A stretch of DNA of 43,769 nucleotides from Candidatus Gastranaerophilales bacterium (GTDB lineage: Bacteria > Cyanobacteriota > Vampirovibrionia > Gastranaerophilales > Gastranaerophilaceae), in NCBI GenBank assembly GCA_944323875.1, contig CALUUH010000016.1, positions 1-43,769 of the forward strand, written 5' to 3'. Below, one piece after another: positions 1 through 43,769 of the stretch. How positions within the stretch are numbered: position 1 is the stretch's first letter; the number at the start of each line of letters is the position of its first letter. Below the pieces are notes generated by a model. That model did not search any database. It was not told where the DNA came from and saw only the letters and a program-made list of their open reading frames with translations. The position numbers and the translations under genes are program-made.

Positions 1-395
1 TTGACTCCTTTTCTTTTCTCTAACTCTTTTATTCCCGGTTTTTTGTCAACGATTTACTTAACTTTTACAATCCCGCAGCGGTTTCACGGCGTCTTGCCAT
101 AGTTGTTGCCTTGCGGGATCTCAAATTTTTTCTGTTGGGCAAGAATGCCCCAACCTACATCTGTGACCTGTGAATAGTAAACAGTGTACTGTTATTACAA
201 AATAGGGTAATGCGAAAATATTCTCACATTGCCCTATTTTTGTAAATACTTAGTGCCTTAGTGCCCTAGTAACTTAGTAACTTTTTTAGACAATGTGAAA
301 ATTTTCTCGTTGCCTTATTTTATTAACGAACTTATCGTCTTAACGTCTTTATTAACACCTTTTTGCCTTTGGATGCACTGTGCTATGCCATATTA
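1..395. repeat. Gene-free region with short dispersed repeats
   Basis: No credible gene is visible here. It contains a short inverted repeat around 139-160 (GTTGGG...CCCCAAC), an 'agtgccttagtgccctag' phrase near 252-270, and two related palindromes described separately. The 'agtgcc...ccctag' phrase recurs near 38150-38165 and again near 38225-38231, so both gaps hold members of the same dispersed repeat population. Confidence 0.6.
197..326. repeat. Two related palindromic elements
   Basis: An imperfect inverted repeat of about 23 bp per arm spans 197-243, centred near 219/220 (ACAAAATAGGG... against ...CCCTATTTTTGT). A second palindrome with the same core (AATGTGAAAATTTTCTCGTT, then GCC) lies at about 291-315. 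The two share AATG-Y-GAAAAT-W-TTCTC. They look like copies of a dispersed palindrome. The first could also fold as a terminator for a gene upstream of the window. Confidence 0.55.
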
Positions 396-424
396 TTGAC
401 GATTTTGCCAAAATGCATTATTAT
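396..424 (+). promoter_or_regulatory. Sigma-70-type promoter of the alcohol dehydrogenase gene
   Basis: TTGACG (396-401) is followed after exactly 17 bp by TATTAT (419-424). This places transcription start near 431, about 24 nt before the ATG at 455. A GAGGAG ribosome binding site lies between. Confidence 0.65.
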
Positions 425-454
425 AGTCTTGTAAGAAAAAGAGGAGCTTAAAAT

Positions 455-1612
455 ATGCAAAATTTTGAATTTTACGGTCCGACACGCGTTGTGTTCGGCA
501 AAGACACAATAAAAGAGTTATCACGCCTAATCCCGCGTGACAGAAAAATCCTGATGACTTATGGCGGCGGTTCGATCAAGAAAAATGGCGTCTATGATCA
601 GGTAAAACAAGCGCTTGCAGGATATGATTTGTTGGAATTTGGCGGTATTGAGCCTAACCCTAAATATGAAACACTAAGCAAAGCTATTGAAATAGTAAAA
701 CGCGAAGGCGTTAACTTCCTTCTTGCTGTTGGCGGCGGCTCTGTATTGGACGGAACAAAGTTCATCGCTCTTGCTTCAAAGTATGATGGCGATGATGCTT
801 ATGATGCAATAATAAAAAGGGGCGAATTACCGGATTCAGCAGTAGAACTTGGTGATGTGATAACACTTCCTGCAACAGGTTCTGAAATGAACTGCGGCGG
901 TGTTATTTCCAGAATTTCTACGAGTGAAAAACTTGCATTCCACCATCCTGACGTATTCCCTAAATTCTCTATTATTGATCCGTCAGTGACATTTACTTTG
1001 CCGGAAAAACAGACTATCAACGGTATTGTTGATACATTTGTTCATACAATGGAATTTAACTGTACTTATGACGTAAATTCTCCATTGCAGGACATCTGGG
1101 CTATGGGTATATTGAGAACTCTTATTGCAGAAGCCCCGAAAGTACTGGCTAATCCGCAAGATTATGACGCACGTGCAAACCTTTTCTGGTGTGCTACATG
1201 CGGTCTGAATTACTGGATCTCCTGCGGTGTTCCGCAAGACTGGTCAACACACATGATAGGTCACGAATTGACAGCCTTCTATGGAATAGATCACGGTCAG
1301 AGCCTTGCAATTGTTGAACCGCGTCTTTTGAGAAACCAAAAAGTCGCAAAATCACAAAAACTTGCCAAAATTGCCCGTGAAGTCTTTGGTATAAATGAAC
1401 CTGTTGATTTGAAAGCGGCTGATATGGCAATTGACAAGATTGAAGAATTTTTCAATTCAATCGGTATGAAAACTAAATTGTCAGACTATGGCATTGATGC
1501 AAACGAAGCGGCTGAAAAAATCAGAGATCGCTTTAAAGAACGCAATGTTGCTTTTGGTGAAAAAGGCGCTATTACAGCAGATGTGGCGTACGAAATTGTT
1601 AAAGCATGCTAA
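455..1612 (+). CDS. Iron-containing alcohol dehydrogenase (BdhA/YqhD type)
   Basis: This 385-residue cytosolic oxidoreductase very likely reduces aldehydes to alcohols with NAD(P)H, as in butanol dehydrogenase and YqhD. The nucleotide-binding GGGSVLDG loop is at residues 93-100. The metal ligands of the family are all present: D193, H197, H266 and H280, within IVDTFVH and HMIGHELTAFYGIDHG. Length matches the family (about 385-390). The ATG follows a GAGGAG site and a good promoter, and a strong hairpin follows the stop, so it appears to be a single-gene transcript. A role in fermentative redox balance is inferred. The exact substrate and the metal (iron or zinc) cannot be read from sequence. 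Confidence 0.93.
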   Translation: MQNFEFYGPTRVVFGKDTIKELSRLIPRDRKILMTYGGGSIKKNGVYDQVKQALAGYDLLEFGGIEPNPKYETLSKAIEIVKREGVNFLLAVGGGSVLDGTKFIALASKYDGDDAYDAIIKRGELPDSAVELGDVITLPATGSEMNCGGVISRISTSEKLAFHHPDVFPKFSIIDPSVTFTLPEKQTINGIVDTFVHTMEFNCTYDVNSPLQDIWAMGILRTLIAEAPKVLANPQDYDARANLFWCATCGLNYWISCGVPQDWSTHMIGHELTAFYGIDHGQSLAIVEPRLLRNQKVAKSQKLAKIAREVFGINEPVDLKAADMAIDKIEEFFNSIGMKTKLSDYGIDANEAAEKIRDRFKERNVAFGEKGAITADVAYEIVKAC

Positions 1613-1630
1613 GTAAAGATTATGTATTTT

Positions 1631-1669
1631 AAGAGTGGCGCGGCTTGAAAAGCCGCGCCACTCTTCTTT
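1631..1669. terminator. Intrinsic terminator between convergent genes
   Basis: A perfect 15-16 bp GC-rich stem (AAGAGTGGCGCGGCT, tiny loop, complementary arm to 1665) is followed by TTCTTT. It ends the alcohol dehydrogenase transcript and abuts the stop of the convergent HTH gene at 1668, so it may act in both directions. Confidence 0.9.
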
Positions 1670-1889
1670 ATTGCGTACTATTTTCTATATCTATAAATTC
1701 CAGTTTATACCCGAGAAGATCTGCAATAAGATAGGCTTCATCAAGCGAAACCGTACCGCGCTGCATTTTCCCGACAAGACTTTTAAATGTATAAGGCTTA
1801 CCGGTTGCCTGTGCCATCATTTCGGCCAGCTTGGTCAGAGTTACGCATCTTAATGCGGCCAAAGATTTTATTTTGTTTCTCGCTTGCAT
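1668..1889 (-). CDS. Small helix-turn-helix DNA-binding protein
   Basis: A 73-residue protein starting MQARNKIKSLAALRC. It reads as a compact Cro/XRE-like HTH: an N-terminal helix, TLTKLAEMMAQATG (helix 2), FKSLVGKMQRG (recognition helix), then SLDEAYLIADLLGYKLEF. The reading frame stays open to 2012, but that would overlap the divergent pseudopilin gene and add basic, unrelated sequence, so the ATG at 1889 is preferred. No clear Shine-Dalgarno sequence is visible. The start lies about 20 bp from the -35 box of the divergent pseudopilin promoter, so autoregulation or control of that gene is possible but is inference. Confidence 0.72.
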   Translation of the reverse strand: MQARNKIKSLAALRCVTLTKLAEMMAQATGKPYTFKSLVGKMQRGTVSLDEAYLIADLLGYKLEFIDIENSTQ

Positions 1890-1907
1890 ATCAATATTAT
1901 AAATTAC

Positions 1908-1936
1908 TTGACATATTTGCGGTAATCGTTTAATAT
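1908..1936 (+). promoter_or_regulatory. Strong promoter for the first pseudopilin gene
   Basis: A consensus TTGACA (1908-1913), a 17-bp spacer and TAATAT (1931-1936) predict a start near 1943 and a leader of about 60 nt before the ATG at 2004. It lies in the divergent gap beside the HTH gene start. Confidence 0.8.
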
Positions 1937-2003
1937 ACTTCATGTATTTAAGTAATATTACTTGGATATAAGTAGTTATCTTAATATATGAGGAAAAGAG
2001 TTT

Positions 2004-2786
2004 ATGTTTCAAAATCCTACCTGCAAATACCGATTGGCATTTACGCTTGCAGAAGTGTTGATTGCGCTTGCAATAATCGGGATTGTTGCAGCAATGACAA
2101 TCCCTTCACTTGTACAAAAGTTTGAGGAAAAGGCGCGAATTACTGCATTGAAAAAATTCTATGCAACTATAACGCAGGCTGTTCAAATGGCAGTTATAGA
2201 ACATGGAACACCGGATATGTGGGGGATTGGCGAAGAACCTTCTGTGATGCTTACATATATTATGCCTTATATGGGGCATGCCAAAATGTGTGGCGGTGGT
2301 GGAGAAAAATGCCATGCCTCAGATAAATTATACTGGCGCAATGGTACTTCAATTGAAAATTATATATTTAATGGAGATAATACCAGATTTGGCTTGCAAC
2401 TTTCGGATGGTATGATATTGGGCGTATATTCTGCTCCTGGCTCAGGACAGGGAGTTACATCTCAGGAGCCGTCAAATTGTAGTATTAGTTTGGGCACAGG
2501 CAAGGCAAATAATATTTGCGGCGAATATATGATTGACATCAACGGCTCTGCCAGCCCGAATACTTACGGAAAAGATGTTTTTATTTTTAACCTTATAAAA
2601 GACGGCACATTAAATCCAGTTGGTACACGTGAATATACAACAAGCCAGTATACCTTTGATGAAGGCTGTCTGGCTGAAAATGCTCAAGGCTGGGGCTGTA
2701 CCGGCTGGGTAATAGAAAATGAAAATATGGATTACTGGCACTGTGATAATTTGAGTTGGGATGGAAAGCGTAAATGCAGTAAGTAA
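2004..2786 (+). CDS. Type IV pilin-like / type II secretion pseudopilin
   Basis: A 260-residue protein with a prepilin leader: a short basic N-terminus, then LAFTLAEVLIALAIIG and a hydrophobic helix to about residue 37. Prepilin peptidase should cut before F13, and E17 is the conserved Glu5 of mature pilins. The C-terminal half has GEYMIDINGSASPNTYGKDV, a D-x-N-G...G-x-D-V segment, followed by a Cys-containing tail likely stabilised by disulfides. The mature protein would sit in the inner membrane and assemble into a pilus or pseudopilus. It is monocistronic, and its stop at 2786 abuts the stop of the convergent HAD gene with no gap. Which fibre it joins is unknown. pilT at 5 kb and a second pseudopilin at 10.8 kb are the only related genes here. 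Confidence 0.85.
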   Translation: MFQNPTCKYRLAFTLAEVLIALAIIGIVAAMTIPSLVQKFEEKARITALKKFYATITQAVQMAVIEHGTPDMWGIGEEPSVMLTYIMPYMGHAKMCGGGGEKCHASDKLYWRNGTSIENYIFNGDNTRFGLQLSDGMILGVYSAPGSGQGVTSQEPSNCSISLGTGKANNICGEYMIDINGSASPNTYGKDVFIFNLIKDGTLNPVGTREYTTSQYTFDEGCLAENAQGWGCTGWVIENENMDYWHCDNLSWDGKRKCSK

Positions 2787-3476
2787 TCAGCAGGTAACTG
2801 TTTGTTCAAACAAAGTTTTGTCAAATTCGTCAAATGTTGTTATGATTTGGCTTACGCAAGGAATATCTTTATACAAATCTTTGCCATCCATAGAAGCAAT
2901 AGCAATGATTTTTCCTATACCTGCATTTTTTGCGGCTTCAATCCCTGAAAGTGCATCTTCAACAACAATACATTCTGCCGGTTTTAGATTAAGCTTTTGA
3001 GCAGCTATCTCATAAATATCCGGCGCAGGTTTTCCGCGCATCGTACCGTCTGAATAGACAATTTTATCAATATCAAACCATTGTGCAAGATTAAACCCTT
3101 CAATATAAAAATCTACATTATCCTTTTCTGACATAGTTGCAATTGTCCGCGGAATATTATTTTCTTTCAGCCAGTTCAAAAATGCAACGGCCCCCGGTGC
3201 AAGTTTAAAATTTTCAGGATCTTTTCGGCACATATCGCGATAAAGAGCCTCTTTTTCCTGTCCGTATTTTTCAACCTGCTCTTTTGTAGGGCGTTTTTGT
3301 ATCGCGTAAGAAATAATATCTTCATTTGTTCTGCCAAACATATATTTGCGCATCTCGTCATCAGTAAATGCCGTACCTCTCAGGCGTCTTGAAAACTCAC
3401 GCCAGGCTTCAAGATGTTTTTCTGAATCAAAAAACAATGTTCCGTTGAAATCAAATATTATTCCTTTATATTTCAT
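2787..3476 (-). CDS. HAD-superfamily hydrolase, beta-phosphoglucomutase-like subfamily
   Basis: A 229-residue cytosolic HAD protein. Motif I is FDFNGT with nucleophile D9. A helical cap with MFGRTNEDI follows. Motif II is in TIATMSEKDN, the Lys of motif III is in RGKPAPDIYEIA, and motif IV is VVEDALSGIEAA. The overall pattern fits beta-phosphoglucomutase and related sugar-phosphate phosphatases. Motif I has Asn at the +2 position (DxN) instead of the usual Asp general acid/base, so turnover may be altered. It probably shares a transcript with the upstream TPR gene (9 bp gap). Substrate unknown. Confidence 0.85.
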   Translation of the reverse strand: MKYKGIIFDFNGTLFFDSEKHLEAWREFSRRLRGTAFTDDEMRKYMFGRTNEDIISYAIQKRPTKEQVEKYGQEKEALYRDMCRKDPENFKLAPGAVAFLNWLKENNIPRTIATMSEKDNVDFYIEGFNLAQWFDIDKIVYSDGTMRGKPAPDIYEIAAQKLNLKPAECIVVEDALSGIEAAKNAGIGKIIAIASMDGKDLYKDIPCVSQIITTFDEFDKTLFEQTVTC

Positions 3477-3485
3477 AATGCCTCT

Positions 3486-4112
3486 TTATTGTATATTATT
3501 GTCAATAATTTTATTGTAGTAGTCAAGATATAGTTTTGCTCGTTTTTCATCATTCAGCTTTTTATAAACATAAGCAAGGTTATAATGAAAATCCGCTTCT
3601 GTATTTTTTAGTTCAATTGCGCTGATGAATGCATTTTTTGCCTTCCGCAATTCTCCTGCTTTAATATAAGCGCAGCCCATATTGTAATATGCATAAGGAT
3701 ATTCAGGGTTGAGTTTTATTACTTTTTTGTACTGTTCTATTGCCTGATAAGGTTTTTCCTCATTCAAATAAACATTTCCGAGGTTATAATAGGCTTTAAA
3801 GTCATTTTCATCTTCCGCAATAGCCTGATTGTACATAAAAACCGCATCAGCATCTTTACCTTGATCCTGCAATATATTACCCATTAAAAGCCAGTTTTGT
3901 GAAGTTCTTTCATTGGCCGGTATACTAACAAATAATTCAAATGCTTTTTCTATATCATTTTCTGCATAAAAAATATTCGCCTGCTGACCGGTTTCGGAAT
4001 TCTGTTTTTTCGGCGCTTCTTTTTTAGGCTGAAGAAGATTTGTAACATCCAGCGCAAGAGATGTTTGGTATGTAAATATTAAAGTCATCAAAAGTAAGAT
4101 TAATTTTTTCAT
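3486..4112 (-). CDS. Exported TPR-repeat protein
   Basis: A 208-residue protein with a typical signal peptide (MKKLILLLMTLIFTYQTSLA, likely cut after residue 20), a short charged linker, then tetratricopeptide repeats from about residue 50 to 200, for example FKAYYNLGNVYLNEEKPYQA and YPYAYYNMGCAYIKAGELRK. TPRs serve as protein-binding scaffolds, so it probably acts in the periplasm or at the envelope. It heads a short minus-strand unit with the HAD gene. A -10 box ends only 6 nt before the ATG and no ribosome binding site is visible, which suggests a leaderless mRNA. Confidence 0.82.
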   Translation of the reverse strand: MKKLILLLMTLIFTYQTSLALDVTNLLQPKKEAPKKQNSETGQQANIFYAENDIEKAFELFVSIPANERTSQNWLLMGNILQDQGKDADAVFMYNQAIAEDENDFKAYYNLGNVYLNEEKPYQAIEQYKKVIKLNPEYPYAYYNMGCAYIKAGELRKAKNAFISAIELKNTEADFHYNLAYVYKKLNDEKRAKLYLDYYNKIIDNNIQ

Positions 4113-4118
4113 ACAAAC

Positions 4119-4147
4119 AGTATAGAATAAATCCTAAAAATTTTCCA
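4119..4147 (-). promoter_or_regulatory. Promoter of the exported TPR gene, probably leaderless
   Basis: On the minus strand TGGAAA (4142-4147), 17 bp, then TATACT (4119-4124). The ATG begins 6 nt further on, so +1 would fall at or next to the start codon. Confidence 0.5.
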
Positions 4148-4164
4148 GCGCCGGCCAAAAATAT

Positions 4165-4254
4165 TTGACGAAAAAAATAAATATATCATACTGTTATTGA
4201 TGTCTCTTTTACTGATTTAACACCCGTCCTTCTCCTTGGGGCGGGTTTCTTTTT
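4165..4254 (+). ncRNA. Candidate short sRNA with an anti-Shine-Dalgarno loop
   Basis: TTGACG (4165-4170), a 16-bp spacer and CATACT (4187-4192) form a plausible promoter. A start near 4199 would give a transcript of about 55 nt. It ends in an 8-bp hairpin (ACCCGTCC 4222-4229 with 4239-4246) followed by TTTCTTTTT, a good intrinsic terminator. The loop, UUCUCCUUG, contains CUCCUU, the exact complement of AAGGAG. No start codon with a useful frame is present. A trans-acting RNA that binds ribosome binding sites is an inference. The alternative is an incidental terminator. Confidence 0.5.
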
Positions 4255-4265
4255 ATGAATGAAAG

Positions 4266-4309
4266 AGGGCGGATTTGGCTGTTTCAGCCAAATCCGCCCT
4301 AACAAATGC
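4266..4309 (-). terminator. Perfect 16-bp hairpin ending the small membrane gene pair
   Basis: AGGGCGGATTTGGCTG (4266-4281), a TTT loop and its exact complement (4285-4300). On the minus strand it lies 18 nt past the stop of the 37-residue gene and is followed by CTTTC, a weak U-tract. On the plus strand no U-run follows. Confidence 0.65.
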
Positions 4310-4318
4310 TTTAAAAAA

Positions 4319-4432
4319 CTATTGTTTTTTGTGTTCCTCTTTGCCGATTTGATTGAATTTATAGTTGTAATAAGTACCTATTATTGCAAATATGATGCAT
4401 ACTATCAATGTAAGAAGTTCATCTTGAGTCAT
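4319..4432 (-). CDS. 37-residue single-pass small membrane protein
   Basis: The sequence reads MTQDELLTLIVCIIFAIIGT, then a polar basic tail ending NQIGKEEHKKQ. That is a short acidic N-terminus, one transmembrane helix (residues 6-22) and a charged cytoplasmic tail. A GGGAG site sits 7 nt before the ATG. The start lies inside the 3' end of the upstream small gene (14-nt overlap), so translation is probably coupled. A hairpin follows the stop. The organisation supports a real gene. The function is not recognised. Confidence 0.6.
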   Translation of the reverse strand: MTQDELLTLIVCIIFAIIGTYYNYKFNQIGKEEHKKQ

Positions 4433-4628
4433 TTTTTAATCTCCCTATATTGTTTTCAATTTCTTTATTAATACATATAACATTATGCAAAAATAGCAAA
4501 TCAAAATAAATTCCGAAACATAATAAGATAATAAATTGAGGTAATGCTATATTGATAAAAAGCAAACCTACCGTACCACTTGTCAGTACAATCATAACAG
4601 TGATTATACTTGTTCTTAAGTTTATCAA
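4419..4628 (-). CDS. Small two-helix membrane protein (about 69 residues, TTG start)
   Basis: The predicted protein has two hydrophobic segments (about residues 7-29, SIITVMIVLTSGTVGLLF..., and 30-50) and a Lys/Asn-rich C-terminus. The first usable start is TTG at 4628. The open frame continues only 13 more codons upstream (reading ...EHIKEANKN) without an ATG, so an unusual start is needed or the 5' end is damaged. The overlapping 37-residue membrane gene downstream suggests a two-gene module of tiny membrane proteins. Not recognised; a phage-holin-like or stress-peptide role would be speculation. Confidence 0.5.
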   Translation of the reverse strand: MINLRTSIITVMIVLTSGTVGLLFINIALPQFIILLCFGIYFDLLFLHNVICINKEIENNIGRLKNDSR

Positions 4629-4732
4629 ATTTTTATTTGCTTCTTTGATATGTTCTATACAAATATATTATATAGAGATTTTAATAAGAGTCAATCAATT
4701 AAGAGAACTAGAATGCAGGAAATTTTTACTTC

Positions 4733-4767
4733 AAAAAGAAAAAGTTGCCATTTTTACAAGTGGCAAC
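4733..4767 (-). terminator. Minus-strand intrinsic terminator without an evident upstream gene
   Basis: On the minus strand GTTGCCA, a 10-nt loop and TGGCAAC are followed by TTTTTCTTTTT (4733-4743 on the given strand). It would end a minus-strand transcript from the 4.8-5.0 kb gap, where no protein gene is visible. Confidence 0.65.
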
Positions 4768-5036
4768 ATTAAATAAACACGAGGATATTAAGAGAGAGAG
4801 TATAAAAAATAAACCTTTTTCTTAATCTTTATTCTTACCTTGTGAAGAATATCTGATTTTTATTAACTTTCCAATTAAAATCCTTTTTCTAAATCTTAAA
4901 TTTCCCTTACATTTTAATAAAGTATTTTTGCCAAAAATAATTGCGCTATTCAGAACAATTTGTAAACATTCTGTTACAATTCTGTCAAAACGGCTTTCTT
5001 TACATATCTTGACATTTTTGCCAGATAAATTAGCGA
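4768..5036. other. Gene-free AT-rich gap upstream of pilT
   Basis: No ORF with coding character. It contains TTAAATAAACACGAG (4769-4783), repeated exactly at 9047-9061, and an AGAGAGAGAGTATAA tract (4791-4805) resembling the AAGAGAGTATAA part of the leader element found at 17.5 and 18.5 kb. The rest is pyrimidine-rich AT sequence. Together with the terminator at 4733 this could encode a minus-strand small RNA. Confidence 0.4.
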
Positions 5037-5045
5037 TGTTATAAT
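5037..5045 (+). promoter_or_regulatory. Extended -10 promoter of pilT
   Basis: TGTTATAAT: a TG-N extended -10 with a perfect TATAAT (5040-5045). The nearest TTGACA upstream is 25 bp away, too far for a standard -35. The start would be near 5052, giving a very short leader. Confidence 0.5.
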
Positions 5046-5068
5046 TTTATTATCATGGGAGAAGTATG

Positions 5069-6166
5069 ATGAGCAATTTTAATATAATTGAATTTTTAAA
5101 GCAGATTGTCTCAATCGGGGCATCAGATGCGCACCTTTACGTTGAAGAATATCCGAGTATGCGCAAAGACGGCGAAATATTTAAATTTACGGAAATGCCG
5201 ACCCTTACCGATGAAGATTTACAGCATTGTTTAGAAACTCTGTTGCCTAAACACTTGAAAGACAGTTATGAAAAATATCTTGATCTGGATTTTGCGTTTG
5301 AAATTCCGGGAATTTCGCGTTTCAGGGTTAATACAAGCCGTCAGTTGAATCATCGTGCTATGGCTATTCGTGTAATTCCTTATATTATCAAAAATATAAA
5401 AGAATTAAATCTTCCTGCCGCAATGAATCAGTTTTCTATGCTCAATAACGGGCTTGTGTTGATAACTGGACCTACCGGCAGCGGAAAATCTACAACCATT
5501 GCTTCATTGATAGATTATATAAACAATCATTATTCAAAACATATTATTACTATTGAAGATCCTGTAGAATTTATTTTTACTAACAATATGAGTATTGTAT
5601 CTCAAAGGCAGGTTCTTTTAGATACACCGTCATTTCCGGATGGCGTAAAATATGCTTTGCGTCAGGATCCTGATGTAATCTTTATCGGAGAAATACGTGA
5701 TCAGGAAACTATTATAAGTGCACTGAAGGCAGCAGAAACAGGACATCTGGTTTATGCAACAATTCATACAAATGATGCTGTTCAAACCGTAAACAGAATA
5801 GTTAACATGTTTGATCCTGGAGACAGACAGTTTGTAAGAGAACAGCTTGCCCAAATTCTGCGCGGCACAGTGTCGCAAAAACTTGTACCAACTCTTGACG
5901 GCACCGGCAGACGGCCGGCATGCGAACTTCTGGTTTGTACTTCTACGGTCAAAGACTTTATCATAAAAGATGAATTGGAAGAGATATACGATCTTGTTAA
6001 AAAAGGGTCATTCAACAAAATGATTACAATGAATACATCTTTGTATCAGTTGTGCAAAGCCGGTTACATTACACCTGAGACAGCTTTGGAATTTTCTGAC
6101 AATAAAAACGAACTCCAACAGGCGCTAAGAGGCGTTTACCACGGAACTTTCGCTCCGCAAGGATAG
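5069..6166 (+). CDS. pilT: Type IV pilus retraction ATPase PilT
   Basis: A hexameric cytoplasmic ATPase that depolymerises type IV pili and drives twitching and DNA uptake. Features: N-terminal PAS-like region with ASDAHLYVEEYPSMRKDGE, Walker A GPTGSGKST (about 134-142), Asp box TIEDPVEF, Walker B VIFIGEIRD (about 203-211) and His box AAETGHLVYATIHTND. The length (365) is usual. The second of two adjacent ATGs (5069) is preferred because it stands 7 nt from GGAG, against 4 nt for the first (5066). recO follows directly. No pilB or pilC is in the window, so assembly genes must be elsewhere. The conserved AIRNLIRE element near the C-terminus is replaced by VKDFIIKDELEEIYDLVKKG. Confidence 0.93.
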   Translation: MSNFNIIEFLKQIVSIGASDAHLYVEEYPSMRKDGEIFKFTEMPTLTDEDLQHCLETLLPKHLKDSYEKYLDLDFAFEIPGISRFRVNTSRQLNHRAMAIRVIPYIIKNIKELNLPAAMNQFSMLNNGLVLITGPTGSGKSTTIASLIDYINNHYSKHIITIEDPVEFIFTNNMSIVSQRQVLLDTPSFPDGVKYALRQDPDVIFIGEIRDQETIISALKAAETGHLVYATIHTNDAVQTVNRIVNMFDPGDRQFVREQLAQILRGTVSQKLVPTLDGTGRRPACELLVCTSTVKDFIIKDELEEIYDLVKKGSFNKMITMNTSLYQLCKAGYITPETALEFSDNKNELQQALRGVYHGTFAPQG

Positions 6167-6172
6167 GTGGGT

Positions 6173-6931
6173 ATGAACAATTTTGTGACAGATGCTATTA
6201 ATCTAAAATCATACAATTTGAGCGAAGCCGATAAAATTATTGTGATGTACTCAAAAGACAAAGGGCTTATCCGCGGCGTTGCTAAAGGAGTTAAGAAGCC
6301 TAAAAGCAAACTCGGAGCGAGAATGGATTTGCTTGTTGCCAATAAACTAATGCTTTACAAAGGCAAAAATATGGATACAATTTGTCAGGCTGAGGCATTG
6401 AATACCTTTCACAAAATTCGTCAGAATATGGATAAAATATTCTATTCAATGTATATTTCAGAGGTCGTGAATAATTTCGGGGTAGAAGAAGATCCTTGCT
6501 CAAAAGAGGTTTATGAACTGCTATACAAGGCGCTGGAAAAAATTTCAAATGCAGAAGATAAAGTAGAAATACTTATTTCTGTTATTAAATTTCAACTAAA
6601 AATGATGCAAATATCAGGTTTCGGGGTGGAATTGGAATGCTGCCTTTGCTGCGGAGAACCTATAAGAGATGAAAAAATGTTTTTCTCAGATAAAATGGGC
6701 GGTGTTTTGTGTGCACATTGTAATGAGAACTTTGGTTATAAAACTGTTATGCACAGTAAAATAAGAGATTTTTTAAATGCGCTTTTGCAATTTGATTTTG
6801 ATTACGTATCTGAATACGAGAAACTTGCAAATGAAAAGGTTTGTACAGTGTGCTTTGAATTGCTGAAAAAATACATACAATTACACTCGGCAAAAAAATT
6901 CCACTCAACAGACATCCTGCAAGAGGTTTAA
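6173..6931 (+). CDS. recO: DNA repair protein RecO
   Basis: RecO loads RecA onto SSB-coated single strands with RecR/RecF and anneals DNA. The N-terminal OB fold reads VTDAINLKSYNLSEADKIIV, followed by KGLIRGVAKGVKKPKSKLGA, both typical. A zinc site is present in the C-terminal half (ECCLCCGEP near residue 156 and GVLCAHC near 180). The length of about 252 is normal. The gene starts within 7 bp of the pilT stop, so the two are cotranscribed. A GTG at 6167, directly after the pilT stop, is an alternative start adding two residues. Confidence 0.92.
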   Translation: MNNFVTDAINLKSYNLSEADKIIVMYSKDKGLIRGVAKGVKKPKSKLGARMDLLVANKLMLYKGKNMDTICQAEALNTFHKIRQNMDKIFYSMYISEVVNNFGVEEDPCSKEVYELLYKALEKISNAEDKVEILISVIKFQLKMMQISGFGVELECCLCCGEPIRDEKMFFSDKMGGVLCAHCNENFGYKTVMHSKIRDFLNALLQFDFDYVSEYEKLANEKVCTVCFELLKKYIQLHSAKKFHSTDILQEV

Positions 6932-6938
6932 AATTAAA

Positions 6939-7094
6939 TTAGCCTTTTATATGCGACAAACTTATTTTGAAAGTATCCTCAGTTGTGTCGACAACAGCCC
7001 AGCGCAATGGTTTAAAACCTCTGTTGGCAAGCTCTGTTTCGATTTCTTTTGTGTCAACTGATTTTTTTATCTCAATTACTTCTGAAACTATCAT
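6939..7094 (-). CDS. 51-residue conserved-looking hypothetical protein
   Basis: An ORF on the minus strand, below usual length cutoffs, reads MIVSEVIEIKKSVDTKEIET, then ELANRGFKPLRWAVVDTTED and TFKISLSHIKG. It has a balanced, soluble, coding-like composition with predicted helix then two strands (RWAVVD, TFKISLS). It ends 7 bp after the convergent recO stop. A TATAAT box on the minus strand (about 7127-7132) could serve as its promoter, facing away from argS. No strong Shine-Dalgarno sequence is seen. Function unknown. Confidence 0.65.
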   Translation of the reverse strand: MIVSEVIEIKKSVDTKEIETELANRGFKPLRWAVVDTTEDTFKISLSHIKG

Positions 7095-7156
7095 ACATAA
7101 ATCTTATCATAAAAGGAGTTTTTTTGTGATATTATACTCCTACAGGAGAGAAAAAG

Positions 7157-8902
7157 ATGATGATTAAAGATTATTTTTTAAACGAAATTGAAACAGCACT
7201 GTTAAAGGCTGTAGCTGATAAAAAAATAGGCGAACTTGGTGAATATAAAAAAGGGACATTACTCGTTGAACGCCCTAAAAATCCTGCTTTCGGCGATTAT
7301 GCGGTCAATGTTTCTTCTCTTGCTCGCTTTGCCAAAATCGCTCCGCCGCAAATAGCTAATGCGATTGTTGATTATGTGTCTAAAGATGATAACGAATATT
7401 CTGTAATCGGCGGATTTATAAACTTTAAGGCTGGCAAAAAATTACTCACAGGCCTTGTTGAAGAAATATTTAAAAAGAATAAAAATTTTGGTAAGCCGGA
7501 AAATGTTGAGTGCGAAAAAATATTGCTGGAATATGTTTCCGCAAACCCTACTGGCCCTTTCCATATCGGACATGGCCGCTGGGCTGCTATGGGCAGTGCT
7601 CTTGCTAATCTTTTAAAATTCTACGGGCATGAGGTTTATCAGGAATTTTACATCAATGATGCAGGAAGCCAGATACAAAAACTCGGTAATTCTTTAGCAA
7701 TAAGAGTCAGACAAGAACTCGGCGAAGATGTTGATTTCCCGACAGACGAAGTTGAACGCAAAAATTACTATCCGGGTGATTATCTGATACCCGTTGCAAA
7801 AAAATTCGTTGAGGACAATATTGAACTCTTAACCAGAGTTCACAATGATGTTAGCAAAATTGACATCCAACTGTTATGCGACTTCGCTAAAGAAGAAATG
7901 GAAGAATTGCAAATGGCGCTTCTGAAAAATTTCAGGGTGTATTTTGACAACTTCTATTCTGAACTCTCGCTTCATAAATCCGGTAAGGTGGAAGAATGCG
8001 TGAATAAGTTAAAAGCAAGCGGCAAGATTTACCAGAAAGACGGTGCTGACTGGTTTAAATCTTCTGATTACGGCGATGATCAGGATAGAGTAATTAAAAA
8101 AGCGGACGGCTCAAATACTTATCTGACAGCAGATATAGCTTACCACATTGACAAATTAGAACGCGGATATGACAGACTTATTAATATCTGGGGAGCAGAC
8201 CACCACGGATATGTTGCACGCGTAAAGGCGGCAATAGAAGCTCTGGGGCATGATCCGACGAAACTTGAAATACTTCTCGGACAACTTGTAAACCTTGTTA
8301 TCAACGGTGAAGAAGTAAGAATGGGTAAACGTAAAAATATGGTTACTCTGGATGATCTGATTGATGAAGTCGGAGTTGACGCAACCCGTTTCTGGATGCA
8401 GATGCGAAATATTGACACCACTCTGGACTTTGATATTGAACTTGCCAAAACAAATACTGATGAAAACCCTGTTTTCTATGTTCAATACGCCCATGCCAGA
8501 GCATGTTCAATTCTTCGCAATGTTGTCAGCGAAAAACTGAATACCGAAACCGGAGAAAAGACACCTGCTCCAATGTCACAAGAAGAATTAGACAAAATTC
8601 TGAACAATATGTCTGATGTCATGGTATTGCCTACAGTTGACACAGCAAGAAGATTAATCCTGAAACTCGAAGAATACAAAAATGTTATAAAAACATCTGC
8701 TGAAACCAGACAGGTTTATACAATATGCAGATATGTTCAGGAATTGGCTGCAGAGTTTCATTCTTTCTATAATGCGAACCGCGTAATCACAGATGATAAG
8801 GCTATGATGATATCAAGAATCGCCCTTGTCTGGAGTGTGAAAACAGTTCTCCATAATGCACTTGAAGATATTCTCGCTGTATCAGCTCCTGAAAGAATGT
8901 AG
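7157..8902 (+). CDS. argS: Arginyl-tRNA synthetase
   Basis: A class I synthetase that charges tRNA-Arg. It has the N-terminal Add-1 domain, then LLEYVSANPTGPFHIGHGR, with the HIGH signature at residues 136-139. A GADHHGYVARVKAA segment is present. The KMSKS loop is the degenerate MGKRKN (about 389-394), as in many ArgRS. The C-terminal anticodon-binding helical domain ends ALEDILAVSAPERM, matching the family's ...PERM terminus. The length of 581 is typical. AGGAGA sits 7 nt before the first ATG. A strong terminator follows. Confidence 0.97.
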   Translation: MMIKDYFLNEIETALLKAVADKKIGELGEYKKGTLLVERPKNPAFGDYAVNVSSLARFAKIAPPQIANAIVDYVSKDDNEYSVIGGFINFKAGKKLLTGLVEEIFKKNKNFGKPENVECEKILLEYVSANPTGPFHIGHGRWAAMGSALANLLKFYGHEVYQEFYINDAGSQIQKLGNSLAIRVRQELGEDVDFPTDEVERKNYYPGDYLIPVAKKFVEDNIELLTRVHNDVSKIDIQLLCDFAKEEMEELQMALLKNFRVYFDNFYSELSLHKSGKVEECVNKLKASGKIYQKDGADWFKSSDYGDDQDRVIKKADGSNTYLTADIAYHIDKLERGYDRLINIWGADHHGYVARVKAAIEALGHDPTKLEILLGQLVNLVINGEEVRMGKRKNMVTLDDLIDEVGVDATRFWMQMRNIDTTLDFDIELAKTNTDENPVFYVQYAHARACSILRNVVSEKLNTETGEKTPAPMSQEELDKILNNMSDVMVLPTVDTARRLILKLEEYKNVIKTSAETRQVYTICRYVQELAAEFHSFYNANRVITDDKAMMISRIALVWSVKTVLHNALEDILAVSAPERM

Positions 8903-8927
8903 TTTTCTTGTAATTTTAACAGTATTG

Positions 8928-8956
8928 GACGCCGGATTTTCTCCGGCGTCTTTTTT
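8928..8956 (+). terminator. Intrinsic terminator of argS
   Basis: A perfect 9-bp stem GACGCCGGA / TCCGGCGTC with a TTTTC loop, followed by six T. Confidence 0.95.
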
Positions 8957-9161
8957 ATGTTAACTTTTGTAACGAAATAAATAAGATATAGCAATTATAT
9001 ACTGAGAAAATACTTTATTAATATGTAAGCAATAAATAATAAAGACTTAAATAAACACGAGATATAAACTACTTACTACTACCTACTACACACTAACCTT
9101 CTACACACACGAGGAATTACTAAAAGAATTCCAACTCCCGCTCAGGCAGGAGTTTTTTTTT
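8957..9161 (+). ncRNA. Candidate small RNA: G-less leader ending in an intrinsic terminator
   Basis: Between the argS terminator and the next promoter there is no protein gene, yet a clear plus-strand terminator is present: AACTCC (9133-9138), a 10-nt loop, GGAGTT (9149-9154), then a run of nine T to 9161. Upstream lies TTAAATAAACACGAG (9047-9061, also at 4769), a 49-nt stretch with no G at all (9062-9110, rich in CTAC), and a second ACACGAGG (9107-9114). This looks like a short unstructured transcript with its own terminator. The promoter is not clear. Confidence 0.4.
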
Positions 9162-9205
9162 GCCAATTTTTCAAAATAATCAACCTGTTGGCTAAAAAAA
9201 TACCC

Positions 9206-9234
9206 TTTACCAAAAATCAAAATTGGTTTATAAT
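9206..9234 (+). promoter_or_regulatory. Promoter of the WecG/TagA gene, probably leaderless
   Basis: TTTACC (9206-9211), a 17-bp spacer and TATAAT (9229-9234). The predicted +1 coincides with the A of the ATG at 9241. Confidence 0.6.
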
Positions 9235-9240
9235 AAGAAT

Positions 9241-9960
9241 ATGGAACGCAAAATTGTAAAACTTCAAGGCTTGCCTGTTGATACTTTTTCATTTGATGAT
9301 GCTGTGGATTATGCACTTCATAGTCACGGGCAGGTTGTAACGATAAATCCGGAAATGATTGCTTATGCAAGAAAAAACAAAGATTTTGCAGCGATAATTG
9401 AAAATGCGGAATTGATTACTCCGGACGGAATTGGTGTTGAGATAGGACTCAAAATACTTGGAAATAGTGTAAAACGTATTGCAGGCGTTGAACTTGCAAG
9501 AAAACTTATCGAAATGTATACGGCAGAAAAAAAGTCCGTTGCTTTGGTCGGCGCTAAACCTGAGATACTGGCAAAAACTGTAGAAAATTTAAAAAATCAA
9601 ATCCCTGAAATCAATATTGTATATGCGCAGGATGGATATTTTACTGACGAACAAACGGTTTTTGATGCGCTTAAAAACGCAAAACCTGATTTACTCCTGA
9701 CTGCTCTCGGCTCGCCTAAACAGGAAATATTTAACAATAGAATTAAAGAAATTTTGCCGCAAACTCTTGCTATTGGCGTGGGCGGAAGTTTTGATGTTTG
9801 GTCAGGGGTTGTAAAACGCGCTCCTGTTATATGGCAGAAATTGGGGTTGGAATGGTTGTACCGTACTCTAAAAGAGCCCAAACGATTTAAAAGAATTTTC
9901 CCGACATTACCGTTATTTGTGCTCAGTGTGATTAAAGAACGTATTTTCAGAAAGGTGTAA
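9241..9960 (+). CDS. WecG/TagA/CpsF family glycosyltransferase
   Basis: A 239-residue GT26-family enzyme. Such enzymes transfer a sugar such as N-acetylmannosamine from a UDP donor to an undecaprenyl-linked acceptor at the inner membrane face, in wall polymer or exopolysaccharide synthesis. Signatures: VVTINPEMI, AELITPDGIGV (catalytic Asp region), LVGAKPEI, LLTALGSPKQEIF and GVGGSFDVWSG. The ATG at 9241 is preferred over an upstream TTG because a TATAAT box lies immediately before it. No Shine-Dalgarno sequence is visible. The transketolase half starts 2 nt after the stop, so the genes form one transcript. Acceptor unknown. Confidence 0.9.
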   Translation: MERKIVKLQGLPVDTFSFDDAVDYALHSHGQVVTINPEMIAYARKNKDFAAIIENAELITPDGIGVEIGLKILGNSVKRIAGVELARKLIEMYTAEKKSVALVGAKPEILAKTVENLKNQIPEINIVYAQDGYFTDEQTVFDALKNAKPDLLLTALGSPKQEIFNNRIKEILPQTLAIGVGGSFDVWSGVVKRAPVIWQKLGLEWLYRTLKEPKRFKRIFPTLPLFVLSVIKERIFRKV

Positions 9961-9962
9961 AA

Positions 9963-10793
9963 ATGCTTAGCGATATCGAATTAAAACAATTAAAATCACT
10001 TTGTAAAGAAAACCGCATCAATATTTTAAAGATGGTTTATAATGCTCAATCCGGCCATATTGGCGGAGCATTGTCCGCAACTGATATTATGACTGTTCTT
10101 TATCACAAATGTATGAAAACTGTTCCGAAATGGACAAAGGATAAACATTTTAATGAGCGTGACAGATTTGTTTTGTCTAAAGGCCACGCATCATCTATTC
10201 TTTATTGCGTTCTGGCACAACTCGGATATATTCCAAAAGAAGAATTAATGACATTCAGAATATTTGGCTCACGCTTGCAGGGACATCCTGTTCCGTTCTG
10301 TCCGGGGGTAGAAGTTGCAACGGGGTCTTTAGGACAGGGATTGTCTATTGCCTGCGGTATTGCTATGGGACTTAAACTGGATAAAAATCCGACCCATGTT
10401 TTTGTTCTTCTCGGTGACGGTGAACTGCAAGAAGGCAATGTTTGGGAAGCTTTTATGCAGGCTCCGCAGCGGAAACTCGATAATCTTATTGCAATTATCG
10501 ACCGAAACAGACTTCAAATTGACGGATGTACGGAAAATATTAAATCGCTCGACCCGCTTCCTGACAAAATAAGAGCATTTAACTGGAATGTAGTTGAAAT
10601 TGACGGGCATAATCTGAATGCTATTTACGAAACTATAGAACAGGCAAAAAACAGTGACAGACCTATTGCAATTATTGCCGATACCATTAAGGGCAAAGGG
10701 GTCAGCTTTATGGAAAACAATGCCGGCTGGCATGGTAAAGCGCCTAATAAAGAAGATTTTGAAAAAGCAATAGCGGAACTTGAAAAAGCATAA
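9963..10793 (+). CDS. Transketolase, N-terminal (TPP-binding) subunit
   Basis: This 276-residue protein covers only the thiamine-diphosphate-binding half of transketolase. Features are the SGHIGGALSATDIM segment, SKGHASSILYCVLAQ, GSLGQGLSIACGIAMG and the TPP/Mg motif GDGELQEGNVWEAF (from about 151). In split transketolases the pyrimidine-binding half is normally the next gene, but here a pseudopilin gene follows 11 nt later. The partner must lie elsewhere, or the protein has another role. GGTG upstream of the ATG serves as ribosome binding site. Cytosolic; it would transfer two-carbon units in the pentose phosphate pathway. Confidence 0.9.
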   Translation: MLSDIELKQLKSLCKENRINILKMVYNAQSGHIGGALSATDIMTVLYHKCMKTVPKWTKDKHFNERDRFVLSKGHASSILYCVLAQLGYIPKEELMTFRIFGSRLQGHPVPFCPGVEVATGSLGQGLSIACGIAMGLKLDKNPTHVFVLLGDGELQEGNVWEAFMQAPQRKLDNLIAIIDRNRLQIDGCTENIKSLDPLPDKIRAFNWNVVEIDGHNLNAIYETIEQAKNSDRPIAIIADTIKGKGVSFMENNAGWHGKAPNKEDFEKAIAELEKA

Positions 10794-10804
10794 CGGAGTA
10801 CTAA

Positions 10805-11626
10805 ATGAAAAAGAATAATTTTAAAAAAGCCTTTACTCTGGCAGAAATTGTTGTAACAATTATTGTTCTGGGTATCGTAGTGGCCGTAACAATGAAAATT
10901 ACGACAACAAAAATTACACGGGTTAACAAATATAATTATTATGCTGCCTACACCGTCCTTTCAGACCTTGCAGCGGAATTAACCTATGAGAGCGATGACG
11001 GCACAATACCGCTCAGCGGCCTGTGTTCAATATTCGAAGAACAATTGAATTTGTCCAGTGAAAATGTTGTCGTAAACAATGTTGAGCGAACTCCAAGCTG
11101 TTCTATCGGTCATTCAATAAATTCAACAACTGATTTTACTGCAATTGTGCCAAACCTTGTTGCGCGTAACGGTATTCGTTTTTATAATTTGAGTTCTATA
11201 TCATCCCCGATTTCACAGCTTAACGGTGCTACAGGAAATGACTTAACAGGATACACAATATATGTGGATCTGGACGGTCAGCGTGGAAAAGGCGAATTGT
11301 GGAATGATGTTTTCCCGTTTTATTTAACTATTTCCGGCAAGGTAATACCTGCATATCCGACAACAACAGCAACGGCCGGCGGAAACAGTAAAGATTCTAT
11401 GCTTTTCAGCGTACGTTATGATGTATTTTCAACAGAAGGCGGCATTGATAAACGTGAAGAACACTGGCTTGTTAAAAGTGCATCATTTAAGGAAGCGGCC
11501 TGCAAATCAGGTTATGTAAAATCAGTTGTATATTGCAACGGATATACTATTGATACCAATTGCGCGCAGGACGATTCCGATTGCATTCTCGTTCCTATCA
11601 GACCTATTAAATATTTATGGAAGTAG
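10805..11626 (+). CDS. Type IV pilin-like / pseudopilin, second copy
   Basis: A 273-residue protein with a basic leader (MKKNNFKKA), then FTLAEIVVTIIVLGIVVAVT, the methylated, cleaved prepilin helix; E13 is the conserved Glu5 of the mature form. The globular part includes YTIYVDLDGQRGKGELWNDV, resembling the D-x-N-G...DVF segment of the 2.0-kb pseudopilin, and a Cys-rich tail (CKSGYVKSVVYCNG...CAQDDSDC). It sits in a transcript with the glycosyltransferase and transketolase genes (11-nt gap) and precedes the YhcH fusion by 7 nt. Function in a pilus or secretion pseudopilus is inferred from family membership. Confidence 0.83.
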   Translation: MKKNNFKKAFTLAEIVVTIIVLGIVVAVTMKITTTKITRVNKYNYYAAYTVLSDLAAELTYESDDGTIPLSGLCSIFEEQLNLSSENVVVNNVERTPSCSIGHSINSTTDFTAIVPNLVARNGIRFYNLSSISSPISQLNGATGNDLTGYTIYVDLDGQRGKGELWNDVFPFYLTISGKVIPAYPTTTATAGGNSKDSMLFSVRYDVFSTEGGIDKREEHWLVKSASFKEAACKSGYVKSVVYCNGYTIDTNCAQDDSDCILVPIRPIKYLWK

Positions 11627-11633
11627 TAATATT

Positions 11634-12584
11634 ATGATATATGACAAAATAGAAAATATAAGTAAGTACCCTCAAATTTCTGATAAAATAGCAGAGTTTG
11701 TTACTTCTTTAGATGAAGAAATAACATTAGGCAGACATACTCTGGATAATGATAATTATGCCAATGTAGAGGAATATGCGACTAAATATCCACAAGATTG
11801 CCGGCTGGAGGCTCACAAACAATATGTTGATATTCAAATCCTTTTGCGCGGTCAAGAAGAACTTGACTTTACCTCTGTTGACGGACTTGATATCAGTGAA
11901 CCGTATGATGAGACGCGCGATATAATGTTTTTCAAGACACCTGAGAGAAGATTAAACAGTATCATTCTTGAAAAAGGCTATTTTGCTTTATTATATCCTG
12001 ATGAAGCGCACCAGCCGCAGATGAATTATGGTACAGAGCAGCAAAAAGTGAAAAAAGTTGTTGTAAAGATAAAATATCCGCAAGATGCCGCTCCGTTTAA
12101 AAGGGTTACAAAGAAAAAAGATATTGAATACCTGTCAAACCTCGGGGATAAGATCTGGAGAGAACATTATATTGATATAAATTCTATAGACTGTATTGAG
12201 TATATGTTGAAAAAGTTTCAATCAGTCGAGGCAATAACAAATCAGATAGAAAAAGAAAATTACGAATACTATTTTATAATGGCGGAAAATAATAAAATAG
12301 CCGGCTATGTAGCTATTCAGCCACATAAAGAGAATTTGTTTTTGTCAAAATTATATATAGATATCCCGTTTCGAGGCTGTTCTCTCGGACGTAAGGCATT
12401 TGATTTTGTCGTGAAAAAGGCTGTAGAAAAGGGATTACCAAAAATTAGTTTAACTGTGAATAAAAGGAATTATAATACAATAGATATATATAAACATCTT
12501 GGCTTCAGGATAAAAGAGGCTGTAGTAACAGATATCGGCAGCGGTTATGTAATGGATGATTATATGATGGAATATCATTTATAG
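11634..12584 (+). CDS. YhcH/YjgK/YiaL-GNAT fusion protein
   Basis: A 316-residue protein of two parts. Residues 1-150 match the YhcH/YjgK/YiaL (DUF386, EbgC-like) cupin family: LEAHKQYVDIQILLRGQEEL, and the late LYPDEAHQPQMNYG with metal-type histidines. Some members are linked to sialic acid or beta-galactoside use, possibly as sugar anomerases. Residues from about 155 to the end look like a GNAT acetyltransferase: AGYVAIQPH, LSKLYIDIPFRGCSLGRKAF (acyl-CoA loop) and LTVNKRNYNTIDIYKHLGF. The open frame extends upstream into the pseudopilin gene, but the ATG at 11634 gives the full cupin. The fusion suggests acetylation of an amino sugar, which is inference. Confidence 0.82.
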   Translation: MIYDKIENISKYPQISDKIAEFVTSLDEEITLGRHTLDNDNYANVEEYATKYPQDCRLEAHKQYVDIQILLRGQEELDFTSVDGLDISEPYDETRDIMFFKTPERRLNSIILEKGYFALLYPDEAHQPQMNYGTEQQKVKKVVVKIKYPQDAAPFKRVTKKKDIEYLSNLGDKIWREHYIDINSIDCIEYMLKKFQSVEAITNQIEKENYEYYFIMAENNKIAGYVAIQPHKENLFLSKLYIDIPFRGCSLGRKAFDFVVKKAVEKGLPKISLTVNKRNYNTIDIYKHLGFRIKEAVVTDIGSGYVMDDYMMEYHL

Positions 12585-12675
12585 ACAAGTAGTTGTGTCG
12601 CAAATAGTGATAATATTACCAAAATAAGTGTAAAAATGCCTCTATTTAATTTTGTAACCCTTTTTCGGGAAGGGG

Positions 12676-12704
12676 TTGCGGTTTAGTGGATTTTATGCTA
12701 TAAT
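12676..12704 (+). promoter_or_regulatory. Very strong promoter for the structured RNA
   Basis: TTGCGG (12676-12681), exactly 17 bp, then consensus TATAAT (12699-12704). The start is predicted near 12711, at the base of the RNA's closing stem. Confidence 0.8.
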
Positions 12705-12710
12705 TGTAGT

Positions 12711-12931
12711 AGAGGGGCGTATACCTTGGGAGACCGACAGCGCCGGAGAGGCGGCAGAGTACAAAGCCCCGAAAGTGAACAGCGACACTCTGTACAAAGC
12801 AAATGAACTCTTTAGGCAAGGTCTACCGAGACCCCCAAAAGGATAGTAACTTATCCCTGAACGCCCGAAAAAAGTGAATATCAGTTTTGGTGTACACCCC
12901 TTGACGAGTGTTATTCCCCACACCACTCTTT
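12711..12931 (+). ncRNA. Unidentified structured RNA, about 190-220 nt
   Basis: The predicted transcript starts at the foot of a long closing stem: 12712-12725 (GAGGGGCGUAUACC) pairs with 12889-12902 (GGUGUACACCCCUU) with one mismatch. Inside are several local hairpins: CGCC-GGAGA-GGCG (near 12752-12764), CAGAGU...ACUCUG (near 12766-12802), GGUCU-ACCG-AGACC (near 12821-12834) and GGAUA-GUAACU-UAUCC (12841-12856). GAGUG/CACUC (12906-12928) followed by UUU may end it. The signatures I know for RNase P, tmRNA, SRP RNA and common riboswitches are absent, and the branched fold is unlike rod-like 6S RNA. It could be a stable RNA or a long leader of the glycosidase gene 46 nt downstream. Confidence 0.7.
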
Positions 12932-12976
12932 AATCAAAAAGGTATCCGGTTACTTTTTTAATCTACAGGTGACGTT

Positions 12977-14245
12977 ATGGATACTATGTTTTCTGTGCCA
13001 AAGTATGAGGAATTTCGTCTTATCGGTATTATTACCGGGGTTACTATACTTGCAATGCTCTGTTCGTTCCCCGGAGTATCAATCTATGCAAGCGATACCG
13101 CCTATATCGCTAAAAAATCCGCTCCGGCTATCAACATAGATGCTCAAGGGCTTAAAGAAAAAATTTTTCAGGAAGTTTCTCCTGAATTGAAGCAAAAGGA
13201 ATTTGATGAAAACATCAGGAAAAAATATCCTAATGCTGTAATCTATGATGTTGCAAATGGCGTAAAACACATTAAACTTACTAAATACTATTCAGGCCGG
13301 CCGGTCAGAGTTAATGTTGTAGAAATAAACAGGTCTCTTGCTGGCAATATGATTTTGAAACCTGCACTCTCCTCCTCTGAAAATCTTAAAAGCAGACGGA
13401 CAATTTCAACCATCGCAAAAAATAATAACGCTATTGTTGCACTTAACGGAACGTATTTTAAGCCGCAAACCGGTGTCCCGCTCGGCACTTTGATGATTGA
13501 TGAAAAACTTTATACAGGGCCGATATATGACAGGGTTGCACTCGGTATATTTGATGACGGATATGATGTTGCGCGTGTTCAGTTGAATGCCTCTATCAAG
13601 TCACGCAATGCAGAAGTCAAAATTGATAATATAAATCAGCCGCGCACACTTTCAACGCACGTAATCGCATATTCCACTGACTGGGGAAGCACCTCCCCTG
13701 TTTCACCGAAATACGGCACTCAGCTTGCAATAGACAAAGAGGGCAATATTATCGGCGCATCCGCAAATCCTTTAAAAATTCCGCATGGCGGTTATGTTAT
13801 TGTCGGACCAAAGTCCAGACTTCATGCATTCTGGGGTGTGAAAAATGTTAAAATTAAAATATCTACTACACCTGAATGGAAAAATGTACGCCATATAATA
13901 AGCGGCGGGCCGTATTTAGTCAGGGACGGTGAAGTTTTTGTTGATATGACAGCACAAAAGCTTGCCTCTATCGGCGGACGTAACCCGCGCAGCGCAATTG
14001 GTTACACATCTGAAAATAATCTTATTCTGGTTGCTGTTGACGGACGCGAAGGAAGCTCTATTGGCATGACATTAATGGAGCTTGCGAATTTTATGAAGGC
14101 AGCCGGTTGTATCGGAGCAATAAATTTGGACGGCGGCGGTTCTACAGTTATGTATGTAAACGGTCAGGTTGTAAATAAACCGCAGGTTAAAGGCGGAATA
14201 CCGCTTTCTAACGCGATAGTTCTTTCTCTTACTGATGAAGCATAA
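12977..14245 (+). CDS. Phosphodiester glycosidase family protein (NAGPA domain), membrane-anchored
   Basis: A 422-residue protein with an N-terminal transmembrane anchor or uncleaved signal (about residues 15-36, RLIGIITGVTILAMLCSFPG), placing the rest outside the membrane. The catalytic domain has family signatures: AIVALNGTYF, HIISGGPYLVRDGEV, GGRNPRSAIGYTSENNLILV, VDGREGSSIGMTL and INLDGGGSTVMYVNG (LDGGGST from 384). Relatives include human uncovering enzyme and bacterial exopolysaccharide proteins that cleave sugar-phosphodiester bonds, so a role in cell-wall glycopolymer processing is likely. AGGTGA precedes the ATG. It lies directly downstream of the structured RNA and may be its mRNA. 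Confidence 0.9.
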   Translation: MDTMFSVPKYEEFRLIGIITGVTILAMLCSFPGVSIYASDTAYIAKKSAPAINIDAQGLKEKIFQEVSPELKQKEFDENIRKKYPNAVIYDVANGVKHIKLTKYYSGRPVRVNVVEINRSLAGNMILKPALSSSENLKSRRTISTIAKNNNAIVALNGTYFKPQTGVPLGTLMIDEKLYTGPIYDRVALGIFDDGYDVARVQLNASIKSRNAEVKIDNINQPRTLSTHVIAYSTDWGSTSPVSPKYGTQLAIDKEGNIIGASANPLKIPHGGYVIVGPKSRLHAFWGVKNVKIKISTTPEWKNVRHIISGGPYLVRDGEVFVDMTAQKLASIGGRNPRSAIGYTSENNLILVAVDGREGSSIGMTLMELANFMKAAGCIGAINLDGGGSTVMYVNGQVVNKPQVKGGIPLSNAIVLSLTDEA

Positions 14246-14253
14246 AAGTTTTG

Positions 14254-14278
14254 CCGCGGCGGTATGCCCGCCGCGGTT
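14254..14278. terminator. GC-rich hairpin between convergent genes
   Basis: A perfect 9-bp stem CCGCGGCGG / CCGCCGCGG with a TATGC loop. On the minus strand it is followed by CAAAACTTTT. No good U-tract exists in either direction, but the position between two stops fits a bidirectional terminator. Confidence 0.6.
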
Positions 14279-14330
14279 GCGGATTTACAAAAATCATGAA
14301 AAAGCCATAGCAGAAACTTTTATACGAAAA

Positions 14331-14735
14331 TTATCTGACATTGCGGTCAATTATCTCTGACACAAACGGAATATATGTACGAATGCCCAAAAATGCCGTT
14401 ATACCGCAATATAAAAGTGCTGCACCAATAACAATCTGAATTATCGAATAATTGAAAAGCACAGGTGAATTTAAAAACATTATTATGTTTAGTACAATAA
14501 TATTTACAATCGGTATTACTGCAAGTATATTTAAGATAAATTCCAAAAGCATACCAAGCAAAACAAGTGCAATAGAGATAAAAATTGACTGGAATATATG
14601 GTATTGCATAAAAGGTCTTAGTTTTGCGTTTGTAAAAAGCCCTAAAATCAGCCAGACAAAACCTATCAGACCAAATGTGGGGTAAGTAAGTCCTGCAACA
14701 ATTCTTTCTATAAAATATACTCTGTTGTCATCCAT
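14331..14735 (-). CDS. Tic20-like integral membrane protein
   Basis: A 134-residue protein with about four hydrophobic helices. It follows the Tic20/Ycf60 pattern: an aromatic N-terminus (YFIERIVAGLTYPTFG), then a short charged turn (FTNAKLRPFMQYHIFQSIFI, matching the family's RN-x-x-x-x-RF-x-R-F-N-x-x-Q-A-I-L), then a final helix and LGIRTYIPFVSEIIDRNVR, matching the family's RG-x-x-x-x-IP-x-I-S-x-A...VR ending. Tic20 is a core of the plastid inner-envelope import channel, and cyanobacteria carry homologues of uncertain function. Its ATG overlaps the TPR stop (TAATG), so the pair is translationally coupled. Assignment is by motif recognition without alignment. Confidence 0.7.
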   Translation of the reverse strand: MDDNRVYFIERIVAGLTYPTFGLIGFVWLILGLFTNAKLRPFMQYHIFQSIFISIALVLLGMLLEFILNILAVIPIVNIIVLNIIMFLNSPVLFNYSIIQIVIGAALLYCGITAFLGIRTYIPFVSEIIDRNVR

Positions 14736-15799
14736 TATGCGGCAATTTCTCCATTACGCTTTTTATCAATGTATTCGTCCATAATTTGATAATATATCAA
14801 TTTGTATTCGTCGTTTTCAGGCTCTATATTGATAGACGCACGGTATGCCGAAATAGCTTGTTCTATTTCTCCTTGCAAATAATGAGCATTGCCTAAAAGC
14901 ATGTAGGTCAAAGCACTGTTGGGTTTTATCTGTAAACATTGCTTATACAAATCCATTGCCAGATCTATTCTGTTAAAGTTTGTATATAAATTTGCAAGCA
15001 ATATTTGTGCATTTGTTTCTTTCGGCATTATATTTATTGCACGTTTATACATTTCAACAGCCATGTCATATTCACCAAATTCAGAAAGAGAAATTGCATA
15101 ACAAATATATGCTTTGTAATTGTCCCCCTCCATAGTGAGTGCTTTTTCAAAATAGCTGTAAGCCTGCTCTCTTTCACGCATTAGAGTAAGCGTGTTGCCG
15201 ATACATATTGCAACGATTTTATTGTCAGGATTTAGTAAAAATACGCGTTTATAAAGTTCTAACGCGGTCTGATAATCAAAGAGTTTGAAACATACATTGC
15301 CCATATCAACGAGTGCGGTAATGTTGTCCGGATCAAGCGATAAAGCTTTTTCGTAGTATGCTTTTGATTCAACATATTCTTCAAAATCCTGATAGAGCAA
15401 TGCAATAGCATTATAAATCTCAGGATTTGTTGAATTTAAGTCGATTGCACGATTGTAATAGAAAAGTGCTTTGTCAAAGTTTTTCCATTCAGCAAAAACA
15501 TTGCCCATATTGTAATAGATAAGATAGTTTTTAGGGTTAATTTCTAAGGCGCGATTGTAATACGAAAGAGATTTACGAAAATCTTTTTCATAAAACCACA
15601 TTGTTCCCATTCCGATAAGTCCCTGCACATCATTCGGGTGAATTGTTAAAAGACTTTCCAGAACAGAAATTACCTTATCATAATTCTGCTGTTGTATATA
15701 TAATTCAGACAACCTATGGTAATGATCTGCATTCTGCGGATCTTTTGCCATAGCAATAATTGCTTCTTCTATCTTCTTATCTAATTCGCTTCTGTCCAT
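14735..15799 (-). CDS. TPR-repeat protein coupled to the Tic20-like gene
   Basis: A 354-residue soluble protein made almost wholly of tetratricopeptide repeats (about nine), for example PKNYLIYYNMGNVFAEWKNF, NPEIYNAIALLYQDFEEYVE and NSALTYMLLGNAHYLQGEIE. There is no signal peptide, so it is cytosolic and probably a scaffold or chaperone-like adaptor. Its stop overlaps the ATG of the Tic20-like gene by one base (TAATG), which implies linked synthesis. An interaction between the two is a testable inference. AGGAAA stands before the ATG. Confidence 0.87.
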   Translation of the reverse strand: MDRSELDKKIEEAIIAMAKDPQNADHYHRLSELYIQQQNYDKVISVLESLLTIHPNDVQGLIGMGTMWFYEKDFRKSLSYYNRALEINPKNYLIYYNMGNVFAEWKNFDKALFYYNRAIDLNSTNPEIYNAIALLYQDFEEYVESKAYYEKALSLDPDNITALVDMGNVCFKLFDYQTALELYKRVFLLNPDNKIVAICIGNTLTLMREREQAYSYFEKALTMEGDNYKAYICYAISLSEFGEYDMAVEMYKRAINIMPKETNAQILLANLYTNFNRIDLAMDLYKQCLQIKPNSALTYMLLGNAHYLQGEIEQAISAYRASINIEPENDEYKLIYYQIMDEYIDKKRNGEIAA

Positions 15800-15880
15800 A
15801 TTTTTTTCCTGTTAATACAATACGCAATATTATTGTACCCCATATATAGAGTATTGCAAGATGTTTTCAAAATTGTAACA

Positions 15881-16276
15881 TTAAGAGTACTGCGTATAAT
15901 CTTTTGCAATATCACGCCATTCATTTTCCGGAATACTGAAAGCATTGCTCCAGAATTTTTCTATTGCATAAGTTGCGCGCTCATCTCTGTGGAGAATGTG
16001 TACAACTACATCGCCATAATCCAATAAATTCCAGCGGTTTTTTGAATCATTTTCCATTCTGACCGGCAGTCTGGCAAAGAGCGTTTTTATTCTGTCTTTT
16101 ACATGCTCCATAAGCGCTTTAACCTGCGGAGTAGAATCTCCGGTAACAATTACGAAATAGTCTGCAAGCGAAGAGACATTGCTTATGTTGAGAATAGTTA
16201 TTTCTTTGCCTAATTTATCATCAAGCGCACCGGCAATAATGCAGGCCAGCTTTTTAGAACTTAATTCATCTGTCAT
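15881..16276 (-). CDS. rsfS: Ribosome silencing factor RsfS (Iojap/YbeB)
   Basis: A 131-residue protein of the RsfS family, which binds ribosomal protein uL14 and blocks subunit joining when nutrients are scarce. Conserved elements: SLADYFVIVTGDSTPQVKAL and NRWNLLDYGDVVVHIL. The length of about 130 is somewhat longer than the common 105-120. AGGAAA precedes the ATG. The gene follows rpiB by 14 nt on the minus strand and is likely cotranscribed from the rpiB promoter. Confidence 0.93.
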   Translation of the reverse strand: MTDELSSKKLACIIAGALDDKLGKEITILNISNVSSLADYFVIVTGDSTPQVKALMEHVKDRIKTLFARLPVRMENDSKNRWNLLDYGDVVVHILHRDERATYAIEKFWSNAFSIPENEWRDIAKDYTQYS

Positions 16277-16290
16277 TGTCTTTTCCTAGT

Positions 16291-16725
16291 CTATTCAATA
16301 ATATCAACCCTGCGCTTGTGGCGTCCGCCTTCAAATCCTGTTTTTAACCAGATATCTACAATATCAAGTGCAAGGTGTTCACCGATAACGCGTTCGCCAA
16401 GACAGAGAATATTTGCGTTGTTGTGCGCTCTTGAAACTCTTGCCGAATATGTATCACCACACAGTGCAGCACGAATACCTTTTACTTTATTTGCCGCAAT
16501 AGACATACCAATACCGGTACCGCAAACGAGAATACCCCTATTTGCCTGTCCTGAAATAACAAGCTCCGCAACTTTTCTTGCAATGAGCGGATAATCGCAT
16601 GCTTCCGGAGTATGTGTGCCTACATCAAAATACGGAATATTACGTGATTTTAAATATTCAATAATTTGTTCTTTGTAGCGAAAACCGCCATGATCAGAGC
16701 CTACTGCTACTTTTAAATCTTCCAT
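16291..16725 (-). CDS. rpiB: Ribose-5-phosphate isomerase B
   Basis: A 144-residue RpiB/LacA/LacB sugar isomerase, interconverting ribose-5-phosphate and ribulose-5-phosphate in the pentose phosphate pathway. Signatures: VAVGSDHGGFRYKEQI, ACDYPLIARKVAE, GILVCGTGIGMSIAANK (active-site Cys and anion loop), SRAHNNANILCLG and a basic end GGRHKRRVDII. The length matches the family. GAGGA lies before the ATG and a strong promoter upstream. It joins transketolase (9.96 kb) as a second pentose-phosphate gene in the window. Confidence 0.97.
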   Translation of the reverse strand: MEDLKVAVGSDHGGFRYKEQIIEYLKSRNIPYFDVGTHTPEACDYPLIARKVAELVISGQANRGILVCGTGIGMSIAANKVKGIRAALCGDTYSARVSRAHNNANILCLGERVIGEHLALDIVDIWLKTGFEGGRHKRRVDIIE

Positions 16726-16757
16726 ATAAACATCCTCATAAAACTGATAACATAAGT

Positions 16758-16785
16758 ATTATAACATTTTTTTATGAAGTTGCAA
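16758..16785 (-). promoter_or_regulatory. Promoter of rpiB-rsfS
   Basis: On the minus strand TTGCAA (16780-16785), 16 bp, then an extended -10 TGTTATAAT (TATAAT at 16758-16763). Confidence 0.75.
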
Positions 16786-16814
16786 GGTTTGTAAAAATTC
16801 CGATACAATGAAGG

Positions 16815-17537
16815 TTATTCTTCACCTTCCGGCTTGGCTGCAAAAGGGTTGCTGCTGCCTCCGGTGTAAAGATTTTGCATTGCTTTGGTAACTAAATCAT
16901 CAAGATCCTGTGGCGTTTTTATACCGTTAAGTTCTGTAGAACTAGCAGCCCCGTTATATTTTAGTGTATCAGGAATTATGATTGTTGCTTTATATGTTCC
17001 ATCTGATTGCTGTTCAATTTTGATATCCTGAACAACATTGCTGTATACACCTTGTAACTTATCCGCAACCTGTTCTACTGATAATTTGTTACCTTTGTCA
17101 TCATAGTAGAACGGGTCATCCTTAATTTCGTTACCTTTTGCTTTGGCAAGTGAAGCATCACCATTGACAACGACTTCCTCCAGCATACCGCCGAACAGAG
17201 TTTTTTGCGGTGAACCTTGATCCGCAGGCGGAGGTGTTTGCTGTTGAGTGGTATCTTGAGGTTGTGTATCGTCAGCCTTATCCTTTTTGAATAGGCTGGC
17301 AATCCAGGCGCCAAGTCCTATAGCCGCAAGCCCGCCCAATATACCGCCAAGAATTTTACCGGTCTTGTTACTTGAGTGTTTAGAACTTTCTTCTTCGTTT
17401 ACAATGACTGTTCTGTTTATTGTTGTATCGCTCTGGAATACTTTGACGCCTTTGAAGCCTGTCGAGCGTATTCCGTTATAAGCGACCGGTTTGATATTTT
17501 TGGTTGTTTTAAATCCAACACCGCCAATTCCAGACAT
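16815..17537 (-). CDS. Gly-zipper hypothetical protein, member 1 of a leader-sharing family
   Basis: A 240-residue protein of unknown function. Order: N-terminal segment with FKG motifs (GFKTTKN..., TGFKGVKVF), a Thr/Asn strand DTTINRTVIVNEEE, a Gly-rich hydrophobic segment (about 62-84, KILGGILGGLAAIGLGAWIA), a Gln/Pro/Thr linker, and a C-terminal alpha/beta region (SVEQVADKLQGVYSNVVQDI...YKATIIIPDTLKY). There is no Sec signal peptide. The Asn/Thr strand recurs in the next two proteins, and all three genes have nearly the same upstream element. GGAG precedes the ATG. No terminator is evident. Confidence 0.75.
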   Translation of the reverse strand: MSGIGGVGFKTTKNIKPVAYNGIRSTGFKGVKVFQSDTTINRTVIVNEEESSKHSSNKTGKILGGILGGLAAIGLGAWIASLFKKDKADDTQPQDTTQQQTPPPADQGSPQKTLFGGMLEEVVVNGDASLAKAKGNEIKDDPFYYDDKGNKLSVEQVADKLQGVYSNVVQDIKIEQQSDGTYKATIIIPDTLKYNGAASSTELNGIKTPQDLDDLVTKAMQNLYTGGSSNPFAAKPEGEE

Positions 17538-17552
17538 CTCTGTCTCCTTTTG

Positions 17553-17605
17553 TTATACTCTCTTATATATATAAAGTATATACTCTTTAAAAAATTGCCT
17601 TTTTT
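17553..17605 (-). promoter_or_regulatory. 53-bp shared upstream element, copy 1
   Basis: Identical base for base to 18537-18589 and closely similar to 20281-20334. It lies 16 bp before the ATG of the 240-residue gene. It contains the palindrome AGTATATACT (17575-17584), an AT alternation TATATATATAA and the phrase GGCAATTTTTTAAA on the transcribed strand. Likely a promoter plus operator or a common 5' leader. Confidence 0.7.
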
Positions 17606-17646
17606 ATATGCCGTAAGTTTACATTTCTTAATAAAATCCAAGGCAT

Positions 17647-17681
17647 AAAAAAACACCTTCCGTTTAACTTTGGAAGGTGTT
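17647..17681 (-). terminator. Intrinsic terminator of the LysM-like gene
   Basis: A 10-bp perfect stem AACACCTTCC / GGAAGGTGTT with a 10-nt loop, followed on the minus strand by a seven-T run. It begins right at the stop codon. Confidence 0.93.
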
Positions 17682-18521
17682 TTAAGCATCGTTTTGTGCT
17701 TCCCATTTTTTCTCTGCGGCTTCGGCCTCCGAGAGATCAGTATATGTTTTTGTAAAGACATTCTCGCCATTCTTAGAGCCGGTAAGATCGTATGTAGTCG
17801 TTGTACTGGATGGTATATTGGCATTATACATGCCGCCTCCTGTGAATATTTCGACAGAACCGGTTACTGAACCATCTTTATTAAGTTCATATACATTATT
17901 ACCAACTTTTATTTCTTTTGGCAGATACATTTTTCTTGGCATATCCTGAGAGTTAAAGTCAGTCATGCCGTTAGCTTTTTTCAGTTCACGCATTGCCGCT
18001 TTTCTGTCAGATGCCGGAATTCCCGGATATTTGCCGTCCAGGACATCATACCAGCATTCACCGTGCCGCACCTTATGATAATCGCCTTCTTCTTCAACCG
18101 TCTTAGGTGTGATAACCGCATCGTATACATCTTTTGGGGCATCTTCCTTTTTGACCGGGTCAGTTTCAACAGGTTTTTCTTCCGCTTTCGGTGTTTCCGG
18201 AGTTTCCGGTTTCGGTGCACCTTTGCCTTCTTCGGCCGCAGGTGTTTCTTCTTTTTTAGGGAAGATGTTTGAGAATAAGTCACCCAGAGCTGAAAAAAGT
18301 GCTAAGAAGCCGATGGCATTATTCTGTTGCGGCATAGCACAGTATGTCGGTGTGCTGCAACAGTTATCAGTTCTTTTATTTATGATTATTGTATCATTTA
18401 CGGTTGTTGTATTACGAATGTTAACGGCTGGCTGATAACCGCGAAATTGTCCGGCTCTCAGCTTTATACCGCCTGCATGCGTTCGACTTGTATTACAACC
18501 GACCATATTGTACAATGTCAT
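17682..18521 (-). CDS. LysM-like hypothetical protein, member 2 of the leader-sharing family
   Basis: A 279-residue protein. The N-terminus (GQFRGYQPAVNIRNTTTVND then TIIINK) shares the N-T-T-x-x-N-x-T-x-I-x-N pattern with its neighbours. A hydrophobic segment (about 76-90, NAIGFLALFSALGDLFSNIF) and a Glu/Pro/Lys linker (about 91-140) follow. Then comes a LysM-like stretch (YHKVRHGECWYDVLDGKYPG ... LKKANGMTDF ... MYLPKEI) and a beta-rich tail. LysM domains bind N-acetylglucosamine polymers such as peptidoglycan, so surface or wall binding is plausible though no signal peptide is seen. It has its own leader element and terminator. Function unknown. Confidence 0.75.
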   Translation of the reverse strand: MTLYNMVGCNTSRTHAGGIKLRAGQFRGYQPAVNIRNTTTVNDTIIINKRTDNCCSTPTYCAMPQQNNAIGFLALFSALGDLFSNIFPKKEETPAAEEGKGAPKPETPETPKAEEKPVETDPVKKEDAPKDVYDAVITPKTVEEEGDYHKVRHGECWYDVLDGKYPGIPASDRKAAMRELKKANGMTDFNSQDMPRKMYLPKEIKVGNNVYELNKDGSVTGSVEIFTGGGMYNANIPSSTTTTYDLTGSKNGENVFTKTYTDLSEAEAAEKKWEAQNDA

Positions 18522-18536
18522 AGTTTTATCCTTTAT

Positions 18537-18589
18537 TTATACTCTCTTATATATATAAAGTATATACTCTTTAAAAAATTGCCTTTTTT
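18537..18589 (-). promoter_or_regulatory. 53-bp shared upstream element, copy 2
   Basis: Exact copy of 17553-17605, placed 16 bp before the ATG of the 279-residue gene. Such identity without gene-level identity points to a functional regulatory unit or recent copying. Confidence 0.7.
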
Positions 18590-18619
18590 ACTACTGCTTA
18601 CTTAACATTTGTTTACAAA

Positions 18620-18644
18620 TAAAAAGCCCCGTCGTGCGGGGCTT
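18620..18644 (-). terminator. Intrinsic terminator of the 537-residue gene
   Basis: On the minus strand AAGCCCC, a 7-nt loop, GGGGCTT then TTTAT; it lies just past the stop. Confidence 0.9.
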
Positions 18645-18656
18645 ATGGAGTATGTT

Positions 18657-20270
18657 TTAATTGTTTTTGTTTAACCAGTTTACACAGAAATCATCTAATT
18701 GCGCTCTGGTTATATGTCCGTTATAGGTACTGAACAAATCAGTCATAAAGTTTATATATTGTTGTTTCGTTACTTTGCCTGAGCCGTTAGACATAGCGTA
18801 GAAGAAGTTTTTCAGGTGAGCTTCATCAGCAGATGTTATGTCGACGGTTTCGTATTTTAATCTTTCTTTGTCGCGTTTTAAGATACCGTCTTTAGCATTT
18901 AATTCATAAGCTTTGTGATAAGCCATAAATTCTTCTTCTGTGATATCCTGTTCTGCATCTTTTACGTTATCTTCATGCATATTTTTGAAGGTTTTTTCAA
19001 AATCTGCGGCAGAAGTTTTTCCTAATTCAATATCTGTTGCAGGATTATTGCGAACCAGGAATGCGCCGTATGACTCAGCATTTGAAAGTTGGGCTTTACT
19101 TATAACAAGTTGACCGTCAGTGTACATTCTGTCTTTGTCATTGTTAACATAGTTGTTGTAACTGACAGCTGATTCAGGATTTTTGTCGTAGTTTTCCTGT
19201 GCCGTAACAGCGTACTTCAAGGCATTTATATTAAGATTTTGATATCTGCCGTAATTGAATGTGCCGTCAGTATTCAGTTCAACACCGGAAGGGACTTTGC
19301 CAAATACTGCTTCAAGCTCAGCCATCATTTTTTCAGATTGTTCGCGTGTCATTGGTTTGACTGAAGGTCTTTCGCCGGTTTGTGAAGTTGCAACAGGTGT
19401 TTCTCCTTCATCAATATCTTCTGTGCCTGTTGGAGATGTCGCGACAGGAGTTTCAAGTTCGTCATCTGATGTATCGACTACAACCGGATCTCCTTGAGGT
19501 GTTGTTACTGTCGTGACTTCTTCCTCATCACCAATTGTTGTTTCTTCTGTTATTTCAGTATCGTCATCTCCGACTGTGATAGGTGGTTCCTGAACTACAG
19601 TTTCCTGTTCATCGGTTATTGAGGGGGTATCGGACGTGTCAGCGCCAGTCAATCCCTCCTGTTTTTCAATAAAGTTTCTCAAATCAGTTACGTTTTCAAA
19701 TGTTTTATTTTTATATGTATATTTTTGTCCGTCAGGAGTCAATTGCGGAACTTCTTCATTTTCTCCGAATTGGAAACCGTAGTCATTACCAAGATCTTTT
19801 ACCATAGCCACCAATTCGTTGCCACGGGTTGCCATAACAGCCTGCTGTGCACCGTATTGACCTTGCATAGTGCTATATTGTCCCATAGTGCCGCTGTTGT
19901 AAAGCCCTTGATTAAATCCGTAATTATATCCGCCTGTACTCATTCCCGCATTACCAGGTGTATATAACCCTGCATTGTAGCCGATGTTATAGTTATTATA
20001 ACCCATCATCTGTTGCTGCGGCATCATGACAACCGGCTGTTGAACAACAGTTGTTGTCTCTTTTCCTTTACCCAGAACACCGCTAAGGAAGCTTGACAAT
20101 ATTCCTAAGCCGAACCAGGCATTCATATTGCCGCCCCAGCCGCCGCCACCGCCGTGACAGTGATGAACATGACCGCCTCTGCTGCCGATATTTATTTCGG
20201 TAATATAGGTGTTAGTTGTGCGCGTCGGAAAAAACGCAGGTCGTCTAAAATATGGGGGAATGTGTACCAT
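18657..20270 (-). CDS. Large EF-hand-like hypothetical protein, member 3 of the leader-sharing family
   Basis: A 537-residue protein. The N-terminus has TTNTYITEINIG (the family strand), then a His/Gly-rich stretch (HVHHCHGGGGGWGG) that could bind metal and a hydrophobic segment (LGILSSFLSGVLG). A Gln/Tyr/Asn/Gly-rich low-complexity region (about 80-145) follows, then a globular part, an acidic Thr-rich linker (about 205-300, with ETPVATS...TG twice) and a helical C-terminus. The last 60 residues contain two EF-hand-like units (NGSGKVTKQQYINF and YNGHITRAQLDDF) lacking most Asp ligands. There is no Sec signal. It appears to be a surface or scaffold-type protein; function unknown. Confidence 0.75.
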   Translation of the reverse strand: MVHIPPYFRRPAFFPTRTTNTYITEINIGSRGGHVHHCHGGGGGWGGNMNAWFGLGILSSFLSGVLGKGKETTTVVQQPVVMMPQQQMMGYNNYNIGYNAGLYTPGNAGMSTGGYNYGFNQGLYNSGTMGQYSTMQGQYGAQQAVMATRGNELVAMVKDLGNDYGFQFGENEEVPQLTPDGQKYTYKNKTFENVTDLRNFIEKQEGLTGADTSDTPSITDEQETVVQEPPITVGDDDTEITEETTIGDEEEVTTVTTPQGDPVVVDTSDDELETPVATSPTGTEDIDEGETPVATSQTGERPSVKPMTREQSEKMMAELEAVFGKVPSGVELNTDGTFNYGRYQNLNINALKYAVTAQENYDKNPESAVSYNNYVNNDKDRMYTDGQLVISKAQLSNAESYGAFLVRNNPATDIELGKTSAADFEKTFKNMHEDNVKDAEQDITEEEFMAYHKAYELNAKDGILKRDKERLKYETVDITSADEAHLKNFFYAMSNGSGKVTKQQYINFMTDLFSTYNGHITRAQLDDFCVNWLNKNN

Positions 20271-20280
20271 AGTTTATACC

Positions 20281-20334
20281 TCTCTTAGTTCTATACATAT
20301 ATAAAGTATATACTTTTTAAATAATTGCCTTTTT
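20281..20334 (-). promoter_or_regulatory. Shared upstream element, copy 3 (diverged)
   Basis: Matches copies 1 and 2 through the ATAAAGTATATACT core and the AATTGCCTTTTT end, with changes near the gene. It stands 10 bp before the ATG of the 537-residue gene. Confidence 0.65.
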
Positions 20335-20369
20335 AATTAATATATACTTTACATTTGTTTACAATTGAA

Positions 20370-22757
20370 CTAAATATCCAATCCGCTAAACATCTGTAAG
20401 CTTGTTGCTTTCTCTAAAAGAGGGTATTTTGCGAGGTCATTGTTTTTGACAAATTGTATTGCTTCATTTCTTGCAAGCTCAAGAATTTTTGCATCCCTTA
20501 CAATATCAGATATAAGCAGATCCGGCAAACCGCTCTGACGTGTTCCCAAAAATTCTCCGGGGCCTCTCAATTGCAGATCTTTTTCAGCAATAACAAAGCC
20601 GTCGTTTGTTTCTGTCATAATATTTAATCTTGCACGTGTTTCTTGCGAGCGGGAAGAAGTATGTAAAATGCAATATGACTGCATATCATTTCTACCGACC
20701 CGTCCGCGAAGCTGGTGTAATTGAGAAAGTCCGAAGCGTTCCGCATTCTCGATAAGCATAACTGTTGCATTCGGAACATCAACCCCGACTTCAACAACTG
20801 TTGTAGAAACAAGAATATCGTATTTGTGATTTTTAAAATCAGCCATTATTTGTTCTTTTTCATCATTTTTTAATTTGCCGTGCAAAAGGCCTATTCTGAA
20901 TTGTGGAAATACTTCGTTTTGCAATTTTTCAGCCTCAATAGTTGCGGCCTTGGCTGATAGAGTTTCGCTTTCTTCGATAAGCGGATAAACAACATAAGCT
21001 TGCCGTCCGGCCTCAACTTCTTTTTGAATAAGTTGATAAACGCTTTTGTGAGCTGTTACCAGTGAGGTTTTTATAGGTAATCTGCCTTTAGGAAGCTCAT
21101 CAATAATTGTCAAATCCAAATCGCCGTAAACAGTTAGGGCAAGAGTTCGCGGAATTGGAGTTGCAGTCATCGTGAGCATTTGCGGATTTTGTGACTTCTT
21201 TTTCAGTACATTACGCTGCTTTACACCAAAACGATGCTGCTCATCAACAACTATTGCCCCCAGATTGTTAAATTCTACGCCTTCCTGGATTAGAGCATGC
21301 GTTCCGACAGCAATATTCATCTGGCCGTTTGCAAGGTCAGTTCGAAATTTTTCACGGACTTTTTTCCCCTGACTACCAAGAAATAACCCGACACTCAAAC
21401 CGAGCGGTGTCAGCCATTGCTGCAAATTGTTGTAATGCTGTTGGGCCAGAATTTCAGTCGGTGCCATAATAGCCCCCTGATAATTATTTTCAACTGCTGC
21501 AAGAAGCATGATTGTTGCAACAACTGTTTTTCCGCTGCCAACATCTCCTTGCAGGAGCCGGCTCATAGGTTTATCAGAATTAAGATCGTTTAATATCTCG
21601 TTTACTGCGCGCTTTTGCCCGCCAGTAAGCTCAAACGGCAGACTGTCAATAAATTTCTGAACAAGGCCGTCTTTATGAACCTGTAAAGCAAGTGCAGAAT
21701 GATTGTTAGAGGCATCTTCGCGCACACGCACCATTTTAAGCTGAACAAGAAACAGTTCTTCAAAAATCAGTGAAAATCTAGCCTGTTCCAGTATTTCCAT
21801 ATTTTCCGGAAAATGTATCTGCTCTACGGCAATATTTTTATCGAGAATACCGTGTTTTTTCCTTATTTCTTCGGGTATGACATTTATAATTTCATTTTTA
21901 TAGAGTTGAATTGCGTTATAAATTGCACGTCTCAATACTTTAATGCTAAGATTTTCGCAAACCGTATAAATCGGGACTATTCTTGCAAGGTTAAGATTTG
22001 ATGACTGATTTTCAAGAAATTCGCCTGTCATGATGGAATAAGACGGTTTATCCATTGTCATTTTGTGCGTATAGTTGTCTTTTTTAACAGTGCCGGAGAG
22101 CATAATGCCGGCGTTTAGCGGAAATTGTGCCTTGGTGCGCTCCAGTATAAATTTATTTGCTTTAGCCTGAAAAAAGCTTAACTCCAGAACACCGCTTTCA
22201 TCAGCAACTTTGACTCTTATTACAGCAAGATTGTTTTTGGTATTAAATGCACTGACTGATTTAATATAGCCGAATACTGTTGTTTGTTCACCTTCTTTAA
22301 GGTTTCTTATCAGCGTTCTTGAGGAATAATCAACATGCTTTTTAGGGAAATATGTAATTAAATCCTGAGCAGTATAGATACCGAGTTTGTTTAATTTGTA
22401 GGCAACTTTTGGCCCGACACCTTTTATATACATGACATCAAGCTTGTCGGCCGGCTTTTTAACAGTGTTTTCAGCGGGAGCGTTTTCTTTTTGTTCAGGA
22501 TTATCAAGTTCTGACCTGATAACCTTTATAAGCCTGTCAATTGCACGCCTGCGGCCGGTAACATTCTCAAACGGGTAATGTTCAAATGTTTCTATTAAGA
22601 CAGCCCATTTGGGATTTTTGTTTGATAATTTGTAGTATCTTTGAGCCTCATGCCTGATAAAAGAAGAAAAAGCCTGCGTTTTCCCGTGAATATCTATGTA
22701 GCGGTGCTTAACCTCCACATCAATTGCACGTTTAAGCTGTTCTATATTATCAATCAT
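20370..22757 (-). CDS. recG: ATP-dependent DNA helicase RecG
   Basis: A 795-residue superfamily 2 helicase that remodels stalled replication forks and branched DNA. An N-terminal extension of about 100 residues (helical, basic) precedes the wedge/OB domain ([20 protein letters not shown]). Motor motifs: [14 protein letters not shown] (Walker A, around 400), [12 protein letters not shown] (DEQH box, around 500), [13 protein letters not shown] and [15 protein letters not shown], then the TRG motif in [20 protein letters not shown]. The total is longer than the E. coli protein (693) because of the extension. The ATG overlaps the cyclase stop by 8 nt. Confidence 0.96.
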
Positions 22758-24711
22758 TATTGCTTACTCTCAAGACTTCATAAATGTCCATTTTTTTGGA
22801 TTTGCCGCGGATTGTAACCTCGCTTATTTTGATTACATCTACTATCGAACTTACTTGATTATAGGTTGATGAACTTATCAAAAAGTTTGTTTTGTAAACT
22901 TTGTTGTAACTTTCTATACGGCTTGCAAGGTTAACCATATCACCGATAACTGTATATTCAAGACGTTTTTCAGACCCGATATTCCCGACAAAAGCATCAC
23001 CTGTGTTTATGCCGATTCCTATTTCAATTTTAGGTTTGCCTTCATTAAGCCATTTGTCTTGCAGCCATTCTACTTTTTTTAGCATTGCATAAGCGCATTT
23101 TACGGCATTTGTCGGGTGATTTATATCCTGTATGGGTTCGCCGAATATTGCCATTACAGCATCTCCGATAAATTTATTTATGACGCCGTTGTATTTTGTA
23201 ATTATTGGTTCTATTTCGCTAAAATATTCATTCAAAATCATTGAAACTTCTTCGGCAGTCATTTTTTCGCTCATGCTGGTAAAGCCTCTTATATCCGCAA
23301 ACAGAACGGTTACGTTTGCCCTTTTACCGCCAAGTGTTATATTATCAATGTTTTTGACAACATTTTTCATGATGTCCTGCGAAAGATATTTGCCCATTGC
23401 CTGCTTGATTTTTTCTTTGTTTTTCCCTTCAAGAATAAACCTGAACGAATAGGCAAAAATCATTGTAATAAGCTGAACAAGAAGCGGTGTTATAACGTCA
23501 AATGCCATGTTGCTCATATATCCGAGTACACAGAATATAAAATATCCGATACCTATTATAATAAGCATGATAAGCGAACGAAAAAAGGACAATCTGCTTA
23601 TCAAAACAAAAGTTGCAATGGTTAACAGAATAATGAAACCTAATTCCCAGCTATATGGCGGAAGGGTTATAAATTCATCGTTAATCAGGTTATCCAGAAT
23701 TGTTGCCTGAATATCAACTCCCGGATGCTTTTGCAGCATAGGGGTCGGCACTGTATCTTCAAGCCCTAAGGCTGACGCACGTGCATTAGCCCCGATTAAC
23801 ACAAATTTCCCTTTAAATTCAGAAGGGTCAATAACAGGCTTTTTACCGGATTTTAGGGCTTCATAAGAGTCTATTATATCAACGGCGGAATATTTTTTGT
23901 GTGAATATTCAGAATTAGCTTGCCGCCTGTAGAAGTGAATTGAGTTTTTAAACCCATTAGCAGCAGAAAATCCGGGGATTACAAGTCCTGTTTTATCAAC
24001 CTGTATACTGTCATCATCTATAGTGATTTTATTTGTGTTGTTCAAAAGCATATACATTCTGAGCGCAAGAGAAGGATATATTGTGCCGTTAACGGTTACA
24101 GCCTGATCACATTGTACAAGATACCCGTTAATATTCGGGGTATTATTTACAGACCCGCTGTATTTTACTGAATTAAAATACCCCTCAGGATAGTAGGAAA
24201 TACTGTGATAAGAAGCCGGCGGAATATAATTTCTGCTGTCCGTAACTTCTATTGAAAACTTTTCCTTGAATTTGTTATCATAATCCGAAAGACTGTCCTC
24301 ATAAGGTGCAATTGAAGGAGCGAAGCCGACAACAAGTTTCGGGGTATTTTTAAGCGCATTAAAAAATTTGGCATCGGATTCGGGATTTTCCAGATCCGGT
24401 GCAGAAGGGATAGAATCAAATCCGACAACAGCAGGTTCTGCGTATTCACTGAAATAATTAAATATCGGAGCGTAAAGTTCACGCTTCCATGGCCATCTGT
24501 ATTTATCAACCGATTTATCGTCAATGACGACTACGGCAATATTGTCGCTGCCGGTATCCGTTGCAGCAAAGTTGCTTACCATAAAATTGTAAACATTCGG
24601 AACTAAAAACAGATAGGAGGCAATAATTACTATTATTGACAAAAAGATATGTATTAAGCCCGAATACACAAAAAAACTCTTTGATTTAAGTTTGGATTTT
24701 AAATTAGCCAT
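22750..24711 (-). CDS. CHASE2-domain adenylate cyclase
   Basis: A 653-residue membrane enzyme. One N-terminal transmembrane helix (about 15-40), a large extracytoplasmic CHASE2 sensor (IAVVVIDDKSVDKYRWPWKR ... GKFVLIGANARASALGLEDTVPTP ... GVDIQATILDNLI), three to four helices (about 350-430), then a class III cyclase domain. The two metal Asp are in VLFADIRGFT (about 470) and KFIGDAVMAIFG (about 515). The Lys of KFIGD and RLEYTVIGDMVNLASRIES fit ATP rather than GTP use. It probably makes cAMP in response to an external signal. recG overlaps its stop. No cAMP receptor gene is in the window. Confidence 0.93.
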   Translation of the reverse strand: MANLKSKLKSKSFFVYSGLIHIFLSIIVIIASYLFLVPNVYNFMVSNFAATDTGSDNIAVVVIDDKSVDKYRWPWKRELYAPIFNYFSEYAEPAVVGFDSIPSAPDLENPESDAKFFNALKNTPKLVVGFAPSIAPYEDSLSDYDNKFKEKFSIEVTDSRNYIPPASYHSISYYPEGYFNSVKYSGSVNNTPNINGYLVQCDQAVTVNGTIYPSLALRMYMLLNNTNKITIDDDSIQVDKTGLVIPGFSAANGFKNSIHFYRRQANSEYSHKKYSAVDIIDSYEALKSGKKPVIDPSEFKGKFVLIGANARASALGLEDTVPTPMLQKHPGVDIQATILDNLINDEFITLPPYSWELGFIILLTIATFVLISRLSFFRSLIMLIIIGIGYFIFCVLGYMSNMAFDVITPLLVQLITMIFAYSFRFILEGKNKEKIKQAMGKYLSQDIMKNVVKNIDNITLGGKRANVTVLFADIRGFTSMSEKMTAEEVSMILNEYFSEIEPIITKYNGVINKFIGDAVMAIFGEPIQDINHPTNAVKCAYAMLKKVEWLQDKWLNEGKPKIEIGIGINTGDAFVGNIGSEKRLEYTVIGDMVNLASRIESYNKVYKTNFLISSSTYNQVSSIVDVIKISEVTIRGKSKKMDIYEVLRVSNND

Positions 24712-24772
24712 GTTAATATTTTTCCCTTATCCTATATTTTATGATATAATAACAGCAGTAAAAGGACAAATT

Positions 24773-25381
24773 ATGAACAAAAACTTAATAGAATTATTAT
24801 CGGAAGAAAAGATATTACCTATCTTGAGAGGAAAAGATGCCGCAAAAATAAAAGATACAGCGATGGCGCTGATTGAAGGCGGTATTAAAATGCTGGAAAT
24901 TAATATTGAAAACACTGATATGTTTAATGTTATCAGTGAAATATCAAAATACTCAAAAGTCTGTGCAGGCGGCGTGATTACGTCAATGCAGGCAAAGGCT
25001 GCAATAGCATGCGGGGCGGAAGTGATTTCATCCCCGATATTTCAGATGAATTTAGTCAAAATTTCAAAAGACAAAATGATTCCGTTTATTGCAGGAACTT
25101 CAACGGCAAATGAAGCATATTCCGCATGGAAAGCTCGTATTCCGCTGGTTAAGATATACCCGATTACAGCTATGGGCGGTGCTATGTATATCGAAGATTT
25201 ACTCAGACCAATGCCGTTTTTGAAAGTCATGCCAACTGGAAATGTAAAATTGTCAGAGGTTAAAAGCTATATAGAAGCAGGAGCACATGCTGTTGCTGTC
25301 GGACGTGATTTTTATGACGGATATTCACTCTCTGAAATAACAGCCCGCGCTAAGAAAATATTATTGGAATTAAAAGGATAA
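24773..25381 (+). CDS. eda: KDPG aldolase (2-dehydro-3-deoxyphosphogluconate aldolase)
   Basis: A 202-residue class I aldolase of the Entner-Doudoroff or hexuronate pathway, splitting KDPG into pyruvate and glyceraldehyde-3-phosphate. Residues fitting the active site: ILPILRG (R20), MLEINIEN (E42), CAGGVIT, and Schiff-base Lys 127 in LVKIYP. VMPTGNV and the phosphate loop AVGRDFYDG follow. An in-frame upstream extension to 24692 overlaps the divergent cyclase and lacks a ribosome site. The ATG at 24773 has AAAGGA upstream. The sugar kinase starts 3 nt after its stop, supporting KDG to KDPG to pyruvate as a unit. Confidence 0.93.
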   Translation: MNKNLIELLSEEKILPILRGKDAAKIKDTAMALIEGGIKMLEINIENTDMFNVISEISKYSKVCAGGVITSMQAKAAIACGAEVISSPIFQMNLVKISKDKMIPFIAGTSTANEAYSAWKARIPLVKIYPITAMGGAMYIEDLLRPMPFLKVMPTGNVKLSEVKSYIEAGAHAVAVGRDFYDGYSLSEITARAKKILLELKG

Positions 25382-25384
25382 TGT

Positions 25385-26332
25385 ATGGAACAAAAACTTG
25401 ATATCATTGCTATCGGTGAAAGTTTAATTGAATTATCTACCGACATGAAGCTTAGCTGTGCAGAATGTTTGCATAAATATTACGGCGGTGACGCGCTCGC
25501 GACAGCAATTGCTGCATTAAGAGCCGGTTCAAGAGTAGGATTTATTACAAAAGTCGGTGATGATGCTTTTAAAGACTATCTGCTTGACGGTTGGAACGCC
25601 GAGGGGCTTGATATTTCACAGGTTAAACTGACTCCTGAACAAAATGGTTTGTATTTTATAGCACGTCCGACAATTCATGAAAAAGAAATAGCTTATTATC
25701 GTAAAAAAATAGCGCCGTCAAAACTCTCTATTGACGATATTTCGGAAGAATATATAAAATCTGCAAAAATGGTTTATACCTCCGGAATTACGCAAACTCT
25801 TTCCATGTCTGCGCGTGAAGCTGTTTCTATGGCGTTTAAAATAGCCAAACAAAACGGTATTCAAACAGCTTATGATCCGAATTATTCCTTAAGAACTTCC
25901 ACTCCGGAAGAAGCAAGAGAATATTTTAACAATATCATTGAAGATGTTGATATTCTGTTTATGAGTGCCAAATATGATACCGTTAACATCCTTGAACTGG
26001 ATTCAGCAGAAAATATCATCAAAAAGCTCTGGGATATGGGAGTTTCTATTGTTGTTATAAAAGCCAGTGAAAAATCAGGCTATTATGTGGGCGCTAACGG
26101 CAGTATCAAATTTATTGAATTTTTTGCCAAAAACGTTATTGATACGACCTGTTCGGGTGATGCGTTTAACGGCGGATTTTTACATGCTCTGACGCACGGG
26201 TATTCACCTGTAGAAGCCGCAAAAATAGGTTCTATTGTTGCAGGACTTCAATGCGGCAAAATCGGAGCGATAAAATCTATCCCTTACGCTGATGATATCT
26301 TCAAAATCTATAACGGAGGCTGCGGTGTCTAA
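25385..26332 (+). CDS. kdgK: PfkB-family sugar kinase, probably 2-dehydro-3-deoxygluconate kinase
   Basis: A 315-residue ribokinase-fold kinase: IIAIGESLIEL at the start, YYGGDALATAIAALRAG (substrate Gly-Gly), FITKVGDDAFKDYL, AYDPNYSLR and the ATP/anion-hole motif DTTCSGDAFNGGFLHAL, with catalytic Asp at 259. The usual GAGD reads CSGD. Position directly after eda makes KDG the best substrate guess. The gene overlaps csaB by 8 nt. KDG could come from pectin or uronate breakdown, but no such enzymes are in the window. Confidence 0.88.
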   Translation: MEQKLDIIAIGESLIELSTDMKLSCAECLHKYYGGDALATAIAALRAGSRVGFITKVGDDAFKDYLLDGWNAEGLDISQVKLTPEQNGLYFIARPTIHEKEIAYYRKKIAPSKLSIDDISEEYIKSAKMVYTSGITQTLSMSAREAVSMAFKIAKQNGIQTAYDPNYSLRTSTPEEAREYFNNIIEDVDILFMSAKYDTVNILELDSAENIIKKLWDMGVSIVVIKASEKSGYYVGANGSIKFIEFFAKNVIDTTCSGDAFNGGFLHALTHGYSPVEAAKIGSIVAGLQCGKIGAIKSIPYADDIFKIYNGGCGV

Positions 26333-27332
26333 AAAAGTCGTTATTTCCGGTTATTACGGCTTTAAAAATTTCGGCGATGAATTGATTCTTTCTGTTCTGA
26401 CGCAACAGCTAAAAGGATGTGACATTACGGTACTTTCTTCTGATCCGGACTGGAGCCGCAAAACATACAATATTGACGCGGTATATAGTTTTGATTTGAA
26501 AAGCGTTTTTAAAACAATAAAAAAAGCAGATATATTAATTTCAGGCGGCGGAAGCCTTTTGCAGGATGTAACAAGTCTTAAAAGTCTGATTTATTATTCT
26601 TTAATTATTTTTATGGCTCTGCTTTTAAGAAAAAAAGTTATTATTTTTGCACAAGGAATAGGCCCGATAAATAATCCTGTTGCGCAAAAAATAGTTTTTT
26701 TTCTGTTAAAAAGAGCAGCATTTGTTTCTGTTCGGGATGAAAAAAGCCATGCTCTGCTTGCAAAAAATGGTGTTCCTTCTGAACTTGTATGCGACCCTGC
26801 TTTTACTCTAAATTTGCCTGATGTTTCAAAAGAGCAGGCGGTAGGTATTCAATTGCGCAGTTTCAAAACTATGTCGGAAGATTTTATTGATAGACTTGCA
26901 GAATACACCGCAAAATATTTTTCTGATAAAAAAATCGTTGTTTTACCGCTGCAAACCGCGTTAGATAGAGAAGTTTGCACAAAATTTTTGGACTCTATAA
27001 AAAAATATGCTCCGGATGCTCAAGCGGAAATGTTTTCCCAACAGGATAATTCGGTAATTATCAACCAAATATCAAGATTAGAATACCTTATTGCAATGCG
27101 TTTTCATGCACTTGTTATCGGAATGAAAGCCGGTGTTAAATGCCTTGGTATAAATTATGACCAGAAAGTGGAAAAATTGGTCGAAGATGCAGGTATTCCG
27201 CTTTTATCACTATCTGATACATCTGATTTTGATAAAAAATTTGCAGACTTGCAGGCTGAAAATGCGTCGGATCTGAAAAATTATGCTAACTCAAAATCTT
27301 TCAACTGGCAAATTTACGATTTAGCCGATTAA
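26325..27332 (+). CDS. csaB: Polysaccharide pyruvyl transferase CsaB
   Basis: A 335-residue enzyme that adds ketal pyruvate from PEP to a cell-wall polysaccharide. In other bacteria this makes the anchor for S-layer homology (SLH) domain proteins. Signatures: VISGYYGFKNFGDELIL, ILISGGGSLLQDVTS, IFAQGIGPINN, FVSVRDEKSHALL, VGIQLRSF and LIAMRFHALVIGMK. The GTG at 26325 is chosen because GGAGG stands 5 nt upstream and the family N-terminus starts there. It overlaps the kinase gene by 8 nt. SLH-type surface anchoring in this organism is an inference. Confidence 0.92.
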   Translation: MSKKVVISGYYGFKNFGDELILSVLTQQLKGCDITVLSSDPDWSRKTYNIDAVYSFDLKSVFKTIKKADILISGGGSLLQDVTSLKSLIYYSLIIFMALLLRKKVIIFAQGIGPINNPVAQKIVFFLLKRAAFVSVRDEKSHALLAKNGVPSELVCDPAFTLNLPDVSKEQAVGIQLRSFKTMSEDFIDRLAEYTAKYFSDKKIVVLPLQTALDREVCTKFLDSIKKYAPDAQAEMFSQQDNSVIINQISRLEYLIAMRFHALVIGMKAGVKCLGINYDQKVEKLVEDAGIPLLSLSDTSDFDKKFADLQAENASDLKNYANSKSFNWQIYDLAD

Positions 27333-27362
27333 AAGAATAGCAATGGACTAAATCCATTGCTA
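27330..27362 (-). terminator. Terminator of the tRNA-Leu transcript
   Basis: A perfect 10-bp stem TAGCAATGGA / TCCATTGCTA with a 5-nt loop. On the minus strand TTCTTTTAAT follows. On the plus strand no U-run follows csaB. Confidence 0.75.
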
Positions 27363-27400
27363 ATGTCTATGCATTCTAATTGTTAACTCCTTATATAGAG

Positions 27401-27487
27401 TGCCCTGGGCCAGACTTGAACTGGCACTGAGTGATTAACCCAATTGGATTTTAAGTCCAACGCGTCTACCGATTCCGCCACCAGGGC
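27401..27487 (-). tRNA. tRNA-Leu (anticodon UAA)
   Basis: On the minus strand the 87-nt sequence folds as a class II tRNA: acceptor GCCCTGG / CCAGGGC with discriminator A, a D-arm with GGTAGACGC, anticodon stem TTGGA / TCCAA around CTTAAAA (anticodon TAA), a long variable arm (TTGGGTTAATCACTCAG region) and GTTCAAGTC in the T-loop. CCA is not encoded. There is no intron. Confidence 0.97.
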
Positions 27488-27535
27488 TTATTTATCTGTC
27501 AATTGATTACGTTATCTATCATACGCAAAAAATAC

Positions 27536-28756
27536 TTAATTGTCAATATTTTTGTTTCTAATTAACAAGTTGTAGTCTTTTATTTCAAGAACTTTATTTT
27601 TTAACTCTGTCAAGATATTTTCAGTTGCTGCAAGAATTTCTTTAGGCTTTTTAAGCGTTGTACGTCCGAACAATGCAGGATATTTGATATTGTCCAGAAA
27701 GTTGTTTTTGTACTCTTGAATTTCATCAAATACTTTTATATCAATGTATTTAGCATGGTCAGAGAGGTACATAAATATGTCACCAAGAAGCATTTTAGCC
27801 TTTTTAATATTATTAGAAAGAATAGCCCTGTCTACGCTGCTAAACATAGAATGCAGCCTGTCGTATATTTCAAAAAGATGATCTTGCTTTTTAGGTAAAT
27901 ATTCCCTGAAATATTTCATCGTTTCTTTATAGCCGGAATTCATCATTTTTTCGCGGTTTTCCTTAGACTGGTTGAAGTCAATAATGATGATATCGCCTGT
28001 GTTTATAACAATAAAATCATATTTGTCATTGTCGGAATATCTGTCGATAACAAATTCTGTAGCAATAGATGTGACACAACTATAAACAGTATTAGCATAA
28101 TTAAGCGCATTCATATCATTTCCGCCGCAATCACCTTCCAATCTTACCTCAAGTATTCTTTCATCAAGGTGTTTCAGACTTTCTGACAAGCGCCACATTG
28201 GCCATGATTTTTGCAAATCACCGTCTACCAGCAAAGAACTGTTATATTCATACGGTTTCATTAAGCCCGGCATACAGGAAGAAATCCTGACTGCTGTGGC
28301 TATTTCAAAGTCAGGCGAACATTTTTTTGAAAATTCTCTGCAGCAAAAATTCGTTAAATCAGTTGTTATTATCACAAGATTTTTTTCTATATCTGCAAAT
28401 TTAACAGGCGGATTTGAGCCCTTTTCATACTCAGCACCGTAATATTTTTTTTCTATAAGTTCTCTTACCCACTCAAGAAAAATTTCGCCTTTGCTTATGG
28501 CAAATTTTTCGCCCAGATTAAATTGTATATCCCGAAAAAGTTCAAAATTAGCCTGTAAAAACACATCCCGCAATTCGGCCGCATTATACCCGACAGCCAG
28601 CAAGGCTGCAACAATTGATCCGACAGATGAGCCGCCTATTGTGTCATAATCAATCTGTAATTCTTCCAGAGCTTTTACAACTCCGACATGTGCCGCGCCT
28701 CTTATTGCTCCTCCGCCAAACAAGCATGCATATTTTATTTTGTTATTTTGTTCCAT
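27536..28756 (-). CDS. Patatin-like phospholipase
   Basis: A 406-residue serine acyl hydrolase of the patatin/RssA type. Oxyanion loop GGGAIRG (14-20), nucleophile Ser44 in GGSSVGS, and the catalytic Asp in LLVDGDL (about 176-178) complete the Ser-Asp dyad. The C-terminal about 150 residues are helical and not recognised. There is no signal peptide; it is cytosolic or membrane-associated and likely acts on phospholipids. It follows the GT-C-like membrane gene by 2 nt and is probably in one transcript. Confidence 0.92.
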
Positions 28757-28758
28757 AT

Positions 28759-30273
28759 TTACCTTGAAAATTTTATATCTGTATCAAAGAGTGCTTTTTT
28801 ATAATATTCGCGCTCAAGTGAAGGTAATCTGTAGTTGCCCGTATACATATCAGATCTGATAAATACGCCAAATACATTTCCCTCAAAAATCATGCGCCAT
28901 CCTGCTTTTTGCTTCATAAGTTTATATACAGGAAGATTATTTTGTATAAGTATAATATCCGGCGGATATTTAGTTAATACATCATCCCAGTTGCCCTTTG
29001 AAGCATAAAATCTATCGTTCAGAACAATCAATTCATCAGGATAAACTTCTTCGTAACGGCCATCCATATAGATTTTACAATTCGGATACAATTTGTAAGA
29101 AGCATAGCTGCCAAGTCCGAAATCAACAAGAATATTGCCTTTGAGATTATTTGCTTTAATAAATTCTATTTCAGTCATAGGATATATAGAAAAATTAAGC
29201 GGTAATTCTATTTTTTTCACTCCGATTGTAAAAATCGACATTGTCAAAAGTAAAATATATATTGCCTTTTCATTAACCTTTTCAAACAGCCATACAACAT
29301 CTTCGCAACAATAACATGCAACTGCCACACAGAAGAACGGCAGCATTTTTATGTGAGAAATTGCAAGATATGCAGTAACAAGCAAGACAATAATTTTTAC
29401 CTTGTCAGCTTTCTGATAAACCTCAGCAATAGAGGATTTTTTAATAGCCTTACCTATATTAAATAATTCAATTGCCGCTATGCCAAATAAAAATACTTTA
29501 AAGATTACTTTGAATTTTCTGTGTAATTCAGAGAATAATCCTTGCCATTCACCGATAAGCGGGCGCTCCATTGTTGTAGCATGCAACAAGAATTTAACAT
29601 AGTCTACGCCCCATGGATTAATTACAAGCACCGCACAAGAGGCCGCAAGAGTCAGTATATAATTTTTAACCGGCTTTCTGTTAAAGACTTCGCCAACAAA
29701 ATACATACCGATTAATCCTAAACCCGCTACAACGCCGCCATGGATATTATTCCAGAGAATTGTTAAAACCGGTAAAAGAATGAGTAATTTTGGATTTGCC
29801 CCATGCCGGACTTTTTCCAGTATATATATAAATAATGCAAAAAATAAAAAACTGAATAAATGGCATCTGACCGGATGGTTAAGATTTGCCATTGCAGCGA
29901 TCAAACAGAAAAAGAAAAATAATAAATTGTACGGCTGCAGCCCGGTTCTAATTTTAGCAACTCTTGTTGCAATAAAAAATGTCAAAAATGGCAGTAAGGT
30001 TTGCAAAATTAATATGCCATAATGCCCGAATAATTTTAAAAATGCATAAAATATAACACCTGCGCCCCATTCATGATCATACCAGGTATGAACAGGCGTG
30101 TAAGAGAGAAAATCCTGTGTCAAAACATGACCGCCCTCAATTACCCCCATGCCTGCAATTAAACGTGCCCATAAGTCAAAATCAAGATATGGCGCGTTAA
30201 GCGTATAAGCAAAAATTAAAATCAATAATGTTATGTAAAATAATATAATCTTCCCCATGCCTTTGATTATCAC
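28759..30273 (-). CDS. Polytopic membrane protein, GT-C glycosyltransferase-like
   Basis: A 504-residue protein with about ten transmembrane segments in residues 1-360 and a soluble C-terminal domain of about 140 residues. The first loop has [20 protein letters not shown] and [20 protein letters not shown], the acidic D-x-D and D-H-E-W pattern of GT-C-type membrane proteins that use lipid-linked sugars. The C-terminal part ([20 protein letters not shown] ... [12 protein letters not shown]) is typical of this uncharacterised family. It likely acts in envelope glycoconjugate assembly; the substrate is unknown. The patatin gene follows 2 nt downstream. Confidence 0.75.
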
Positions 30274-30274
30274 A

Positions 30275-30305
30275 CAAAAAAAGCCGGTTCACAACCGGCC
30301 TTTTA
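30275..30305 (-). terminator. Intrinsic terminator of the HEAT-like gene
   Basis: A 7-bp perfect stem GCCGGTT / AACCGGC with a 3-nt loop, flanked by A- and T-runs. On the minus strand seven T follow, ending the 30.3-30.6 kb transcript before the GT-C-like gene. Confidence 0.9.
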
Positions 30306-30325
30306 AAATATATTTAAAAATTAAA

Positions 30326-30610
30326 TTACGCTGCTACAGAGCCTTTAATTTCTCTAATCAGGTACTCAGCAACCCATTCAAAATCTTTGTTAACTTCTGC
30401 TGCTTTTTTAAGGTATTTAACAGAAGCATCACCGATACGGATTAATGTCATTGCAACAACGCCGCGTTTAATACCTTTTACTACCTGTAATTTATTAACA
30501 AGTTCAGGTAAAACTGATGTACCGATGTTTACTAATTCATTTTCTAATTCATTTTTAGTTGAATTGTCTGCGTTTTCTAATTTTGAAAGAATGTCGTTTA
30601 CTGATTCCAT
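30326..30610 (-). CDS. Small HEAT-repeat-like protein
   Basis: A 94-residue acidic, all-helical protein: ESVNDILSKLENADNSTKNE, then VLPELVNKLQVVKGIKRGVV, AMTLIRIGDASVKYLKKAAE and VAEYLIREIKG, resembling two HEAT-type helix pairs. An ATG 4 codons upstream (30622) is possible, but GGAG lies between the two and is 6 nt from the ATG at 30610. A minus-strand TATAAT (30647-30652) is a likely -10. It is monocistronic with its own terminator. Probably a small protein-interaction module; function unknown. Confidence 0.78.
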   Translation of the reverse strand: MESVNDILSKLENADNSTKNELENELVNIGTSVLPELVNKLQVVKGIKRGVVAMTLIRIGDASVKYLKKAAEVNKDFEWVAEYLIREIKGSVAA

Positions 30611-30815
30611 AATTTTCTCCATTCATTTATTCTTAACTATGTTATTATTATAGATTAAAATTTATTGAACATGGGATTTCCTTACATAATCTTTATATCA
30701 TATAAAGTCGAACATATTTAAACAGCTAAAAGTAAGATAACGAAAGGATTTGCGCTATCTTACTTCTTAAGGATATTATTTAAAACATATTATTATTCAA
30801 CGAATTTATGCAAAT

Positions 30816-31673
30816 TCAGCTTCTAACAATTAATACATCAGCATGGGTATTTTCCAGCACACGGCGACTAACAGATCCGTTTAAAAACGAGTCTATTTTG
30901 TTTTTACTCTTTGTACCGGTAACTATTAAATCAATAGATTTGTTTTTAGCATATTTTAGTATTTCCTGTGCCGGTATACCAACAAGAATTGCGGATTCTA
31001 CTATTGATATTCCGTTATCACTTAGTGTATTTCGTAATTTACTTAAACGTTTTGCGGCATACTGCTCCTGATTTTTTTCTATCTGCATAAGCCAGTTAGA
31101 ATCAATATTTCCTTCAAGAAAAAGAAAATTAGGATCTTCATTTACCATGCATACATATATTTCTTTATCTGCAAGGTATAATTTAGGAAGAAATTCTTCA
31201 ATTGCTTCTGCTGCACTATGGTAGCCGTCTATAGTAATCAAAAGCCGTCTTGCTTCATGCGGATTTTTAGAAATGTATGTTGAGGTTATGTTGTTGTCCA
31301 GAACTTCACGCGAAACAGAACCAAGCCATTTTTGAATACCTTTTTTGCCGTGTGAACCCATAACGACTATATCATAATTTTCGCTTTTAATTTGTTCTAT
31401 TATGGCATCGACTACTCCGCCGCAATGCTTTATGCGCTCACCAACTGTCAGGCCTGCTCTTATTATTTCATCTTCGGCGTTGTTCAGAATGTTATCGGCA
31501 ATATTGGCGCAGCTTGATGCAAAACCGGTATTTTCAACACTTACTTCCTCCGGCAAAAAACTCCAGTCTATTACGCATATTGTGTCAACTACTGCATTTT
31601 TTGACCAGTGTGAAAAACTTCTTATCGCATTAAAACTGATTTTTGACCCGTCTGTACAAAATAATATCTTCAT
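30816..31673 (-). CDS. Tandem universal stress protein (two UspA domains)
   Basis: A 285-residue cytosolic protein with two Usp folds. Domain 1 (1-145) starts MKILFCTDGSKISFNAIRSF and ends with VVMGSHGKKGIQKWLGSVSR, the G-x2-G-x9-G-S ATP loop. Domain 2 (about 146-285) starts RRLLITIDGYHSAAEAI and ends IVTGTKSKNKIDSFLNGSVS then VLIVRS. The first Gly-x2-Gly of domain 2 is changed (GTKS), so ATP binding may differ between the halves. The start at 31673 has GGAG 8 nt upstream. Such proteins accumulate under starvation or stress. Confidence 0.9.
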   Translation of the reverse strand: MKILFCTDGSKISFNAIRSFSHWSKNAVVDTICVIDWSFLPEEVSVENTGFASSCANIADNILNNAEDEIIRAGLTVGERIKHCGGVVDAIIEQIKSENYDIVVMGSHGKKGIQKWLGSVSREVLDNNITSTYISKNPHEARRLLITIDGYHSAAEAIEEFLPKLYLADKEIYVCMVNEDPNFLFLEGNIDSNWLMQIEKNQEQYAAKRLSKLRNTLSDNGISIVESAILVGIPAQEILKYAKNKSIDLIVTGTKSKNKIDSFLNGSVSRRVLENTHADVLIVRS

Positions 31674-31800
31674 ATTTGTCACTCCTTTTTAGTGATTTTA
31701 TACAATATGTTAAGCAAAATTACATTGTCTGGTATTCTATAATTTTTTTTGCTAATATGAAATTAGGGATAAAAGCTTTTAAAAGGATTTTAATAATACC

Positions 31801-32406
31801 ATGCCGGCTAATCAGAAGGTAAACCTTAGAGAATATAAAGATTTAATTGAAACAATTGCCAAGGTGGAATATCAAAAATTTTCGACATCTCATCTTATTG
31901 ACCTGCCGGAACTTATTAATATCGGCAATCACACTTTGTATATATTGTTCAAGAATAAATTACCTGAAAATTTTAACAATACATATCTTTCTACAGCCAT
32001 AAAATGGGCTATCCGGAATGAAGTTCGCCGCCGGTACAAATGGTATTCTCTGAAAAACCGCAAACAGGCAATGGAAGAAGATAATAACGAATTGCGTGTT
32101 GAGGTTTATAAAACCATATTATCAATTGATGAGATGCAGGATGCGGAAATCCCTACTCAAATCAAAGCCGAAGATGCAACGCCGGAAGAAAATATTGAAC
32201 TTGCTGAATTAAAAGCTGAAATCCTTGAATCCATGAAAAAGCTTTCCCCGAGAGAGAGAGAACTAATTGAATACAAGTTTTTTAAAGAGAAAAAACTCCG
32301 TGAAATTTCAGAAGAATTTAACATTTCACAGTCGCGAATTTCGCGTATTATTCAGGCGGGATTGGATAAGATAAAAAAAGATTTGAAAAGACAGGGGATA
32401 ATTTAG
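31801..32406 (+). CDS. Small sigma-70-family RNA polymerase sigma factor
   Basis: A 201-residue alternative sigma factor. Region 2 includes [20 protein letters not shown] and [20 protein letters not shown] (2.3/2.4, promoter melting and -10 reading). An acidic linker follows. Region 4 is [20 protein letters not shown], then [20 protein letters not shown], a clear -35-binding HTH. Region 1.1 is absent and region 3 is short or missing, as in group 3/4 sigmas. No anti-sigma gene is adjacent. The last base of its stop is the first base of the gcvPB GTG, so the two are translationally coupled. Regulon unknown. Confidence 0.87.
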
Positions 32407-33842
32407 TGAAAACAATATTTGAAAAAAGCAATGGCGCAGACGGGGTAACCCTGTGCGACCTGACGGATAATATAGATTTTATAGAAGCAAAACTACTGAG
32501 AGATGAACAACCGGAATTGCCGCAGGTGAGCGAATTAGAAGTTTTGCGTCATTATAAAGAACTTTCTGATATGAATTTCTGCATTGAAAAAGGCTTTTAT
32601 CCTCTCGGCTCCTGTACAATGAAATATAATCCGAAAGTTAACGAGCTTCTGGCAAATCTTGAAGGATTTACGAATTTGCATCCTGCTGCTTCTGATGAAG
32701 ATGCACAAGGCGCATTGGAATTGATGTATAAACTTCAGGAAGCATTAAAAAGCATTACGGGCATGTCTGCTGTTACCTTGCAGCCGGCAGCCGGCGCTCA
32801 TGGCGAACTTACAGGCATGATGGTTATTAAAAAGTATTTTGAAGTGAGAGGCGAAAAACGCAAAAAAGTTATTATTCCTGATTCAGCGCACGGCACAAAT
32901 CCGGCCAGCGCACACCTTTGCGGGTTTGACGTTGTTCCGGTTGCATCTGATTCAAAAGGACAGGTGGATATTAATGCACTAAAAGCGCTTTTAGATAAAG
33001 ATGTTGCCGCTATTATGATGACCAACCCGAATACACTCGGTATATTTGAGGAAAATGTTCTCGAAATATCCAAACTTATGCATGATAACGGCTCGCTTCT
33101 CTATTATGACGGCGCGAACTTCAATGCAATAATGGGGTATACAAATCCTAAATTAATGGGATTTGACGTGGTGCATTTGAACTTGCACAAAACTTTTGCG
33201 ACTCCGCACGGCGGCGGCGGCCCGGGTGCAGGCCCTGTTGCCGTAACAGAGGACTTAAAAGATTTCTTGCCTGTTCCTGTGATTGAATATGACGGCAAAC
33301 AATATTACAGAAACTACAATATTAAGCACTCAATCGGTCAGGTAAAGGGATTTTTCGGTAACTTTGGAGTACTGGTAAGAGCGTATGCATACATACTTAT
33401 GATGGGTAAAAACTTAAAACAGGCAAGTGAGAATGCTGTTTTAAACGCTAATTATCTGAAAGAAAAGTTGAAAGATGTGTATTTACTGCCTTATGATGAG
33501 CCTTGTATGCATGAGTTTGTTCTTTCAGGTGACCGGCAAAAGACGAACGGTGTATCAACTCTGAACATTGCCAAAAGTCTTATGGATGAAAATACCCACC
33601 CGCCGACAGTATATTTCCCTCTGATTGTTCATGAGGCACTGATGATAGAGCCGACAGAATCAGAGAATAAATCGCGTTTGGATGATTTTGTCAGAGTAAT
33701 GCGAAAAATAGCGGACGAGGCAAAATCTAATCCTGATAAACTAATCTCGGCTCCGCATTCAACACCTGTAAAAAGGATTGATGAGACAAAAGCTGCTAGG
33801 TATCCTGATTTAAGGTACAAGGGAACCGACAAAGAAGGATGA
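32406..33842 (+). CDS. gcvPB: Glycine dehydrogenase (P protein), subunit 2
   Basis: A 478-residue PLP enzyme half of the two-subunit glycine decarboxylase, which releases CO2 from glycine and passes the aminomethyl group to lipoylated H protein. Key segments: [55 protein letters not shown], and the PLP Lys K262 in [20 protein letters not shown]. No gcvPA, gcvT or gcvH is present here. It begins with GTG overlapping the sigma-factor stop. The C-terminal [15 protein letters not shown] is followed by direct repeats of the same coding segment beyond the stop. Confidence 0.96.
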
Positions 33843-33975
33843 AAAGCACGATATCCTGATTTGAGGTATAAGGGCGCCGATAAAGAAGGATAAAAAAGCT
33901 AGGTATCCTGATTTGAGATACAAGGACGCCGACAAAGAAGGATGAAAAGCACAATATCCCGATTTAACAGGGGAG
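33791..33975 (+). repeat. Tandem repeats of the gcvPB 3' end
   Basis: The last 17 codons of gcvPB, stop included, are repeated with periods of 51, 52 and 51 bp (tatcc landmarks at 33801, 33852, 33904, 33955). Copies 2 and 3 still encode [16 protein letters not shown] and [16 protein letters not shown], each ended by its own stop. The fourth, partial copy continues as KAQYPDLTGELEQDNRKK and stops at 34001-34003, probably the ancestral C-terminus. The 52-bp period shifts the frame once. Confidence 0.9.
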
Positions 33976-34005
33976 CTTGAACAAGACAACAGAAAGAAGT
34001 AAAAA

Positions 34006-35142
34006 ATGGCACAAAAGAAAAAATTAAAAGTAGCATTCCCGCACATGGGCAATATATATATAGCATGGTCAGCAGCGCTGAAAAAAGTTGGTGTTGAGCC
34101 TTTTATCCCGCCATATACAAGCAAAAAAACATTATCTCTCGGCACAAAACATTCGCCAGAAGCTATTTGTTTGCCGTATAAATTGATTTTAGGTAACTTT
34201 ATAGAAGCAATAGAAGGCGGTGCCGATTATGTAGCAATGATTACCTCTCCCGGAATTTGCAGGCTCGGTGAGTACGGAAGCTGTATAAAAAATGCACTGA
34301 CGGATTTAGGGTATAACACAAAATATATAGAATTAACGCTGTATGACGGCATACAGGGCATGTACAATTTTTTAAAAGAAATAACCGGTAAAAATGACCC
34401 GATTTTGTTTATGAGAGCTATCATTATTGCCATCAGAAAAGTTTTCATAATGGATGATCTTGATGCGCGCCTGTCCTATTTGCGAGCAAGAGAAGTCACA
34501 TCAGGGGAGGCTGACAAGCATTTTCATAAAGCTGTACACTATATTATGAATGCAAACACCAACCGCTCGCTTGATAAAGCAAAAAAACTCGCTTTTGAGG
34601 AATTGAACAAAACTCAAATAGACCCGAACCGCGAAGTTTTGCATGTTGACTTAACAGGCGAAATATATATTGTATGTGATGATTTTTCCAATCAGAATAT
34701 AGTAAAAGAGCTTGGTAAAATGGGTGTGGAAGTCAGACGCAGTCTGACTGTCGGCAGTTTCTTAAAAGATGCCATAATCCCGAAGATTTTCAGAAAAGGC
34801 GAAACTCACCTCCAGCGTGCAAACAGAATGGCGAAACCGTATCTTTTACGTGATATCGGAGGTGACAGTCTTGAATGCGTTTCTGATGTGGTATACGCTG
34901 ATATGCGCGGGATAGACGGTATAATCCACGTAAGTCCGTTTACCTGCATGCCGGAAATTATGTCTCAGAATATATTTCCTGCAATGCGTGAAAATTGCGA
35001 TATCCCGATTTTGCCGCTGATTATGGATGAACAAACCGGTAAAGCCGGATATTTAACACGTCTTGAAGCATTTGTTGATCTTATGCGCAGAAGAAAAAGA
35101 AAATTGGCAATGGAAGAAAAACAGGCTGAATTGACTAAATAA
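34006..35142 (+). CDS. CoA-activase-related iron-sulfur protein (2-hydroxyacyl-CoA dehydratase component family)
   Basis: A 378-residue protein resembling the DUF2229/HgdB-like group annotated as CoA protein activase. N-terminal KVAFPHMGNIYIAWSAALKK and EAICLPYKLILGNFIEAIE. Cys at about 55, 85, 93 and 314 (EAICLP, SPGICRLGEYGSC, VSPFTCMPE) are placed like the 4Fe-4S ligands of these dehydratases. A late IPILPLIMDEQTGKAGYLTR is also typical. The ATPase activator half (BcrAD/HgdC type) is not nearby. The actual reaction of this subgroup is unknown. It follows the gcvPB repeat tract and may be on the same transcript. Confidence 0.8.
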   Translation: MAQKKKLKVAFPHMGNIYIAWSAALKKVGVEPFIPPYTSKKTLSLGTKHSPEAICLPYKLILGNFIEAIEGGADYVAMITSPGICRLGEYGSCIKNALTDLGYNTKYIELTLYDGIQGMYNFLKEITGKNDPILFMRAIIIAIRKVFIMDDLDARLSYLRAREVTSGEADKHFHKAVHYIMNANTNRSLDKAKKLAFEELNKTQIDPNREVLHVDLTGEIYIVCDDFSNQNIVKELGKMGVEVRRSLTVGSFLKDAIIPKIFRKGETHLQRANRMAKPYLLRDIGGDSLECVSDVVYADMRGIDGIIHVSPFTCMPEIMSQNIFPAMRENCDIPILPLIMDEQTGKAGYLTRLEAFVDLMRRRKRKLAMEEKQAELTK

Positions 35143-35188
35143 TCTGTAGCTTACATTATTAATAAAATGAGGTAAAAATAGATATACT

Positions 35189-36028
35189 ATGCTTAAATAC
35201 TTGAAAAATGCACTAAAAATAACTAACGAAAATGTAATAGTCGCAGTGCCGCTGTTAATATTTTATATACTAATAAATCTTTATCTCGGATACACAAAAT
35301 ATATGGCCGACACCCCGTTGGAAGCCTTAATCGCAATGTTAACCATAACATTTATGGTTGCGGTTTTCCTCGCCGGCTGGTTCTATATGATAAAAAAGGC
35401 CGTAGACTTGTCCAAGAAAATATTTGTGCTTGATGATGAAGCTGCAAGAGCGCATCTAGCTTTGATAAAAGAATTTCCGGCAGGTGTCGGGAAATTTTTC
35501 CTTTCATTTATTGGATTTTTCTTGATTTTTATAATCTTAGTTATTATGCTGAGTACATTTATTTTCACTGTCGGGATTAATTTTATAGGAAAAATTGATT
35601 TTTCGCCCGAACAAATTGCAAATCTTACCTCCTCAACACAAGGGCTGCTTAATTTTGTAGAAACAATGCCTATAGAGCAGTATATTCTCCTTGCTAAATG
35701 GAATTTTTTACTTATGGGGGCAAGCTTTGTTTTCTCTTATCTTTTAATGTTCTGGATACCTGAAATTATCTATACAGGAAAAAATCCACTTGTTGCCTTG
35801 TTCACGGGAATAGGAAAACTTTTCAGAAAACCGCTTAAATCACTGTATATGTTCATTGTTTTGACAGTCATTAACTTTATTCTTTCATTCATTATGACAT
35901 TTACACTGCTGTTTCCGATTTTGTATTTTATAATGGCAACAGTATATCTTTATTACATTATTTACGTGTTAATGCTGATATTCTCTTATTATGACGGAGA
36001 ATTTGTTCGAGAAGATGAAGAAGATTAA
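35189..36028 (+). CDS. Polytopic membrane protein of unknown function
   Basis: A 279-residue protein with about six transmembrane helices. A basic amphipathic start (MLKYLKNALKITNENVIVAV), helices at about 17-35, 45-68, 105-135, 165-190, 215-240 and 245-272, and an acidic end (YYDGEFVREDEED). It overlaps the miaA start by 14 nt. The Shine-Dalgarno sequence is weak or far from the ATG. It looks like the broadly distributed membrane proteins of the DUF975/glycerophosphodiester-type N-terminal class, but I cannot assign a family. Confidence 0.8.
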   Translation: MLKYLKNALKITNENVIVAVPLLIFYILINLYLGYTKYMADTPLEALIAMLTITFMVAVFLAGWFYMIKKAVDLSKKIFVLDDEAARAHLALIKEFPAGVGKFFLSFIGFFLIFIILVIMLSTFIFTVGINFIGKIDFSPEQIANLTSSTQGLLNFVETMPIEQYILLAKWNFLLMGASFVFSYLLMFWIPEIIYTGKNPLVALFTGIGKLFRKPLKSLYMFIVLTVINFILSFIMTFTLLFPILYFIMATVYLYYIIYVLMLIFSYYDGEFVREDEED

Positions 36029-36884
36029 GGTTGTTGCAATTGTCGGACCGACGGCAAGCGGAAAAACTTCATACGCCATAGATTATGCAAAACAACATAA
36101 CGGAGAAATTATTTCTGCTGATTCACGTCTTGTTTACAAGGGATTTGATATCGGAACAGCAAAACCGACACCGGAGGAACGACAGGGGATAAAACACTAT
36201 CTTATTGATATTGTTGACCCGACGTATGATTATTCTGTTGTACAGTTTGTTAAAGATGCGGAAAAAGCTATTACAGAAATTGTTTCAAAAGGCAAACTTC
36301 CTATTATTACCGGCGGCACAGGACTGTATCTGAAAGGATTGCTTGAAGGATATGACTTTCCTGAAATGCAAACTGACTATGAATTGCGCGAAAAACTTAA
36401 ACAGCTTGAGGTAAAAGAACTTTATGATGAATTAAGTCGCTTGGATCCTGTATCAGCACAAAATATTGAGCAAAATGACAAGAAAAAAATTATCCGTGCA
36501 CTGGAGGTTATAAAATCCCTTAACAGGCCTTTGAGTGAAGTCAGAGGAGTTAAAGAACATCCTTATGACGTTGAATGGATAGGATTGAATTTTCCGCGAA
36601 ACGAACTCTATGAACGCATAAACAAACGCGTTGACATGATGCTTGAACTGGGGCTTGTAGAGGAAACCGAAAGATTACTTGACCAATACGGCAGAATACA
36701 AAATCTGCTCCATACAATCGGGTATCAGGAAATTATCGCTCATCTGGATGGCACAATGACACTTGAAGAAGCAGCAGACAAACTTAAACAAAATACAAGA
36801 AATTACGCCAAAAGGCAGCTTACATGGTTCAGAAAAAACGAGAATATAAAATGGAACTGTTATCCGGAAAAATTAAAAAAATAA
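36015..36884 (+). CDS. miaA: tRNA dimethylallyltransferase MiaA
   Basis: A 289-residue enzyme adding dimethylallyl to A37 of tRNAs that read UNN codons. P-loop VAIVGPTASGKTSYA near the start, ADSRLVYKGFDIGTAKPTPE, HYLIDIVDP, IITGGTGLYLKGLLEGYDFP, then IGLNFPRNELYERINKRVD, LLHTIGYQEIIAHL and RNYAKRQLTWFRK. Slightly shorter than the common 300-315. The ATG at 36015 fits the family start; an upstream ATG at 35991 would add 8 residues. It is translationally coupled to the membrane gene. tRNA-Leu(UAA) in this window is a probable substrate. Confidence 0.95.
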   Translation: MKKIKVVAIVGPTASGKTSYAIDYAKQHNGEIISADSRLVYKGFDIGTAKPTPEERQGIKHYLIDIVDPTYDYSVVQFVKDAEKAITEIVSKGKLPIITGGTGLYLKGLLEGYDFPEMQTDYELREKLKQLEVKELYDELSRLDPVSAQNIEQNDKKKIIRALEVIKSLNRPLSEVRGVKEHPYDVEWIGLNFPRNELYERINKRVDMMLELGLVEETERLLDQYGRIQNLLHTIGYQEIIAHLDGTMTLEEAADKLKQNTRNYAKRQLTWFRKNENIKWNCYPEKLKK

Positions 36885-36950
36885 AGGTATTGCATTACTG
36901 TAAAAGTTTTAATATAATAAGGTTGTCAGTTTAAATAAAGGAGATATTTT

Positions 36951-37586
36951 ATGTCATTTGAAGGTTTTAAACGCGGATTTGCGGACAATTTAAAATTCAT
37001 TAATCCGAATATTTTGTCCGTTCTTGCACTTCTTGTTTCTCTGGAAGCAGGATATTATTTTCTGGATGCTAACAAACAAAAATTTCTTTATCTTTGGATT
37101 GTAGCGCTCTTACTGTTCAGACTGGTTATCAACTGGACAACAAAAGCAATTATGGAAGTCAGAGGCGACGGCGCATCAAAAAATGTTTACTACCAGATTG
37201 CAGATAAATATTCAGAATTATTTATCTGGGGTGGTTTTATGATATCAAGATTGACAAATTTCTATCTTGGATTTTTCACATTAATCTCCATGATTTTGGT
37301 TGGCGCAACAGGACTTATCGGAAAGGCTGAAGGTGTCGGCTGCGTTAAAAACGGTCCGATGTGTAAAGCAGGCAGAACACTTTTGCTTGTCATTATATTA
37401 CTTGTTGAATACTTCTGCATGAAACACGGCAGACCATTTATGATATTCGATTTAGAAAAAGGCACAATGTTCTCATGGCAGGATCTTGGAAGCTGTATTT
37501 TGATCGTACTAGCACAGTTGACAATATTCCTCAGAATATTAGAAATAAGAAAACGTGTTCAGAGCGATGAAAGCAAAAAATGGTAA
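36951..37586 (+). CDS. Membrane protein, possible degenerate CDP-alcohol phosphatidyltransferase-like
   Basis: A 211-residue protein with about five transmembrane segments. The stretch VRGDGASKNVYYQIADKYSE resembles the CDP-alcohol phosphatidyltransferase motif (D-G-x2-A-R-x8-G-x3-D-x3-D) in DG and in ADKYSE, but the Arg, the Gly and one Asp are missing. It may be a distant or inactive relative, or an unrelated protein. A Cys pair (GVGCVKNGPMCKAG) lies in a loop. GGAG precedes the ATG and a terminator follows, so it is a single gene. Confidence 0.7.
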   Translation: MSFEGFKRGFADNLKFINPNILSVLALLVSLEAGYYFLDANKQKFLYLWIVALLLFRLVINWTTKAIMEVRGDGASKNVYYQIADKYSELFIWGGFMISRLTNFYLGFFTLISMILVGATGLIGKAEGVGCVKNGPMCKAGRTLLLVIILLVEYFCMKHGRPFMIFDLEKGTMFSWQDLGSCILIVLAQLTIFLRILEIRKRVQSDESKKW

Positions 37587-37610
37587 AAATTGATTATTAA
37601 TAACAAAGAA

Positions 37611-37640
37611 AGTCGGAGATATTTACTCCGGCTTTTTATT
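37611..37640 (+). terminator. Intrinsic terminator
   Basis: An 8-bp stem AGTCGGAG / CTCCGGCT (one G-T pair), 7-nt loop, followed by TTTTATT; ends the 36.95-37.59 kb gene. Confidence 0.9.
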
Positions 37641-38253
37641 GTTCTTTGTCTAAATTTTGTAAAGCATTAACAAAAATGAAAAATGATAACGCAGTGAGTA
37701 AGGTGAGTGGACAAGTCCACTCTTACACATCAAAGGTGAGTGAAGTGAGTACAGTGAGTGAGGTGAGTAAGATGTCGAAACAAGGCAGGCTAGCCTGCAC
37801 TAACACGCAGGGAATCGCAGAAAGAAATGTTTCCCTCAACGACGCTCTCACCTCCGGCTCCGCTATGGTTTCGGAAAACATTTCTTTCTGCTCACAATCT
37901 GCAGTTCAGCATGACGGAATGGGATTGGCTAAAGGCGAACAACAGTCGCTAGAATTTCCTCGCCCCTTGCGGGAGAGGACGAATTTGTTAGCGAACGAAT
38001 GTGAGCTTAGAAATTCGGGTGAGGGGTCAAACAAGTCTGCTCTTACACACAGGGAGACAATGCAAAGCGACAGTAAGGAGATCCTGAAACAAGTTCAGCA
38101 TGACGTACCCCGTCACGAAGCCACAGAGCCTGCCTCATTTAAATCCTTAGTGCCTCAGTGCCCTAGCAACTACTGCCTTTGTTCGCTCTATCCGTCCGCA
38201 AATCCGCTAGTCCCTTAGCCCCTTAGTGCCTTTTGAAACAACAGTTCTCTTTT
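37641..38253. repeat. Mosaic of dispersed and tandem short repeats, non-coding
   Basis: A 600-bp patchwork: a GTGAGT-rich tandem tract (about 37693-37770) with the inverted pair GTGGACAAGTCCAC (37707-37720). Inverted repeats 37817-37835 / 37873-37891 (GCAGAAAGAAATGTTT...) enclose about 37 bp. A palindromic block with CCTCGCCCCTTGCGGGAGAGG follows (about 37959-38027). Two TTCAGCATGACG phrases occur (near 37904 and 38094), and AGTGCCT/AGTCCCTTAGCC phrases (38148-38231) match 252-270. An open frame through it has a composition set by the repeats and is not a gene. Confidence 0.75.
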
Positions 38254-39636
38254 TTATTCCTCCTGAGTCAAGCAGTCAATTCCTCCCTGACTTCTCAAAA
38301 ATGGAGTTGTTGATACAAAATACATTTTGTCAACGCCGGCTTTTTGGAAATATTTTTCCATTGCTTTATTAAGTTCAGGATAGTCGGATTTGTTTGTTAT
38401 ATAAAATGATTCGCCGGTTTTAGAAGTTCCTCCGATGCCATTCATGTAGTTTATAGTAGAGTTACTGTCTGTTGCAAAACATGGAATTTTGACTATTTCG
38501 TATCCGCTCTCTGTTAATTTTTCTTCGGCTTTTGCACGTATATCTGCGGTTTTATCCCGCATTTCTGTCATTTTAGTGATTAATTCCTGTTTTGATTCCT
38601 CGCTCATTCCTTCGATATTTGTTTCTTGAAGCAGCTTAATCCCTTCATCATAATCCGGTACAGCCATTTGTCCGTTATGGAGCGGTCTGTAGGCCATATC
38701 AATATGAAAATCATACTGCGGCATGAAAGTTACGTTTTCAGGTTTTAGTCCTAAATCATCAGCTATTTGTTTCTTTGCAATTTCGATATTTTCGTCGCTA
38801 TTTTCCAGCTCCATGGCATGCAAAGTATATCCGATAGATTCTTCACCTATAACTGCTGCCGGAGTTCCGTCGGCAAGTTTGGTATTTAAGACATTCCCGC
38901 CTTCAAGATAACTTTTAGAGTGTATTACGTCTTGCGGCTGAATTTTTGCCTCAACTAAATCAAAATAACTGGCTGCAGATCCTTGAGAGGTGTTTGAAAT
39001 ATTTTTTCTATTTTGAATGATACCATCACGATTACGGCGATTGGCAATAACGTTACCTGCCGCATCCTCGGATAAAATAACCATTTTGCCGTCAGGGCGT
39101 CTGACACTGTAATCTTCAACCCATATTCCGCCATCATTATACAATTTCCAGTCATTTACTTCAAAACCGACTTCTTTGCCGATTGCTTCAAGTTCTGATT
39201 TTATAAGAGGAAATTGTTTACCCTGAGCGCCGTTGCTATTTATGCTGGAGATATTTATTTTGCTTATTCGCCGGTCAATGCCTTCTGACCAGCCGGATTT
39301 TGAGAGATTTGACTTAATCCTTTCTGCTGTTGTTTCATCAACTTCTTGTGCAATAGTACCATCTTGAATTTTTTGTGTTAGAGCAATTAATTCTTCATTA
39401 TTTATCTTTTTATCGGCTTTTGATCCTTCAACGGATTTATCAGCTGCTTTTAGCAGTTGATTTAACATTTTTAGTTCATCTTTCTGGACAATTCCGTCTC
39501 CGTTGTCAACTAAAGTCCATAATGAATTAAACTTGGCATTATTAGTTTTCTTTGCTATTTCAGCCCAGTTATCATTCTTTTTGAACTTTATTTTGTTTAA
39601 CTGCGTATTATTCGTATTCCAAAAAGAATAGTCCAT
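38254..39636 (-). CDS. EF-hand-like / guanidine-modifying (deiminase-fold) hypothetical enzyme
   Basis: A 460-residue protein without a signal peptide. Residues about 35-95 carry EF-hand-like loops (LVDNGDGIVQKDEL, KADKKINNEEL). From about 140 on, the order and spacing of pentein-fold catalytic motifs of agmatine deiminase and bacterial peptidyl-arginine deiminase are visible: GGIWVEDYSVRRPDGK (substrate Asp about 175), SYLEGGNVLN (245-248), QYDFHIDMAYRPL (H311, D313) and C-terminal GGIDCLTQEE (nucleophile C455). These enzymes hydrolyse guanidino groups to ureido groups. The AgD C-terminal HC is DC here. Function is inferred from motifs; amidinotransferase or dihydrolase activity is possible. 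No polyamine genes are nearby. Confidence 0.7.
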   Translation of the reverse strand: MDYSFWNTNNTQLNKIKFKKNDNWAEIAKKTNNAKFNSLWTLVDNGDGIVQKDELKMLNQLLKAADKSVEGSKADKKINNEELIALTQKIQDGTIAQEVDETTAERIKSNLSKSGWSEGIDRRISKINISSINSNGAQGKQFPLIKSELEAIGKEVGFEVNDWKLYNDGGIWVEDYSVRRPDGKMVILSEDAAGNVIANRRNRDGIIQNRKNISNTSQGSAASYFDLVEAKIQPQDVIHSKSYLEGGNVLNTKLADGTPAAVIGEESIGYTLHAMELENSDENIEIAKKQIADDLGLKPENVTFMPQYDFHIDMAYRPLHNGQMAVPDYDEGIKLLQETNIEGMSEESKQELITKMTEMRDKTADIRAKAEEKLTESGYEIVKIPCFATDSNSTINYMNGIGGTSKTGESFYITNKSDYPELNKAMEKYFQKAGVDKMYFVSTTPFLRSQGGIDCLTQEE

Positions 39637-39639
39637 TAA

Positions 39640-39672
39640 TATACCTCTCTATATTTAAAAAGTATTTTTACA
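39640..39672 (-). promoter_or_regulatory. Leader resembling the shared element of the 17-20 kb family
   Basis: On the minus strand AAATACTTTTTAAATATAGA, then GAGGTATATTA and the ATG. It resembles TACTTT-x-TA...GAGAGGTATAAAC before the 537-residue gene (20271-20315), sharing the TACTTT core and the GAGAGGTATA ribosome-site block. The GGCAATTTTT part is missing. Confidence 0.45.
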
Positions 39673-39860
39673 ACACAAAAAAAATAAATAGTTGAAAATT
39701 GATACAAAGCTTAATAAAAATCTTGTAGGATACACAAGATTTGAATGCATTTAGTAATACAGAAATCACCTAAAATGCTGTATACAAATTTATGCAATAC
39801 TGTTCTTTAAAAAAAAATTTAGGTGTCAAATTTTATATTTAGCAGTTTTATAACAGTATA

Positions 39861-42158
39861 ATGAATATAAAAGCGACTAATAATATTATCTATTCGCCAT
39901 CATTTACGGCAAATATACATAAAATATCTCAGTCTATACAAAATAATGAATACATGCAAAATGTTTCCGGTATGTCAAAAAGTGTCTTATTGCAGAAATT
40001 TTGTGAATTGTACGGGGAGCCTTTAGCTGCAGAATTTGTGCAACATTTAAAAACTGAAAATCTGAAATATCTTTATTTGTTGGCTTCAAAAGTTGATTTA
40101 AGCGGTTATCGCAGAATTGAAATGGATAAGCTTCAGCAGTTTTCGCAGATCGATATGCTTAAATTGAAAGAGGTTGAACCTTTATTGTTGTCAAAAAATG
40201 ATCTCGGTTTATGGAATTATTCTGCTGATTATGTGCTAAATTTTAAATCTTTGAATAAAAAGCAGCAAGCAGCATTGTTGGATTTGATTCAGTGCAATGT
40301 AACACCGTTTAGCGCAAAAGGTATTATTGAATATCCTGATTTAAATTGGAATAAAATTGTTGAAAAGGCAAAAGCATTAAAAAAATATTATGGGGATGAT
40401 TTGCGGGAAATTGAGTTTTACAGTAATACCAAAGGTGAAAATTTCTTTCTTGCAGATGTACAGCTTCATGATAACCAAAAGCCAGCCTGGCTTAATTATA
40501 AGCGTATTACGGTAAAACTTGATGATGATGTGAATGCGTTTGCTGGTCTGGGAAAGCAGACACCAATTGGAACGATTGTTGATAAATTATATTCAAAGAT
40601 GACTAAGCAAATGAATATATATTCAAAACAAAATCTTAAAACTGATATTGCGAAAATATCGAATGCCGTTCCTGATGCTGCACCAACCGAAATTTTAACG
40701 ACAATTCAGAAAATCACTCAGTTTGCAAATTATTCATCTTTACCGAAATTAGCTCAACAGTTAACCGGTTACAAAATTACTTCATTTGATTCTGTTGGCG
40801 AATTGCATAAGTATTTTGAATATTTTTATGAAAACAAAGGGCTTTTTAAGCTGAGTAAATCAGAAGAAAAACTCGGCTGTATTGTAACTTTGAATGATCT
40901 TAAAAATGAAAATACTCTTAAAGAAATTAAGGAAAAAGTAGCTGCTAATAATTTGACATTGATAAATTTAGAAGGATTCAGCGATGGCGTTAATTTGTTT
41001 GAAGACGATAGAATTTTGCCATTAAGAGCAGTGAATGTTTTGAAAAAAGCTAAAAAAGTTCAGATGGAGTTTCCTGATGCTGATTTTGCAGATTGTGTTT
41101 CCTTTGTCTTGAATAATCCGCTTGAATCCAGATTAAAGGAACTGGGATTGAGTGCTATTCGTGTTAGTATTGAAAATCCTGCAACCCAAGCAGGTGTATT
41201 AAAACAACTTCAGCCGATTATTCCGTCTAAGGAAAGAATTAAAACAACTATTGAAGCTATTGCGGATAGCTATTCAATTACTATGAGATCTTACAATCGG
41301 CTAAGTAATACTATTGCTGAGTATTTTAATTCAAATGCTCATGTATATTCCAAACAGTCTATGATTGAGACTTTGGAAAAATTGAATAATAAGATTGATG
41401 ATTATTTACAAGGACACAATATTCCAAAAGAAAATTTGTATCTCCTTCAGCATAGGATGAGAGTAGTTAAAAGCTTTGATATATTGATGAAGATGTATAA
41501 GGATATGTATAATTTTCCGGAAAGTAGAATTGTGCGGGTAGATGATGTTCAAGATTTAAATAAATATCCCCCAAATAGTGCCTTTGTGATAATTGACGAT
41601 ATTGTTGGCAGCGGTGATTCGATGATCGGTACTGCTGATTATTGTACCGGTGCCCGAAAACTTAACAAAGATAAATTTATAATTTTTGCCCCGATAACTG
41701 CAACTCAAGCCGGCTTGGATGCTATTAATAAATATATAGCCAAACATTCAAGAACCCAAAATGATATTATTATTTGTCTAGATGAAAATGTCTTAGAAAA
41801 AGCGGATGGTAATAAAATATTTAAAAATTGGTATCTAAATTTAAAAAATCTTTTAATCTTTTCGAAAATCAATGATAAAGGTTTTAAAGAACAGGCATTG
41901 AATATTTCATTTCCATATATGGCTCCTGATAATAATTCATTTATTTCAGCAAATCTTCAAGATTTGTTTTTGATTAATGATACTTGTATAAAAAATAAAT
42001 CATATTCATTTTGGGAATTGAGAAAGAAAGCAGCAGACTATGATTTGTTCGGGCAGGATGAAAAATATCTGCTCCCAAATTCAGTAAATGACAAAGCTCC
42101 TACATTGATTGATAAGATAAAATTTGTGATAAGACAAAAGTTAAGAAAAGAAAAATAA
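39861..42158 (+). CDS. Large hypothetical protein with phosphoribosyltransferase-type PRPP loop
   Basis: A 765-residue protein. The N-terminus (NNIIYSPSFTANIHKIS) has no signal peptide. Residues about 30-560 are mostly helical and not recognised. From about 576 the segment AFVIIDDIVGSGDSMIGTAD matches the type I PRTase PRPP loop (two hydrophobics, DD, then G-S-G-D-S), preceded by VRVDDVQDLNKYP and followed by KFIIFAPITATQAGLDAI, a Rossmann-like strand-helix. A Lys-rich tail ends it. No clear Shine-Dalgarno sequence is visible. It may modify a nucleotide, or use the loop only for binding. The SIR2 gene follows 332 bp later on the same strand. Confidence 0.72.
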   Translation: MNIKATNNIIYSPSFTANIHKISQSIQNNEYMQNVSGMSKSVLLQKFCELYGEPLAAEFVQHLKTENLKYLYLLASKVDLSGYRRIEMDKLQQFSQIDMLKLKEVEPLLLSKNDLGLWNYSADYVLNFKSLNKKQQAALLDLIQCNVTPFSAKGIIEYPDLNWNKIVEKAKALKKYYGDDLREIEFYSNTKGENFFLADVQLHDNQKPAWLNYKRITVKLDDDVNAFAGLGKQTPIGTIVDKLYSKMTKQMNIYSKQNLKTDIAKISNAVPDAAPTEILTTIQKITQFANYSSLPKLAQQLTGYKITSFDSVGELHKYFEYFYENKGLFKLSKSEEKLGCIVTLNDLKNENTLKEIKEKVAANNLTLINLEGFSDGVNLFEDDRILPLRAVNVLKKAKKVQMEFPDADFADCVSFVLNNPLESRLKELGLSAIRVSIENPATQAGVLKQLQPIIPSKERIKTTIEAIADSYSITMRSYNRLSNTIAEYFNSNAHVYSKQSMIETLEKLNNKIDDYLQGHNIPKENLYLLQHRMRVVKSFDILMKMYKDMYNFPESRIVRVDDVQDLNKYPPNSAFVIIDDIVGSGDSMIGTADYCTGARKLNKDKFIIFAPITATQAGLDAINKYIAKHSRTQNDIIICLDENVLEKADGNKIFKNWYLNLKNLLIFSKINDKGFKEQALNISFPYMAPDNNSFISANLQDLFLINDTCIKNKSYSFWELRKKAADYDLFGQDEKYLLPNSVNDKAPTLIDKIKFVIRQKLRKEK

Positions 42159-42489
42159 ACCTAGCACCTCCATAATTTTGTAGCAATAAAATTTAGAATT
42201 TTAATAGTATTGTTTAAAACGACCTTACCTGAATTAATAATCCTAAAAATTAATATTGAAACACCATGTAGTATATCAATTTATCTTACAATAAAAATAT
42301 ATAAAGAAAATTAGAAGCAATTAAAGCATTAAATTCATATAGATAGTATTTTATTCAAATAAAAAATCACACACAAATTACCTGTTAAGTAACATAAGAA
42401 ACCAGAAAAATTAACATGAAATTTCAGAAATTTACAGAAATGCAGATCTAATATAATCATGCTAGAATTGCTATATAAGGAGTGATTAG
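42159..42489. other. AT-rich gap before the SIR2 gene
   Basis: No gene or terminator seen. A TATAAT box lies at about 42453-42458, about 30 nt before the GTG start, without a convincing -35. AAGGAG is at 42477-42482, 7 nt before the GTG. Confidence 0.4.
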
Positions 42490-43769
42490 GTGATTAATAA
42501 AAAAGATCAGATAGCATTTATTCGTAATTTTTTAGTTTGTGATGGTATAGACTTTTTTCTTGGTTCCGGAGCATCCTTATTAGCTGGTATTCCAAGTGGA
42601 CAAAATTTAGTCTGGGAGTTTAAAAAAGAAATATATTGTCTGAAAATAATGTTTCAAGAGAGTTATTTAAAGACTTGCAGTCAGAACGAAACAGAAGAAA
42701 ATTGCAAGATTACTTTGATTCTTTAGATGGTTTTCCATCAATAGGTTCAAAGAATGAATACTCTTTTTATTTTGAGACATGTTATGATAATACTGCTTCA
42801 AGAAACGCATTTATACAGGACCTTGTTGCAAATGTTGAACCTACAAGAGGACATCTTTGTCTTGCCAATTTATTTATCAACAATAAGGTAAAAAATATAT
42901 GGACAACAAATTTTGACGAGTTAATTGAAGCTGGAATTAAAACCTTATCTCCTCAATATTCGTTTAATATTATATCTTCAATACAAAAAAATAGTATTTC
43001 TCAAATAGCAAATAATCGTTTTTCTAATGTCATAAAATTACATGGTGATTATAGATATGATTCATTACAAAATACAGAACAAGAATTACAGGATCTAGAA
43101 AAACAATTATCAGATTTATTCTGTAAGGGTCTAATTAATAAAGGTCTTGTCGTTATAGGTTATGCCGGGAATGATGACTCTGTTATGAAAGTTCTTGAGA
43201 ATAATATAAATAATAAAGATTTTCTAAGTAAAGGAATATATTGGTGTAAACCACGAAATACTACTTTATCAGAACGAGCAAATGCGTTTATGGAAAAGGC
43301 TTGTCAAAACAATGAGCTGTCCTGTGTAATTGATATGGAGGGTTTTGATGAATTTTTAAATTTGATATACCAAAATTATGAGTATAAAAATTCTATAATT
43401 GATGAACGATGGAAAGATTTTGATAATAGAAAAAAAGAAATTAATTTTTCTTCGGATAAAATAGCTCAAAGTCCATTAAAAATGAACACCTTTGTCTCAA
43501 CAGAATTACCTTCTTGCAATGTATTTGAAACAGATATAAAAAATTGGAAAGAACTACGAGAAATAACAGGTACAAATAATATAATTGCAGGGTTATTTAA
43601 TGGAAAGGTATATTCCCTTTCTAATAGTGATAAACTAAAAGAAATATTTAAAGGGCATATAAAGTCCGAAATTACAACAGTATTTCCTGAAACCGAACTA
43701 TTAAATAAAGAGAATTTCGTATATTTGGGACTGCTTTATGAATTAATAAAAACCTCATTATTGCAAAAT
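42490..43769 (+). pseudogene. SIR2-domain protein gene, frameshifted and cut by the window end
   Basis: From the GTG at 42490 the first about 50 codons encode DFFLGSGASLLAGIPSGQNL, then VWEFKKEIYC, the NAD-binding start of SIR2-like proteins. This frame stops at 42724-42726. The rest continues in the -1 frame from about 42639: SENNVSRELFKDLQSERNRR, NIWTTNFDELIE, NVIKLHGDYRYDS (catalytic His) and LVVIGYAGNDDSVMKVLE, open to the window end (377 codons). Joining at the codons TGT/TCT gives an uninterrupted family-like sequence, so one base is missing near 42637-42641, or the read is wrong. SIR2 proteins of this kind are NAD-degrading effectors in anti-phage systems. Confidence 0.85.

Follow-up and report, generated by a model that had tools for sequence, protein, structure and literature searches.

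In translational pseudoknot riboswitches a hairpin is followed by an A-rich linker and then by a strand able to pair with the translation start as well, and cis-acting leaders controlling translation are, as a kind, well known. The leader described here precedes a gene encoding an NAGPA phosphodiester glycosidase in a member of the Gastranaerophilales, and we consider it likely, from the conservation and predicted folding of its sequence, that it is a leader of this kind, which would control translation by sequestering the start site of this one gene. The family that it represents appears undescribed. The analysed window of 43,769 nucleotides is an entire contig of the 1.94-Mb genome (features in Table 1). 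Upstream of the leader, an open reading frame at 11526-12584 carries both a YhcH/YjgK/YiaL domain and a GNAT acetyltransferase domain, an apparent fusion. The original prediction of a structured, non-coding, promoter-driven RNA belonging to no known family was correct: a search of the region against Rfam 15 gave no match at the gathering threshold (only chance matches at E up to 10), the promoter is conserved and covarying pairs are present. An Rfam search with 18 divergent homologous loci also returned no family, and no report of structured RNAs or of such a leader in Gastranaerophilales was found in the papers searched. The proposed RNA, however, makes up the 5' half of the leader that precedes NAGPA, a cis-acting part of its mRNA and not a free-standing abundant RNA, and the end originally placed at 12931 splits the conserved element in half.

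Table 1. Features of the NAGPA leader and its surroundings (positions in the window).
Feature	Position	Strand	Basis or remark
Operator-like motif TTTAATTTTGTAA	12645..12657	+	Upstream of the promoter, outside the RNA; motif in 93 of 150 copies
Promoter TTGCGG, 17 nt, TATAAT, then GTAGTAG	12676..12704	+	Sequence; block recurs in orthologs
P1 5' strand, variable 5' hairpin	12712..12725	+	Pairs with 12889-12902; both strands change together from genus to genus
P1 interior with local hairpins, unconserved	12726..12888	+	Genome comparison
P1 3' strand	12889..12902	+	Pairs with 12712-12725
P2 hairpin GAGUG-UUAUUCCCCACAC-CACUC, element core	12906..12928	+	Inner 4 pairs invariant
A-rich linker UUUAAUCAAAAA and invariant G	12929..12941	+	A-run and GG invariant
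Anti-start strand GUAUCC	12942..12947	+	Pairs with 12979-12984; 95 of 96 distinct rows fully paired
Anti-Shine-Dalgarno strand GUUACU	12949..12954	+	Pairs with GGUGAC 12968-12973 in the MFE fold
Shine-Dalgarno AGGUGAC	12967..12973	+	Sequence
Start codon and codons 2-3, AUGGAUAC	12977..12984	+	Paired with the leader
NAGPA phosphodiester glycosidase gene, N-terminal hydrophobic segment	12977..14245	+	PF09992, E 2.2e-37; presumed regulated gene

The promoter had been described as near-consensus. Both boxes (-35 at 12676-12681, -10 at 12699-12704) and the 17-nt spacer are present, but this wording is too strong, since only 3 of the 6 positions of the -35 box agree with the consensus, which is also why a promoter scan did not report it. 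A conserved block of TTGAAG or TTGCGG, 17 nt, TANAAT and GTAGTAG recurs upstream of orthologs both with and without the leader, which supports transcription from this promoter; judged from its position, the transcript would start at about 12711. Depending on the copy, promoter and P2 lie between a few and about 250 nt apart. At the sites homologous to the operator-like motif, 93 of 150 copies carry TTTAGTTTTGTAA, often as TTTACACTATTTAGTTTTGTAAA, at 41-43 or 52-53 nt from the -10 box, two spacings that lie one helical turn apart. This motif is probably a transcription-factor site for this one promoter; in a search for a regulon, matches with one mismatch were not commoner than with the reversed control.

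The long closing stem, P1, that had been proposed at the 5' end does occur, with 13 of its 14 positions paired (including two G-U pairs) and one C-A mismatch, and the minimum free energy fold recovers it together with the local hairpins that it encloses. The region is also GC-rich as claimed: 12712-12902 has 51% GC vs 37% for the window, which places it at the 99.7th percentile. Thermodynamic stability was considered as evidence for structure and set aside, the z-scores being only -1.9 for 12700-12931 and -0.5 for the whole leader. A search for 12726-12872 in 229 genomes of the family gave only chance-level pieces, apart from its own short 3' edge in one congener, so that the local hairpins are species-specific. 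The stem itself varies in sequence with complementary partners in many genera, with a mean pairing score of 16.1 vs 12.5 when partners were swapped, and scores above the swapped-partner control in 107 of 130 copies. It is apparently missing in a few copies (L016, L075, L105 and L106), and what is conserved of P1 is no more than a 5' hairpin that varies and is at times absent. At another locus (L232), the leader upstream of NAGPA has a P1-like hairpin and no P2, and is possibly an intermediate or reduced form.

What is conserved lies mostly downstream of P1 and consists, in this order, of P2, the A-rich linker, AAAAAGGUAUCC (12936-12947), the Shine-Dalgarno sequence and the start of the coding sequence. 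We collected 159 distinct copies of this element from 28 of the 41 genera of the family Gastranaerophilaceae, as a rule one per genome. At E up to 1, a covariance model of the element matched 143 of the 239 genomes of the family, a handful of the weakest matches being spurious; outside the family it gave nothing convincing (one match at E 0.38). By blastn, 24 of 99 relatives had matches, almost all of which fell in the promoter region and the 3' part of the query. A pattern scan of GTDB genomes returned more than 100 stretches, of which the informatively named ones belong to this group, bar two, and the named carriers are Candidatus Gastranaerophilales or Melainabacteria from gut and rumen. 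The two exceptions (L150 and L185) are contigs labelled Muribaculaceae and Clostridiaceae, probably from mislabelled or contaminated bins. No phage carriers of the element were found in IMG/VR.

Within P2, the inner four pairs never vary and therefore provide no evidence from covariation. Pair 5 is G-C or A-U across the copies, and pair 6 is A-U, G-C, U-A or C-G, with six switches from one paired state to another along the gene tree; it is T-T or C-T in some clades and is unformed in the genome studied here (C12905, U12929). The loop reads UUA-N(1-5)-CCCC followed by a variable part of 2 to about 90 nt. The P2 loops of some genera contain inserts of approximately 15 to 90 nt, several beginning with UUACCUCAAGG, and the base of the hairpin is retained; copies with such extra inserts are L080, L084, L087, L089, L090-L093, L095, L097 and L098. 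A second copy of P2 was not found elsewhere in the scanned genome. A hammerhead-like CUGAUGAG preceding P2 was also considered and dropped, being limited to some genera and without a GAAA partner. The A-run of the linker is invariant except for an A to C change at one position in one genus. Neither the A-run nor the first G of GGUAUCC belongs to the helix at the start site, yet both are invariant, so they must have another function. Two leads for it are recognition by a protein and a contact with the P2 loop through its invariant CC, and loop inserts of up to about 90 nt are compatible with either.

Conservation extends to the translation start. All 156 copies with a readable start (out of the 159) begin with ATG[GA]ATAC, and the orthologous proteins downstream of the leader share Met-Asp/Asn-Thr and diverge in sequence thereafter. 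Orthologs lacking the leader, identified by protein search and with start sites assigned by distance from the promoter, start instead with ATGAAC, ATGTAC, ATGATT, ATGGAC and so on; about 1 in 14 has ATGAATAC and none has ATGGATAC. GGATAC is thus tied to the presence of the leader and not to the protein. The partner strand follows: in one genus (g25), a compensatory change has produced GUAUUC with GAAUAC, and one member retains the G-U intermediate GTATTC:GGATAC, although a true double change occurs in this clade only. In 40 diverse rows of fixed length around the anchors, picked for diversity and hence biased toward variable rows, 98.1% of cells are paired (31-54% in slid controls) and the covariation score is 0.177 vs 0.097 in shuffles (reached in 0 of 500); a test on independent pairs, of which there are too few, did not reach significance. 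Folding predictions give the helix between leader and start a probability above 0.5 for 116 of the 121 copies. For the scanned genome the stretch from P2 to the start gives a probability of only 0.17, whereas the minimum free energy fold of the full leader forms the helix. The Shine-Dalgarno sequence has an unpaired probability of 0.15 vs 0.30 with shuffled spacers (Wilcoxon p 3e-12) and is more buried than in the shuffles in 91 of 115 copies; as the copies are related, the shuffle and Wilcoxon figures overstate independence. Covariance analysis upstream of the phosphodiester glycosidase, which had been suggested as a check, revealed covarying pairs, including the outer pairs of P2 and GUAUUC:GAAUAC, and a conserved structure 5' of the gene extends over its Shine-Dalgarno sequence and start codon, with which it is presumably co-transcribed.

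These observations bear on what kind of RNA this is. The promoter, the long 5'-proximal stem and the high GC content that had suggested a stand-alone, abundant structured RNA, comparable to 6S, RNase P, tmRNA or SRP RNA, are real. However, no intrinsic terminator was found between the leader and NAGPA, no Rfam family matches, conservation runs on through the Shine-Dalgarno sequence into codons 2 and 3, and the interior of the closing stem is unconserved, without relatives in the 229 family genomes beyond the scanned genome itself and the short 3' edge in one congener; this part of the original prediction did not hold, and we regard such an RNA as highly improbable. Equally, a short open frame from the GTG at 12908 (GTG TTA TTC CCC ...) to a TAA within the window might suggest a leader peptide encoded upstream of the gene by P2 and the linker. 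The P2 loop accepts insertions (1, 2 and as many as about 90 nt) that disrupt this frame, and the stem is kept by complementary changes, which leaves a leader peptide barely conceivable. Without a terminator, translational rather than transcriptional control is likely.

In the translational leader that we favour, transcription would begin at about 12711, and P1, free in sequence and length, would adjoin the invariant hairpin P2. GGUAUCC downstream of P2 would pair with GGAUAC, which runs from the G of the start codon through codons 2-3, and a further, inner helix is predicted over the Shine-Dalgarno sequence in many species. To judge from conservation and predicted folds, this start-site helix would bar initiation by the ribosome in the OFF state, and sequestration of the start site would be expected to lower translation. 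The putative sensor comprises the invariant AAAAAGG and hairpin P2 with its UUA..CCCC loop; a ligand, protein or small RNA bound there may keep AAAAAGGUAU off the start codon and so turn translation ON, or the reverse. More speculatively, the CC of the loop and the GG after the A-rich linker might pair in a small H-type pseudoknot, in competition with the start-site helix.

Two readings of the sensor within this same leader can be weighed. A dedicated RNA-binding protein, or a small RNA, acting at P2 and the A-rich linker is a tentative possibility, and would control how this one mRNA is translated or how stable it is. In the P2 stem the letters themselves, and not just their pairing, are invariant, which suits direct recognition in trans, as does the single gene per genome; yet there is no candidate protein or small RNA, and NAGPA itself, with its N-terminal hydrophobic segment, is probably exported, so that simple autoregulation is unlikely. 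The sensor could also represent a new, family-restricted class of small-molecule riboswitch, which we think rather doubtful, with a pseudoknot pocket of H-type in the manner of preQ1-I formed by P2, the UUA..CCCC loop and AAAAAGG, and with the helix from the start codon to codon 3 as the competing expression platform. The order of hairpin, A-rich linker and a strand also pairing with the translation start is the layout of a translational pseudoknot riboswitch, and the loop CC and the post-linker GG are invariant. Against it, the leader is confined to one bacterial family and to one gene per genome, the latter being unusual for a metabolite riboswitch, and the part of the loop after CCCC differs in length between copies (2 to about 90 nt). 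Moreover, although P2 and conserved loop letters are present, the tertiary contact (P2 loop with GGUAU) finds no support from covariation, which is not visible because the GG, like the whole of GGUAU, never varies. If this reading were true, the riboswitch sensor would dictate the first amino acids of the protein (Met-Asp-Thr).

Whatever the sensor, the element occurs in over half of the sampled genomes of the family, with one clear target gene and an explicit fold, and leads to the testable prediction that pairing with the leader is what fixes codons 2 and 3 of NAGPA. As the enzyme is a surface glycosidase, such control would also suggest that these gut bacteria remodel their cell surface in a regulated manner.

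In comparison with known systems, the leader resembles the preQ1-I and SAM-II pseudoknot riboswitches in its short hairpin, A-rich linker and strand overlapping the translation start of one mRNA. It differs from these in lacking an Rfam match and a known ligand, in its longer linker and freely expandable loop, and in pairing with codons 2-3 of its own gene. With the translational operators of ribosomal proteins and coat proteins it shares an invariant hairpin near the start codon of a single mRNA and a sequestered initiation region, but here the gene encodes a surface glycosidase and not an RNA-binding protein, and no binding protein has been assigned. P1, a stem at the very 5' end with variable sequence and interior, is reminiscent of the stabilising 5' hairpins of the ompA type; unlike these it is only accessory and absent in some species, and the conserved element sits downstream of it.

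Follow-up and report, generated by a model that had tools for sequence, protein, structure and literature searches.

A predicted new pentein family with an EF-hand-like N-terminal head in Candidatus Gastranaerophilales

The gene and its genomic setting

The analyzed window, a stretch of 43,769 nucleotides from a genome of Candidatus Gastranaerophilales, a non-photosynthetic gut sister group of cyanobacteria, carries on its minus strand a gene for an EF-hand-headed deiminase-fold protein of 460 amino acids (38254..39636). The open reading frame starts with an ATG at 39634-39636 and runs through 460 codons, from 39636 to 38254; a ribosome-binding site, GAGAGG (39644..39649, minus strand), can be read from the sequence 7 nt upstream of the ATG. 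The G+C content of the gene (37.1%) is close to that of the window (36.6%), and comparison with a relative that is 82% identical (L031) gives a dN of 0.12 and a dS of about 1.9, the latter near saturation, for a dN/dS of about 0.06. Thus, this is a real, native gene under purifying selection.

The gene is solitary and lies outside arginine or agmatine pathway operons. A conserved neighbor or pathway partner gene was sought at 31 loci and none was found; the position of the gene differs between genomes, and the flank containing miaA and gcvPB is kept in the two nearest relatives only. Searches of viral contigs and plasmids recovered no relatives of the protein, and thus nothing to suggest that phages or plasmids carry the gene. 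In a sister strain, the deiminase copy (L015/L041) is decayed, with an internal deletion that fuses amino acids ~96 and ~253 and, in addition, a stop.

Several other features of the locus were recorded. Just downstream of the gene lies an interspersed repeat (37780-37925). The 1.94 Mb genome contains seven nearly complete copies of it, 91-100% identical, and one of these is about 1.4 kb from the headless paralog of the protein on contig C2. The gene is adjoined divergently by one for a 765-aa protein (39861-42158) whose PRTase-CE domain (PF24390, E 6e-10) is of the type found in conflict systems, and a SIR2 protein interrupted by the contig end (42636-43769) strongly matches the SIR2 parts of short-Argonaute defense systems (PADLOC E 1e-118).

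The pentein fold and the catalytic residues

The C-terminal portion of the protein (amino acids 115-460; 38257..39294, minus strand) is predicted to adopt the pentein fold of guanidine-modifying enzymes. The AlphaFold2 model, built from 29 sequences, has a pLDDT of 90.2 and a pTM of 0.82, and the top structural matches of this domain are all pentein enzymes: it superposes on human PAD1 with Z 24.8 and on PAD4 with Z 24.7 (2.9 A over 289 and 281 residues, respectively), on agmatine deiminases with Z up to 22.6, and on PPAD with Z 20.9; the top Foldseek match of the model is the agmatine deiminase of C. jejuni (E 8.8e-9). The deiminase fold claimed in the original prediction is therefore borne out by the model, in which the pentein propeller is present. 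By sequence, searches of PDB entries with the single protein and with profiles found no relative. In the VIA alignment, the last residue of the model, 460, pairs with PAD residue 650; if the stretch leading to it is ungapped, the partner of C455 would be C645 in the numbering of PAD4.

The residue set of the guanidine-modifying superfamily, namely a Cys nucleophile, a His and two acidic guanidine-binding residues, is present in order, and conservation was assessed in an alignment of 29 sequences, 28 of which extend to C455. The predicted guanidine-binding Asp belongs to W172-V-E-D175 (39112..39123, minus strand; W in 29/29, D in 28/29); the predicted second acidic binder is in EGGN 245-248 (38893..38904, minus strand), where Glu occurs in 27 and Asp in 2 of the 29 rows and GGN is invariant (29/29); the predicted general base motif is H311-I-D313 (38698..38706, minus strand; H and D in 29/29); and the predicted nucleophile is C455 in GGIDCLTQE (38272..38274, minus strand), found in every one of the 28 rows extending that far. 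In the profile alignment, EGGN lines up with the EGG motif of agmatine deiminases and C455 pairs with their Cys. All four landmarks named beforehand are thus present, conserved and in the proposed order, with one correction: VEDY occupies 173-176, not 174-177, D175 having been placed correctly.

The residue ahead of the nucleophile is peculiar. In PADI, in agmatine deiminases and other PF04371 members, and in a related headless clade, His precedes the Cys, whereas in the headed clade this position is taken by D454 (26/28 rows); substrate and chemistry may differ as a result. This unusual Asp, together with the low profile similarity to any characterized member, would suit a pentein that no longer hydrolyzes guanidines and is instead amidinotransferase-like or a binder of arginine side chains, but every catalytic position is kept under strong purifying selection, and we consider such a loss of hydrolysis quite improbable.

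A separate clade of pentein proteins

The window protein has no match in Pfam or NCBIfam, and none of its relatives scores above the cutoff of any deiminase model; the original suggestion that no described family has this architecture agrees with these searches, in which neither the family nor the architecture was called. The best sequence-profile relative of the headed clade is PF04371 (agmatine deiminase/PPAD), with which it has in common the pentein fold, EGG, HxD and the C-terminal GGxxC. Against the curated PF04371 cutoff of 25 bits, the best relative reaches 20.8 bits and the window protein gives no match; the relative from goat, L026, yields E 2.5e-4, below the cutoff, a value that arose among many scans and serves as a lead only. 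A firmer link comes from profile-profile comparison with PF04371 proteins of cyanobacteria, which gave Prob 93 and E 3.4e-7 and placed EGG, HID and GGxxC in register; in the same type of comparison, the cyanobacterial PADIs (PF03068) are much more distant (Prob 3). The headed family differs from PF04371 in its W-x-E-D motif, the counterpart of which in PF04371 is W-x-R-D, in the Asp before the Cys, and in the EF-hand-like head. Membership in PF04371 was rejected on account of the sub-cutoff scores and the lack of HC at the nucleophile. PPAD itself has an Ig-like domain and a T9SS tail, in contrast to the headed protein, which has neither and ends 5 residues past C455. A type III secretion-like identity (LcrG, E 7e-5) came from a single member of 29 and was judged to be due to chance.

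PADI shares with the headed family the highest structural Z (24.8), the W-x-[QE]-D motif and a calcium theme, but the window protein contains neither PF03068 nor any other Pfam PAD domain. Animal PADIs derive from cyanobacteria; all PADIs have the catalytic residues in common as well as calcium sites 1 and 3, and the cyanobacterial PADI is calcium-dependent (Cummings et al., PMC8826395). The cyanobacterial PADIs in our set (L120-L122) contain QDEIE, whereas positions 176 and 178 of the headed family are Y/T/S/P and I/V. A calcium mechanism like that of animal PADs, which the original prediction had brought to mind, is therefore not supported, since the headed family lacks acidic residues at the equivalent positions behind the catalytic Asp, and a calcium site, if any, would sit in the unrelated N-terminal head. 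Membership in PF03068 was rejected on the same ground, along with the missing domain match. PPAD and the Giardia ADI are the other known citrullinating pentein enzymes, from some bacteria and eukaryotes (PMC8826395); the Gastranaerophilales headed family is neither of these.

Within the phylum, PF03068 was detected in 18 of 292 genomes, none of them within the order, and a search for PF04371 in 98 genomes of the order found none while detecting the controls. The headed clade is present in 28 of 286 genomes of the order. The headless pentein clade (e.g. L061/L100 in the source genome), which has a catalytic domain homologous to that of the headed proteins by hhalign (Prob 99.7, E 1.6e-26), no EF head, and W-x-Q-D and GGIHC motifs, is matched in up to 78 of 272 genomes, a count that takes in cross-matches to the headed clade. 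The source genome encodes one protein of each kind; its headless member is L061 (G000:C2:175001-176308), which carries both of the latter motifs. Some other genomes, G055 and G077 among them, have tandem copies of the headless type. The maximum-likelihood tree cleanly separates three groups: the headed clade with support 99/98, the headless clade with 97/99 and PF04371 with 100/100. The tree carries a long-branch warning, and its root is therefore left uninterpreted. The headed deiminase-fold proteins form a putative new pentein family, a separate, tree-supported clade that is invisible to current annotation. No paper on deiminases of Gastranaerophilales emerged from the titles and abstracts of the co-mentions retrieved in a literature search.

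The EF-hand-like head and its other carriers

The N-terminal head (amino acids 1-112; 39301..39636, minus strand), covered by a profile of the deiminase heads, is modeled with a pLDDT of 90 as a beta hairpin, a helix and an EF-hand-like helix-loop-helix. Alignments place in it an EF-hand-like loop of an 11-residue variant, DNGDGIVQKDE (amino acids 44-54; 39475..39507, minus strand), and a degenerate second loop (amino acids 66-82; 39391..39441, minus strand) with conserved D66 and E82. Thus, of the EF-hand-like loops proposed for residues 35-95, that at 44-54 stands, and the second is a degenerate half-site that makes no clear pair with it. A canonical 12-residue loop is found in relatives L016 (DANHDGEISAGE), L024 (DLNKDGFLQANE), L025, L028 and L065, and two canonical-loop relatives match Pfam EF-hand_5 with E values of 1.3e-3 and 2.8e-4, in both cases short of the curated cutoff. 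The best Pfam EF-hand score among the relatives is 20.6 bits against a cutoff of 25.9, and the window protein has no Pfam EF-hand match. The proposed link to calcium is not supported as stated: the loop is one residue short here, its key residues are lost in L051 and L057, and the EF head is missing in L056 and L058 (2/27 headed-clade members), so calcium cannot be universal. Foldseek and solved-structure searches with the head model identified no solved fold (E >= 2.5, Z <= 2.8); some of the weak rows are EF-hand proteins, within noise. An EF-hand ancestry of the head is likely; calcium binding is possible.

The same head occurs on other enzymes. The search with the window protein also matched the N-termini of proteins of 650-720 residues, and a profile made from the deiminase heads alone finds these protease heads at E 9e-25 to 2e-11, with a score in 0 of 320 shuffled-sequence controls; in the inspected protease copies, the match begins at the first residues of the protein. 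One set of carriers consists of calpain-like peptidases (PF00648, E 3.2e-8, with motifs GDCWF...HAY...NPWD; e.g. L062), in which the head of about 100 residues is homologous and the catalytic domain is unrelated to the pentein domain. The other consists of HExxH proteins (LLHEMVHAM, IHELGHAKDH, LAHETGHAL), which have no match among Pfam peptidase families; one of these, L097, cut by the contig start, was found with the A4 profile and stands outside the listed results of the deiminase-head test. More diverged EF-hand heads are present on other calpain-like proteins (L099, L153, L157, L158). What is new here is that calpain-like and HExxH metallopeptidase-like proteins of sister genomes likewise carry the ~100-residue deiminase head N-terminally, which points to a detachable address or calcium-sensing module, apart from the catalytic machinery. 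Being attached to three unrelated enzymes, the head suggests sorting or regulation. A literature search recovered no paper on calpains of Melainabacteria.

An 1858-aa protein from the same genome (L150:146-5719) has an N-terminal EF-hand above the Pfam cutoff, and large proteins with similar N-terminal matches are encoded in many sister genomes. In genome G129, the head domain stands alone, with no enzyme after it (L065:770-1216).

Whichever enzyme it is attached to, the head could be a protein-interaction or sorting domain that retains EF-hand-like residues by descent and has no calcium site. This reading, for which we see a substantial chance, somewhat short of even, is consistent with the failure of the head model to match any solved EF-hand structure and with the shortened or lost loop of several members; against it speak the conservation of D44, D47 and E54 across the deiminase, calpain-like and metallopeptidase-like carriers, and the relatives with canonical loops and Pfam EF-hand matches.

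Predicted function and implications

We regard it as an even call that the protein is an intact pentein cysteine hydrolase with a detachable head, probably acting on arginine in proteins or peptides; activity on peptidyl-arginine is our best guess. In the predicted reaction, D175 and E245 would hold the guanidinium group, H311 with D313 would serve as the base, and C455 would attack the carbon of the guanidine group, releasing ammonia and leaving a citrulline-type product. Two of the three kinds of headed enzymes act on proteins, which would make a protein substrate more likely for the deiminase, too; with the head common to protein-cleaving enzymes and no arginine or agmatine operon around the gene, arginine in proteins or peptides would be the most likely substrate, ahead of a free metabolite. 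That the enzyme hydrolyzes a small guanidino compound such as free arginine or agmatine for nitrogen or energy, with the head serving only to tether or stabilize it, appears unlikely. The nearest family by sequence profile does consist mostly of agmatine deiminases, and the headed clade could fill the role of the canonical PF04371 enzymes not found in the 98 genomes, but its presence is patchy (28/286), conserved pathway neighbors are lacking, one sister strain has a decayed copy, and the head is common to proteases.

For the preferred protein-directed hydrolase, the head may either place the enzymes at the cell envelope or in export, or bind calcium that would stabilize or activate them once outside the calcium-poor cytoplasm. 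Inspection by eye shows no obvious signal peptide in the deiminase-fold protein, and its export route was not identified; an N-terminal xFxG sorting motif is at background level in the neighboring proteins (13 compared with an expected 8, which ranged up to 17). That a single calcium-sensing head addresses or switches a PAD-like deiminase, calpain-like proteases and metalloproteases of Gastranaerophilales that are active outside the cytoplasm is a bolder proposal, and we hold it to be distinctly doubtful.

If this proposal is true, common gut commensals would make a calcium-gated protein-citrullinating enzyme, with calcium control independent of that in animal PADs. To our knowledge, only a few enzymes citrullinate proteins, and it has been discussed whether microbial citrullination triggers autoimmunity. 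An unrecognized family with the PAD fold in a gut group that is widespread and for the most part uncultured would be a concrete new candidate for citrullination, and the common head may help to uncover more members of this enzyme set.
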